64,000 nt of DNA from Neoarius graeffei (lineage: Eukaryota > Chordata > Actinopteri > Siluriformes > Ariidae), in NCBI RefSeq assembly GCF_027579695.1, contig NC_083577.1, positions 43,254,198 through 43,318,197 of the forward strand, written 5' to 3'. The translations under genes and the position numbers were made by a program. Below, one piece after another: positions 1-64,000 of this stretch (within the stretch, counting starts at the first letter, position 1; each line of letters starts with the position of its first letter). The notes beneath the pieces were generated by a model, which did not search any database, was not told the origin of the DNA, and was given only the letters and a program-made list of their open reading frames with translations.

Positions 1-47
1 TCTTGCTGTGAGGCGACAGCGCTAACCACTACACCACCGTGCCGCCC
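1..47 (-). mobile_element. V-SINE head, cut by window edge
   Basis: This is the tRNA-like 5' end of a V-SINE running off the left edge. The A-box and B-box lie in the inverted sequence. It is followed by a 32-bp flank (GGCAATAAAATCATGAGAG, then an A-rich run) that also follows the V-SINE at 1595-1972. Confidence 0.85.
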
Positions 48-77
48 GGGCAATAAAATCATGAGAGTAAAAAAAAT

Positions 78-405
78 AAAAACCTGTAGATGGCAGTAAT
101 CCAACACTGTGGATGCCGCTGCAGTAAAACCCAAAAGAAGAAGGTAAACCAGTACATGTGCACACGAACTTCCTCTGTCTGCTTGACTGTGCGAAGCGAG
201 CGATTTCATGCACATTATTTGTGAAGGAATCCCCTCAAATTAAATAACTTCCTAGCCATAGAATGGCCTGGGTTTTTTTTTTTTGAGATATTACAGAAAT
301 AAACATATATCACAATGACCAAATTTCAAAGGGAACTACATTTCACAGATTTTATGAAATCGAAAGGCCGTCTAGCTTTAAGGTATGAAGTGTCTTTTAA
401 TTAAT
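78..405. repeat. dispersed repeat R1, copy 1
   Basis: About 320 bp, beginning AACCTGTAGATGGCAGTAAT, matches 31966-32285 in the same orientation with scattered differences. Shared blocks include AAACCCAAAAGAAGAAG, CTTCCTCTGTCTGCTTGACT and GGAATCCCCTCAAATTAAAT. I do not recognise the family and see no convincing coding region. Confidence 0.7.
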
Positions 406-467
406 AAAAATAAAGGAAAACCATCCTCAACATTCTCCTTCCAAGGAAAACCACTGAATTAGAAGTT

Positions 468-492
468 GTGTCCAAACCTTTGACTGGTACTG
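468..492. mobile_element. solo end of a Tc1-like MITE
   Basis: The sequence GTGTCCAAACCTTTGACTGG then TACTG, followed by TA, matches the right terminal repeat of the element at 46171-46701. Only this end is visible. Confidence 0.55.
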
Positions 493-497
493 TACAA

Positions 498-830
498 CAC
501 ACACCCACACATTTGTCTCACTATCCTCGTGAGGACCTTTCATTGACAGTTAATATTGTAGTTAATTAATGCTGTGCCTGCACCTAAACCTAACCTCAGT
601 GATGAAAAGGGAACTTTTTGGCTCCCCCCCCCCCCCATTTTTGTTTAAAATAAATAAATAAATAAATAAATAACCCACAGCAATTTCCTTGTGGGGACCA
701 TCCAAATGTCCCCACAAGGTCAAAATTGCCAGATTTTACTATCCTTGTGGGGACATTTGGTCCTCGGTAGTATATAAAAACAAACACACACAATAAACCA
801 TAGCTAAGAACACTCAATGACTTTTCACAG
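498..830. repeat. GTGGGGAC hairpin repeat
   Basis: The stretch contains repeated TATCCTYGTGRGGAC motifs in both orientations. A hairpin at about 690-721 pairs CTTGTGGGGACC with GTCCCCACAAGG. A C-run and an (AAAT)n tract are also present. It resembles a dispersed fish inverted-repeat element; I cannot name it. Confidence 0.45.
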
Positions 831-1031
831 AAACCTGATGGAAAGTCTCAATCCTCAGTTCTTAATTAAGCTCCAAGACTTCATCCTTCATGTCAGAATT
901 AAGCATGACTGAGTTTGCTCAACTGGTGAACTCTGGCTCATCTTACATGAATCAAGAAAAGGAGGACCAGAACACAGCTATCAAACTTGAGACACTTCAG
1001 ATACTGGCCAAGCACTGCTTACTCCTTCAGC

Positions 1032-1562
1032 TTATAAAATATCATCCCAGTCTCTTCGCATTGCATAAATGAAAGCTGAGATGTTGCTTGCCAGCTCATA
1101 TCTGTGCTGCTGAGAGGTTGGAGAGATCATCATTTTTGTTGTTTTGTTCTTTCGATCAGAACCAACAGATTTCTTGAGACCAAGGTTAAATGAGACGATC
1201 TCAGCTGTAGCACTTTGAAGGTGTTCTTGATGTTTAAAGGGTTTTGCAGAGGAGTTTAAAAAAGCAGCTTCTGTATGGCTACATGTACAGTAGTAGCTAA
1301 GAACAGGGAAATTCCTCACTGTCTGTCTGGCACAGTCCTATCCAGCCAGTTTTTCTTGAACAACATGATCATGAGTTGCTTGTATGGTGTTCTTGACTGC
1401 TGCATGCACTAACATGACACTCTTTTCCAAGAACAAATCCTCCTGGCTCATATTCAACCACGAAAAGACTTCATTCATACAAAGACAGACACCGTGTTTA
1501 TTTGGAACCATGTGGTTCAGTGCACCCTCGCTTTTCAGAAGGTCAGGGTTCTCTATGTACAT
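1032..1562 (-). pseudogene. unrecognised coding-like remnant
   Basis: Reading leftward from about 1562, one long frame (ENPDLLKSEGALNHMVPNKH onward) is ended by a stop near 1338. A second stretch, including FNLGLKKSVGSD and QQHRYELASNISAFIYAMRR, runs to 1032. The two pieces look like one protein interrupted by a stop. The composition looks coding rather than like a known repeat. It lies inside tbc1d4 intron 1 on the same strand but matches no part of TBC1D4 that I know. It could be a decayed transposon gene or a retrocopy; I do not recognise the family. Confidence 0.3.
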
Positions 1563-1594
1563 GACCAGCTTAATGACGAAACTGGCAATAAAAT

Positions 1595-1972
1595 CTCATC
1601 TCATCTCATTATCTCTAGCCGCTTTATCCTGTTCTACAGGGTCGCAGGCAAGCTGGAGCCTATCCCAGCTGACTACGGGCGAAAGGCGGGGTACACCCTG
1701 GACAAGTCGCCAGGTCACCACAGGGCTGACACATAGACACAGACAACCATTCACACTCACATTCACACCTACGGTCAATTTAGAGTCACCAGTTAACCTA
1801 ACCTGCATGTCTTTGGACTGTGGGGGAAACCGGAGCACCCGGAGGAAACCCACGCGGACACGGGGGGGAACATGCAAACTCCACACAGAAAGGCCCTCGC
1901 CGGCCACGGGGCTCGAACCCGGACCTTCTTGCTGTGAGGCGACAGCGCTAACCACTACACCACCGTGCCGCC
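1595..1972 (-). mobile_element. V-SINE, full length
   Basis: A full element is flanked by a 12-bp target duplication TGGCAATAAAAT (1583-1594 and 1973-1984). The parts are a tRNA-like head with RNA polymerase III A- and B-boxes (B-box GGTTCGAGCCC), the V-SINE core (GGAGTTTGCATGTTCTCC to CAGTCCAAAGACATGCAGG), and a tail ending in the GATGAGATGAG type. Confidence 0.95.
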
Positions 1973-1984
1973 TGGCAATAAAAT

Positions 1985-2590
1985 CATGAGAGTAAAAAAA
2001 ATAAATAAATAAATAAAAAAATCTTTCAAATGACCTGATCTGAGGAATCACCAGTAGTTTTCATATATGGTTTCAGTCATTTGAATGTTGAGAGTTAAAT
2101 GTTGCATTGCTTGTGACATATTTTGCAGTTACTTCCAGAAAGGTCACTGTTTAAGAATGCAACATCAATGGAAAAAACATGAAGGATATTGGCAGTGTCG
2201 TGTTCTTCAATTAAGAACAATACAATCTGGAGATTGACATGTACCGTATGCATGCCCTGCACACACTCGCACTCCTGTTTCACACCACAGTTAGACTACA
2301 AGTGAGCCTAGCTCGGACTAGCAACAATCAATACAACAGTTGATGATATAACAGGTTGCAGGCATATAATAAATTTCTCTGGAGATGAACACCTGCTCAT
2401 ATCTAGAGATAACAGCCACATAACACAATAGATTTTCGTGTTCATCATTAAACTGTCAGGAGGCCATCCAGCTCAACAGTGCCAGTTTGTTTTTCACACT
2501 GCTAGTCAAACGAGGCATACCAAGGCTTTTCTCAGAAAACACACTCATTTCACTAAGAAACTTTCAGCTTTTAGAAATGGTTGTTTTACA
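1985..2590. other. non-coding intron sequence
   Basis: AT-rich unique-looking sequence inside tbc1d4 intron 1. I see no gene or recognisable repeat before the TA microsatellite. Confidence 0.5.
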
Positions 2591-2592
2591 GT

Positions 2593-2595
<3 letters not shown>

Positions 2596-2664
<69 letters not shown>
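2596..2664. repeat. (TA)n microsatellite
   Basis: About 69 bp of nearly pure TA repeat adjoin the left end of a foldback element. Confidence 0.97.
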
Positions 2665-2667
<3 letters not shown>

Positions 2668-3267
2668 TGATTCCACGCTTATGGGTACTGAAATGGGGAC
2701 ATGAACTTATTCACCTAAAACCATTTCTTTTTTTACCATCAGGTCACAAAACATGTAATCTTTAATGAATGATATGATAAAAGATAACTTTAATTTTCTG
2801 AGATGTAATAAAAACATATTTATATGCCAAAGTCAAGCCTATGAGTTCCAAAATGATGTCTGTTACATTACTTCTGTTACGATTGTCCATCTCGCGTCTG
2901 TTACAAATTAATTACAATCTAGCTATATACCATGTTAATCTTATTGAAAGAATGTGTATGTTTATTCTACTACACATGTTTATTAATTATATTTGCTAAA
3001 ACATCACCTTCCTATGTTTCAAAAAGTAATTCTACATTGTTAAAATTGAGAATATATATGTCCACAACACTTCTGTTACGTTCTGACTTTGGCATATAAA
3101 TATGTTTTTATTACATCTCAGAAAATTAAAGTTATCTTTTAACATATCATTCATTAAAGATTACATGTTTTGTGACCTGATGGTAAAAAAAAGAAAAATG
3201 GTTTTAGGTGAATTTTTAAAAATAAGTTCATGTCCCCATTTCAGTACCCATAAGCGTGGAATCACTC
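2665..3267. mobile_element. foldback MITE with ~175-bp arms
   Basis: The left arm (2665-2835, starting GAGTGATTCCACGCTTATGG) returns inverted at 3084-3267 with few mismatches and a 13-bp insertion. TA repeat lies on both sides, consistent with a TA target. The 250-bp middle carries four copies of TCTGTTAC. No coding region is visible, so it is probably a non-autonomous Tc1/mariner-type element. Confidence 0.85.

Positions 3268-3305
<38 letters not shown>
3268..3305. repeat. (TA)n(CA)n microsatellite
   Basis: A short TA run passes into a CA run between the foldback MITE and the Tc1 copy that follows. Confidence 0.9.
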
Positions 3306-3306
<1 letters not shown>

Positions 3307-4600
3307 GCTCAGCGTAAATGAGTACACCTTTGAAAAGTAGCATGTTAAACAATATCTCAGTGAACACAAACAATTTCCAAAATGTTGAAAAGACAAAGTT
3401 TAATATAACATCTGTTTAACTTATAACGTGAAAGTAAGGTTAATAATATAAACTTAGATTACACATTTTTCAATTTTACTCAAATTAGGGTGGTGCAAAA
3501 ATGAGTACACTCCACAACAAAAACTACTACATCTAGTAATTTGTATAGCCTCCATGATTTGTAATGACAGCACCAAGTCTTCTAGGCATGGAATGAACAA
3601 GTTGGTGACATTTTGCAACATCAATCTTTTTCCATTCTTCAACAATGATCTCTTTTAGTAACTGGATGCTGGATGGAGAGTGATGCTCAACTTGTCTCTT
3701 CAGAATTCCCCAAAGAAAATAACTTCTTTACACCACAAAGGTGAAGGCTACAAGAAGATCAGCAAAACTTTACTTATCAGTCAGAATACTGTAGCAAAAG
3801 TGGTACAAAAATTTAAGAAAGATGGAACTGCAACCATCTCACAGAGACATCCAGATCGTCCACGGAAGTTAACACCTCGACAGGAGCATCTTCTGATGAG
3901 AAGGGTTGAAGAAAATCGGCATGCAAGTTCACTGCAGTTATCTAAAGTAGAAGAAAGCCAAACTGGGGTGACTATTTCCCGTGACACAATACGGGATTTT
4001 TAAAGGGTTTTTTAAAAACCTGCCTAGAGTTTGCCAGGGCCCATGCTGACAAAGATGAAGACTACTGGGACTCTATACTCTGGAGTGATGAGACCAAGAT
4101 AAATGTTTTTAGAACTGATGGCTTCAAAACTGTATGGCGTCGCAAAGGTGAGGAATACAAATAAATATGCATGGTGCCTACAGTGAAACATGGTGGTGGC
4201 AGTGTCCTTATGTGGGGCTGCATGAGTGCTGCTGGTGTCGGGGAGCTGCATTTCATTGATGGCATCATGAATTCACAGACGTATTGCTCTATACTGAAAG
4301 AGGAGATGCTACCATCACTCCGTGCCCTTGGTCGTCGTGTACTTTTCCAACATGACAATGATCCTAAACACACATCTAAGGCCACTGTTGGATTTCTGAA
4401 GAAGAACAGGGTGAAAGTGATTCAGTGGCCAAGTATGTCTCCTGATCTGAACCCAATCGAACACCTATGGGGGAATTCTGAAGAGATAAGTTGAGCATCA
4501 CTCTCCATCCAGCATCCAGTCACTAAAAGAGGTCATTGTTGAAGAATGGAAAAAGATTGATGTTGCAAAATGTCACCAACTTGTTCATTCCATGCCTATT
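3306..4600 (+). mobile_element. Tc1-like element, long-TIR family, copy 1
   Basis: This copy is close to the element at 46974-49572. The left end (CTCAGCGTAAATGAGTACAC) starts a roughly 400-bp terminal repeat that includes, inverted, the 3' end of the transposase gene. The right end stops in a CA repeat at about 4600, so the right terminal repeat is mostly lost. Transposase pieces run left to right from 3680 to 4494, with a disrupted joint near 3990-4030 and a reading-frame end right after the LWG motif. Confidence 0.9.
3680..4494 (+). pseudogene. Tc1-like transposase remnant (DD34E)
   Basis: The first piece (3680-4003) has the paired-like helix-turn-helix region ([20 protein letters not shown]) and RPRKLTPRQ. 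The second piece (from 4024 in other frames, then 4171-4494) has [27 protein letters not shown] and [11 protein letters not shown]. All three catalytic acidic residues can be found, but the gene has at least one frame break and a deletion in the middle, plus a stop near 4163. After LWG the frame ends at once because of a five-G run shared with the copy at 47.4 kb. Confidence 0.85.
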
Positions 4601-4604
4601 ATGC

Positions 4605-4631
4605 ACACACACACACACACACACACACACC
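4605..4631. repeat. (CA)n microsatellite
   Basis: CA run between two Tc1-like fragments. Confidence 0.95.
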
Positions 4632-5116
4632 AAATCAACCATAACATTAAAATCACTGATGAGTGAAGTGAATAACATTTGATTATCTCATTACAATCAG
4701 TGACACCTGTCAAGGAGTGGGATATATAGGGCAGCAAGAGAACAGTCAGTTCTCGAAATCAATGTGCTGGGAGCAGGAAAAATGGGCAAGCATAAAGATC
4801 TGAGTGATTTTGACAAGGGCCCAATTGTGATGGCTAGATGACTGGTTCTGAGCATCTCCAAAATGGCACATCTTGTGGGGTGTTCCCGGTATGCAGTGGT
4901 TTTGTACCTACCAAAAGTGTTCCAAGGAAGGACAACTGGTGAACTGGTGACAGGGTCATGGGTGTCGAAGGCTCATTGATTCACATGGGTCCACTCCCAC
5001 AGAAGAGCTACTGTAGCACAAACTGATGAAAAAGTTACTGTTGGCTAAAACAAAAGTGTCAGCATTAACTTTTTCAGCAGTTTGTCAGTGCTTTTAATTT
5101 TATGGCCGATCGGTGT
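4629..5116 (+). mobile_element. deleted Tc1-like element
   Basis: Ends resemble the common fish ACACCGATCAGCCATAACATT-type terminal repeat: CAAATCAACCATAACATTAA on the left, and TTTTATGGCCGATCGGTGTA on the right. Internal frames give a decayed transposase N-terminus (MGKHKDLSDFDKG, SISKMAHLVGCSRYAV, RRATVAQ) with several stops. The catalytic part is missing. Confidence 0.7.
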
Positions 5117-5570
5117 ATATAATATACACTTTTGGCGGCAGAGCATTTGCTGGTATCTGTGGCAAATGAATCCAATAGGATCCATGGTACAGCCACCTCG
5201 GTGGCTTGTAGAGGAACCAGTATGACAGCCAATGGATGGTATCGACCAACTAGGGCAGCCTCCTTATCAACAAAGTCTGAACTCTTGTGAACCTTTTGGT
5301 ATCAGATTTTGTGGCACGACACCGTATGCCTTACCACTGTGCAAGGCGTGTTCTTGCCTTAAGGCCCATAAATGACCTTGTCCAAATTAAACCTCCCAAA
5401 CAATCATTGAATCGACAGACAGCCAAAAAAGAAGCAGCATACTTTTAAAGTGCACCAATGCAAATCAAATCAATCAGGTTTTGTTTTAATATGATCTTGT
5501 AGAATTGTAAGTAACTTTGAATGACTGATAAAATTATGAAAGAATGTTACTGCCTTCACAAAATATGCAT
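5117..5570. other. unassigned sequence
   Basis: Intronic sequence with no recognised gene. It may contain the tail of an older transposon, but I cannot support a call. Confidence 0.4.
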
Positions 5571-5578
5571 TTCTTCTT

Positions 5579-5898
5579 CCATCCATTATCTGTAGCTGCT
5601 TATCCTGTTCTACAGGGTCGTAGGCAAGCTGAAGCCTATCCCAGCTGACTATGGGTGAGAGGCGGGGTACACCCTGGACAAGTCGCCAGGTCATCACAGG
5701 GCTGACACACTCACGGTCAATTTAGAGCCACCAATTAACCTAACCTGCATGCCTTTGAACTGTAGGAGGAAAAGCCACGCAGACATGGGGAGAATATGCA
5801 GACTCCACACAGACAGGCCCTTGTCTGCTACTGGGCTCGAACCCAGAACCTTCTTGCTGTGAGGCAACAGTGCTAGCCACTGCGCCACCGTACCGCCC
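5579..5898 (-). mobile_element. V-SINE, older GGATGGATGG-tail type
   Basis: The head, core and tail are recognisable but diverged. The tail reads ATCCATTATCTGTAGCTGCT rather than the younger CATCTCATTATCTCTAGCC. Flanks share a CATTTCTTCTTC duplication. Confidence 0.88.
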
Positions 5899-6481
5899 AC
5901 ATTTCTTCTTCTTCTTGATAAAAATGATTTGAAGGTCAGTGTGTCCATCCCAAGCTTTACTTTTCAATTGGGTTTTGAACAGCAAAAAAAAAAAAAAAAA
6001 TAGTGCCCAAGCACTTTAGTTTTAATAATAGCATTAGTGTTACATTTAAAGCAGTTTTGCTGTCTCATATACTAGTGCATCTCAAAAAATTAGAATACCA
6101 TGAAAAAGTTCCTTTTTTTCATAATTTAATTCAAAAAGGTAAACTTTCATATATTCATTACATGTAAAGTGAAATATTTAAAGCCTTTTTTGTTTTAATT
6201 TTGATGATTATGGCTTATAGCTCATGAAAATCAGAAATCTAGTATCTCAAATTATTAGAATATTCCCTAAGATCAATCAAAAAAGGATTTACAATACAGA
6301 AATGTCCAACTTCTGAAAAGTATATTCATTTATACACTCAGTACTTGGTTGGGGCTCCTTTACCATGAATTGCTGTATCAATGCGGTGTGGCATGGAGGT
6401 GATCAGTCTGTGGCACTGCTGAGGTGTTATTGAAGCCCAGGTTGCTTTGATAGTGGCCTTCAGCGTATCTGTATTTTTGGG

Positions 6482-7279
6482 TCAGGTGTTTCTCATCTTC
6501 CTCTTGACAATACCCCATAGATTCTCTATGGGGTTCAGGTCAGGCAAGTTGGCTGGCCAATCAAACACAGTAATATCATGGTCAGCAAACCATTTGGTAG
6601 TAGTTTTGGCACTGTGGGTAGGTGCTAAGTCCTGCTGGAAAAGGAAATCAGCATCTCCAAAAAGATCGTCAGCAGATGGAAGCATGAAGTACTCTAAAAT
6701 CTCCTGGTAGATGGCTGTGTTGACTTTGGACTTGATAAAATATAGTGGACCAACACCAGCAGATGACATGGCACCCCAAATCATCACAGACTGTGGAAAC
6801 TTCACACTGGGCTTCAAACACCTTGGATTCTGTGCCTCTCCACTCTTCCTCCAGACTTTAGAACCGTGATTTCCAAATTAAATGCAAAATGTACTTTCAT
6901 CTGAAAAGAGGACTTTGGACCACTGAGCAACAGTCCATTTCTTTCTCTCCTTAGCCCAGACAAGACACTTCTGACATTGTCTCTGGCTCAGGAGTAGCTT
7001 GATATTAGGAATGCAAAAGTTGTATCCCCTTTCTTGAAGATGTCTGTTCGTGATGGGTCTTGATACATTGACACCAGCCTCAGTCCACTCCTTGTGAAGC
7101 TCTCCCAAGTTCTTGAATGAACTTTTCTTGACAATCCTCTCAAGACTGCGGCCATCCCTGTTGCTTGTGCACCTTTTCCAGCCACCCTTTTCAGGAATGA
7201 CCTTCTGTGGCTTACCCTCCTTGTGGAGGGCATCAGTGATCATCTTCTGGACAACAGTCAAGTCAGTAGTCTTCCCCAT
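6482..7279 (-). pseudogene. Tc1-like transposase, broken
   Basis: The N-terminal piece from 7279 reads MGKTTDLTVVQKMITDALHK, then the DNA-binding region and [11 protein letters not shown] (first catalytic D). A second piece from about 6817 has [30 protein letters not shown] (second D) and [12 protein letters not shown] (E, spacing 34). The frame changes between them near 6820-6880, and a stop follows KRKMRNT while homology continues leftward. Confidence 0.88.
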
Positions 7280-7440
7280 GATTGTGGTTGTGTGTACTGA
7301 ACTAGACCAAGAGATACACTGTGTTCATACTGTTTTACTCAAACTCGAAATGAAATATTCTAATATTCTGAGATGGGGTTTTTTTTAAATGTTTTTGTAC
7401 TGTATGTCATACTGATTAAAATTAAAATAGAAAAATGCTT

Positions 7441-8448
7441 GGGGCGGCACGGTGGTGTAGTGGTTAGCGCTGTCGCCTCACAGCAAGAAGGTCTGGGTTC
7501 GAGCCCCGTGGCCGGCGAGGGCCTTTCTGTGTGGAGTTTGCATGTTCTCCCCGTGGGTTTCCCCCACAGTCCAAAGACATGCAGGTTAGGTTAACTGGTG
7601 ACTCTATTGCCACTTTTCCACTACCAACGCGGCTGAGTCGGGCTGAGTCGAGCTGAGTGGGGCTGTTGGAGTTGCATTTCGACTACAACCGCGCTGAACC
7701 GTGCTGGCTGGAAGTGGGTGGACACATTGGGTGGAGTTAGCGAAAGTGGGTGGACGTCACGTGATGTCATTAGGCGGCGCAACCAGTGACATCAGTGACC
7801 TTTTAAGCGGTAGTCTCACGACCTGGATAGTAAACAATAAACATGGAGGACATGGAGTCGTTAGTGTTGCTGGTCTTGGTGCTGTGGCTTGTTGTCACCG
7901 ACAACACCAACAGATACTGGCAAGAGCGTATAGATGAGGCGAGGCGCATAAGGCTTCAGAAATTCTCGTAATTCGTAATTCTTCTTCTTCTGGGTTTACG
8001 GTGTTTACAGATCCCAGCGTGCTCGCGGGGCGTGTGTGGGCATGTGAGGACACTCCTCCTCACCAATCAGTGCACAGGGGAGTGTCTCCTCACACCCCTA
8101 GCCCCACTCGGCTCGGTTTGGCTCGCTTCAGCCCCACTCCAAAACCGTGCGAGTTTTGGGTGCTGAGTCGGGCTGAAGCGAGCTGAGTCGTGCTGCTCTG
8201 AGGTAGTCGAAACGCAAGCCGTGTCGGGCTGAAGTGAGCTGAAAATGGGTAGTGGAAAAGGGCCATAAATTGACCGTAGGTGTGAATGTGAGTGTGAATG
8301 GTTGTCTATGTGTCAGCCCTGCGATGACCTGGCGACTTGTCCAGGGTGTACCCCGCCTTTCGCCCGTAGTCAGCTGGGATAGGCTCCAGCTTGCCTGCGA
8401 CCCTGTAGAAGGATAAAGCGGCTAGAGATAATGAGATGAATGAGATGA
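7441..8448 (+). mobile_element. V-SINE interrupted by a MITE
   Basis: The head and core lie at 7441-7606 and the tail at 8266-8448. The 3' end is GATAATGAGATGAATGAGATG. Its insertion into the Tc1 removed a short piece of host sequence compared with the sister Tc1 at 60.2 kb. Confidence 0.92.
7607..8265. mobile_element. non-autonomous inverted-repeat transposon, 659 bp
   Basis: Terminal repeats TTGCCACTTTTCCACTACC and the inverse of TGGCCCTTTTCCACTACC are flanked by TA on both sides. Removing the element restores the V-SINE sequence GACTCTAAATTGACC. The body is full of GGCTGAGTCGGGCTGAG motifs. A short frame near 7843 reads MEDMESLVLLVLVLWLVV, reminiscent of the start of PIF/Harbinger transposases, but this is weak. 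Confidence 0.8.
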
Positions 8449-8503
8449 GTCTATAATATATAACATTTTCACTTTCTTAAATAACTGATGGAAAATATTG
8501 AAC

Positions 8504-8863
8504 TCATCTCATTATCTCTAGCTGCTTTATCCTGTTCGACAGGGTCGCAGGCAAGCTGGATCCTATCCCAGCTGACTACGGGCGAAAGGCGGGTTACACC
8601 CTGGACAAGTCGCCAGGTCATCACAGGGCTGACACATAGACACAGACAACCATTCACACCTACGGTCAATTTAGAGTCATCAGTTAACCTACCCTGCATG
8701 TCTTTGGACTGTGGGGGAAACCGGAGCACCCGGAGGAAACCCACGCGGACACGGGGAGAACATGCAAACTCCATACAGAAAGGCCCTCGCCGGCCACGGG
8801 GCTTGAACCCGGACCTTTTTGCTGTGAGGCGACAGCGCTAACCACTACACCACCGTGCCGCCC
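8504..8863 (-). mobile_element. V-SINE with 12-bp target duplication
   Basis: Flanked by AAAATATTGAAC at 8492-8503 and 8864-8875. It is inserted into the right part of the Tc1 element in opposite orientation to the other V-SINE there. Confidence 0.95.
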
Positions 8864-9008
8864 AAAATATTGAACTTTTTCACAATATTCTAATTTTTTG
8901 AGATGCACTAGTATAGTCTTAGTCTTTTGGTGCAAGTAATTTACACCCAAAATGTTGAAAAACACTGAAATGCATTTGGAGGTTTCATTTAATCCTGTGC
9001 AAGCTGCA

Positions 9009-9010
<2 letters not shown>

Positions 9011-9069
<59 letters not shown>
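9011..9069. repeat. (TG)n microsatellite
   Basis: About 59 bp of TG repeat. Confidence 0.97.
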
Positions 9070-9070
<1 letters not shown>

Positions 9071-9276
9071 CCAGAGTCCGTGCTGATGACGCGTGAATGA
9101 TAAATGAATCATCAGAAAACCTCTTGGCTGATGATATTTGATTGTCTTCATCACGAGCAGCGCCATGTGGAAGCTACACTTTCACGTGCAACGACCATAT
9201 TTTTATATGAACAAGGCAGCTCTGATTATTAGGGAATTAGAAAACCAGACAACATAGGTAATGGGGGGGCACGCAC

Positions 9277-9657
9277 CTGGTCTGGGTCGCACGCCTTGAA
9301 CACATGGCAGGCCATTTCGCACTCCGGGTCGTCCGGCTGGCTGCGGATGAGGTAGGCGAAGTAGGCGAGGTCATGACTGTTATGGATGAAGCGCGAGATG
9401 CACTGCGCTTTGTGCTCGAATATGAAGACGGACGAGCTGCTGCTGTTGGCAGGCACGCAGCGGATCGTAGGAGGGCTGAGGGAGAGCTGGACCTGGCGAG
9501 CCTGAGCCGGACCGGACTCGCTCTTCCTACGGATTTCAGCCACCAGCCAGGGCAGCATGGGCAGCGTGGTGCGGCGGTCCAGCGCGCTGCAGCCCACATA
9601 CCACAGCGAGAAGCTCCTGTCTTTCCCTTTCTTCCCTTTGTCCTCCACTCCCTCCAT
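9277..9657 (-). CDS. tbc1d4: TBC1 domain family member 4, first coding exon
   Basis: TBC1D4 (AS160) is a Rab GTPase-activating protein phosphorylated by Akt that controls GLUT4 vesicle traffic. Only the first exon is here: 127 codons starting at an ATG and ending in phase 0 at the donor CAG|GTGCGT. It encodes the start of the first phosphotyrosine-binding domain. Diagnostic stretches are [47 protein letters not shown] and QPDDPE. They match TBC1D4 better than the paralogue TBC1D1. The N-terminal leader ([14 protein letters not shown]) is shorter than in human, and the linker before VFIF is also short, with a serine run. The C-terminal PTB, TBC and other exons must lie left of the window. The exon is markedly more GC-rich than its surroundings. 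Adjacent commd6, same strand, is also its neighbour in human. Confidence 0.93.
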
Positions 9658-10640
9658 CTCAACTCGGCGAAGACAAAATGAAACTCTAAACCAGCTGGAT
9701 CTCAGTTGTGCAACAAATCACATAGAGTGTGTGTGTGTGTGTGTGTGTCCCGTCTCAAACAGCTTTCTGCTCTCTCTCAAGTATGTAAAATGTTCTGAGG
9801 CGCTCAGAGCAGCAGGGGCCCCGCATGGAGCTGGAACAACAGAGTTGCACTTTTTTTTTCTTCTTTCCCCTACAGAAATAAGTCGTTTCTGGTTTTCTCC
9901 AGACACCTCGAATTAATTTCACGCCTACAAACCGCGTCCATGCTGAAGGATGAAGGGCAGGGCTGCAGTACGAGTGCGAGGAGAAGAAAATAGTGAAGTT
10001 ATCGCACTGAAACGTGGCGACTCAAGTGTGTGTGCAAACACAACACACAATACAACACAAACAGTGTGGAGTCTCCTCCAGGCTGAACACACGACGCTGA
10101 CAACTCGTATACTCCAGCAGACACTCTTCTCTGTAGGCACTACTTTAGTTTGTTATTCTTTAGTATACTGGGCGTCGTTATATTTTGCTTTGTTTGTTCT
10201 TCTTCTTTCCTTTCGCTACTATTGACAGCAGCAGCGTAGCAACGTTCTCCTCTGCCTGCCAGGCTGCAGCTCCAGGAGGCGTGGCTCTGACCAGGGAATG
10301 GGCGGAACCCGTGCACACTTCTCACAAACGCTTCCCGTCCCAAATCAAGCTCGATCAGACTGTTTATCGAACCGAATACTATTTATTGCGGTAGTGTGCT
10401 GTTTTGCACGCAGCCCAGGGACCAGCGAAGAATGCGCTACACATGTGCAGTCTCAGCTCCTGCATACCGTTTATAAAACAATCCTAACCCTGAATCAGTA
10501 ACCAAATTCATTTTTAAACAGCTAAGCTACTGAAAGGCTAGAAGCTTCCAACAACTCAAAAATACATTCGTTTTAATGACGTTTTTCAGAGGCGTGGCCA
10601 TAAAAGGGCTCTGTCGTCGAAGGGGCGGAGTCATGACCAA
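9658..10640 (-). promoter_or_regulatory. tbc1d4 5' UTR and promoter region (inferred)
   Basis: Moderately GC-rich sequence upstream of the tbc1d4 start codon holds a CA/TG microsatellite (9727-9747) and mixed CpG-containing stretches to about 10350. I see no clear TATA box. The transcription start cannot be placed by eye. Confidence 0.45.
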
Positions 10641-10644
10641 AAAT

Positions 10645-10996
10645 CATCTCATTATCTCTAGCAGCTTTGTCCTGTTCTGGCAAGCTGGAGCCTATCCCAG
10701 CTGACTACGGGCGAAAGGCGGGGTACACCCTGGACAAGTCGCCAGGTCATCACAGGGCTGACACATAGACACAGACAACCATTCACACTCACATTCACAC
10801 CTACGGTCAATTTAGAGTCACCAGTTAACCTAACCTGCATGTCTTTGGACTGTGGGGGAAACCAGAGCACCCAGAGGAAACCCACACAGACATCATGCAA
10901 ACTCCACACAGAAAGGCCCTCGCCAGCCACGGGGCTCGAACCCGGACCTTCTTGCTGTGAGGCGACAGCGCTAACCACTACACCACCATGCCGCCC
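10645..10996 (-). mobile_element. V-SINE with internal deletion
   Basis: The tail end lacks the CTACAGGGTCGCAG segment after CCTGTTCTGG, and the core lacks part of the CCCCGTGTCCGCG region. Head and B-box are intact. Confidence 0.92.
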
Positions 10997-11275
10997 AGAA
11001 AGAAGTAAATAACATCAAATCCTAACCCTCTATACCACCGCTAATCAAACGTCACTTTCCGCCATTATAAACTATATATACAAAAGAAAACAAAAGCAAC
11101 AAACAAAAAAAAATACCAACATGGTATAATATCGACCAAATCAAATCATATATACAGATACTTATGTTTATGTTTTTTATATGAAAGTATGTCCCTTTAC
11201 ACACTCATCCAGAAGGGTAATTTTGCACAAGGCCATCTGTCTACAGCAGAAAAAAATAACATAACAAAACGCGTC
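10997..11275. other. non-coding sequence
   Basis: AT-rich; nothing recognised. Confidence 0.5.
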
Positions 11276-11278
11276 TGG

Positions 11279-11632
11279 GGGCGGCACGGTGGTGTAGTGG
11301 TTAGCGCTGTGACCTCACAGCAAGATGGTCCGGGTTCGGGCCTTTCTATGCGGAGTTTGCATGTTCTCCCCGTGTCCGCGTGGGTTTCCTCCGGGTGCTC
11401 CGGTTTCCCCCACAGTCCAAAGACATGAAGGTTAGGTTAACTGGTGACTCTAAATTGACCGTAGGTGTGAATGTGAGTGTGAATGGTTGTCTGTGTCTAT
11501 GTGTCAGCCCTGTGATGACCTGGTGACTTGTCCAGGGTGTACCCCGCCTTTCGCCCGTAGTCAGCTGGGATAGGCTCCAGCTTGCCTGTGACCCTGTAGA
11601 ACAGGATAAAGCGGCTAGAGATGATGAGATGA
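11279..11632 (+). mobile_element. V-SINE
   Basis: Flanks AAAACGCGTCTG and AAAATGTGTCTG are a diverged 12-bp target duplication. The B-box region has lost the GAGCCCCGTGGCCGGCGAGG segment. Confidence 0.93.
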
Positions 11633-11849
11633 GAAAATGTGTCTGCAAAAATCCCAAAGGAGTCTGGAGCCAAATTCGTGACATTACCTGCGGAAGCGCC
11701 AGCAGGCTGCGCGAGCTTTGCACGGTTTCAGTCCCTGTGTAGACCAAGTGCTCCCATTTCTCCCTCATTGTCCGGTCTTTTGGGAAATGATGAGTACTAA
11801 TCCCATCAAGACTGGTGTTGCTACACCCTCCTATGATACATCTGTTAAC

Positions 11850-12225
11850 CTCATCTCATCTCATTATCTGTAGCCGCTTTATCCTTCTACAGGGTCGCAG
11901 GCAAGCTGGAGCCTATCCCAGCTGACTACGGGCGAAAGGCGGGGTACACCCTGGACAAGTCGCCAGGTCATCACAGGGCTGACACATAGACACAGACAAC
12001 CATTCACACTCACATTCACACCTACGGTCAATTTAGAGTCACCAGTTAACCTAACCTGCATGTCTTTGGACTGTGGGGGAAACCGGAGCACCCGGAGGAA
12101 ACCCACGTGGACACGGGGAGAACATGCAAACTCCACACAGAAAGGCCCTCGCCGGCCACGGGGCTCGAACCCGGACCTTCTTGCTGTGAGGCGACAGCGC
12201 TAACCACTACACCACCGTGCCGCCC
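11850..12225 (-). mobile_element. V-SINE, full length
   Basis: Flanked by perfect ACATCTGTTAAC duplications (11838-11849, 12226-12237). Confidence 0.96.
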
Positions 12226-12776
12226 ACATCTGTTAACCATTTTAGTAATTACATGATAACGTTGAAGAAATTTGCAGAAAACCACCAGGTCATTTTCTCA
12301 TAAACAAACCAGCACTGGCGTAGGATTCAGAAGGAGACGTCCTGCACGTGACGTAATGAAAATCAATGTTTGCCGGGAAATTCAAATGCCAAGTTTTTTT
12401 AGAGGCGGACCAATTCGCCTCAAATGGCTTGATTTCAACTGAATTTTTCTGGTATTGCGCAAGGTAAAAAAAATTGCACAAAATGCAAAATGTGACAGAT
12501 ATTTGACCAAAGTTTAATATAAAATAGGAGAATTACATTCATCTTGCTCCTGAATTTACCCATGATATGCACTTTAAAGGTCATAGGCAAGGGTCGGAGG
12601 TGGAACATGGAATATCAACTTTATTTTCTAGAAGAACGACCCAAAAAGTGAATTCAATCTTCCCAATGTCTAATTTCCACCCAAAATTGAATAAAACGGT
12701 TAAAATATATTGGTTTGCGCAAGTTCCGAAGGTTTGTTTACATCTCTCTCATGCACACTTTTACTGCCAGGGGACC
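12226..12776. other. flank of a THAP-type transposon remnant
   Basis: Contains GACGTAATG and GGGAAATTCAAATGCC motifs that recur inverted near 14030-14170, so it may be the left part of the remnant described at 13161-14210. No gene is seen. Confidence 0.35.
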
Positions 12777-12789
12777 GTCGTCGTGACGT

Positions 12790-13160
12790 CTCATCTCATC
12801 TCATTATCTCTAGCCGCTTTATCCTTCTACAGGGTCGCAGGCAAGCTGGAGCCTATCCCAGCTGACTACGGGTGAAAGGCAGGGTACACCCTGGACAAGT
12901 CGCCAGGTCATCACAGGGCCGACACATAGACACAGACAACCATTCACACTCACACCTACGGTCAATTTAGAGTCACCAGTTAACCTAACCTGCATGTCTT
13001 TGGACTGTGGGGGAAACCAGAGCACCCGGAGGAAACCCACGCGGACACGGGGAGAGCATGCAAACTCCACACAGAAAGGCCCTCGCCGGCCCCGGGGCTC
13101 GAACCCAGGACCTTCTTGCTGTGAGGCGACAGCGCTAACCACTACACCACCGTGCCGCCC
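12790..13160 (-). mobile_element. V-SINE, full length
   Basis: Flanked by CGTCGTGACGT on both sides; inserted into the transposon remnant. Confidence 0.95.
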
Positions 13161-14210
13161 CGTCGTGACGTCATTCAAGGCAAACAAACTGGGAGCAGTT
13201 CTGTGTTTACTTGCGAACCGAGCACATGTGTACGGACTTGGGTCGTGAGAGGTTGTGTAAAATGTCTGAAAGCGATAGTGATTTTGAAGTAGGAACTCTC
13301 CAAATTGAATATCGAGAGGTGAAACCATATATGTATGAACCTATGGCCGTTGCGAAGCCATAGTGGATATCATCATCAATCGCCCATATCATCGTTCCAA
13401 AGGTGGGTCGGAATAGTGGATATAGGTAACGATTACTTGACAGTGCGCCAGTAGGCCACATTAGCCTGCCATCCGCGGTATTTTGCGGTGTCAATATATC
13501 AGGCCTGACATCTCATCTCGTCTATCAATGATTTTTTTTAAACTACCGAGCATTTAAATGAAAAAGGTAAAAATGTTTACCTCCAATCTTCTTTTTGCTT
13601 GAGCGTTGCTGGTCCGTTTCTTCTTTGACTGCTTGATTTTGTGTTCGAATTTTGTCAGAACAGCATCAGGTTTGAGCCTTCTCTGTCCGACACTGACACC
13701 TAAACTCTCCAACAGATGGGGATTATTCAAAAATGAATCGTCGTCGAAGTGATCGGAGCACAGAGTGGCGTATTTACCTGGCTGCCAACCCTCTCGCTTC
13801 ACGCGCACAACCCACTCTCTCCGCCTCTTCTCCTCTTTCGGAAAAAGCCAACCCTCTCGCTTCACGCGCACAATCCATTCTCTCCACCTCTTCCGGAAAA
13901 AGCCAACCCTCTCACTTCACGCGCACAATCCACTCTCTCTGCCTCTTTTCCTCTCTCGGAAAAAGATAAAAACTTCTTCCTGAACCAGTCCCATTGTTAC
14001 ACTGTACAACAATAAGGCATGGTTTTTCTTTGGAAATTCCTGAACGCACATCTGCACTCAAGCCGAATGGCAATCCAAGTAAACAGAAGTGGACTCAACT
14101 CAAGCGGTTTGTTTGTCTTGAATGACGTCACGCGCCGAGTGGTCACGAAAATCGCCAAACAGAAATTGGCCATGATCCGCGCTAACATTTTAATTATTAC
14201 TTATTAACAA
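13161..14210. mobile_element. DNA transposon remnant with THAP and acidic N-terminal ORFs
   Basis: GACGTCATTCAAGGCAAACA at 13167 returns inverted near 14110-14132 (TTTGTCTTGAATGACGTCAC), giving internal inverted repeats about 950 bp apart. On the plus strand a short frame starts MSESDSDFEVGTLQIEYREV and soon stops; it resembles the start of the accessory protein with a P2X7-like tail found in some fish transposons (from memory, weak). On the minus strand is a THAP zinc-finger exon. The divergent layout suggests a two-gene DNA transposon. Confidence 0.5.
13577..13968 (-). pseudogene. THAP zinc-finger exon with internal tandem repeats
   Basis: The frame reads REWVVRVKREGWQPGKYATL then CSDHFDDDSF (the C-x2-H half of a THAP finger), then LLESLGVSVGQRRLKPDAV and a lysine-rich stretch, ending at a donor-like GGAG|GTAAAC. 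The upstream part is a tandem repeat (units 13785-13847, 13848-13902 and 13903-13965; 63, 55 and 63 bp) that repeats the codons for the FPKEEKRRREWVVRVKREGW region. The 8-bp shorter middle unit shifts the frame. The upstream cysteines of the finger are not in this exon. Confidence 0.65.
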
Positions 14211-14612
14211 TACTTCTTGGGACCAGAAGAAAATTACAGAGGGTTTTTTTAAAATATAAAGTTTCAACACTCACACTCAGGTGTGAATGGTTGTGAATGT
14301 GAGTGTGAATGGTTGTCTGTGTCTATGCGTCAGCCCTGTGATGACCTGGCGACTTGTCCAGGGTGTACCCCGCCTTTCACCCGTAGTCAGCTGGGATAGG
14401 CTCCAGCTTGCCTGTGACCCTGTAGAACACGATAAAGCAGCTAGAGATAATGAAATTAGATGAGTTCTCCAGTCAAATTTTTACTTAAGTTAAAGTACTT
14501 GCTTTTAAAAATACATTTTCTGTCAACGCATTGTTGTATTATTGCCACAACGCTTACAAAGCCTAATGCTGTTACCAAAGACATAAATGTGAATTCACAA
14601 AATGAATGTATG

Positions 14613-14980
14613 CTGGGGGCGGCACGGTGGTGTAGTGGTTAGCGCTGTCGCCTCACAGCAAGAAGGTCCTGGGTTCGAGCCCGGGGCCGGCTTGGGCCTT
14701 TCTGTGTGGAGTTTGCATGTTCTCCGCGTGGGTTTCCTCCAGATGCTCCGGTTTCCCCCACAGTCCAAAGACATGCAGGTTAGGTTAACTGGTGACTCTA
14801 AATTGACCGTAGGTGTGAATGTGAGTGTGAATGGTTGTCTGTGTCTATGTGTCAGCCCTGTGATGACCTGGCGACTTGTCCAGGGTGTACCCCGCCTTTC
14901 ACCCGTAGTCAGCTGGGATAGGCTCCAGCTTGCCTGTGACCCTGTAGAACACGATAAAGCAGCTAGAGATAATGAAATGA
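14613..14980 (+). mobile_element. V-SINE, middle copy of tandem array
   Basis: Full head with B-box GGTTCGAGCCC. The tail end reads GATAATGAAATGAGATGAG, a variant shared with the half copy to its left (GATAATGAAATTAGATGAG). Confidence 0.95.
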
Positions 14981-15153
14981 GATGAGTTCTCCAGTCAAAT
15001 TTTTACTTAAGTTAAAGTACTTGCTTTTAAAAATACTTAAGTATTAAAAGTACATTTTCTGTCAACGCATTGTTGTATTATTGCCACAACGCTTACAAAA
15101 CCTAATGCTGTTACCAAAGACATAAATGTGAATTCACAAAATGAATGTATGCT

Positions 15154-15510
15154 GGGGGCGGCACGGTGGTGTAGTGGTTAGCGCTGTCGCCTCACAGCAA
15201 GAAGGTCCTGGGTTCGAGCCCGGGGCCGGCGAGGGCCTTTCTGTGTGGAGTTTGCATGTTCTCCCCGTGTCCGCGTGGGTTTCCCCCACAGTCCAAAGAC
15301 ATGCAGGTTAGGTTAACTGGTGACTCTAAATTGACCGTAGGTGTGAATGGGAGTGTGAATGGTTGTCTGTGTCTATGTGTCAGCCCTGTGATGACCTGGC
15401 GACTTGTCCAGGGTGTACCCCACCTTTCGCCCGTAGTCAGCTGGGATAGGCTCCAGCTTGCCTGCGACCCTGTAGAAGGATAAAGCAACTAGAGATAATG
15501 AGATGAGATG
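15154..15510 (+). mobile_element. V-SINE, last copy of tandem array
   Basis: Lacks the CTCCGGGTGCTCCGG core segment. The tail is AAGCAACTAGAGATAATGAG. Target duplication AATGTATGCTG follows. Confidence 0.95.
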
Positions 15511-15521
15511 AATGTATGCTG

Positions 15522-15900
15522 TGCCATCACGGTGGTTTAACGTTAAGCTAGCTAGTCAGTGAAGTGCCACCTGACATGCTAGCAAACTCTTTTCAAACTC
15601 AAAATCATATTGGGTAGCTAATGCTCCTAGAAAAGAAAGATTTCTACATTGTTTATTTGGCAAGATTATGCTCAAACATATTTCTGAAAGGACTTCAGAT
15701 AAGTTAATGTTATTCATGTTAGCATAACTCCGTTTTTACAGTGTCCAAGTTAACTAGCTATATATAAACTTTAGCCATGGACAAGGCGATGGCAACTTAG
15801 CAGGCAAATCCATAGAAAGTCCTTTGACTCACCAGATTGCATAGCTATTGCAACGTTATCGCTAGCTCTAAAAGCACAGACAACTTTGTTGCAAGCTTTC
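15522..15900. other. non-coding sequence
   Basis: No gene or repeat recognised. Confidence 0.5.
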
Positions 15901-15903
15901 TCT

Positions 15904-16265
15904 TGGGCGGCACGGTGGTGTAGTGGTTAGCACAGTCGCCTCACAGCAAGAAGGTTCCGGGTTCGTGGCCAGCGAGGGCCTTTCTGTGTGGAGTTTGCAT
16001 GTTCTCCCCGTGTCTGCATGGGTTTCCTCTGGGTGCTCCGGTTTCCCCCACAATCCAAAGACATGCAGTTAGGTTGACATGGGGCAGCCTTGGGCTGAGG
16101 TGCCCTTAAGCAAGGCACCTAACCCCTGACTGCTCCCTGGGTGCTGTAGTGTGGCTACCCACTGCTCTGGGTGTGTGTGTGTGTGTGTGCGTATGTTCAC
16201 TGCTTTAGATGGGTTAAATGCAGAGGATGAATTTCACTGTGCTTGAAGCGTGCATGTGACAAAGG
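15904..16265 (+). mobile_element. V-SINE head and core with a different tail (type B)
   Basis: The head and core match the other V-SINEs up to AAGACATGCAGTTAGG. The tail then changes to a different family: TGCCCTTAAGCAAGGCACC, a TG repeat, GATGGGTTAAATGCAGAGGA. The inverted element at 49983-50320 has the same tail. Confidence 0.85.
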
Positions 16266-16500
16266 TTTCTTCTTAAAATGTTTACATACCTCAATATGCT
16301 TCCGCAGGTTGGATGGTGAGTTTTTGTAGGCCATGATGTGGTTCGTTTTTCGCAAACAAAGCAAACATTTAACATGACACGAATCTTTAATCCTTTCAGA
16401 AAACTGAAACATGGGTTCTAGGTATGGCCATGGGTGCATGAAGAACCAGAAGAACCGCCTCCTTCCATTCTGCCATCAACTGATCGTGTTCAAATAATGC
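16266..16500 (-). pseudogene. hAT transposase BED zinc-finger exon, remnant
   Basis: The minus-strand frame contains HPWPYLEPMFQF, SERIKDSCHVKCLLC and NSPSNLRKHIE, i.e. the C-x2-C and H of a BED finger. It ends at an exact donor KHIE|GTATGT. This is the conserved first part of fish hAT transposases. The rest of the transposase is not seen nearby. Confidence 0.7.
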
Positions 16501-18035
16501 TGCTGAGAAATCATTGAACTTGATTTTATGCAGTCTATGGACGTGACGTGACCCTAGTGATTACTGATAGGATGTCTCAGTGTCACCTGAAAAAAAATCA
16601 ATCACGTTTTAGAAAAAAAAAAGAAAAAACATCCACTTTCAAAGCTGCTTCATAGTAACGAGTAACGAGGACCTTGACAGAAATGTAGTGGAGTAAAAAG
16701 TATAATATCTCCTCTTATTTCATTATCTCTAGCCGCTTTATCCTGTTCTACAGGGTCGCAGGCAAGCTTGAGCCAAAGTACAATATTTGCCTTTCAAATG
16801 TAGTGACGTTAAAGTCATAAGTTTCCAAAAAAAAAAAACCCTCAAAGATACTCAAAAAGTGTACTTAAGTACAGTACCCAAGTAAATGTACTTTGTTACT
16901 GTCCACCCCTGCCTACATCACATAGTGAATAAACAACACTGCTGAATATGTTACCTGCTACAATCATTTATAATTCATTCTCTCCTATGTCTGTTTTTTC
17001 CCCCACCCATTGTTTATACAATGATTCAAACTTCTTTCACTTTCAAACGTGGGCACTTTGGAGGATTTTTGTATGAAAAAAATAACCAACTGAATAAATA
17101 TCAATTTCAGAACAAGTTATTATCCATTTCAATGCCAGCTTTTCCTTTTTTTTTTTTGTCCTTTTCCTTTACAGGGACATGTTTGGTGCCACACAGCTCC
17201 AGCTAACCCTTTCCTCTGATATAAATGAAACCACAGTTGAAAGATACAGTATTAAATTTGGGGCTCTACAATCAGGACAGAGTTTTCAGTAAAGCCACCA
17301 TCTGTATTTTATCCAGCTTCCATGAGACTTGAAGGCGTTCACTACGTTCCTCCAATCCAACGCTCTCTCTAAAGCACCACCCTCCAAAAACAAGGGACAT
17401 GTAAGGAAGTGATATAAGAGGAGAGCATCAGCAGTTTTGTTCCACATAAGAAATCTGTTAACTCACTGATGTAGTCTAGTTAAGTAAATAGCGAGCTACT
17501 TATATTGCTAACCTCGTACCCATTCTGTACGAGAACACTAGCTTTAGAATTTGACATTGGCATTAATCAAATCTGGAGAAATCTGTCCATAGTTTAATTG
17601 AATACAGTTAGAGCAGCATGGAATAAACATTTGTTTTTAACTATGGCAAACTTTTGTCTCTCCTGTTACTCTTTCCTATAACTTGCAGGGCACTTTTTTC
17701 AGGTGTATTATTTATCGTTTTATTCAGTTATGTGTAAAGCCATTGTCAGTAAAGATGGCACCTGAACTTTTGGTTGAAGGTCAACCTTCTCTGCATTTGT
17801 TTAGATAACCTAGGATTAACTCCATTTCCTACTTCATCAAGGTAGTGTTTTGCTTCCTTTGCATTTTAGACTTCCTTTTGAACAGAGCTGTGCATGTGAG
17901 TTGGTTGTACACATAATACATATGAACCAAAATAAATACTAGCATTTATAAAAACTCACATTAGTTACAACTCACTGTTGGTTGTACACGTAATACATAT
18001 GAACCAAAATAAATACTAGCATTTATAAAAACAAC
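16501..18035. other. non-coding sequence with a V-SINE tail scrap
   Basis: A 65-bp piece of minus-strand V-SINE tail lies at 16709-16773. A 60-bp direct repeat (GTTGTACACATAATACATAT onward) occurs at 17905-17960 and 17980-18032. No gene is recognised. Confidence 0.6.
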
Positions 18036-18385
18036 ATTACAGGTGGCACAGTGGTGCAGTGGTTAGCACTGTTGCCTCACAGCAAGAAGGTTTGGGTTTG
18101 AACCTCACAGCTGACAGGGGCCTTTCTGTGTGGAGTTTGCATGTTCTCCCTGTGTCTATGTGGGTTTCCTCCGGGTGCTCCAGTTTCCTCCTACAGTTCA
18201 AAGACATGCAGATTAGGTAAAATACCCAGCCACTGGGGTTGCACAAGACAGTGCATACTTAGTGCCAGTGCCAAGCCCGGATAGACTGGGGTGGGTTGCA
18301 TCAGGAAGGGCAACCAGTGTAAAACCTATGCCAAATCAAATATGCGGATCTAGACGACGGGAGTAGCCGAAAGGAGAAAATATGA
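18036..18385 (+). mobile_element. V-SINE with a third tail (type C), diverged
   Basis: Head CAGGTGGCACAGTGGTGCAG and the standard core are followed after CATGCAGATTAGG by a different tail: GCCAAGCCCGGATAGACTGG, GGGTTGCATCAGGAAGGGCA, AGCCGAAAGGAGAAAAT. It is older than the GATGAG-type copies. Confidence 0.85.
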
Positions 18386-19024
18386 AAACAATATTACACT
18401 ATTTTTTTTTTCATAATCATTCAGTAAAAGGATCCAAAGTAGTCAACTAGCAATAACATTTTATGTGTTGGCTAGTAACTGGAAAAATTTAACTACTATG
18501 ATGTAAATGGAGTTGAATAGGTTTGATGACAGGAGATAACTAGTTATCTATTAATTTTCACTGTTCCTCTGTTGTGTCGGTGCAAGCAGGTAAAATGTAA
18601 AGCATATTGTCATGGACAGCACAGACCATCAAATCACAAACAGGGTCATGGCAGAAAAGGTTAATGAGAAACTGCTGAAAATAATGGCTTATATATCTTA
18701 AATACCATGTTTGCCACCAGATCAGACAAACATCACTGGTCCTTTAAATCAAACCTAGGCTATGAACGGCGACTAGACTATATCTTGGGAGAATGGTTAG
18801 TGAAAAGAGCATCAAAGAACTGCAGAGTCTACCCAAGTGTTAGTGACCCTTTTGAATCAGATCATAAACTGGTTGTCTTAGATGTTATGTTTCCAACTAA
18901 ATAAAAATGTAAATTAATCTTTGCAAAGAAATCCACGAAAGACTGCCAACGCCACCCAAACATCAAGCTTTTCAGAGATTCTGAAGACCTTAGGCAAAAT
19001 CATAGCAGAAGACTTGACGAACTT

Positions 19025-19642
19025 TTGAAAGAAAGGCCATCAAACCAGGTGGATGAAATTGAATATTTAATTGTCAATGCCATCCATGTTGTCTCTGAGG
19101 AGACTATCCCTGTTAAACAAAAGGAAATGGACTCCAAACCTTGGGTTAATGATGCCTTTTTGGAACTACTGAAAAAGAGGTGGGAAGAGCGAGACCCTGT
19201 GGTCAAAAGAGAGCTGTCTACCGAAATAAGAAAGCTGCGCTTGAAGCTCAAAAGTTTATACTTTAAGGAGAAAGCAAATAAGATTAATATCGCCAATGAA
19301 CAAAGGGACATAGAGGTGGAATTCAGACTTGCTAAAAGCTATACATCCACACCGATGAGAACGAGGCAAATGATTAAAGCAGAAAAATTAGAGCAATACT
19401 TCTCCCAACGTCTGGGTGAGAGAGAATACGAACCACAACCAGAGGTATTACACCCTGAAAATCATCCTCATATACTACCACCAAAAGAATTTGAATATAT
19501 TAATGAGGAGCCACCTGATACCTCTGAGGTGCAGCATTGTTTGAAGAAGCTGAAGAACGGTAAATGCCAGGGTAGTGACGGAGTCTATAGTGAACAACTG
19601 AAGTACGCAGTATCTGGAAATCTACTCCAATATACAGTATAG
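19025..19642 (+). pseudogene. LINE polyprotein, endonuclease-RT linker
   Basis: A 205-codon frame covers the linker and the entry to the reverse transcriptase (KLKNGKCQGSDGVYSEQLKY). It ends at a stop while homology resumes in other frames after 19780 (FMERIRSVNEKILQAMQFGF). It is part of the LINE described at 18707. Confidence 0.8.
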
Positions 19643-19955
19643 TTATCTTAACAGGCATCATTTGGTCATGTACTGTGGTCCCTAGTTCTTGGTTACTGTC
19701 AACAATAACTTGCTTACATAAAAAGGGATTGAAAAGCTTAGCTGAAAAGTACCATGGTATCTCAATCATCTCAACGCTGTCAAAAGTTGCTTCTATGATT
19801 TTATGGAAAGGATTCGCTCAGTGAATGAAAAGATTCTACAGGCTATGCAGTTTGGTTTTAGAAAGAATAGATCAACAAGTGACGCCATTTTTATAAGACA
19901 TGTTATAGAAAAAGAACAAGATCCATTGTTTATCTGCTTTATTGATCTTAAAGCG

Positions 19956-20325
19956 GGCGGCACGGTGGTGTAGTGGTTAGCGCTGTCGCCTCACAGCAAG
20001 AAGGTCCGGGTTCGAGCCCCGTGGCCGGCGAGGGCCTTTCTGTGCGGAGTTTGCATGTTCTCCCCGTGTCCGCGTGGGTTTCCTCCGGGTGCTCCGGTTT
20101 CCCCCACAGTCCAAAGACATGCAGGTTAGGTTAACTGGTGACTCTAAATAGACCGTAGGTGTGAATGGGAGTGTGAATGGTTGTCTGTGTCTATGTGTCA
20201 GCCCTGTGATGACCTGGCGACTTGCCCAGGGTGTACCCTGCCTTTCGCCCGTAGTCAGCTGGGATAGGCTCCAGCTTGCCTGCGACCCTGTAGAAGGATA
20301 AAAGCGGCTAGAGATGAGATGAGAT
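19956..20325 (+). mobile_element. V-SINE inside the LINE
   Basis: Target duplication GATCTTAAAGC at 19945-19955 and 20326-20336. Removing it restores the RT motif FIDLKAAYD. Confidence 0.97.
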
Positions 20326-21199
20326 GATCTTAAAGCAGCTTATGACTGAGTCCCCTGCGAAGCATTGTTTGATGTTCTGGAGAGTCGTCTTAGATGTCCT
20401 AGGCTCATTGCAATCATTAGAGCTCTCTACACTGGCACTAAAGCTTGTATAAGGGGTGCTAGTCAATACTTTGAAACCATGGTAGGATGCCGTCAAGATG
20501 CCCTTAAAAGCCCATCAATTTTTAACATCTACATGGACTTTATGAAATGTGCTAGGCACGAAATCCTGAGACATTTTCCTGAAACTGGTGTTACAGTGGG
20601 AGTTTATAATGCCATCCGAAGTATCACCACGTGAGCTTCGCAGCAGATTCCTTTCAAGTGGCAAAAACAATTTAAATGAGCTTATTTATGCTGATGATGT
20701 GGTGATTTTCTCAAAGAATATCACAGAGCTTAAACAGATTTTGGAGATCTACTATAACACGTTTAGTAGGTTTGGTCTACAAATGTTGTACAGCAAGACT
20801 AAAGGCCATAGTTTCAATGTAGATGAAACGATCAAGGAAAAAATCTCCTAATAACTGTGAACAACCACGATATCAAGAACGTAAGGAGTTTTCGCTACCT
20901 GGGATATGAAATTACCAACACAGAACAGTCATCTGCTTTCTTACATCTTAGAGTCTCATCTGCATTCCAGAAGTGGAATGAGCTGAAACGAGTTCTAACA
21001 GACTGTGAAATCCACCTCAATATACGAGTGAAGATTCTAAATACATGCATCCATTCTTGGTTACTTTATAGCAATAAAGCATGGGAGCTTTCTGCCAAAG
21101 AAATACAAAAGCTAGAGACTATAGACCCCTTCGCAGTAAACGTCATTCATACGTAAGAGGAAATTGCGCGCGCAGCCTGGACTCAAAAAAGACTCAGCG

Positions 21200-21388
21200 A
21201 TGCCTAGTTGTTGTGTTGTCGGGTGTCAGAATCGTAGCAGTGATGGGGTTAAAATGTACAGAATTCCAGCAGGATCTCACCCATTCCAAAAAAAAAAATC
21301 GCCGACGTCTATGACTACAAGCCATCAAACATGTAGACTGGGATGAAAGCACTATCAAAAATGCACGGGTTTGCAGCGCCCACTTCAT
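21200..21388 (+). pseudogene. THAP zinc-finger start of a transposase
   Basis: The ATG at 21200 begins MPSCCVVGCQNRSSDGVKMY (the C-x-C end of a THAP finger), then RIPAGSHPFQ. After a frame slip in an A-run (about 21287-21297) it continues AIKHVDWDES and NARVCSAHFIT (C-x2-H), ending near a donor-like GTAAGA. The catalytic domain is absent. Only one frame break is needed to explain this piece. Confidence 0.75.
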
Positions 21389-21933
21389 CACAAGTAAGAT
21401 CAGGCTATTTATTAAATCTTTCTTTTTTATTCTTTCTAGTCTTTGTTTATTGATGTAGCAAAATACTTTGGTAACGTTTGTCTGATTAGCTGGGTCATAG
21501 TTACACAATGTAATGAATATTGTTAGCATGTTAACTTAGCTTTGCATGCAATTTTGTTTGTAGGAGAGGTCTCGCTTGACTCAAGCAGTCCAGATTTTGT
21601 GCCATCATTATTTGTGTATGCCGAAAATCACAATTTTAAAGCAAGGACGGAAAGGTAAAATTGTGTGCCCTCACTCTAAATGCCAACTTACGTTGACTGC
21701 TCTAACCTAGCTCCCGCCCCGTTCAGTTTCATTTCTGCTCTCTGCCTCTCGCTTTTTACGCAGCTCTGATTTCTCTTAGCTGCACTCTTTACACTATCAT
21801 TCCTTTCATGCCATTACCTCCTGCAAATTGCTGTTTAGTGTTGGTATTTGCTGTTGTAGCTAAAGCCACATTGCCATCACATCACTGGCATAATTTTATT
21901 AAAACAAAATGAATATGAATGTCCCATTGTTAA

Positions 21934-22281
21934 TCAAGTTGTACATGCCCGCACATAATCATATGCGTCTAAAGACTTGTAGGCATGAAGTTTTTCGTGG
22001 GTGTACACTGAAGTCTTGTCAATAAGGTACGAGTATATATCTGGCCATTGTATACCAGGGAACTTACTAACATCGTCCGTCCACTCTTTAATTAAATACG
22101 GATCCAGTAGGCGATGTCCACTTGTTAGAGTTAACTTATTTATGTAGCATTCTCGATCTTGTAACGACAATTGTTTTGCATAATCTGATAGCTCATAATG
22201 CCGGTCTATGGGAAGCACCATTGTTTGAGTCCAGGCTGCGCGCGCATCCTGGCAACGGTCGGTTTGTTTACAAACATGCAA
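21934..22281 (-). pseudogene. N-terminal piece of second transposon protein (SWIM/YqaJ-type?)
   Basis: The frame includes VLPIDRHYELSDYAKQLS, SGHRLLDPYLIKEWTDD, WPDIYSYLIDKTS and LHAYKSLDAYDYV, then stops. The PDIYSYLI and AYKSLDAY motifs resemble the N-terminal part of fish proteins carrying SWIM zinc-finger and YqaJ exonuclease domains. This is recall, not a search. The presumed SWIM and YqaJ parts are deleted. The first codons lie in the terminal repeat (ARAAWTQ), so the true start may be the internal MVLPIDRH. Confidence 0.55.
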
Positions 22282-22462
22282 AGGGGTCTATATGGAATGG
22301 GTTTTTGAGAAAAATGGTGTCTGGAGGATACAATCGTAAGAACGCACCCCCTCGTAAGGAGAGGAAGAAAGGAATAGATCCAGCAACTCAAGTTGAAGGT
22401 CAACTCAACTGAGCATTCAAGATATCAAATCAACAGCAATATGAAATTACAAGTTCACAGCC

Positions 22463-22841
22463 GGGGCGGCGCGGTGGTGTAGTGGTTAGCGCTGTCGCCT
22501 CACAGCAAGAAGGTCCGGGTTCGAGCCCTGTGGCCGGCGAGGGCCTTTCTGTGTGGAGTTTGCATGTTCTCCCCGTGTCTGCGTGGGTTTCCTCCGGGTG
22601 CTCCGGTTTCCCCCACAGTCCAAAGACATGCAGGTTAGGTTAACTGGTGACTCTAAATTGACCGTAGGTGTGAATGTGAGTGTGAATGGTTGTCTGTGTC
22701 TATGTGTCAGCCCTGTGATGACCTGGCGACTTGTCCAGGGTGTACCCCGCCTTTCGCCCATAGTCAGCTGGGATAGGCTCCAGCTTGCCTGCGACCCTGT
22801 AGAACAGGATAAAGCGGCTAGAGATAATGAGATGAGATGAG
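22463..22841 (+). mobile_element. V-SINE inside the LINE 3' part
   Basis: Perfect 12-bp target duplication AAGTTCACAGCC (22451-22462, 22842-22853). Confidence 0.97.
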
Positions 22842-23090
22842 AAGTTCACAGCCAATTCAAGAGTTTTATCATCTACAGTTTCTCAAGTATTTGGCCCATG
22901 TCTGCTGTATGGAAAATGACACAACACAAAAGCAAGTTCTGTTTGACAGACGCACTTCAAATAGACTTTGGAGAAAAGTTGAAGACCTTCTGGGAGTGGA
23001 CCAGCAACAAGCAAGTAAGGCGATGATGGACAAAATGAACTTCAAGTGTCTATTGGAACAACAGTTCCAATGACGCCCCAAGGCCGATCT

Positions 23091-24012
23091 CGTGCCATGC
23101 GGGAAAATATGATATTTGTTTTGTATTATGCTTGTTTACCATTAGCACTTTATTACCATATTGCTTAATATTGGTTCTATTAATTTGTTTGAAATAGACA
23201 TTGACAAAGAATAGTTTGTTCTTTTTCACCCAGAGCATTTCATTCCTTAAAAAAATAAAGTCTTGGTGTTGCTACATTCGGTAAAACACAGAAAGCATAC
23301 TTAGCTCAGAATGCTGTCAGTGCCCTGCTTGTAACAAGATGCCATGGATGCAAGCTCTCTTACTCCCAGAAATAGATAAAATATGCAAGACATGTAACCC
23401 CATCGAGGCCACCCTGTGGCCATGAGGTTTAGCACACTGCAGGAGTTCCCCTCCCATGTGCACTCTTTAGGACACAAATTATTTTGGGGGTTTTAACATT
23501 TTATTCACTTACTCCAGTAGTAAATCAGAGTGATAGCATCAACAAACAATACAGGAAAGGTACTTCAGTTATGAAAAGTCTTGGCTTATTTCCAGCCTAT
23601 GTTTATTTCTCAGTTTTTCATCTAAAAGCTTTTTTTTTTGTAATTGTAAAGCAATCTTTGGTGTGAGAAAGGCACAAGATAATTTGAACCAATTACTATT
23701 TTTATTAAAGCATATTTAGTAATTATTGCTATGAGTTATTCCACAACTACAGTGAATGTAATAGCAAATGTATTTAGTTCCAAGAGCTGATGTACTTGTA
23801 AATCTGACTTTAAATAAGATGAAAAGGTATGCATCAGCGTGCAATTAACTAACACCTTTTTTATTAATAGCACTATAAATTAACAGTTAGTACATTAAAT
23901 CACAATCAACGTTTATGAACCATTAGAAATGCACATGGTTTCTCCTCTCCATTTTCACCCTGTTGTTTAAGGTATAATTAGATCAATATTATCACAAATG
24001 CAAGCAAAGATC
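23091..24012. other. LINE 3' flank and intergenic sequence
   Basis: A possible LINE 3' tail extends to an A-rich AATAAAG near 23260. Beyond that, no gene is recognised up to the commd6 3' UTR. Confidence 0.5.
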
Positions 24013-24018
24013 TTTATT
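24013..24018 (-). promoter_or_regulatory. commd6 polyadenylation signal (candidate)
   Basis: AATAAA on the minus strand 217 bp after the commd6 stop codon; another AATAAA lies on the 3'-distant side of neighbouring T-rich sequence only on the opposite reading. A second minus-strand AATAAA is at 24024-24029. Confidence 0.5.
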
Positions 24019-24234
24019 CAAATTTTATTCAGTGGTTTATAACAAGTTATTTTGGAAAGCACATTCAAAATGAAATAAACTTCAGGGCAAATACAGCATA
24101 GTTAAATATCCCTCTATGGGTAAGTCAAATACCACACATACGGTACATACCAAAAGAGTTTAAATGTAAACAGTTAGTAAATACTGAAAGGCTACAGACC
24201 AGAATAGAAACGGTGAACATTTGGAGCTGAACTC

Positions 24235-24291
24235 TTACACAGTTTCCAAAACAGAAGCAATTTCTTTGAACTGTCTGTAGAAGTTCTGGTT

Positions 24292-24354
<63 letters not shown>

Positions 24355-27300
24355 TAAATCACTTTAGTCTGCCTACATCAACTGAAGGGCATTAAATAAT
24401 GAAAGCAATTTTAGCAAACCTGGAACTGAAGTACTGTCATCTCAAAGGACTTGTAGGAAATCCCTCCAGATGTGTCTGCAATTTTCATCAGGATGCAGAT
24501 GTAGGGAGAGTTGAGCGAGCGACATGTGTCAGAGCTCACAGCCATTCCCAGCTTCCACTGGATATCTACCAGCTATAAGTGAACAGTTTTTCTTACACAC
24601 ACTTGCTTTTACCACAAGATAACAGATTTTACTACTCTAAAACAAGTCCATGTGTCAAACTCAAGGTAGTAGTACCTACTATACAACATTTTCACTCTAG
24701 GCCTGTAATATCTAGATTCATACCAGACCTCAGTCTGAGATCTTTAGAGTCAATGACTGACTCAAAATCCTAAAAATGTATTAGCCACTGAAGAGACCTG
24801 CCAACATGTGGAAAAAAGAAGCTGATGGAGTGCAAACACAACAGAGACAGGAGACTAAGGATATGCAAGTTCTTAGCAGAGAGATGTCCATGCAAGCTCT
24901 TCATAAATCATTTCCTTAAAATTATACATTTTTGATGTTCAAAAAATGAAGATTGTTTTATTAATTGGCATATTAATTGGTATAATGAATGCTATCACCT
25001 AATTTTTCATACAGCTGAATAAGCTTTTGTAAAAAACTTTATTTCCACATAAGTGACCTACATTCAGAATCTAGGGCAATATGGTGTTAATCAATAAAGT
25101 AAATGAAAAATAAAGAACATTAGTTTATGGTCCTTAAAGGACTCAGAAAATGTTGCTGTGGCCCAGGAAAAATCTGAGTTTATGACCCCTGATATATGGA
25201 ATTATTATGTGATTAAAGCAGAGAGCTACCTGCCCAATGCTGGCCACAGCCTGTGCCTCCTGTTGTGCTTGTACAAGAGAGCCATGTTCAGTCCAAAGCT
25301 GGTGCATGACTTGTAAAGCTGATTTGGTCCATTTAGAACTACAATCTCCTAATTTAGTGACCAGACCATCAGCAGTGAGTTTCGTCTTTGCAGCTGATCT
25401 ACAACAAAAGGCAATTATGTAAAAGGTTAGGAAACACAAACATTTACTAATATCAGTAAGCTTTATATTTACAGGCATACCAAATAAATCAACAAACTTG
25501 TTACAAGCACCAAAAAGACTTTTGTTCATGTTTAATAACCTATATACACTCACCGGCCACTTTATTCAGTACACCCATACACTTCTTGTTTTATGCAGTT
25601 CTCTAATCAGCCAATCCCTTGACAGCAGCACAATGCATAAAATCATGCAACTACAAATCAAGAGTTTCAGTTTGAAAAAAAAGAAATGGGAAAAATTGTA
25701 ATCTTTGTGACTTTCACTGTGGCATGGGTGTTGGTTTGAGCCAGAGGGACTGGTTTGAGTATTCAGAAACTGCTGATCTCCTGGGGTTTTCACACACAAC
25801 AATCTCTAGAGTTTATACAGAATGGTTCGAAAAACAAAAACACTGAGTGAGTGACAGTTCTGTGGGTGGAAACAAACGCCTTGTTGATAAGAGAGGTCAG
25901 AGGAAAATGGCCAGATTGGTTCAAGCTGCCAGAAAGGATATAGTAACTCATATAATCACTCTTTACAACTGTGGTGAGCAGAAAAGCATCTCAGCATGCA
26001 ACAGGAGAAGACCACATTGGGTTCCACTCCTGCAGCCAAGAACAGGAACCTTAGAATCAAGAACAATTTCCTATTAAAAGTGGCTGGTGAGTGTATATCA
26101 GTATGAAATTCTGCCTCACAAAATTCAAGCAACCAAAGACTATGATTTACTCATTGGGAAAATCATAAGCAAGTTTATTTGCTTGCTATCCGCATTTTAT
26201 GCATGATATGTCTAACACTGCTTTGAATCTAGTAGACGGGACACATATAATAAGGACTACCCGGAATTTCATGACATTCAGATATACTTCACCTAAAATT
26301 AAATGACAACAGCCTGATAATGTCCTGAATAGCTTTCCAGTCAAGGTTTATCCCAGTTGTTTGAAATTTCTGTTGAATAACCAGATATTAACAGTAAGTA
26401 TGGAGAAACATGTTCAGTGTTGCAAAACAGTGAAGAATGGAGATGTAGCTGTGGTGCCCAACTGACCTGGTAGTTTTCCACTAAATCTACTGCACTACGC
26501 TTTCCTTCAAGATGAAGCAGAATCTCATGACACTGGAACAATAAAAAAAAATGGAGGTCAGATTTATACTCAATAAAAATATACAATATATGGCCAAATG
26601 TACAGTATGTGAAAATCTAACCACCACACCAATACATGGAACTTTCAAACACCATTGCCATAAAAGTTGGAAGTATGGGATGTCTTTGTATTTTGCAGCA
26701 TTACAATTTCCCATTCACTGGAACTAAGTGGCCCAAACATGTTCCAGCATGACAATACAGTTCCATGAAGTCATGGTTTGCAGATGTTGGTGTGGAAGAA
26801 CTTGAATGGTCCAAGCCTTGACCTGCACTGAACACCTTTGGGGTGAGCTGGAACACTGATTGCACACCAGGCCTTTTTTGTCCAACATGAGTGCTTGACC
26901 TCACTAATGGCCTTATGACTGAATATCGCAAATCCCCACAGCCACATGTCAAAATCTAGTGTAAAAGCCTTTGCAAATGAACGAAGGCTGTTATAGCACC
27001 AAAGGGGGAAACAACTCCATATTAATGCAAAAGATTTTGGAATGGGATGTTTAACATGCAAATCTGGTTTTGATGGTCAGGTGTCCACTATACAGTGTAT
27101 GATTATACAATAAATGAATCGGACTCATTATATAAACTGTGCAAAAACACAATACACTTAGTGCTTACTGTATCTTCAAACACTTCTGATGGCAATTTCC
27201 CAATGTTCTCAACTACAGCCACATCTGGAAAGAAATAATAATAATTTGAATTCACAGTCCATCAGGCCAAGACCAGCTCTCTGAATGTTGCAATTTATAA

Positions 27301-27621
27301 TATGTTTAATTAATGTTAAAATTACAGTGCATGTAGCTGTTAGAGATTAATCAGACTCAGGGTGTTTACACAAAAGAAAAGTGCCATTGCAAATAGTCGA
27401 TATAACTGTGCAAATAATATTAGTCTATAGTAATAAAGCTACGCGTTAAAATTTTGAAATATTTTACAATCGCCATATTATATCCAGCAGGCATTTTCTA
27501 ACTTTGCCCTACTGCGATACAAATTACAGCTGACAGTGATACAAACACAACATCCAAGGCTTACTGAAGGTATATTTAATACAAAGTTCTTATTTACAAA
27601 CTCACCAGATGATAGCTCCAT
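24235..27621 (-). CDS. commd6: COMM domain-containing protein 6, complete
   Basis: COMMD6 is a subunit of the COMMD ring of the Commander endosomal recycling complex and is linked to NF-kappaB control. Seven coding exons in transcript order: 27606-27621, 27169-27224, 26467-26532, 26293-26369, 25230-25398, 24420-24572, 24235-24285. Phases match, giving 195 aa. Residues 1-120 form the helical N-terminal half (VVENIGKLPSEVFEDT, HEILLHLEGK, FQTTGINLDWKAIQDIIRLL, WTKSALQVMHQLW). The COMM domain covers the last 67 residues: LVDIQWKLGMAVSSDTCRSL, then FEMTVLQFQNFYRQFKEIAS and the final VLETV. Human COMMD6 (85 aa) keeps only the COMM domain, so this is the ancestral full form. The identification is firm. 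The start is the first ATG in a short first exon. A 0.55-kb MITE lies between exons 4 and 5, and a Tc1 remnant between exons 2 and 3. Confidence 0.94.
24297..24352. repeat. (GA)n microsatellite
   Basis: The GA run lies immediately upstream (minus strand: CT-rich) of the last commd6 exon and forms the extended polypyrimidine tract of that intron's acceptor. Confidence 0.95.
25543..26096. mobile_element. non-autonomous DNA transposon in commd6 intron 4
   Basis: Ends TATACACTCACCGGCCACTT and the inverse of TATACACTCACCAGCCACTT form terminal repeats with a TA target. It is a well-known fish repeat end (GGCCACTTTATT). The interior carries transposase-like scraps (KMARLVQAARKDIVTHI) with no long frame. 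Confidence 0.8.
26589..27096 (+). mobile_element. deleted Tc1-like element in commd6 intron 2
   Basis: Left end TATGGCCAAATGTACAGTAT and right end GGTCAGGTGTCCAC are typical of a fish Tc1 family. The interior holds C-terminal transposase scraps in several frames (FADVGVEELEW, DLTNGLMTEYRK, AVIAPKGETTPY). Confidence 0.7.
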
Positions 27622-28205
27622 CCTCAGCACGGATGCTACCAAAAAGACTGCATTCAACAAATCGCTTCAAGATTGTAAACTTATAAAAGTCGTAGAGTTT
27701 CTTTAAAAAAAGAAAACATTTTGTTAGTTTAATTAACAATATTTTAAAAATAACCCTTGCTGCATTTCAGGTCTTCCTGGCTAAGCTGACAAAAAAAAAA
27801 AAAGAATTACTTCCGCATACGTCATTGCGTCCTCTCCTCATTGATTGGATGAAATTGTAATTCCTAAAAGGTTGCAAGTAAATTCCTGTAGAGCAAAGAT
27901 GCCTTCAAAAATAATGAAATTAAACATTTCTACATTAAAATAAGCTAATGTAGAGTAGTAAACACTAACAAATGAATTAAAGTCAATATTTGGTAGACGA
28001 CCCTTTGCTTAAAAAGGTACAGTTTGTGCAGTTTTATTTATAAGGAAATTAAGCTGGTAGGTTTTTTTTTTTTTTTTTTTTTTGGGGGGGGTTTGTCTTC
28101 AAGTAGTTTATTAGGTTTATGGCGCCATCTACTGGGCCAAGCTGTCTTTTCTACTATTTCTCCCTCAAATAATAATAATGAGAAGAGAAGCAGAATAAAC
28201 ATTTA
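27622..28205 (-). promoter_or_regulatory. commd6 upstream region (inferred)
   Basis: Holds the presumed 5' UTR and promoter of commd6. TACGTCATTGCGTCC near 27818 is a CRE-like motif and ATTGATTGG (27840) contains a CCAAT-type box on the minus strand. T- and G-runs lie at 28061-28089. Confidence 0.35.
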
Positions 28206-28215
28206 AAAAAAATCC

Positions 28216-28585
28216 GGGCGGCACGGTGGTGGTTAGCGCTGTCGCCTCACAGCAAGAAGGTCCTGGGTTCGAGCCCCGGGGCCGACGAGGGCCTTTCTGT
28301 GTGGAGTTTGCATGTTCTCCCCGTGTCCGCGTGGGTTTCCTCCGGGTGCTCCGGTTTCCCCCACAGTCCAAAGACATGCAGGTTAGGTTAACTGGTGACT
28401 CTAAATTGACCGTAGGTGTGAATGTGAGTGTGAATGGTTGTCTGTGTCTATGTGTCAGCCCTGTGATGACCTGGCGACTTGTCCAGGGTGTACCCCGCCT
28501 TTCGCCCGTAGTCAGCTGGGATAGGCTCCAGCTTGCCTGCGACCCTGTAGAAGGATAAAGCGGCTAGAGATAATGAGATGAGATG
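28216..28585 (+). mobile_element. V-SINE with A-box deletion
   Basis: Flanked by AAAAATCC. Five bases are missing in the A-box (GGTGGTGGTTAGC instead of GGTGGTGTAGTGGTTAGC). Otherwise it is full length and close to the young consensus. Confidence 0.95.
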
Positions 28586-28638
28586 AAAAATCCACTAACG
28601 TAATTTGTTAGTTAAGATAAATGTTAGTTAAGATGAAT

Positions 28639-28827
28639 GTTTTCCATACATTTATCTTGGACAAGGATAATCCAGTGGATTTCTCACGTTTATTTTTGTT
28701 AGACCTGTCCTGACCTGCCAGGTCTTTAAATTTTTATGTGGAGTCATAATGTGTTTTTTTTCTTTCCAGCATGAAACTTTTATGTACAGTGCTTATTTTC
28801 TCTGTTTAACACGTTAAAAGTACAAAT
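28639..28827. repeat. direct repeat, left copy, upstream of grtp1
   Basis: About 190 bp, from TTTTCCATACATTTATCTTG to CACGTTAAAAGTACAAAT, repeated in the same orientation at 29638-29833 with few differences. The two copies bracket grtp1 exon 1. Confidence 0.9.
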
Positions 28828-28962
28828 GTGCTTTATGAGCTTTTAGATTTTATATTATTAAGATTTTTAAAGCATTATGATACTGAAATACTGGTCTGCG
28901 TGAAAAGAAACGTTGCAAGATACTGTACATCTGTACTGGGCGCTTAAACCAGAATATATATT

Positions 28963-28983
28963 GGGGGGGGGGGGGGGGGGGGG
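28963..28983. repeat. poly-G tract
   Basis: About 20 consecutive G residues upstream of grtp1. Confidence 0.95.
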
Positions 28984-29206
28984 TGCTGAAACCCGAATAT
29001 ACTTCCCAACATATGTGTATTACACAAACTACTAAACAGTGGCTTATGTCCCTATCTCGAGCTGTATAAATTCAATGTGAGACTCATTGTAAGTGCTAGA
29101 GCTGGGTGATGTGTTCATTTGCATAGTGGGCGTGGCTTGTGTAATTATATACCAGGCGCATCTGCAGGTAAAGGTGAAACGTGAAGTTTGGTGAAAGTGA
29201 AGGGAG

Positions 29207-32200
29207 ATGAATCCCCCAGTGGATTATGGCGCTACTGAAGGTGGCATTTCCAACAGAAAACCGAGGTAGGTTTTGCATTTTATCATTTAGATACCTGATT
29301 TTATCTTTTCTGCTCGGTAAGGGTCATTACCTGTGTGTCAGGTGATCATCTCTCGAGTATCAGTAATTATTTTATTGTGGTTAATTTAATATGGGCCTTT
29401 GTTGTTAATCTTTAGCTATAACAAGTAGTATTTACTTAAAGTACTATCTTCACTCAAGCTGAATTGTATTATATGTCATTAATACTTCTCAATGAACAAA
29501 TTTCGAAAAACCTATTCAAATATTATTATACCGGACTTCTATGTCAAAGGACACCTTTAAATTTCAGAACTGAACAGTGGCTCTGTGTTATTCTTCAGTA
29601 TTTGGAGTGTGGGATAAATGCTGGGCATTGAGTTCAAGTTTTCCATACATTTATCTTGGACAAGGATAATCCAGTGGATTTCTAACATTTATTTTTGTTA
29701 GACCTGTCCTGACCTGCCAGGTTTTTAAATTTTTATGTGGAGTCATGTGTTTGGGTTTTTTTTTTTCTTTCTAGCATGAAACTTCTTATGTACAGTGCTT
29801 ATTTTTTTCTGTTTAACACGTTAAAAGTACAAATTTTTCTTTTTGTGTATTTGCCATATCCCCAAATGAAGAAAAAACAAATAGTGCAACTGATATTGTG
29901 CAGCTTTTTCTTTTACTTCTCTTTTTTTTGTGATAATCCTCCCCCCCCCCCCCCCCCCTCCCCTTCTTTATTTCTACTTCAGTTTTTGGCCTGTATAAGA
30001 GAACTTTTATAATGATAAATTCTTATCATTCTTATAAAACATGCTTTTCTTTTCAAGGTTTGACTAAACCATAGGTGTCAAAATATCTGGGACCTCTGAT
30101 TTTTCTTACCTATAGAGTAGACAAGTATGGATTTGAGCATTCTGAAGATTTTAACCATGAAACCTATGAGGAAATGATGTCTCAGTATTTACCAGTGCTT
30201 GCTCGAAGATCAGAAAAGTGGTCAAAGCTTTTAAAAGAGAACAACAAAGTGGATAAGAATCTGAAAGGTAAGCTTGGCACACTCCCACAATGAGCTCCAT
30301 TTTGTTAAGTTTTTTTTTTTTAAATATATTTTTAATGGTCACGTAAACACATTTTCTCATTACTGAGTGGCAGTATGTTCATTATTGGCAGTGAAGAGGT
30401 ATGTCAGGAAAGGCATCCCCAGCAAGCACCGTACTCTGATCTGGATGGCTGCCAGTGGAGCCCAGCGGTATCTGGAGATGAACAGTGGTTATTACCACTC
30501 TCTCCTCAAGGTTCACCATGACCCCACACTGGAAGCGACAATACGCACTGGTCAGTCTCCTCCTTTTCTCTTTCAGATGAGCAACATTGTTGTAATCAGC
30601 CAAGCATCGGAGTCATTTTAGTTGAAGCCAACACTGACGCAGTCATGTCACCTACCAGACTTGCACAGAACTTTCCCAGACAACATTCAGTTCCATGACA
30701 CCTCCCAGCCCTGTTTACTGAAGGCTCTGTGTAATGTTCTCTTGGCATATGGACACCATAATAAGGATGTTGGATACTGTCAGGTACAATGCTAGTACAC
30801 TAATCCTATGTTTATTTTTGCATATTGGTTGCATTCAAGAAAGTATTTACATCATTCTTAATAGGTTTCTAGTCATTCAGCCTTAACAGTATTTCCTAAA
30901 TCAATAATGTGGCAAAACTTGCTCCACTGTAAATATTTGTAGTGTCAACTTACTGTGGCTTTTTTTTTCCTGTTTTCAAGGGAATGAACTTTATCGCAGG
31001 ATACCTGCTTATCATAACTAAAGATGAAGAAAAGTCCTTCTGGTTAATGGACGCATTGCTTGGTAGAATCTTACCTGGTCAGTGTTTTGTTTTTTTTAAA
31101 TCCCTTAAACCCATAGTTAACTTTCTCACCACACACTGGCATTCCATTCCACCAGTGGAATGATAATCAACTTGGAGATTTTCAGTCAGTATAAACGGGT
31201 GAATTATTTTAGTGCTGCAAGTATAATAACTATAATAAGATTAGTCAGGACACTACTGAGTTTCTGTATGTATAGTATCTTGACCCTGTACTTACAGGGC
31301 CATAGAAACTTGGAGGGGTGTGAAGCCCCTGCTGGGTGAACAATTCACACCTGTCCATACAGAGATCCTCATCCTTTATTTAACCAGGTGTTTTATAAAA
31401 AAAAAAAACCCTCAGGGAGACTGAAGTTTCTTTATCAAGAGTGACCCAGCCAAGAGAGAAACAGATTGTACAACTACAGCTTTTTTTGGGGGGGGGCCCT
31501 CTGATAAAGAGTTAAAGGTAGACTGCCATTCAGATTTTAAGTATAGGTCATAAAAAGAACTTTCCCTGACACCCAATTATTTTTGTTTAGTGGACCAAAA
31601 GCTACTGCATCCAAATTATAGACTTACTATTTTATTTTTTTTAACGTGGCCCTAAATTCTCCACTATTTTTTCCTGCTTCACCATGACCCAATTCAAGAT
31701 ACTAGGTCATGCATCACATGGTAGGCTTTCCCTGTTCGTACAAGGTATTGTGGGATACAAATCTGAAACAACAGGAGAGAAAAATGGAGAACGTGAGTGT
31801 GCAAATGAAATATGAAAGACTGACTACAGTAATGGAAAGCGAGAAGCAAAAACGTTTTGTGAAAACGCAGAACCAAACTAATAAATATCGGCAGTCAGCG
31901 AGCACCTCGGCATGATCAGCTGTTCGTTTAGCAACAGAATGATGGAACTGTCAGTGCACAGTCAAGGTAAACCTGTAGATGGCAGTAATGCAACACTGGA
32001 TGCCAGCTGCTGTAAAACCCAAAAGAAGAAGCAGGTAAGCATGCGCACATGGACTTCCTCTGTCTGCTTGACTGCATGAAGCGAGCAATTTCATGCATAT
32101 TATATGCTCAGGAATCCCCTCAAATTAAATAACTTCCCAGCTACAGAATGGCCTGGGTGTTTTTTTTTTTTTTGGAGATATTACAGAAACGCATCACTGT

Positions 32201-33339
32201 CAACTTCAGTGGGAACTAAATTTCACCAATTTTATGAAATTGAAAGGCCATCTAGTTTTAAAGGAACACAAGTGTCTTTGAACCTAATTAATTCCATCAC
32301 ATTTGTAATATGAGTGATTGATTTACTCCAGACAATTGCCACATTGTATTTCAAAGACATTTCTACCAAAAACTCGCTTTTAAAGCAAGTCTAAGTCTTA
32401 TGACTATAAAATCTTGACAAAGTCCATTATGATTTTATTCAGCAGGACACCATTTAGATTTTATGAAATGGGTTTTCTGTTCTTTTCTTGGTCCAGGAAA
32501 ATATGTTGACATTCTGTCAAGTAATAATTGCACACAGGTTCAAAACATTGTAATATTCCTCTGTGATTAGATGCAAATGTAAAATGCTCGTCTGTAACCC
32601 AGATTACTACACACCGGCCATGCTGGGTCTAAAGACAGACCAGGAAGTTCTTGGAGAGTTGGTGAAGACTAAGGTGCCTGCAGTGTGGCAGGCCATGACT
32701 CAACACAATGTGATGTGGGGCATGGTGGTCTCAAGGTGGTTTATTTGCCTTTACATTGATGTCCTTCCTATGGAGGTGAGGAAAGATTTGCAAATGTACT
32801 TTGAACTTTCAAATTAGCAGAAAGTAAATATTTATCTAAAACAAGCAGCATTAAATGCCATATTTCTAAAATGAAATAAATACCTCTTGCCAGACAGTGC
32901 TGCGAATATGGGATTGTCTGTTCTACGAGGGCTCGAAGATCCTGTTCCGTGTGGCCCTTACATTGATTCATCATCATCAGAAACTAATCCTGCAGGCGCA
33001 AAACTTTCCAGCCATCTATGAATGTTTCAAACAAATCACGCATGGGGAGTTTGTGGAAAACTGTCACGCATTCATGCAGGTAACAGCCATAGTCCTTCTA
33101 AAACCAACCTAAAGTTTGTCATTTATGCTGATAACGGTTAGTTATGAATGATGCAAACTTTTCATTGGCTGTGCATTTTAATTAAGTCTTGTTCACAGCA
33201 TACAGTTGATATCCTACTGATGTGTGACCTTATCTCGCCTCAGAATATCTTTACGGAGCCTGGGAGTCTCTCCATGGCAACAGTCACTAAACTCAGAGAA
33301 ATATGTCGAGAACGCATACAAGCTCAGGACTCTGGATAA
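29207..33339 (+). CDS. grtp1: growth hormone-regulated TBC protein 1, complete
   Basis: GRTP1 is a TBC-domain protein, a predicted GTPase-activating protein for Rab GTPases. Eight exons: 29207-29265, 30116-30267, 30392-30550, 30659-30783, 30981-31077, 32603-32775, 32894-33079, 33244-33339. All have AG/GT junctions and fitting phases, giving 348 aa (human 336). The N-terminal PRVDKYGFEHSEDF matches the family start. The TBC domain begins near residue 70 (VRKGIPSKHRTLIWMAASGA). Its catalytic arginine finger sits in the first motif (IPSKHRTLIW) and the glutamine finger in YCQGMNF at the exon 4/5 junction. Later motifs are LGLKTDQEVLGELV, RWFICLYIDVLP and LRIWDCLFYEG. The C-terminus EPGSLSMATVTKLRE is family-typical. 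It is tail-to-tail with lamp1, as in human. Intron 5 carries repeat R1. Confidence 0.95.
29638..29833. repeat. direct repeat, right copy, in grtp1 intron 1
   Basis: Second copy of the repeat at 28639-28827, about 1.0 kb downstream, inside grtp1 intron 1. Confidence 0.9.
31490..31965. repeat. probable transposon remnant in grtp1 intron 5
   Basis: A lysine- and glutamine-rich frame at 31784-31915 (MENVSVQMKYERLTTVMESE onward) adjoins repeat R1 and stops at once after TSA. It may be the 5' part of the same mobile element, but the family is not recognised. Confidence 0.35.
31966..32285. repeat. dispersed repeat R1, copy 2
   Basis: Direct-orientation match to 78-405. Only these two copies are in the window. 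Confidence 0.7.
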
Positions 33340-33770
33340 TAATGGTGACTGTGTTGGACCAAATTCAACATGAGAAATCTCAAGTCATTAAATGGTTTTC
33401 CTATCATATATATTTTTTTTAAAAACGATTATACTTCTCACTATGAACAATGATTACCACTGTGACTTTACATACAGTAGCTTGCATAACCATAACCCCC
33501 TACCCCTTTCAACTATTCCACACGTCTTAATCTTACCTGTAACTGAAATTGATTTAACTGGAATGGTCATAAATCAGCACAAAAAGCCAGAATACTGAAA
33601 TTGGGGCAAGTTAATTAAAAAAAAATTGGTAAAGTTTGCAAAATTACTTATATAAGATGTGTAATTCTTTTAAAAATTTAATTGTGCAAGTACTCACCCT
33701 GATTACTATTGACCCCCAAAATTTGTTTTTACTGAAAACTATTTACTATCAAATGTCACATGATTAGTTG

Positions 33771-33776
33771 AATAAA
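33771..33776 (+). promoter_or_regulatory. grtp1 polyadenylation signal (candidate)
   Basis: AATAAA 432 bp after the stop codon; the implied 3' UTR is AT-rich and carries no repeat. A V-SINE begins 55 bp further on. Confidence 0.5.
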
Positions 33777-33830
33777 AGTCTACCTGTGTGCAATGATAGT
33801 GTTACATATTTTCACTATATAAATAACACC

Positions 33831-34155
33831 GGGCGGCACGGTGGTGTAGTGGTTAGCGCTGTCGCCTCACAGCAAGAAGGTCCTGAGTTCGAGCCCCGGG
33901 GCCGGCGAGGGCCTTTCTGTGTGGAGTTTGCATGTTCTCCCCGTGTCCGCGTGGGTTTCCTCCGGGTGCTCCGGTTTCCCCCACAGTCCAAAGACATGCA
34001 GGTTAGGTTAACTGGTGACTCTAAATTGACCGTAGGTGTGAATGTGAGTGTGAATGGTTGTCTGTGTCTATGTGTCAGCCCTGTGGTGACCTGGCGACTT
34101 GTCCAGGGTGTACCCCGCCTTTCGCCCGTAGTCAGCTGGGATAGGCTCCAGCTTG
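33831..34155 (+). mobile_element. V-SINE lacking its 3' end but with target duplication
   Basis: Head and core are intact, but the element stops at GGCTCCAGCTTG, about 60 bp before the usual GATGAG end. It is still flanked by ATAAATAACACC on both sides (33819-33830, 34156-34167). Confidence 0.95.
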
Positions 34156-34379
34156 ATAAATAACACCTGTTCCGGGAAGGCCCCAGAATTTGAGAGCGCA
34201 TACCAAAACAAACCACATCATGAACACTATTTGGCTACTTAAAAAAAAAAAGTGTCTGGAAAAAGGTTCTAGAAAATAATCAGTTTGGTTATAAAAATCC
34301 CACAGGACAGTATTTATTAAAAAATTGGAAAAATTAACAATATGGTATAACTACTGTATGTCTCCAAGAGGCCATCAGT

Positions 34380-34870
34380 GATCAAAAAGAGGCATTATTC
34401 AGAGAAGCCAAGGGTACCAATCAACCTTATGCTACCACCACCACGCCTCAGTGTGAGGAGGATGTTCTCAGTGTGATAAGTGTTGGGTTTCCGCCAACTG
34501 TAGCACTTTTGTGCTAGGGTTAAAAAGTTGAACATTGGTATAATCGAACAACTACCCCCCCCAAATGTTTGCTGAGTCGCCAACTAAGTATCCTGAAAAA
34601 CTCAATTTTTCATTCATTTGGGACCTCTTCACCACAACCCAGCTTTGTGGAGTGTCCATACACTGGTTGGCTTGTGAAATATTTCTCCACTCTTATTCCT
34701 AACGTTTTTTAAATAATGAGTTTAATTATGCGCCATGTGATGTTCTAAGTTTGGGATTTTAATTGTTCTAGCGTGGACTCTCTTCAATTACTTATGTGAC
34801 TTCTAATGACAACAGAACAAATCTAAGAGTTTCACAGAAACCTGGGTAAATACTTATGCCAACTCAACTT
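34380..34870 (-). mobile_element. very old Tc1-like remnant
   Basis: CTACCACCACCACGCCTCAG resembles the complement of the conserved KHGGG region of Tc1 transposases. The right end (TTTCACAGAAACCTGGGTAA then ATACTTATGCC) resembles a terminal region. No reading frame survives. Confidence 0.4.
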
Positions 34871-36415
34871 ACATTTACTTATAACTAACTTTGAAGACTA
34901 TTGATTTGCTCCCTTAAATATTATGGGTGATTGTATAGTTTCATAACAATTCCATTTAAGTTACAGGTTGTAACCTGTGAAAGTTCAAGGGGTGTCATGT
35001 ATTGTACATGATAGAGAGAGCATAACACTAATCAACCACTTTTTTTTCCCCTTTTATTTGTCATTGCATTTATAAATGTGCATAATCTCTACTGTTATAC
35101 AACACCTGAGAGATATGGATTGCAACATCTCATTCCAAACACATTATTCCAAAGCGTTTCACATTAAGGCCAAGTTGCGAATAAAAACATGAACGCAGAA
35201 GCAGATAACATACTGTATGTTCAGTGCACTGTATTCAAGAGTTCATTACATCACTCCCTCAAGCCGTCACACACACACAAAATTGTACTACTAGTTCATA
35301 TCAAACATTCACAGTCTGACATTTATCAATTTCAACATTGTTTTCAAACTGGGACTTGGTGCAATATTAATAGTTAAGAAATTCTCATTTACCAGTTGAG
35401 TGGCCACTGATTTCTTGAAACCCAAAGCATGCTGGGTGGGGGAAGCAGTGTTGATGGTTAACACTCAATGGTTTACAGTTTGCATAACACGTGTGCTGTG
35501 TGGTAATCATTAGAAACGTTGTTAAGTCCACCATGTCAAATACATATCAAAAAGTCACTGTGCTTTTCATACGAACCTCACCATGCTATAACTATATTCG
35601 TCAGTTTTATAAATAATGATAGTTTGGAAAGAAAAGTACCAGTTTACTCTTGCATGAAGCACCTTCAAATAGAGTATAAGGGGGTCAGAGGTATAGAGAA
35701 AGGTCTCAGTGCAGCCTTATCAATTTTGCATAACTGCACCTCTCACTTTAGCTGCTTCTCACTGGGCATACAGTATGAATTACTCAAGCTACCTGTGCAA
35801 TTTCACACTGTTACAACACCTTTAAAAAAGGAAAACAAGTGTATAAACTGACTACAATGCAACTTTAAATTCCATGTCTGACTTTTTTGTGGCTCTGAGT
35901 CCAGCATCCTTACCATCCTGAGTTACAGTCTGACTCATTGCAGGGGCACGGGAAGTGTTAAGTACTCCCTTTTATTAGTGATGTAAAACAAATTTATAGC
36001 AGCTAGTTTCCCTATGTCATGCTCCAACTTGTAATACTGAGCTCAATTACTGTCATGTACAGAGCAGAGGCTCTCACTGGGGTCCACTTTTTCAGTTAAC
36101 TCTAGCCTTTCAATATACACACCAGACATATTCTGGTCAGTGTTACCATTAGTCTGTGCTTTATCTGAGACCTAAGCATTTCATTAAATGTTAAGCATCA
36201 CCCACTCCAAAAAGAATGCCCAGAATGGTGCAAGATTAAATATTCATAAACTACTTACCAGTTATTATACAACTTAAAGTCCAGAAGTAATAGGATCACC
36301 TCAGGCAATGGGCATAAAGGCAGCATAACAATAGCAGAGGGTAGGGCTTAATGTACTGGAATCCACTGGTTAGTGACTGCTGCATATTCTGGCTTGAAAT
36401 CTTACGCGAGTAGGT
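34871..36415 (-). other. lamp1-like 3' UTR (inferred) and intergenic sequence
   Basis: A minus-strand AATAAA at 35053-35058 would give a 3' UTR of about 1.36 kb for the lamp1-like gene. The sequence is AT-rich and repeat-free, which fits a long 3' UTR, but nothing proves it. Confidence 0.4.
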
Positions 36416-39400
36416 TTAGATGGTCTGGTAGCCAGCATGGCTTCTCTTCCTGCCAACCAGGTAGGCCAAGAGCACAACTAATACAAGGCCTGCAAGAGCA
36501 GCACCCACAGCGATAGGGATCAGCAGGTCATCTTTATCCGGTTGACACTCCTCAGCTGAGTAGGAAAGAATCAAAAAAGATTGTAAAAGGCATACATGTA
36601 ATATGTTTTTGTACAGGTGAGCACAAAATGGGGCTAAACAAAATGAAAAACAAAGTGAATTAAAATAAGACTACCTGCTCCAAATTTATTTCCACTGACA
36701 CCAAAAGGCTGCACCTGTAGATTAAAAACATTCAGGGAGAAATTCTGCACAACGGTCAAAATCAGCTTTTGACGGCACATGTAAGAGTAGCCCAAAGTTC
36801 CCTGAAGGTAGTCAAGACTAGTGTTACTGACTTCCAAGGAACCTGAGAAGACAGAAAAGCCATTCAATTCAATACATTTAAAATGATTCAACTTGAAGTA
36901 CACTAATTTAATTCCTTCATTTAATAATAACTTACGAGCCATGCCTGACAGGTTGATGGACAGTGCCAGTCCACCAAGGTGATACTTCTTAGTTGTAGAA
37001 TTCTGGAGGGGAACGAGCACCATTTGAAGTGTTATTTGACTGAGCGAAGGATAAGATCTCTTAGATAAGAATATATTTAAGCTATTCCACGAAATCGAGT
37101 TGGACATGAGCTGATAGCCGACGAGCCGTGTAGCGCCGAGTTGGCTATAAGCTATTTACGACGAGATTGAGTGGAATAACTTTGTTTTATATCCACCTTC
37201 GCTGGATTTTGAGAAACAGAGCATTTTTATTTTTTGCAAATTTGATAAATAACTTTTTATACAAAACATCCAACAAAATCCTTTCCACTTAGAATGTGGA
37301 CAAACCGGTGAAATGACAGTAGCAATTTGTGAAAAATGCTTTAATAATCATTCTTGGGGGGGGGGACTTTATTCCATATTTTTTGTTGGTGTATTTTTGG
37401 GGGTTTTCTTCTTCTTTAGGGTTTTTGGCCATTGGCAAACCAACTTAAAAAGGTGCATTAGTCACCGACTGGGTTAGTGTGTGGAACAGGAGATATTTGG
37501 GGGGAGAACTATATTCTTTAAGCTATTTCGGTTTCTTTTAAATACTTGATAATTTAACGACTGCTCATATCCGGTGAATGTGAATAGCATAAAAATCAAA
37601 TACCATGCACCGAGAGGCACCGGTAATTATGGATTCCCTTTGGTGAGTGGCATAGTACTATTTTCTTTGCCAGTCACCGAAGAGAATCCATAATTTCAAC
37701 CAGAGCTTCTCAGTGTATGGTATATTTGATTAATATTCTAGATGGCAAGTGAGGATGTAGGGTAACTAATGGAGAGAGGAGGAGTTGGGGAATCAACTGA
37801 CCAAAAAGAAGGAGAAAGTCAGGTTTGTATCCTTTTCCATGAGTATGAGTGTTGCAGTGTCGGCCTCACAGGTGCCAGTGGTATTGGTCACATTTGGCTG
37901 CAGGTTTATGATATCCGGAAAAGCCTTCAGGAACAAGAGGATTTGGAATAGATCACAATTAACACACAGCTACTAGGGACATAACATGCAAAATGTGAAA
38001 AGCCATGCATCAGTTATACTGATTAAAGGGGAACTGAAGTCATTTTTAAACTTGCTTTATTTCTTAATGTGATCAATTACATTTTGGGTTTTATTAATCT
38101 TATATCGTGACTCGTATTGGCATATTATATTACACTTATCGGCCTTTTCGGTTTTTAGCCACGTCGAATGTAGTTCATACGGTCCACGGCAGGCGTCGCT
38201 TATTCACACAATCTTCGAGACTTGTGCAAGACTTCAAACGTGACGTGTCAGAGCCGCCATTTTGTAAACTGTTTACACAGCGGCCAGATCGCCATATCAT
38301 TCCAATTTAGATTAATTTCGAGATTTGCCAGCTTCATCAGTGATTGATTATTCCATATGACTTCGAACCAGCGTGGAGTAGAGAACAGTTGGAAAGACAA
38401 CAGGATAAGGACTAGTCCATTGTGCTGGTATTTATGTCATTACTGTCGCACAATTAAAATGTGCCACATCAGGCAGCTGGTGGGTTTTCAAAATAATAAA
38501 ATACATGCATGTATTTTTGTGATAAATATTATACCGAGCGCATTTCCCACATAATCCTCACTAAGGTTTCGGACAGCACTACAAAATGGCATCCCTGCTA
38601 TATAGTGCCCAACATAGTGAGTAGGGAGCGATTTCGGACACAGGGAAAACTTCTGGCTTGATTACGTCAGCACTCAAAGGACTTTTGACAACATTGGCAG
38701 ATGTTGGTCACTTTGATTTCTGCTGTACGTTTTACTTCCGTCCTATGAAGTCTTGCAGAGGTCTCAGCAAATCTCGTTTACGGCCATTGCTTTGGCATAA
38801 GGACTGATATATTACATAACATATTTCAAACACTCATAACTTGCTATAGCAGTGACAAAATAGCTGTCAGAAATGCATTCCTACATTTTATAAAATTAGA
38901 TAAATAATTTTGATAAAATTTGCCCTCAGTTCCCCTTTAACGGCCAATTCACAACACTGACAACATTTCAGCCTGTCCGGCCAAACTGCGTCATTATACG
39001 AATACTTATCTAAACAAAAGAACAGAAAATAAAACCAGAAAAGTAGTGGTGCTTGAAAGTTTGTGAACCCTTTAGAATTTATGTTGCTGCATAAATATGA
39101 CCTAAAACATCAGATTTTCGTACAAGTCCTAAAAATAAAGAGAACCAAATTAGTTAAACAAATGAGACAAAATTATTATACTTGGTCATTTATTTATTGA
39201 GGAAAATGATCCAATATTACATATCTGTGAGTGGCAAAAGTATGTGAACCTTTACTTTCAGTATCTGGTGTGACCCCCTTGTGCAGCAAATAACTGCAAC
39301 TAAACGTTTCCAGTAACTGTTGATCAGTCCTGCACACCGGCTTGGAGGAATTTTAGCCCATTCCTCCGTACAGAACAGCTTCAACTCTGGGATGTTGGTG

Positions 39401-41469
39401 GGTTTCCTTACATGAACTGCTCGCTTCAGGTCCATCCACAACATTTCCATTGGATTAAGGTCAGGACTTTGACTTGGCCATTCCAAAACATTAACTTTAT
39501 TCTTCTTTAACCATTCTTTGGTAGAACGACTTGTGTGCTTGGGGTCGTTGTCTTGCTGCATGACCCACCTTCTCTTGAGATTCAGTTCATGGACAGATGT
39601 CCTGACATTCTCCTTTAGAATTCGCTGGTATAATTCAGAATTCGTTGTTCCATCAATGATGGCAAGCTGTCCTGGCCCAGATGCAGCAAAACAGGCCCAA
39701 ACCATGATACTACCACCACCATGTTTCACAGATGGGATAAGGTTCTTATGCTGGAATGTAGTGTTTTCCTTTCTCCAAACATTATGCTTCTCATTTAAAC
39801 CAAAAAGTTCTATTTTGGTCTCATCTGTCCACAATTTTTTTCCAACAGCCTTCTGGCTTGTCCACATGATCTTTAGCAAACTGCAGATGAGCAGCAATGT
39901 TCTTTTTGGAGAGCAGCGGCTTTCTCCTTGCAACCCTGCCATGCACACCATTGTTGTTCAATGTTCTCCTGATGGTGGACTCATGAACATTAACATTAGC
40001 CAATGTGAGAGAGGCCTTCAGTTGCTTAGAAGTTACCCTGGGGTCCTTTGTGACCTCGCCAACTATTACACGCCTCGCTCTTGGAGTGATCTTTGTTGGT
40101 CGACCACTCCTGGGGAGGGTAACAATGGTCTTGAATTTCCTCCATTTGTACACAATCTGTCTGACTGTGGATTGGAGGAGTCCAAACTCTTTAGAGATGG
40201 TTTTGTAACCTTTTCCAGCCTGATGAGCATCAACAACGCTTTTTCTGAGGTCCTCAGAAATCTCCTTTGTTCGTGCCATGATACACTTCCACAAACATGT
40301 GTTGTGAAGATCAGACTTTGATAGATCCCTGTTCTTTAAATAAAACAGGGTGCCCACTCACACCTGATTGTCATCCCATTGGTTTAAAACACCTGACTCT
40401 AATTTCACCTTCAAATTAACTGCTAATCCTAGAGGCTCACATATGTAATATTGGATCATTTTCCTCAAATAAAAGACAAAGTATAATATTTTTGTCTCAT
40501 TTGCTTAACTGGGTTCTCTTTATCTACTTTTAGGACTTGTGTGAAAATCTGATGTTTTAGGTCATATTTACACAGAAATATAGAAAATTCTAAAGGGTTT
40601 ACAAACTTTCAAGCACCACTGTAACTCCACTGCTAAAGGTCACGTTATAAAGATGAGTTGTGTGCCAGACAGTCGATTTTAGTCACACACTAAAATGGAA
40701 GTAAAAGGAAGGCAAGTTCACAGACTGCACCTGCTTCAAGTTTGTTTTGAAGCAGAACAATAATGCAGTTTGGCAAACCTTAGAGCCGGAGTAGGCAGGG
40801 CAGTTCTACACTATTCTATATCAAAAGTTCAACATGTGTGAATACCTTGCCCTCAATAGTAACGTTGAGCTGCAGTCCCATGCGGGCCAACAAGCATGCA
40901 GTGCCGTTGTGGGTGACATTGTAGGACCCTTTCTCAGGGACACTGGGAGGTGAAGGGGGAGTCGGAGCAGAAGTGGTGGAGGACACATCGCTGGACCAAC
41001 TCGGGCATAATGTTACAGCTGTAATGACCATTGTTCATGCTGAAATCAATTCCTTTATGATACAGAGTACATCTAATATACAGAGCTTCTACTTTCAGAC
41101 AGCAGGGCAAGAAGTCAAGTACTGGACTAGTGAGGAATACTTTAGGAGAGTTTTCTCTTAAGGCACATAGAAGTGTTAAAGTATGGAAAGGAAATTAATG
41201 AAATAGTGGCAGGAGAAAGAACCTACTGCTTTTATTACATTAGTAATAATAATAATAATAATAATAGTGATAGTATGCTCTATTAGTAGTAGTAGTAGTG
41301 ATGTTTCTGTTATTTGAAAAGGAAAATTTGGTCTGTGTATTTTTTAACATTTAAAAGAAATTAATTTATTATTGTCAGTATAATGATACCGGTTGTTCTA
41401 TAACATACCCAGCAGCAGGAGGAGAGTTAGTCCAGAAGTCAGAGGGTGTTTTCGGCTGTGAGGTTTCAT
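36416..41469 (-). CDS. lamp1: LAMP1-like lysosomal membrane glycoprotein, single LAMP domain
   Basis: LAMP1 coats the lysosomal limiting membrane. Six exons in transcript order: 41409-41469, 40846-41018, 37802-37924, 36936-37002, 36675-36842, 36416-36555. All junctions fit in phase, giving 243 aa. A signal peptide (GLTLLLLLGAVTLC) is followed by a Ser/Thr/Pro hinge (STTSAPTPPSPPSVP), then one LAMP domain with the four usual cysteines (NGTACLL, TTGTCEAD, YSYMCRQ, AEECQP) and N-glycosylation sites (NVT, NGT, NTT, NLS, NTS). A membrane helix (LLIPIAVGAALAGLVLVVLL) and the tail RKRSHAGYQTI follow; this tail, with its YQTI sorting signal, is LAMP1-identical. Human LAMP1 (about 417 aa) has two luminal domains; here exon 1 joins straight to the hinge. 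Position beside grtp1 supports lamp1; CD68 is also single-domain but has another tail. Intron 2 (2.9 kb) holds a Tc1 and a TTAA element. Confidence 0.9.
37060..37590. repeat. inverted-repeat rich intron sequence
   Basis: TTCCACGAAATCGAGTTGGA at 37083 returns inverted as CGAGATTGAGTGGAAT near 37162-37177, around a GC-rich middle (GCCGACGAGCCGTGTAGCGC). This resembles a dispersed fish repeat. The rest shows runs of G and T and no coding. Confidence 0.5.
37594..37732. mobile_element. small hairpin MITE in lamp1 intron 3
   Basis: ATCAAATACCATGCACCGAG at the left returns inverted at the right end (CTCAGTGTATGGTATATTTG). The arms are about 48 bp. It lies next to the exon at 37802. Confidence 0.65.
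38027..38936. mobile_element. TTAA-flanked non-autonomous DNA transposon
   Basis: The sequence between two TTAA sites (38023-38026, 38937-38940) begins AGGGGAACTGAAG and ends with CTCAGTTCCCCT, an imperfect inverse. TTAA targets are used by piggyBac and Kolobok elements. The 910-bp body has only short frames (for example RTSPLCWYLCHYCRTIKMCH), so the superfamily is open. Confidence 0.7.
39045..40621 (-). mobile_element. Tc1-like element in lamp1 intron 2
   Basis: Terminal repeats (GTGGTGCTTGAAAGTTTGTG and the inverse of CAGTGGTGCTTGAAAGTTTG) are flanked by TA. Its length of about 1.58 kb is normal for Tc1. It lies in the same orientation as the host gene. Confidence 0.93.
39217..40285 (-). 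pseudogene. Tc1-like transposase, one frame break
   Basis: The N-terminal frame (start MARTKEISEDLRKSVVDAHQ at about 40279) carries the two helix-turn-helix regions (GYKTISKEFGLLQSTVRQIV; GRPTKITPRAR) and runs to 39821. The second frame holds [44 protein letters not shown] and PDLNPMEMLW, with DD34E spacing. The frame changes near 39840. I count one clear frame break, and the catalytic residues survive. Confidence 0.9.
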
Positions 41470-42018
41470 GTCTCCAGTCGAGTGACTCACGTAAATCAAA
41501 ACACTCCGGGCCAAGACACAAAGCAACTATATTCAGCTAGTATTAGCACTCTAACCAAATAACGCACGTTTCTTGATTTAAAAAAATGAAATTAACTCTA
41601 CAATTTAAAAGCAGACTGTGTAAGTCGTTGTATGTTTGTTTGTTTTTCTGATACCGCTGAACCACGTTCGGAAACCCGAGTCCTGTTTGTTTTTGTTTCT
41701 TACCCGAGCAGCTTGTCTCCTAAACGCACCCGGAAGAAAACACCCAGTCACGTGATTTCCTGCCACACTCGGGCCGTATTCCAAATACTAAACCACTAGA
41801 CACATAGTTCACTACGCACGGCTTAAAGAAGCCATTATTTCCTGCCGTATGTAGTGCGCGAGCGTATATCGTGACGAGAACCTTTTAGACAAGCACCACA
41901 CGCATGCGCAAATCTATTAAATCTTGCCTGGGCGAGACAAAATAGATTAATAACAATCATCCCTTTTTTTCCAACTGATTTTCCAATATTTAGGATTTAT
42001 ATTGTATATAAGATTTAA
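41470..42018 (-). promoter_or_regulatory. lamp1-like upstream region (inferred)
   Basis: The region upstream of the first coding exon contains GTCACGTGATTTCC (41747-41760). CACGTG with TCACGTGA context is the core of the CLEAR motif bound by TFEB, which regulates lysosomal genes. It lies about 280 bp before the ATG. Confidence 0.45.
41749..41756. promoter_or_regulatory. TCACGTGA box, CLEAR/TFEB-like (candidate)
   Basis: A palindromic TCACGTGA lies about 280 bp upstream of the lamp1-like start codon. CLEAR elements (GTCACGTGAC) occur near the start sites of LAMP1 and many lysosomal genes. The transcription start is not mapped, so function is inferred. Confidence 0.5.
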
Positions 42019-42495
42019 AGGGCTGGAACATGATTTGTAAACTGCAGTCAGCCATGCTTAAGTGTTGGAATATTTACAGGCTTTTAGTGTCTGCTGAAAT
42101 GTGAAGATGAACTTGTTGAAATCGCTGAGCTCGAGATAAACTCTGCAGAGCTCAGAGCCAATTCCCCGCTGTAGAGACGAGTGACGCCATCTGGCCGCCA
42201 TATTACCACTCCCATCGCGTGTATTTGGCTTTTGTGTTAAACTGTGGTATCCGATCAAATTCGCCCCAAGAAAAGTATCTCCTGACTTTTTTCTTTTTCA
42301 TTACCTCCTCTTATTCTCTCAACTTTACCCACATTCCTTACATATCTTTACAGCGCTCCCCTTCACTGTTATTGTTTTATATTTTCTCCAAGTGGCCCTA
42401 ATAAGCTTCCGTAGGTCTCTGATCAATTTTTTTGAATCTCTTTTTTTTACGACGATAATAATTCAGTTTTTCTCTTATACAGTGTACCTTTCTCT

Positions 42496-42548
42496 TTCAT
42501 ATATTTCTTCTTCCATATATATAAAGGAAGAAGAAATATATGAAAGGT
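42496..42548. repeat. short hairpin
   Basis: CATATATTTCTTCTTCC pairs with GGAAGAAGAAATATATG around a short TATATAA loop. Confidence 0.85.
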
Positions 42549-42581
42549 TATATAATATCATATTATAATAAAATAAATAGA

Positions 42582-42948
42582 GGTGGTACGGTGGTGTAGT
42601 GGTTAGCGCTGTCACCTCACAGCAAGAAGGTCCGGGTTCGAGCCCAGTGGCCGGCGAGGGCCTTTCTGTGCGGAGTTTGCATGTTCTCCCCGTATCTGCG
42701 TGGGTTTCCTCCGGGTGCTCCGGTTTCCCCCACAGTCCAAAGACATGCAGGTTAGGTTAACTGGTGGCTCTAAATTGACCGTAGGTGTGAATGTGAATGG
42801 TTGTCTGTGTCTATGTGTCAGCCCTGTGATGACCTGGCGACTTGTCCAGGGTGTACCCCGCCTTTCGCCCGTAGTCAGCTGGGATAGGCTCCAGCTTGCC
42901 TGCGACCCTGTAGAAGGATAAAGCGGCTAGAGATAATGAGATGAGATA
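42582..42948 (+). mobile_element. V-SINE abutting a Tc1 left end (donor locus)
   Basis: The tail GAGATGAGATATATATATAT runs directly into the Tc1 terminal repeat. The 3' part from 42872 is shared without visible difference with 48775 onward. Confidence 0.93.
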
Positions 42949-43154
42949 TATATATATTCAACCCCGATTCCAAAAAAGTTGGGACAAAGTACAAATTGTA
43001 AATAAAAACGGAATGCAATGAGGTGGAAGTTTCAAAATTCCATATTTTATTCAGAATAGAACATAGATGACATATCAAATGTTTAAACTGAGAAAATGTA
43101 TCATTTAAAGAGAAAAATTAGGTGATTTTAAATTTCATGATAACAACACTTCTC

Positions 43155-43530
43155 GGCGGCACGGTGGTGTAGTGGTTAGCGCTGTCGCCTCACAGCAAGA
43201 AGGTCCTGGGTTCGAGCCCCGGGGCCGGCGAGGGCCTTTCTGTGTGGAGTTTGCATGTTCTCCCCGTGTCCGCGTGGGTTTCCTCCGGGTGCTCCGGTTT
43301 CCCCCACAGTCCAAAGACATGCAGGTTAGGTTAACTGGTGACTCTAAATTGACCGTAGGTGTGAATGTGAGTGTGAATGGTTGTCTGTGTCTATGTGTCA
43401 GCTCTGTGATGACCTGGCGACTTGTCCAGGGTGTACCCCGCCTTTCGCCCGTAGTCAGCTGGGATAGGCTCCAGCTTGCCTGTGACCCTGTAGAAGGATA
43501 AAGCGGCTAGAGATAATGAGAGGAGATGAG
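43155..43530 (+). mobile_element. V-SINE in the Tc1 left terminal repeat
   Basis: Target duplication ACAACACTTCTC on both sides (43143-43154, 43531-43542). It carries the variant GTCAGCTCTGTGATGACC where other copies have GTCAGCCCTG. Confidence 0.97.
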
Positions 43531-43566
43531 ACAACACTTCTCAAAAAAGTTGGGACAAGGCCATGT

Positions 43567-44469
43567 TTACCACCGTGAGACATCCCCTTTTCTCTTTACA
43601 ACAGTCTGTAAACGTCTGGGGACTAAGGAGACAAGTTGCTCAAGTTTAGGGATAGGAATGTTAACCCATTCTTGTCTAATGTAGGATTCTAGTTGCTCAA
43701 CTGTCTTAGGTCTGTTTTGTCGTATCTTTCGTTTTATGATGCGCCAAATGTTTTCTATGGGTGAAAGATCTGGACTGCAGGCTGGCCAGTTCAGTACCCG
43801 GACCCTTCTTCTATGCAGCCATGATGCTGTAATTGATGCAGTATGTGGTTTGGCATTGTCATGTTGGAAAATGCAAGGTCTTCCCTGAAAGAGACGTCGC
43901 CTGGATGGGAGCATATGTTGCTGTAGAACCTGGATATACCTTTCAGCATTGATGGTGTCTTTCCAGATGTGTAAGCTGCCCATGCCACATGCACTAACGC
44001 AACCCCATACCATCAGAGATGCAGGCTTCTGAACTGAGCGCTGATAACAACTTGGGTCGTCCTGCTCTTTAGTCCGAATGACACGGCGTCCCTGATTTCC
44101 ATAAAGAACTTCAAATTTTGATTCGTCTGACCACAGAACAGTTTTCCACTTTGCCACAGTCCATTTTAAATGAGCCTTGGCCCAGAGAAGACGTCTGCGC
44201 TTCTGGATCATGTTTAGATATGGCTTCTTCTTTGAACTATAGAGTTTTAGCTGGCAATGGCGGATGGCACGGTGAATTGTGTTCACAGATAATGTTCTCT
44301 GGAAATATTCCTGAGCCCATTTTGTGATTTCCAATACAGAAGCATGCCTGTATGTGATGCAGTGCCGTCTAAGGGCCCGAAGATCACGGGCACCCAGTAT
44401 GGTTTTCCGGCCTTGACCCTTACACACAGAGATTCTTCCAGATTCTCTGAATCTTTTGATACTATGCAC
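43567..44469 (-). pseudogene. Tc1-like transposase, nearly intact
   Basis: A continuous 300-codon frame runs to a natural stop. It covers the second half of the first helix-turn-helix ([14 protein letters not shown]), [14 protein letters not shown], the catalytic core [41 protein letters not shown] and [11 protein letters not shown] (D, D, E with 34-residue spacing), and the C-terminal [15 protein letters not shown]. The first roughly 45 residues (LHRQIVEQYQKGVQH) are in another frame at 44480-44580, so one frame break near 44490 separates them. It is the best preserved transposase in the window. Confidence 0.9.
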
Positions 44470-45175
44470 TGTAGATGATGATATGTTTTACAGTGTTGAA
44501 CTCCTTTCTGATATTGCTCCACTATTTGTCGGTGCAGAATTAGGGGGATTGGTGATCCTCTTCCCATCTTTACTTCTGAGAGCCGCTGGCACTCCAAGAT
44601 GCTCTTTTTATACCCAGTCATGTTAATGACCTATTGCCAATTGACCTAATGAGTTGCAATTTGGTCCTCCAGCTGTTCCTTTTTTGTACCTTTAACTTTT
44701 CCAGCCTCTTATTGCCCCTGTCTCAACTTTTTTGAGATGTGTTGCTGTCATGAAATTTCAAATGAGCCAATATTTGGCATGAAATTTCAAAATGTCTCAC
44801 TTTCGACATTTGATATGTTGTCTATGTTCTATTGTGAATACAATATCAATTTTTGAGATTTGTAAATTATTGCATTCTGTTTTTATTTACAATTTGTACT
44901 TTGTCCCAATTTTTTTGGAATTGGGGTTGGATATACTCACAGGTGAAATGTCCGTCCACAACCTTTGACCTGATGATTTGTACAGTTCACTGCTGCACAT
45001 GTAGGCATATTTCTTGTAATTTTTCTCACCAACTACATAAATAACTTGTCCAATTTTGTGCAGCTTCCAGTAGTCTAAATGACCGTTCCGCTCTACTATG
45101 GGAGTGGTAAAATGGCGACCACTCTGACGAATCTATGAGCTCTCCAGATTTTTCTAGAGATAGAGCTCAGTGGGG

Positions 45176-45547
45176 GGCAGCACGGTGGTGTAGTGGTTAG
45201 CACTGTTGCCTCACAGCAAGAAGGTCCTGGGTTCGAGCCCAGTGGCCGACAGGGGCCTTTCTGTGTGGAGTTTGCATGTTCTCCCCTTGTCCGTGTGGGT
45301 TTCCTCCGGGTGCTCCGGTTTCCCCCACAGTCCAAAGACATGCAGGTTAGGCTAATTGGTGGCTCTAAATTGACTGTAGGTGTGAATGTGAATGTGAATG
45401 GTTGTTTGTCTATGTGTCAGCCCTGCGATGACCTGGCGACTTGTCCAGGGTGTACCCTGCCTTTCGCCCATAGTCAGCTGGGATAGGCTCCAGCTTGCCT
45501 GCGACCCTGTAGAACAGGATAAGTGGCTACAGATAATGGATGGATGG
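45176..45547 (+). mobile_element. V-SINE, GGATGGATGG-tail type
   Basis: Target duplication AGAGCTCAGTGG on both sides. The tail GATAATGGATGGATGGAT differs from the GATGAG type. The body has internal variants also seen in the copies at 5579 and 51090. Confidence 0.93.
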
Positions 45548-46168
45548 ATAGAGCTCAGTGGTTGAAATGTTTACCTCTTTTTCTCTGCTTGAACTCTAGA
45601 ATACTTCAGTTGTAGCAGTCTGGCTTGGTTTATATCTGAAACACTTGGATGAAATGAATGCTCCCCTGACAGGTTAATGCACAGCGCACTCTGCCCAGGT
45701 AAATATTTGTTCCCTAATGTTCCCTTGGGCCCCATGTCTACTCAGGGCATATGGACTCACATATGCCTCGTCACCTTCCTTGCCCAGTTTACATCCCATA
45801 TCCAGTCCCATTTATGGCACCTCTGCTGCCATCAAAAATGGTTGCCTGAACCACTTCTAGCCATACTGGTATTAACCTACAGTATTCAGCAGGGGGACTC
45901 ACATGACTGAGAACAAAACACAGAGGTACAGTATGAAGCTTTATCAGATGACATGAACAATATACAAGAAGGTGCTAGAGGTTTTAGGAAGAACTATGTG
46001 AAGCCCTTCATAGGATTGTGATATATAACCTTTCACCCCATCAGATTGGTGGAGCAGAATGGAGAAAAGTGCTGCAAATATTGACTCGGGTGCTGTTCAG
46101 CCTGTAATGTAGTATAGTGGCCTTGAAGTGTACAGCCAATCAATATGTCCTGAAAGCTACCCTCTATG
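45548..46168. other. non-coding sequence
   Basis: No gene or repeat recognised. Confidence 0.5.
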
Positions 46169-46170
46169 TA

Positions 46171-46701
46171 CAGTACCAGTCAAAAGTTTAGACACACCTT
46201 CTAATTCAGTGGTTTTTCATTATTTTTATGAATTAAAATACACTTCATATCTTAAAGTAATGATGGATGTCATTTCTGTTTACTTAGTTCTTGACATAAT
46301 ATGGATTACAGTTGTGGAATAGGGCTATTTACTGTATTTTTATTATTTACTATTTCTGTTTGATCTCAAACACATTAAGAAGGCAAGAAATTGCACTAAT
46401 TAACTTTTGACGAGGCACCTGTTAACTGAAAAGCATTCCAGGTGACTCCCTCATGAAGCTGGTTAAGATAATGCCAATGATGTGTAAAGCATCATCAAGG
46501 TAAAGGGTGGCTACTTTGAAGAATTTAAAATATGAAACTTTTTTTTTTACACTTTTTTTGTTTACCACATAATTCCATATGTTCCATGTGCTATTTCATA
46601 GTTTTCATGTCTTCAGTGTTGTTCTACAATGTACTACAATAGTCAAAATATAGAAACACCTATAAATGAGTAGGGGGTGTCCAAACTTTTGACTGGTAGT
46701 G
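46171..46701. mobile_element. non-autonomous Tc1-like MITE
   Basis: CAGTACCAGTCAAAAGTTTA and the inverse of CACTACCAGTCAAAAGTTTG are terminal repeats with a TA target on the left. The 531-bp body is AT-rich without coding. Confidence 0.85.
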
Positions 46702-47362
46702 CTCTGAAATTAAAACAAATGGGGAAACCTGTAAAATATTGATGTTTGTTAGCTAACACATTTAAATATGGTCTAACTAAGTGCACTTTATAACAGGTTG
46801 GCAAATGGGAGAATGTGAATCGTTATCAGTTGACTTGTGTAAGCTTGTTACTGACATGCTTCCCATACAGAATGTATTTGCTTATCTGGTCAGTCTGAAA
46901 GGATGGTGGTATTTTCTCAGTTCACATCTATATCGTCCTTGGAAGCAGCACAGACATCTGTTAACATAGCATACAGTGCTCAGCGTAAATGAGTACACCC
47001 CCTTTGAAAAGTAACATTTTAAACAATATCTCAATGAACACAAACAATTTCCAAAATGGTGAAAAGACAAAGTTTAATATAACATCTGTTTAACTTATAA
47101 CGTGAAAGTAAGGTTAATAATATAAACTTAGATTACACATTTTTCAGTTTTACTCAAATTAGCGTGGTGCAAAAATGAGTACACCCCACAACAAAAACTA
47201 CTGCATCTAGTACTTTGTATGGCCTCCATGATTTTTTTAATGACAGCACCAAGTCTTCTAGGCATGGAATGAACAAGTTGGTGACATTTTGCAACATCAA
47301 TCTTTTTCCATTCTTCAACAATGACCTCTTTTAGTGACTGGATGCTGGATGGAGAGTGATGC

Positions 47363-48229
47363 TCAACTTGTCTCTTCAGAATTCCCCCATAGGTGTTCGA
47401 TTGGGTTCAGATCAGGAGACATACTTGGCCACTGAATCACTTTCATCCTGTTCTTCTTCAGAAATCCAACAGTGGCCTTAGATGTGTGTTTAGGATCATT
47501 GTCATGTTGGAAAAGTGCACGACGACCAAGGGCACGGAGTGATGGTAGTATCTTCTCTTTCAGTATAGAGCAATACATCTGTGAATTCATGATGCCATCA
47601 ATGAAATGCAGCTCTCCGACACCAGCAGCACTCATGCAGCCCCACATAAGGACACTGCCACCACCATGTTTCACTGTAGGCACTATGCATTTTTCTTTGT
47701 ATTCTTCACCTTTGTGACGCCATACAGTTTTGAAGCCATCAGTTCCAAAAACATTTATCTTGGTCTCATCACTCCAGAGTATAGAGTCCCAGTAGTCTTC
47801 ATCTTTGTCAGCATGGGCCCTGGCAAACTCTAGGTGGGCTTTTTTGTGCCTGGGCTTTAGGAGAGGCTTCTTTCGTGGACAGCATCCATGCATGCCATTC
47901 CTCTGCAGTGTACACCGTATTGTGTCACGGGAAATAGTCACCCCAGTTTGGCTTTCTACTTCTTTAGATAACTGCAGTGAACTTGCATGCCGATTTTCTT
48001 CAACCCTTCTCATCTGAAGACGCTCCTGTCAAGGTGTTAACTTCCGTGGACGACCTGGACATGTCTGTGAGGTGGTTGCTGTTCCATCTTTCTTAAATTT
48101 TTGTACCACTTTTGCTACAGTATTCTGACTGATAAGTAAAGCTTTGCTGATCTTCTTGTAGCCTTCACCTTTGTGGTGGAAAGAAATTATTTTCTTTGGG
48201 GAATTCTGGAGAGACAAGTTGAGCATCAC
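47363..48229 (-). pseudogene. Tc1-like transposase with one stop and a late frameshift
   Basis: From 48229 the frame reads [14 protein letters not shown] (encoded by the terminal repeat), the helix-turn-helix region and GRPRKLTP, then a TGA stop. It resumes in the same frame as MRRVEENRHASSLQLSKEVE. The core is complete: [49 protein letters not shown] (DD34E). Just after LWG a five-G run shifts the frame to NSEETS and a stop. The expected C-terminus ([16 protein letters not shown]) continues in the next frame. Copy 1 at 3.3 kb has the same five-G run. Confidence 0.9.
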
Positions 48230-48485
48230 TCTCCATCCAGCATCCAGTCACTAAAAAAGGTCATTGTTGAAGAATGGAAAAAGATTGATATTGCAAAATG
48301 TCGCCAACTTGTTCATTCCATGCTTAGAAGACTTGGTGCTGTCATTAAAAATCATGGAGGCCATGCAAAGTACTAGATGTAGTAGTTTTTGTTGTGGAGT
48401 GTACTCATTTTTGCACCACCCTAATTTGAGTAAAACTGAAAAATGTGTAATCTAAGTTTATATTATTAACCTTACTTTCATGTTA

Positions 48486-49436
48486 CGGCACGGTGGTGTG
48501 GTGGTTAGCGCTGTCGCCTCACAGCAAGAAGGTCCTGGGTTCGAGCCCCGGGGCCGGCGAGGGCCTTTCTGTGTGGAGTTTGCATGTTCTCCCCGTGTCC
48601 GCGTGGGTTTCCTCCGGGTGCTCCGGTTTCCCCCACAGTCCAAAGACATGCAGGTTAGGTTGACTGGTGACTCTAAATTGACCGTAGGTGTGAGTGTGAA
48701 TGGTTGTCTGTGTCTATGTGTCAGCCCTGTGATGACCTGGCGACTTGTCCAGGGTGTACCCCGCCTTTCGCCCATAGTCAGCTGGGATAGGCTCCAGCTT
48801 GCCTGCGACCCTGTAGAAGGATAAAGCGGCTAGAGATAATGAGATGAGATATATATATATTCAACCCCGATTCCAAAAAAGTTGGGACAAAGTACAAATT
48901 GTAAATAAAAACGGAATGCAATGAGGTGGAAGTTTCAAAATTCCATATTTTATTCAGAATAGAACATAGATGACATATCAAATGTTTAAACTGAGAAAAT
49001 GTATCATTTAAAGAGAAAAATTAGGTGATTTTAAATTTCATGATAACAACACTTCTCGGCGGCACGGTGGTGTAGTGGTTAGCGCTGTCGCCTCACAGCA
49101 AGAAGGTCCTGGGTTCGAGCCCCGGGGCCGGCGAGGGCCTTTCTGTGTGGAGTTTGCATGTTCTCCCCGTGTCCGCGTGGGTTTCCTCCGGGTGCTCCGG
49201 TTTCCCCCACAGTCCAAAGACATGCAGGTTAGGTTAACTGGTGACTCTAAATTGACCGTAGGTGTGAATGTGAGTGTGAATGGTTGTCTGTGTCTATGTG
49301 TCAGCTCTGTGATGACCTGGCGACTTGTCCAGGGTGTACCCCGCCTTTCGCCCGTAGTCAGCTGGGATAGGCTCCAGCTCGCCTGCGACCCTGTAGAACA
49401 GGATAAAGCGGCTAGAGATAATGAGATGAGAATGAG
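48486..49436 (+). mobile_element. composite V-SINE / Tc1 fragment / V-SINE insertion
   Basis: A V-SINE (48486-48850), a 195-bp Tc1 left end of another family (48860-49057), and a second V-SINE (49058-49436) sit together between one pair of target duplications ACTTTCAYGTTA (48474-48485, 49437-49448). The middle 605 bp equals 42872-43476. The second V-SINE lacks the ACAACACTTCTC duplication on its right that its partner at 43155 has. Confidence 0.93.
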
Positions 49437-49748
49437 ACTTTCACGTTACAAGTTAAACAGATGTTATAATAAACTTTGTCTTTTCACCATTTTGGAAATT
49501 GTTTGTGTTCATTGAGATATTGTTTAAAATGTTACTTTTCAAAGGGGGTGTACTCATTTACGCTGAGCACTGTATATTTTCTGTAAATATAATTTAAAAA
49601 GCAGCCAAAAATATTTCGTAGCCTTTGGCATTGTATAGGAATGGAATATGTTGGGTTTTAAATGTATTGAGCTGTTGTTTTAACATCCCTGACCATTTCC
49701 CCTTCCTTACACCAACCTGTAGCTTTGTATGAAATATCAGAAAGTAAA

Positions 49749-50690
49749 TGTCACAGTCCGGTCCAGTCCATCCATGCCTGAGTTTGTGGGACTTCCATGC
49801 CGGCTCTAGGCCTGATCCGGGACAGGAATTCAGTCCTGCCCTGCTGAAGGCCATTTTCCCTGAAGGCACTCCCACACCTGCCACCACTCCTCGGGGCCTT
49901 CTTAAGAACTGTTTGGAGCTACTCCACTTGCCAGATTGTATCTCGTAGACTTTCCTCTCCTCACTACAACCCTTTGGTACTGAAAGAAAGAAAGCACAAC
50001 TTTATTCATCACACACTTGTGAAATTTCCTCTCTGCATTTAACCCATCTGAAGCAGTGAATACGCACATGCACACACGTGAGGAATGAGCACACACACAT
50101 ACCCAGAGCAGTGGGCAGCCATGCTAACAGTGCCCAGGGAGCGGCTGGGAGTTAGGTGCCTCGCTCAAGGGCACCTCAGCCCAAGGCCGTCCCATATTAA
50201 CCTAACCTTTGAACTGTGGGGGAAACCGGAGCACCCAGAGGAAACCCACGCAGACACGGGGAGAACATGCAAACTCCACACAGAAAGGCCCTTGCCGGCC
50301 GCTGGGTTCGAACCCAGAACCTGTGTCTTCTTGATTCCCCCTGCCTGAATTGTTCCTTGTTTTTTGTCTAGTTTTCTGTCCATTTTTTTGTCCCTGTTTT
50401 ACCTGCTTGTTCCTTTGGATTGTGTTTTTGGTTCTTCTGCCTGGATTTCCCTTGTCCCTGTGTTCTTCGATTTTTGTTAAGATTTTTCTGTCCTGTTTTT
50501 GTCCCTGACTGTGCCTACCTGCTCCTCTGTGTTTTTGGCCTCCTGGCCTGTTTTTTGACCACTGATTTTTTTTGCCTGATCCCTACTGTACCTCTGCCCT
50601 CTACTTCATTAAAGAAGCTTTTCTCTGTACACTGCCTGTCTTGAGTCTGTTCTTGGATCCTCACTTCACCTCAGCTCGCCATTTCTGACA
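49749..50690. mobile_element. solo LTR of an LTR retrotransposon (fossil)
   Basis: It begins TGTCACAGTCCGG, ends TTTCTGACA and is flanked by a 5-bp duplication GTAAA (49744-49748, 50691-50695). The T-rich 3' part with ATTAAAG fits an LTR. No internal coding region is present, and it contains a SINE insertion. The family is not determined; Ty3/Gypsy-like is possible. Clean ends suggest moderate age. Confidence 0.75.
49983..50321 (-). mobile_element. V-SINE with type B tail, inside the solo LTR
   Basis: The 3' tail comes first: GAAAGAAAGAAAGC, CATTTAACCCATCTGAAGCA, a CA/TG run, GGTGCCTCGCTCAAGGGCAC. It then joins the standard core and part of the tRNA-like head ending GGTTCGAACCCAGAACC. The first part of the head is missing. 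Confidence 0.88.
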
Positions 50691-50695
50691 GTAAA

Positions 50696-51088
50696 GGCAT
50701 CTTATGAATACCAATGTACCACTCACAGGAAACAACTCTCAAATACTATCAAAATAGTATTGTTTGTTTAGTGAAAGCTAACTAAAATTCCATTTTGTTT
50801 GTTTTTATTTTTAGTGGTAAACTTGACTGTTGTCAAGATGTAAATTGGACTGTTTTGTAATCATGCATTTTTACCACAGGGTGGTGTGTTATACTCCTTA
50901 AACAGCACAATGGCATTTACTCAACAAACTGTGATATTTTCGTTTACATTTACTGCATTTGGTCATTAAATCTACATCCAGATTACTGTAAATCTGCTTT
51001 GTGACAATATTGTTAATTACTATACAAATAAAAGTGAGCTGAATTTAATAATAGAAATTGGTTTGAAAAGTATTTTTATAAAAAAAAA
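50696..51088. other. non-coding sequence
   Basis: AT-rich; no gene recognised. Confidence 0.5.
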
Positions 51089-51089
51089 A

Positions 51090-51449
51090 GTCCATCCATC
51101 CATTATCTGTAGCCACTTATCCTGTACAGGGTCGCAGGCAAGCTGGAGCCCATCCCAGTTGACTATGGGTGAGAGGCGGGGCACACCCTGGACAAGTCAC
51201 CAGGTCATCGCAGGGCTGACACATAGAGACAAACAACCATTCACATTCACACCTACGGTCAATTTAGAGCCACCAATTAGCCTAACCTGCATGTCTTTGG
51301 ACTGTGGGGGAAACCGGAGCGCCCGGAGGAAACCCACACAGACATGCAAACTCCATACAGAAAGGCCCTCGTCAGCCGCTGGGCTCGAACCCAGGACCTT
51401 CTTGTTGTGAGGTGACAGTGCTAACCTCTACATCACTGTGCCACCCAGG
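51090..51449 (-). mobile_element. V-SINE, GGATGGATGG-tail type
   Basis: Begins TCCATCCATCCATTATCTGT and ends at GTGCCACCC. AAAAGTATTTTT-like flanks suggest a diverged target duplication. It is older than the GATGAG-type copies. Confidence 0.9.
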
Positions 51450-52200
51450 CAAAAAGTATTATTTTTTTAAATGTCTTATGCATCAGTAGAAAAAAATATA
51501 TTTCCATACATTCATTTGTTCAAGCATTAAATGTTAGACAAATTTTAATATGGCTTTCAAGAAAATTTTCAAATACCATGTTAGTTAATAGACCACTTTA
51601 AAAAATAATAATGCAAACAAACAGAAAAACATAAGTGGCACTTTCTGAGATTACCTGAAGACAACTAAATGAAACAGCCAAAGAACTAAGCTTAAAACAA
51701 CCTAGCAGCCAATTTCCTTATAAAACCGCATGACCGTGACAAAAGCTGGTCACACCAAAATGACATCAGTTAGTTTCTTTTAGTACTCTCTGTCTTTTTA
51801 TTTTTTTAAATATATAAAACCTTTTTTTACATAATCTTCATATATGGCAAAGTGAGGGCTAATCGTGTATATACATGAGTGATGTCAAGACACTTTACGT
51901 ACTGCTTTTAAATGACAGCGAATACCTCTCAGGGAGACATAGAGCTTTTGTGTGCATGGTGGTCTATAAATAAACAGGATGTGCTTGTGAGAAGGGTGTT
52001 TAGATGAGAGGACAGAAGATGCTGAGAGTGAAGCTTTAAGATCACCAGACAGATCTGAGCACTGGGGCCATTTCCTGTTAGCAAAGGGGTTTCTATACAC
52101 AGCCAAATGTGCAGAGTAGAGTGCTACACAACCCTTCAGTGAAGCTCAGCAACAAGAATTCAAGATTTCCAGACACATTTCTGGAGTCTCAGGGAATGTA
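51450..52200 (+). promoter_or_regulatory. upstream region of the CD3-zeta-like gene (inferred)
   Basis: An AT-rich stretch is followed by about 70 bp of likely 5' UTR before the ATG. No mapped start or clear TATA box can be supported. Confidence 0.3.
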
Positions 52201-52891
52201 ATGGCAGTGTTCAAGAAGGATGTCCTGCTGTGCCTGGCCTTACTGCTTTCCTCTGCAGGTGAGGTTATTTGTTCTTCTTCCCATTTTTTATTTATAACGT
52301 TAACAATAATCATGTCTCAATTAGTCATATAGGCCAGAGCTCTTTAATTCATAGTTTCAACAATGGAGATAATTATTTCCATGAGATAATTATCACAAAT
52401 GAATGCACTTTAATGTCTGACAGATTTTACAATAGAAAAACATATTTTGGGTTGATACATCTCAGAGAATTAGAAATTACCGTTGAAGCTTTACCGCTCA
52501 CGGCGATATAGAAAGGCTGTGCGCAACACACATTTGTTCCATTTCAACACTTGCACTCTTTTCACCAACAGCTCAGATTGATTTTCTCAGATGTGGTTTA
52601 TAGCTTTTATGTTGTCTTTTTTTATTATTACAGTACTATGTTGCATCAGTTTTGTCATTATTATTTTTCACACACTGTAGTTGGGAAAATTACCCTTATA
52701 CAGCCAGACTCCTTGTGTAAAACTGAAGTCATCACACAGGGAATGTTTCATTAGTAAAGCTACATGCATTTCTGAATTCACCAAATCAGTTTCTTAGTTC
52801 TTGCACCAGCATGCAATAATGGCAAATCATTTATTTTCCATAGATTATCTAAGATTATTGCACTGGTTGTGTGCAATATCTTAAAGGTATT

Positions 52892-52960
<69 letters not shown>

Positions 52961-55900
52961 GTTAATTCATTATAAATGTAATCAGTAGCTGGGAGACCAA
53001 AATCCATAATATAGTCAGTTATTTGTCATCCTATTTGAGATGGTTTTGTCTTCATGAAGAGACCACTGTCTTAGGGTTAAGTATGAACATGTAGATGGAG
53101 AGGGTTTTTTTTATGAATGATTGTTCATAAAGCTCCTATCTGCATTTGGTATATATAAAACATTATTGTGTTTCAAGTGTTTGCTTTACAAACTTTGCAA
53201 ATTTAGCAATCTTACTAATTTTTGTTTTGCTTAGAAGTATGAGTAGCATACAGGAAGTGGCCCACCTATTAAATTTATATTATTCTTATTTTTATGATTC
53301 ATCTTCCAAAGTCACATTGTGTCCAGGTTCCAAACTCAGCATTTTCTGCATTTTTGACAATACAGCTGAAATTTTAAAATTCAAATGAATTAAATGTACA
53401 CCTCTACGTAAGACCTATGCAAATTATGTTTTTGCTTATTGTCAGAAATACATATTTATACTGTTTTTCATTGTCATACACTAGAAGCAAATATTTTTCT
53501 AAATAAAATATTACACGGGTTAATTCTGAAGACATGATGACCAAAAAAATTGCATGAAGTGGTTTTGTGCGCATTCAAATAGACTAACGGAATGTGTATT
53601 AGCGAGGAATGTCTTCTTGTATTAATGTTTTATTCAATAATTTTTAATATGCCATGACTTTCTTGGCATATGGTTTCCAACACAGTAAATGATGAAGAAA
53701 CACCTGAGTTGACTGCAAAAAACATGCTTGATATGATAAACAATGTTCTTTAGCGCTGTGCAATACATTTTACATCTAAGGAGGTTTAAGATCTCTTTTT
53801 TTCAGCGCAAGTAAAAGATACTTTCATATATTGTTTAAAATATAATCAGTTACAGCACTGAATCTAGATTGGTCCTTTTTTCCATTGCAACTATTTACTA
53901 AATAATAGCACTTTATTGTTTAATACAATAAACACCTAATGCTAACTCATTTTAAAAGATCTTTCATAAAGTTTACATGTAATACAAATCACACTGTCAA
54001 TTAAAAGTGGCTTCTCTGCTCTTGTCCTCCTTACTGTGCTGTTCATTAACAATTCATTTTAAGTGTCTTGCTGACTTCTCTTTTAGAAGTTATTAAGAAT
54101 GATGATAATGTAGGAAACTTTCACTAATTCAACAACTATGCAATACATTTTCAAGAATGAAATCATTTTCTACAATGTATTTGTGTAATTTGAATTAATT
54201 ATGGTGCATGAGTACTTGGTGCAAATTATTTGGATGTGCTTATGTACAATTACTTTCTGATAAACATGTGGTCAGTTTTTAACCACTAACCTCAAGCCCC
54301 CTTTGCTGTGACATAGAAATGTAGTGATGCATATAAACCATCAGCATCTATTTTTCACCTCTTTATGAGAAACCACTGAACTACATGCTGAATTACACAC
54401 TATCGTGTGTTAATACTCTAGCTGTACCTCTGACAGGAAGGCATGCACTTAGCAGGAGATAGTTTTATCATCAGGCCTGAGCTCAGCTTTCAGTTCATAG
54501 TAACACCAAGTGAACTGAACACACCTGGCACCCAGTGTCCTTGGAGTTTCACTATAATACTATTATTTTAATATTAATGTTTGTAGATTTTCTTGCTTAA
54601 TACTAGTAGACTTTCTCTCAACAATCACTTTGTGACTAAGGGTACACGGCCATTTATTCTTGACCCATAAGAAATTCGCTGAGCAATATTTATTCCTGGC
54701 CAAGATTCATTCTTCCAGACCCAAACACCACAGATAGCTAATAGATTTGACTTTTGGTGATGCAGCTCAGCTCAGCAGCTTGTGCCAAGAGCTCCAGTGC
54801 AAACCCTCTGTTTATACTCAGCTTTCGTTCTCCATAGTGGGCACACATTCATAATTTTGTTGCTAAGAAAATACATGAGTTTTCTTTGTAGATTATGTTT
54901 AGGTTAGTCCTCAAAAAGAAAAGACAATATTTTATTTCAATACTACATATACTTCGTATTACCATCACATAGGCCTTATTAACAAGAAACAAACATAACC
55001 ATTTTAAACTGATCGCTGAATTTCAGGTTCAGGAGATTGCATACTCTTCAGACAAAATGAAGGAAACAAAGAAAGGCCTTTATTTTATTCGACTTTCTAC
55101 ATTATTGCAATTTACACAAATGGTGTAAACAGTGTAAAAATGAAGATACTAATACTGATAAACTCTTCCTTTGGAAACTTATGAACTGAATGTTCTCTGA
55201 ATATAAATGTTCTCGAACAACTTGAATGTCCCCTATATACAGTGGGGCAAAATAGTATTTAGTCAGTCACCAATTGTGCAAGTTCTCCCACTTAAAAAGA
55301 TGAGAGAGGCCTGTAATTTTCATCATAGGTATACCTCAACTATGAGAGACAAAATGAGAAAAAAAAATCCAGAAAATCACATTGTCTGATTTTTAAAGAA
55401 TTTATTTGCAAATTATGGTGGAAAATAAGTATTTGGTCAATAACAAAAGTTCATCTCAATACTTTGTTATATACCCTTTGTTGGCAATGACAGAGGTCAA
55501 ACATTTTCTGTAAGTCTTCACAAGGTTTTCACACACTGTTGCTGGTATTTTGGCCCATTCCTCCATGCAGATCTCCTCTAGAGCAATGATGTTTTGGGGC
55601 TGTCGCTGGGCAACACGGACTTTCAACTCCCTCCAAAGATTTTCTATGGGGTTGAGATCTGGAGACTGGCTAGGCCATTCCAGGACCTTGAAATGCTTCT
55701 TACGAAGCCACTCCTTCATTGCCCGGGCGGTGTGTTTGGGATCATTGTCATGCTGAAAGACCCAGCCACGTTTCATCTTCAATGCCCTTGCTGATGGAAG
55801 GAGGTTTTCACTCAAAATCTCACATGACTCCATTCATTCTTTCCTTTACACGGATCAGTCATCCTGGTCCCTTTGCAGAAAAACAGCCCCAAAGCATGAT

Positions 55901-58900
55901 GTTTCCACCCCCATGCTTCATAGTAGGTATGGTGTTCTTTGGATGCAACTCAGCATTCTTTCTCCTCCAAACACAACAAGTTGAGTTTTTACCAAAAAGT
56001 TCTATTTGGGTTTCATCTGACCATATGACATTCTCCCAATCCTCTTCTGGATCATCCAAATGCTCTCTAGCAAACTTCAGATGGGCCTGGACATGTACTG
56101 GCTTAAGCAGGGGGACACATCTGGCACTGCAGGATTTGAGTCCCTGGCGGCGTAGTGTGTTACTGATAGTAGCCTTTGTTACTTTGGTCCCAGCTCTCTG
56201 CAGGTCATTCACTAGGTCCCCCCGTGTGGTTCTGGGATTTTTGCTCACCGTTCTTGTGATCATTTTGACCCCATGGGGTGAGATCTTGCGTGGAGCCCCA
56301 GATCGAGGGAGATTATCAGTGGTCTTGTATGTCTTCCATTTTCTAATAATTGCTCCCACAGTTGATTTCTTCACACCAAGCTGCTTACCTATTGCAGATT
56401 CAGTCTTCCCAGCCTGGTGCAGGTCTACAATTTTGTTTCTGGTGTCCTTTGACAGATCTTTGGTCTTAGACTGGTACCAAAATTCAAAAAAGTGCTTATT
56501 TAAGGAGTTAAAGGCATTTTTGAGACAAAGTCGGCAAACAGTCTTATTTTGTCAATTTGGGTGTGCCGAATTCAAATCTGCAATATGCCGAGCTCTATCT
56601 GACCTCTGTTGACCTCTAGAGGTCATTGAACTTTGGGCCTGTAAACGTCTCAGCTGAACCCAGTTTCTCAGCTTTCTAAGGAATGAAATGTACTAAAATG
56701 ATTAATGAAGTTAGCAACTGGCCTTGTTTGTTAAATGTTTGGGTGCTGAATTCATTTTTCATTTGTAAAATGACATATGACCTCTGATAACCTCAAGGTC
56801 ATTAAACTTGGCCTATAGGCCTATGCATTTAACGGCATTTTTAAACTGACTTTACTCCCCCAAAAAGAATATGAACAGACAAAAAACAAATAGAAAGGAA
56901 CAAATACAACATTAAATGCCAGTCCATGTACATGTGACTTACTTTTCACAATGGGAGTGCCTAGGCGATCACCTTACATAACATTGCATTACATTTAGCG
57001 GTTATTGTTTATACAAAGCTACTGAAAAAAGGACAGATTCAGCAGCATACAAAATGTGGGGGCATACAGGGTATACAGGTTAATCAGGGTTAGTATATAT
57101 GAGAGTTTTTTTCTTTGTTGTTTGTTTTTTGTAACAAACTTTACCCCTTTTAAAACAAAACAAAACAAAAAACAAACAACAAAGAAAAAAACTCTCATAT
57201 ATACTAACCCTGATTAACCTGTATACCCTGTATGCCCCCACATTTTGTATGCTGCTGAATCTGTCCTTTTTTCAGTAGCTTTGTATAAACAATAACCGCT
57301 AAATGTACTGCAATGTTATGTAAGGTGATCGCCTAGGCATTCTCATTGTGAAAAGTAAGTCACATGTACATGGACTGGCATTTAATGTTGTATTTGTTCC
57401 TTTCTATTTGTTTTTTGTCTGTTCATATTCTTTTTGGGGGAGTAAAGTCAGTTTAAAAATGCCGTTAAATGCATAGGCCTATAGGCCAAGTTTAATGACC
57501 TTGAGGTTATCAGAGGTCATATGTTGTTTTACAAATGAAAAATGAATTCAGCACCCAAACATTTAACAAACAAGGCCATTTGCTAACTTCATTAATCATT
57601 TTAGTACATTTCATTCCTTAGAAAGCTGAGAAACTGGGTTCAGCTGAGACGTTTACAGGCCCAAAGTTCAATGACCTCTAGAGGTCAACAGAGGTCAGAT
57701 AGAGCTCGGCATATTGCAGATTTGAATTCGGCACACCCAAATTGACAAAATAAGACTGTTTGCCGACTTTGTCTCAAAAATGCCTTTGGGTGTCACAATT
57801 CTGGATTTTGGTACCAGTCTATCTTGGCCATAGTGGAGTTTGGAGTGAGACTGTTTGAGGTTGTGGACAGGTGTCTTTTGATAACGAGTTCAAACAGGTA
57901 CCATTAATACAGGTAACGAGTGGAGGACAGAGGAGCCTCTTAAAGAAGAAGTTACAGGTCTGTGAGAGCCAGAAATCTTGCTTGTTTGTAGGTGACCAAA
58001 TACTTATTTTACCAAGGAATTTACCAATTAATTCATTAAAAATCCTACAATGTGATTTCCTGGATTCTTTCCCCCCATTCTGTCTCTCATAGTTGAAGTG
58101 TACCTATGATGAAAATTACAGGCCTTTCTCATCTTTTTAAGTGGGAGAACTTGCACAATTGGTTGCTGACTAAATACTTTTTTGCCCCACTGTAACTGCC
58201 TCCAAACTTCTCTAATCGTCTGATTAACTATTCCATATTCTCTGTTCTAATTTTCATTCTCTCACATTCTTCTTGAAATACTGTATCTTTCATAACTGTG
58301 CCCAACGTAATCTCATCTCATTATCTCTAGCCGCTTTATCCTTCTACAGGGTCGCAGGCAAGCTGGAGCCTATCCCAGCTGACTACGGGCGAAAGGCGGG
58401 GTACCCTGGACAAGTCGCTAGGTCATCACAGGGCTGACACATAGACACAGACAACCATTCACACTCACACCTACGGTCAATTTAGAGTCACCAGTTAACC
58501 TAACCTGCATGTCTTTGGACTGTGGGGGAAACCGGAGCACCCGGAGGAAACCCACGCGGACACGGGGAGAACATGCAAACTCCACACAGAAAGGCCCTCG
58601 CCGGCCCCGGGGATCGAACCCAGGACCTTCTTGCTGTGAGGCGACAGCGCTAACCACTACACCACCGTGCCGCCTGCCCAACGTAATACGCTGTGTTATT
58701 CAGATCAGTTCCGGAGACCAAGAGCATAATAGCAATTCTACTTTTCAAAATTTTTAATTTGATTTTGCCTTATATTTTAGAATTTGTCATGTTGAAGGAT
58801 ACACCCATTTTACATATGTAACAGTGGAAAGAAAGAAAGTGAGAAAGAAACAAATTATTGTTGTTGTTAGTGGAAGTAAGTACTGGTGCATCTAAAAAAA

Positions 58901-61654
58901 TTAGAATATCATGAAAGTTTGTTTTTTCGTAATTTAATTCAATAAGGTAAACTTTCATATATTCTCTATTCATAACATAAAGTGAAATATTTCAAGCCTT
59001 TTTTTGGTTTGTTTTAATTTTGATGATTATGGCTTATAGCTCATGAAAATCAGAAATTCAGTATCTCAAATTATTAGAACATTTCCTAAGATCAATAAAA
59101 AAAAAGGATTTACAATACAGAAATGTCCAGCTTCTGAAAAGTATGTTCATTTATACACTCAGTACTTGGTTGGGGCTCCTTTACCATGAATTACTACATC
59201 AATACAGTGTGGCATTGAAACAATCAGCCTACAGCACTGCTGAGGTGTTATTGAAGCCCAGGTTGCTTTGACGGCGGCCTTCAGTTCGTCTGTATTTTTG
59301 AGTTGAGCGTTTCTCATCTTTCTCTTGAAAATACCCCATAGATTCTCTCTGGGGTTCAGGTCAGGCAAGTTGCCTGGCCAATCAAGCACAGTAATATCAT
59401 GGTCAGCAAACCATTTGGTAGTAGTTTTGGCATTGTGGGCAGGTGAAAAGTCCTGCTGGAAAAGGAAATCAGTACCTCCATAAAGCTTGTCAGCAGATGG
59501 AAGCATGAAGTGCTCTAAAATCTCCTGGTAGATGGCTGCATTGACTTTGGACTTGATAAAACACAGTGGACCAATGCCAGCAGATGACATGGCACCCCAA
59601 ATCATCACAGACTGCAGAAGCTTCACACTGGACTGGCAAAATTTACTTTTATCTGAAAAGAGGACTTTGGACCACTGAACAACAGTCTAGTTCTTTCTCT
59701 CCATAGCCCAGGTAAGACGCTTCTGACATTGTCTCTGGTTCAGGAGTGGTTTGATATTAGGAATGCGACAGTTGTAGACTCTTTCCTGAAGACATCTGTG
59801 CATGGTGGCTCTTGATGCACTGACACCAGCCTCAGTCCACTCCTTGTGAAGCTCTCCCAAGTTCTTGAATTGACTTTTCTTGACAATTCTCTCAAGGCTG
59901 CAGTCATCCCTGTTGCTTGTGCACCTTTTTCAGCCAGCCTTTTCAACAATGGCCTTCTGTAGCTTACCCTCCTTGTGGAGGGTGTCGATGATTGTCTTCT
60001 GGACAACTGACAAGTCAGCAATCTTCCCCATGATTGTGGTTGTGTGTACTGAAGTAGACCGAAAAATACACAGCATTTATACCGTTTGAATAATCATTTA
60101 CTCAAACTTGAAAGGAAATATTCTGATATTTTGAGATGCTTTTTAAAAAAATGTTGTGCTGTTGACCACAATTATCAAACTTAAAATATAAAAATGCTTG
60201 AAACATTTTAATTTACATGTAATGAGCCTAAAATATGTTAAATTTTCACTTTATTAAATACCTGATGGAAAATATTGAACTTTTTCCTGATATTCTAATT
60301 TTTTGAGATGCATTAGCAAACAAACAAACAAACAAACAAACAAACAAACAAACAAACAAACAAACATTGTTTGTTTGTTAAGAAATTATAAAACAGATGA
60401 ACATTTTCACTTTTTTCCATTCAGGACTATGAGAGATGCAGACTTTGGCCTCAACTATAAGTCATCTTCATAGTTTAGATTTTTGCAAAAATAGATAAAC
60501 ATAAATGTTGTTCTAAAGATCATGGATAAGACAGAGCTTTAATATTTACTATTTTGCAATAATACAGGGGGCTGCAAAAGTAGGTATACAGTATGAAAAG
60601 CAAAACATTCACACAAAACATTAGTATTAAATGAAACCTAGCACCACTATTATAATACTGGTAATACTGAAATAATCCTTACTGTATACCTACTTTTGCA
60701 GCCCCCTGTATATACCTTAGTAGCCATGTAGTATATATTAATTTGTACTGTTTGAAACATGGAAAGGCTGGTCATTCATTTTTAGGACCTTTTTTCCCAA
60801 ATATTTCATTTTTCATTTTAATAGTGTTTCAGTGTTAAACAGGAAACATCTTGGTGAACAATTAGTAGGGTTTTTTTTTTTCCGAGTATCTGCACTACAG
60901 TTTTTCTTTCACTTAAAAACAGAACTTATGTTAGTTCACTTAAGTGAATAGTTACTCACATTCCCTGGTTCTTTGCTGAAAGACCATTAATTTGCCCTCA
61001 ATAACTAAAGTCAGTTTCTAATCTGAGATATAGGCTTTGTTCTCAGTTGTGATTCTTTCTTGTACTTCAACTTTAACACTATGTAAAACTGTGTCGTTAT
61101 ATACTTTAAAATGCAGATAATATTTGGTCTTTATTCATGAATTCTTGTAATCCAACCATTTGTAATAGCTTTCTTTGTCCTCTTTGCAGAGGCCACAAAT
61201 TTCAGTGACCCCATCGTCTGCTACGTGCTGGATGCAGTTCTGCTCTTATACTGCATCATTTTTACAGCACTGTACTTTAAACTTAAGGTGAGACTGTTAC
61301 ATAGATGATGGATGAATGATTCTTCATTACTATGGAGTGTTTTTGTCTAAACTATCTTCTATTTGACTTTTTAGTTTGAAAAGGCAAAGGCCTTTGTCAA
61401 GCTACCTGACAAGTCTGCTCTAACGGTGAGTCACTGTGTTGTGTATTTCTGAGTACAGTTGGGCAACATTTCTGAGAATAGCATGTCAGTGATTGTGCAA
61501 GCAAAAAATCATTGCTATAATCTTTCACCTTTTACTATAATCTGGTTTGTATTTGCCATAAGTAACTTTTGCATCATTCATGTGACTCATTTAATCTACT
61601 TCTGTGTCTTTTTAAATGTAGGCTGAAGCAGGACAAGATGAGGGGCATTATCAG
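52201..61654 (+). CDS. CD3-zeta / FcR-gamma family signalling adaptor, 5' exons
   Basis: Small disulphide-linked membrane adaptors of this family (CD247, FCER1G) pass signals from T-cell and Fc receptors through ITAM tyrosines. Exons: 52201-52258, 61190-61287, 61375-61425, 61622-61654, all with AG/GT ends and fitting phase. Exon 1 is a signal peptide ([13 protein letters not shown]). Exon 2 has a very short ectodomain and the signature [20 protein letters not shown]: the cysteine that links dimers and the membrane aspartate that pairs with receptor basic residues. A cytoplasmic LKFEKAKAF and [17 protein letters not shown] follow. The frame is open into a donor GTAAGT. A possible next exon (62413-62457) would give YQPLNGPQIHRL. 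Remaining exons are probably beyond the window. Which paralogue it is cannot be settled; the layout fits CD247 slightly better. Intron 1 is 8.9 kb. Confidence 0.82.
52259..55239. other. intron 1 of the CD3-zeta-like gene, left part
   Basis: AT-rich non-coding sequence with a TTA microsatellite. No other gene or recognised repeat. Confidence 0.6.
52894..52957. repeat. (TTA)n microsatellite
   Basis: About 64 bp of TTA repeat. Confidence 0.97.
55456..56460 (-). pseudogene. Tc1-like transposase, broken
   Basis: The N-terminal region ([46 protein letters not shown]) and first catalytic motif [11 protein letters not shown] lie in one frame down to 55859. The second part ([40 protein letters not shown], natural stop) is in another frame from 55833. 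The frame changes in the short gap between. The start codon side is interrupted at about 56466 by the palindromic insert. Confidence 0.9.
56467..57821. mobile_element. 1.36-kb near-perfect palindrome (foldback element)
   Basis: It begins TAGACTGGTACC and ends with the exact inverse GGTACCAGTCTA, flanked by TCT on both sides (56464-56466, 57822-57824). Removing it with one TCT restores the usual Tc1 sequence TTTGGTCTTGGCCATAG. The left arm runs to about 57132 and the right arm from about 57165, around a roughly 32-bp loop. The arms match over about 650 bp with scattered single differences and a diverged patch near each end. No coding region is evident. A 3-bp target duplication does not by itself fix the superfamily. 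Confidence 0.88.
58312..58674 (-). mobile_element. V-SINE with 13-bp target duplication
   Basis: Flanked by TGCCCAACGTAAT (58299-58311, 58675-58687). Confidence 0.97.
58883..60316 (-). mobile_element. Tc1-like element (CTAGTGCATCTC family), second copy
   Basis: Ends CTGGTGCATCTAAAAAAATT and the inverse of CTAATGCATCTCAAAAAATT. It is 1.43 kb without insertions and shows the empty sites of the V-SINEs that sit in the copy at 6072-8911. Confidence 0.9.
59159..60029 (-). pseudogene. Tc1-like transposase, broken
   Basis: The C-terminal 155-codon frame ([43 protein letters not shown], natural end HGKGAPTKY) is intact. The N-terminal part ([32 protein letters not shown]) is split by stops and a frame change near 59640-59930. 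The motif DLNPRENLW has R in place of the usual I, but the catalytic E remains. Confidence 0.88.
60317..60366. repeat. (CAAA)n microsatellite
   Basis: About 50 bp of CAAA repeat directly after the Tc1 end. Confidence 0.95.
60565..60708. mobile_element. 144-bp hairpin MITE
   Basis: CAGGGGGCTGCAAAAGTAGG at the left and its exact inverse at the right are flanked by TA. The repeats extend about 30 bp to TATACAGTA. It is probably a mariner-type MITE. Confidence 0.9.
60709..61189. other. end of intron 1 of the CD3-zeta-like gene
   Basis: AT-rich with T-runs; ends in the acceptor TCTTTGCAG. Nothing else recognised. Confidence 0.6.
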
Positions 61655-61803
61655 GTAAGTTTAATTCAATGTGTGACAGATGTGACAGATATTTGATGGG
61701 GAAAAAAATTATTTGAAATAGTACACACATTACCTGATGTCTGATCAAGACTAGTCTGATCAAGACTAATCGTACATTACAGTGTAAATGCCAGCGGTGA
61801 TGC

Positions 61804-61805
<2 letters not shown>

Positions 61806-61876
<71 letters not shown>
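61806..61876. repeat. (TA)n microsatellite
   Basis: About 71 bp of TA repeat. Confidence 0.97.
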
Positions 61877-61878
<2 letters not shown>

Positions 61879-62341
61879 TACACGATAAGCATAAGGCTAT
61901 GATTCATACATTTTGTATGTCTAGTCTAAGGTTTTAATACCATTATTTTGTCAATTAGCTGAATTCTAGGATTAATGTCTAACAGAATATATTTACTTTT
62001 AATGCACTTTATTAGTGATAGTTTGGCAACTGTAACATCTACTGTGCTATTTTTGCTCTAATTACTTTTCCAAATGCATGTAATGGCACATAGAGTAGCA
62101 AAATACTGAAACAGGAAAAGAGTGTTAGGTTTTCTTTGCAATGTTAAAATTGAAATGTAGCCCTGGATTATTTTTGGTTATTTCCTAGATTTGTCCAGTA
62201 TTCTGAAATAGCATAAACACAATATAGATGTGTTTATATATGAATGACTAAATGCAGTATAAATGAATAATTACTACAGTATTTATATAATACATTATTT
62301 GAGTACATTTCAACTTATACACACAGTAATAATAAAATTTG

Positions 62342-62381
<40 letters not shown>

Positions 62382-62412
62382 CCTGAGGAGAGTGCTTTCC
62401 ATTTAACTCCAG
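61877..62412. other. intron sequence with (AAT)n tract
   Basis: An AAT microsatellite lies at 62342-62380. Otherwise it is non-coding, downstream of the last certain exon. Confidence 0.6.
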
Positions 62413-62457
62413 CCCCTTAACGGACCTCAGATCCACAGGTTGGACCTGGTCCCTGAG
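62413..62457 (+). CDS. candidate fifth exon of the CD3-zeta-like gene
   Basis: An open 45-bp segment between AACTCCAG and GTAAAA keeps phase 0 and would continue the protein as PLNGPQIHRLDLVPE. With the preceding HYQ this forms YQPL, a good first half of an ITAM. The second tyrosine expected about 11 residues after the first is a leucine here. The upstream polypyrimidine tract is weak, so this exon is only suggested. Confidence 0.4.
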
Positions 62458-63427
62458 GTAAAATAACAAAACAGAAAAAAAAAAAATTAATAATAATAAT
62501 AAAGGACTTGGTGAATATGGGCCAGTGCAGCTGTTTAAGAATGGGTGTAGAGTGATCTCACAGTCTAGTACATATAAAGATTTGTGCAACAGCATCTTGC
62601 ACTCTCTGTAAACTAGTGATAGAGCTCCTGGAATCTATAAGTTTCCCACTATCAGCAGTTGAGAGAATGTCATGGCTCTTGGATATGTCTTGAAGGTGAT
62701 AGAATACTGTCAATGAACACAGCTGTTCATTACAATTGTTTAATTATTAACCTCTACATAGTTATGAAAACTTATCGCATGATGGCCATTATGTTACAGC
62801 ACATGACCATTATGTTGCATTTCCATAAAATTTCAAGCGGTGCCTTTTCCTGAATCCTTTTTTATTGTCAAATCACAGCTTTTCAACATGAGTGGGTGTG
62901 GCTTGATTGCCTAATTCATGCCTAATTCATTCTCCTACGTGAACTGACAAATGGATGTAGCATGTCTCATTAGTTTTATTGGAAAAGCCCTTGTGTTTGT
63001 TTTTGGATTCACATCCTGCAACCTTGGCCTATAAAGAAACTCATTGCCCACTGAAGTCTCATACAGCCAGATGGTGTTGTCTCATGATTACCTGCTTTGT
63101 GGCAAATTACCTGCACTACTGAGACATTTTAAAGAGCACAGTACATATAAAGGGTTTAAATCCCAATGATGCCACAGCCATCCATGGCCAGAAGCCAAGA
63201 CTGGCATATCCTCTGAGTGTGTTATGCTGCTCTGTGATGCTGTATGTACAGCAGGTCAGAAAAGTTCAGGTTGGCTGGTTGTACATGTCTAGGAGGGGAC
63301 ATGTGTTAATGTATTTAATTGAATTAATTCGTTAAAAATGTAACTTGTACGTTTAGTGCATGTTTTCTTCATTCTTAAATCGTTCTCTAACCATTCTCAT
63401 CATTATTGCGAAATGTTACTAGTTAGC
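62458..63427. other. non-coding sequence
   Basis: No further ITAM-like exon or repeat could be supported. Confidence 0.5.
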
Positions 63428-63716
63428 TTCACAGCAAGAAGGTTCTGATTTCGAATCTCACAGCCACACGGTTTGCATGTTCTCTTCGTGCCTGTGTGGG
63501 TTTCCTCTGGGTGCTCCGGTTTCCCCCCACAGTCCAAAGACGTGCAGATTTGGTGCCCAAAGTTGTGAATGGCTATCTGTCTCTCAGTGTTAGCTCTGTG
63601 ATAGATGGGCGATCTGCCCATGGTGTACCCCGCCTCTTGCCCAAAGTCAGCTGGGATTGGCTCCAGCTTTCCCCCGATCCTGATGAAGTAGCGGTATAGA
63701 TGATGGATGGATGTTA
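63428..63716 (+). mobile_element. V-SINE, old and 5'-truncated
   Basis: Starts inside the head (CACAGCAAGAAGGTTCTG). The core and tail are diverged, ending GATGATGGATGGATG. Confidence 0.88.
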
Positions 63717-64000
63717 TTAGAAGCAATGCTGTAGTAGATTCTGATACAGTATCCAATGTTCTGATTTTTCAGAACAAACCTCAAAACTAAATTGAATAAA
63801 ATTTTATTAGTTGGTTACTATTGTTGTCAAGTATAAATAACATTTTCTTGATTTGGGAAAGACTGTTGTTTTGAAACATAGTTAGCTCGCCAGAAAGTTT
63901 CACAACACATCTAGTTCAGGAGCTGAATAAAGTTGTGTACTGCAGATTGCTCTTTTGTTGTTGTTGTGTGCATGAATAATATGGATGAAAATTGCTTCTT
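63717..64000. other. non-coding sequence to window edge
   Basis: Nothing recognised. Confidence 0.5.

Follow-up and report, generated by a model that had tools for sequence, protein, structure and literature searches.

Probable homology-directed copying of a Tc1-type transposon end between two SINE loci of Neoarius graeffei

Results

Organisation of the donor locus

The window analysed is a stretch of 64,000 nucleotides from contig NC_083577.1 of Neoarius graeffei, and all positions are counted from its first base. It is rich in SINEs, which we take to be V-SINEs, with 29 merged matches to one SINE query, 20 of which exceed 250 bp, and five of its eight translated frames match the DDE_3 transposase family. 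The SINEs, target duplications and tract copies described below for the donor and the recipient lie on the plus strand. V-SINEs are defined by a tRNA-related head, a conserved V domain and a LINE-related tail; no tRNA gene was found in the window by ARAGORN under bacterial settings and there is no Rfam match within 42500-49700. The phages, viral contigs and genome contigs searched gave no match, as expected for animal DNA. A motif search found no paper on the SINE motif.

At 42.9 kb an upstream SINE (SINE1, 42585-42950), with a GT-type 5′ part and a 6-bp deletion of class b, is followed by a Tc1-type element (42957-44931) that encloses a second SINE (SINE2, 43155-43530) between its left and right target duplications, both reading ACAACACTTCTC (43143-43154 and 43531-43542). 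The inverted ends of the Tc1-type element (42953-43154 and 44734-44935) are 202 nt long and 81% complementary, and a transposase ORF on the minus strand (43567-44469) matches the Pfam families DDE_3 (E 2.1e-15) and HTH_Tnp_Tc3_2 (E 9.7e-9), so that the DDE transposase and the terminal inverted repeats that characterise Tc1/mariner elements are both present. No target duplication of at least 7 bp was found for SINE1. The proposal in an earlier note on this DNA that the pieces are in their natural place at 42.9 kb is borne out directly for the complete Tc1-type element and for SINE2 with its duplications, and for SINE1 is suggested by the order of the elements and the adjoining Tc1. At two loci fetched from elsewhere in the genome (such loci are designated L with a number), L005 and L008, Tc1 copies that have no nested SINE also directly adjoin a V-SINE tail.

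Organisation of the recipient locus

At 48.5 kb a composite (48486-49436) is enclosed by one 12-bp duplication, ACTTTCA[T/C]GTTA, which reads ACTTTCATGTTA on the left (48474-48485) and ACTTTCACGTTA on the right (49437-49448). Its 5′ arm (48486-48774) is a GG-type SINE of deletion class a, unlike SINE1, and its 3′ arm (49380-49436) is a SINE 3′ end with an AC insertion (GTAGAACAGGAT), unlike SINE2. Between the arms (48775-49379) lie the 3′ part of SINE1, the left end of the Tc1-type element and the 5′ part of SINE2, the last preceded by an orphan left copy of ACAACACTTCTC (49046-49057); the right copy and the Tc1 body are absent. This agrees with what the earlier note had described, a composite held between a single duplication pair, in which the second V-SINE has no pair of its own and the Tc1 piece no partner.

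The duplicated motif occurs singly, as ACTTTCACGTTA, at two paralogous minus-strand sites, near 47.1 and 3.4 kb, from which it follows both that the composite stands where one SINE had been retroposed and that the left duplication copy at 48.5 kb later changed from C to T. The 47.1-kb site is separated from the recipient by a Tc1-type ORF (47363-48013, minus strand), and the flanks of site and recipient match each other in inverted orientation. From this arrangement the recipient SINE would appear to sit in one inverted end of the Tc1-type element with this ORF, the 47.1-kb site being the other end.

Comparison of the two loci

The tract at 42872-43476 is identical to that at 48775-49379 at 605 of 605 bases, as the earlier note had claimed, and on self-comparison the identity ends exactly at these bounds. 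Alignment of the whole composites (42585-43532 with 48487-49438) gives 952 columns of which 19 differ, 13 to the left of the tract (42587-42871), six to the right (43477-43525) and none within it. The differences are thus far from evenly spread, and the outer parts of the V-SINEs are indeed what differs between the loci. When 17 events were scattered at random over the 952 columns a run of at least 605 arose once in 1,000,000 trials, a slightly conservative estimate since the alignment has 18 events. The tract is the longest exact run among the 325 self-matches of at least 100 columns in the window; the next, in a SINE pair, is 237 bp. An identical tract flanked by divergence inside homologous sequence is what is looked for in gene conversion.

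Uneven clustering as such is not unique to this pair. By a rough formula that works on differing columns and counts each gap column separately, the pair scores 9e-8, and two SINE pairs score more strongly at 4e-10 and 6e-8, both of them including a deletion-bearing copy at 10644-10999. What distinguishes the 42.9/48.5-kb pair is that its exact run leaves a SINE, crosses Tc1 sequence and enters a second SINE.

Direction of the transfer

The recipient lacks the right ACAACACTTCTC and the Tc1 body and the donor has both, which indicates, as far as the arrangement of the two loci can tell, that the transfer ran from 42.9 kb to 48.5 kb. The donor locus still has its full Tc1-type element and the duplications on both sides of SINE2, as in a one-way transfer that leaves the donor unchanged. 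The reverse direction was rejected since, of the two loci, only that at 42.9 kb has the right duplication of SINE2 and the Tc1 body.

Among the 50 genome matches listed, with 40 of 2,419 first-look candidates scored, the whole composite is found only at 42.9 and 48.5 kb. The markers gaggtgg, aacacttctc and cagctctg are common to these two loci and absent from all four of the other Tc1-plus-SINE loci aligned (L003, L004, L006 and L007), which speaks, within the 40 candidates scored, against another genomic donor. Of the 95 places that match the right-hand junction of SINE2 tail, ACAACACTTCTC and Tc1 within two mismatches, some of which are empty sites, only 42.9 kb has it exactly. The duplication motif in its CTTCTC form is also present at two others of the 95 places, and so is not strictly private to these loci; one of the two (L030) was fetched and is an empty Tc1 site. 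The donor duplications, the Tc1 body and the three shared markers together support the direction that the earlier note had given.

Tract edges and timing

Counted in SINE coordinates, markers unlike the donor extend as far as 296 on the left and resume at 322 on the right, which places both edges of the tract inside SINE sequence, as had been claimed, and within the same 25 bases (297-321). It seems that the resident SINE was split at one point in this interval and that about 580 bp were added with little or nothing lost. Each of the markers nearest the tract (48774, 49380 and 49386) is a single changed base, with CpG involved in two cases, and could be a later mutation; if they all were, the bounds on the edges would widen to approximately 216-339. 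The nearest markers that resemble subfamily diagnostics are at 48694 and 49398-49399.

The target duplication has one change in 24 bases and the tract none in 1,210 (Fisher 0.019), and at CpG sites alone the corresponding figures are one of two and none of 46 (Fisher 0.042), both tests being post hoc and resting on one base. The evidence leans towards the insertion of the resident being older than the transfer.

Route of the transfer

The most probable explanation is that homology-directed copying from 42.9 kb into a SINE resident at 48.5 kb carried the Tc1 end with it. A SINE would have inserted at 48.5 kb earlier, making its own 12-bp target duplication, and would then have suffered a break or a stall within its 3′ third. 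The part on the left could pair with SINE1 at 42.9 kb, and extension from there would copy the end of SINE1, the adjacent Tc1 end and most of SINE2. On its return the new strand, now ending in SINE2 sequence, would pair with the right-hand portion of the SINE from which it had started, either by synthesis-dependent strand annealing or by homology-driven template switching, leaving about 580 bp added at one point and the donor unaltered. The break, the strand exchange and the descent of both arms from one resident element are what we infer here from the final products.

A second route could lead to the same product, in which one SINE unit and the Tc1 end, no more and no less, stand at a single point with both edges in 297-321. 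If SINE1 and SINE2 had recombined on a sister copy of the donor, they could have released a circle of about 580 bp, and one crossover would then have integrated it into the resident SINE. Strand annealing that follows a break and template switching guided by homology predict this product no less than does the integration of a circle by a single crossover, and a circular intermediate arising by SVA-SVA recombination has been inferred in apes (PMC9132208). The circle nevertheless calls for an extra intermediate and for the donor to survive on the sister copy; its hybrid joint would not be visible, since no marker distinguishes SINE1 from SINE2 between SINE positions 248 and 328, and if no circle was involved, it would be only mildly surprising for the two edges to fall together within about 25 of 378 positions. 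We consider this route improbable relative to direct copying.

The arms of the recipient complicate the picture of a simple resident. Their combination of a GG-type 5′ part with the AC insertion in the 3′ part occurs in none of the 11 other comparable GG-type SINEs, all 11 of which lack the insertion, compared with its presence in 12 of the 20 GT-type copies in which the state is readable, from 23 in all (Fisher 0.0014). These counts come from 49 distinct near-full-length SINEs in the window and the fetched loci; the sample is not random, as most of the fetched loci had been selected for having a SINE within Tc1. Six of 38 loci were dropped, three because they lie in the window (L001, L002 and L009) and three because they repeat others (L019, L032 and L035 repeat L004, L006 and L007), and the two composite SINEs and a tandem hybrid (14619-14986) were set aside from the GG-type count. 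Among the five other copies of deletion class a, four lack the insertion and one, the GT-type copy at L034, has it. Although the single target duplication fits an origin of both arms from one resident, the missing combination makes one plain resident SINE doubtful, and either the resident was already a hybrid or three sources contributed. The conversion of a resident V-SINE that the earlier note had put forward thus stands as a transfer of 605 bp for which homology at the level of DNA is the likeliest basis; its single plain resident is in doubt, and the same edges would be expected from a circle.

Three RNA templates would account naturally for arms that resemble different subfamilies, and also for a composite lying between a single target duplication, if in the course of one SINE insertion the reverse transcriptase had switched from a SINE RNA to an RNA of the 42.9-kb composite and then to another SINE RNA. 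However, two switches would be necessary, both in the same SINE stretch, and a changed duplication beside an unchanged tract is less expected if the two are coeval (p approximately 0.02-0.04). The pol III transcript would moreover have to cross two TTTT runs, at 43045 and 43126 in the Tc1 piece that separates SINE1 from SINE2, and these would tend to stop read-through. This explanation seems to us about as improbable as the circle.

An error of assembly, in which near-identical SINEs were mis-threaded and donor sequence pasted into the recipient SINE, would likewise yield a tract with no differences and edges inside the SINE. Both recipient flanks and the duplication are coherent, though, and the genome of 2.34 Gb is in 38 contigs, with the window, which contains no N, in one of 94 Mb. 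These features suggest, without proving it, that the assembly was built from long reads, to which a span of 1 kb would be no obstacle, and a misassembly appears a little less probable again than the circle or the RNA templates.

Two simpler schemes were rejected. A plain retroposed read-through transcript should match its source evenly and the differences number 13 on the left, none in the middle and six on the right, in keeping with the earlier argument that the mosaic edges speak against it; a simple crossover joining 42.9 and 48.5 kb should leave the intervening 5.9 kb either doubled or lost, and the seven self-matches of the window that exceed 415 bp include no such duplication.

A second SINE-bounded duplication

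Two of these seven self-matches are of a SINE-spacer-SINE kind. The other such region (14292-15511) consists of the 3′ part of SINE A, a spacer, a hybrid SINE (14619-14986), a spacer and SINE B (15158-15511), and 14292-14985 aligns with 14814-15511 over 711 columns at 93.5%. SINE B has GAATGTATGCTG on each side. The middle SINE has the left flank of B, the right flank of A and no duplication of its own, and for these reasons can be read as a recombinant, a unit of about 522 bp having apparently been duplicated through SINE sequence. The suggestion in the earlier note that SINEs act as handles for the copying of unrelated DNA thereby gains one further case within the window.

V-SINEs at one Tc1 site and other features of the window

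Many genomic copies of the donor-type Tc1 family contain a V-SINE at precisely the same point, ACAACACATCTC, where the inverted repeat reaches its inner end, as seen at 43143-43154 of the window and in fetched loci L003-L038. The SINEs beside it with a duplication seen start at SINE position 1, about 254 (L031) or about 258 (L021); others, for which the left copy was not found, start at about 140 (L037), 241 (L026) and 298 (L025). They belong to several subfamilies and this, with the varied starts, argues for repeated independent insertion rather than for one amplified nest, and suggests that V-SINEs may have entered the family at ACAACACATCTC repeatedly. Two other Tc1 positions hold V-SINEs (L027 and L029), among 33 loci mostly chosen for the ACAACACATCTC site. 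In L036 an inverted SINE (1537-1900) lies at Tc1 positions 1390-1400, a place that, worked out by hand, mirrors the ACAACACATCTC site within the opposite inverted repeat, suggesting that it is the sequence that is targeted. In L012 and L038 a different tail (ggataagcggaaga..., ggataaagcggaaga..., ending gacgagac), presumably LINE-like, stops at the same Tc1 site just to the left of the start of the body.

Elsewhere in the window an ORF on the minus strand (9229-9657) has a PTB/PID match (E 1.2e-4) and is, we assume, possibly an exon of a TBC1D1/TBC1D4-like gene. Two long direct matches (6070-7441 and 58881-60200, 84-89%) are probably two copies of another Tc1-type element, since a DDE_3 ORF (59159-59626) lies within the latter.

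Discussion

Repair between repeats is known, but a clear record of unrelated DNA being carried along with it is rare. Conversion of SINEs is usually detected through swapped subfamily markers. Here the tract brought along the end of an unrelated transposon and an orphaned target duplication, and a single sequence therefore reveals the donor and the recipient, the direction of the transfer and where its edges lie. Counting such orphan pieces across the genome would measure how often, and over what distance, SINEs drive the movement of unrelated DNA, and would correct repeat annotation that treats the pieces as independent insertions.

A broader reading, which we put forward tentatively and think rather doubtful, is that paired SINEs in the genome regularly export the DNA between them as SINE-spacer-SINE units into single SINEs elsewhere. 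That the units would travel as circles or by strand annealing, with no transposase, is a part of this idea and equally speculative. If it were true, the density of SINEs would set the rate of small copy-and-paste of unrelated DNA, and the window, with its units of about 580 and 522 bp in 64 kb, would have captured a common process twice.

No comparable case for fish SINEs was found among the open-licence papers listed in our searches. Three known systems come closest. Non-allelic gene conversion between Alu elements acts within about 10 kb, according to an earlier study quoted in PMC8230782, and makes hybrid elements; the distance of 5.9 kb between the SINEs fits this range. The present case is similar in being a transfer from SINE to SINE with hybrid elements. 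In the Alu examples given there, however, a SINE is wholly or partly replaced by another, whereas at 48.5 kb about 200 bp of an unrelated Tc1 end have been added between SINEs.

Nesting of a V-SINE in a Tc1/mariner-type element has a parallel in MER6, a Tc1/Mariner-type MITE that holds V-SINE sequence and has multiplied as a DNA transposon, as described in PMC6887750. Unlike MER6, the piece at 48.5 kb has one Tc1 end and is read as having been moved by SINE homology.

In the expansion of lcr16a/NPIPB in apes, PMC9132208 infers SVA-SVA recombination, with the lcr16a insert bordered by two chimeric SVAs. In both cases an insert lies between two chimeric retroelements within the target duplication of the resident. 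The SVA case concerns a large gene-bearing segmental duplication, in contrast to the approximately 580 bp moved over 5.9 kb here, for which a circle is a proposal. By analogy, the 48.5-kb locus would follow the same logic as the SVA case on a smaller scale, with SINEs in place of SVAs.
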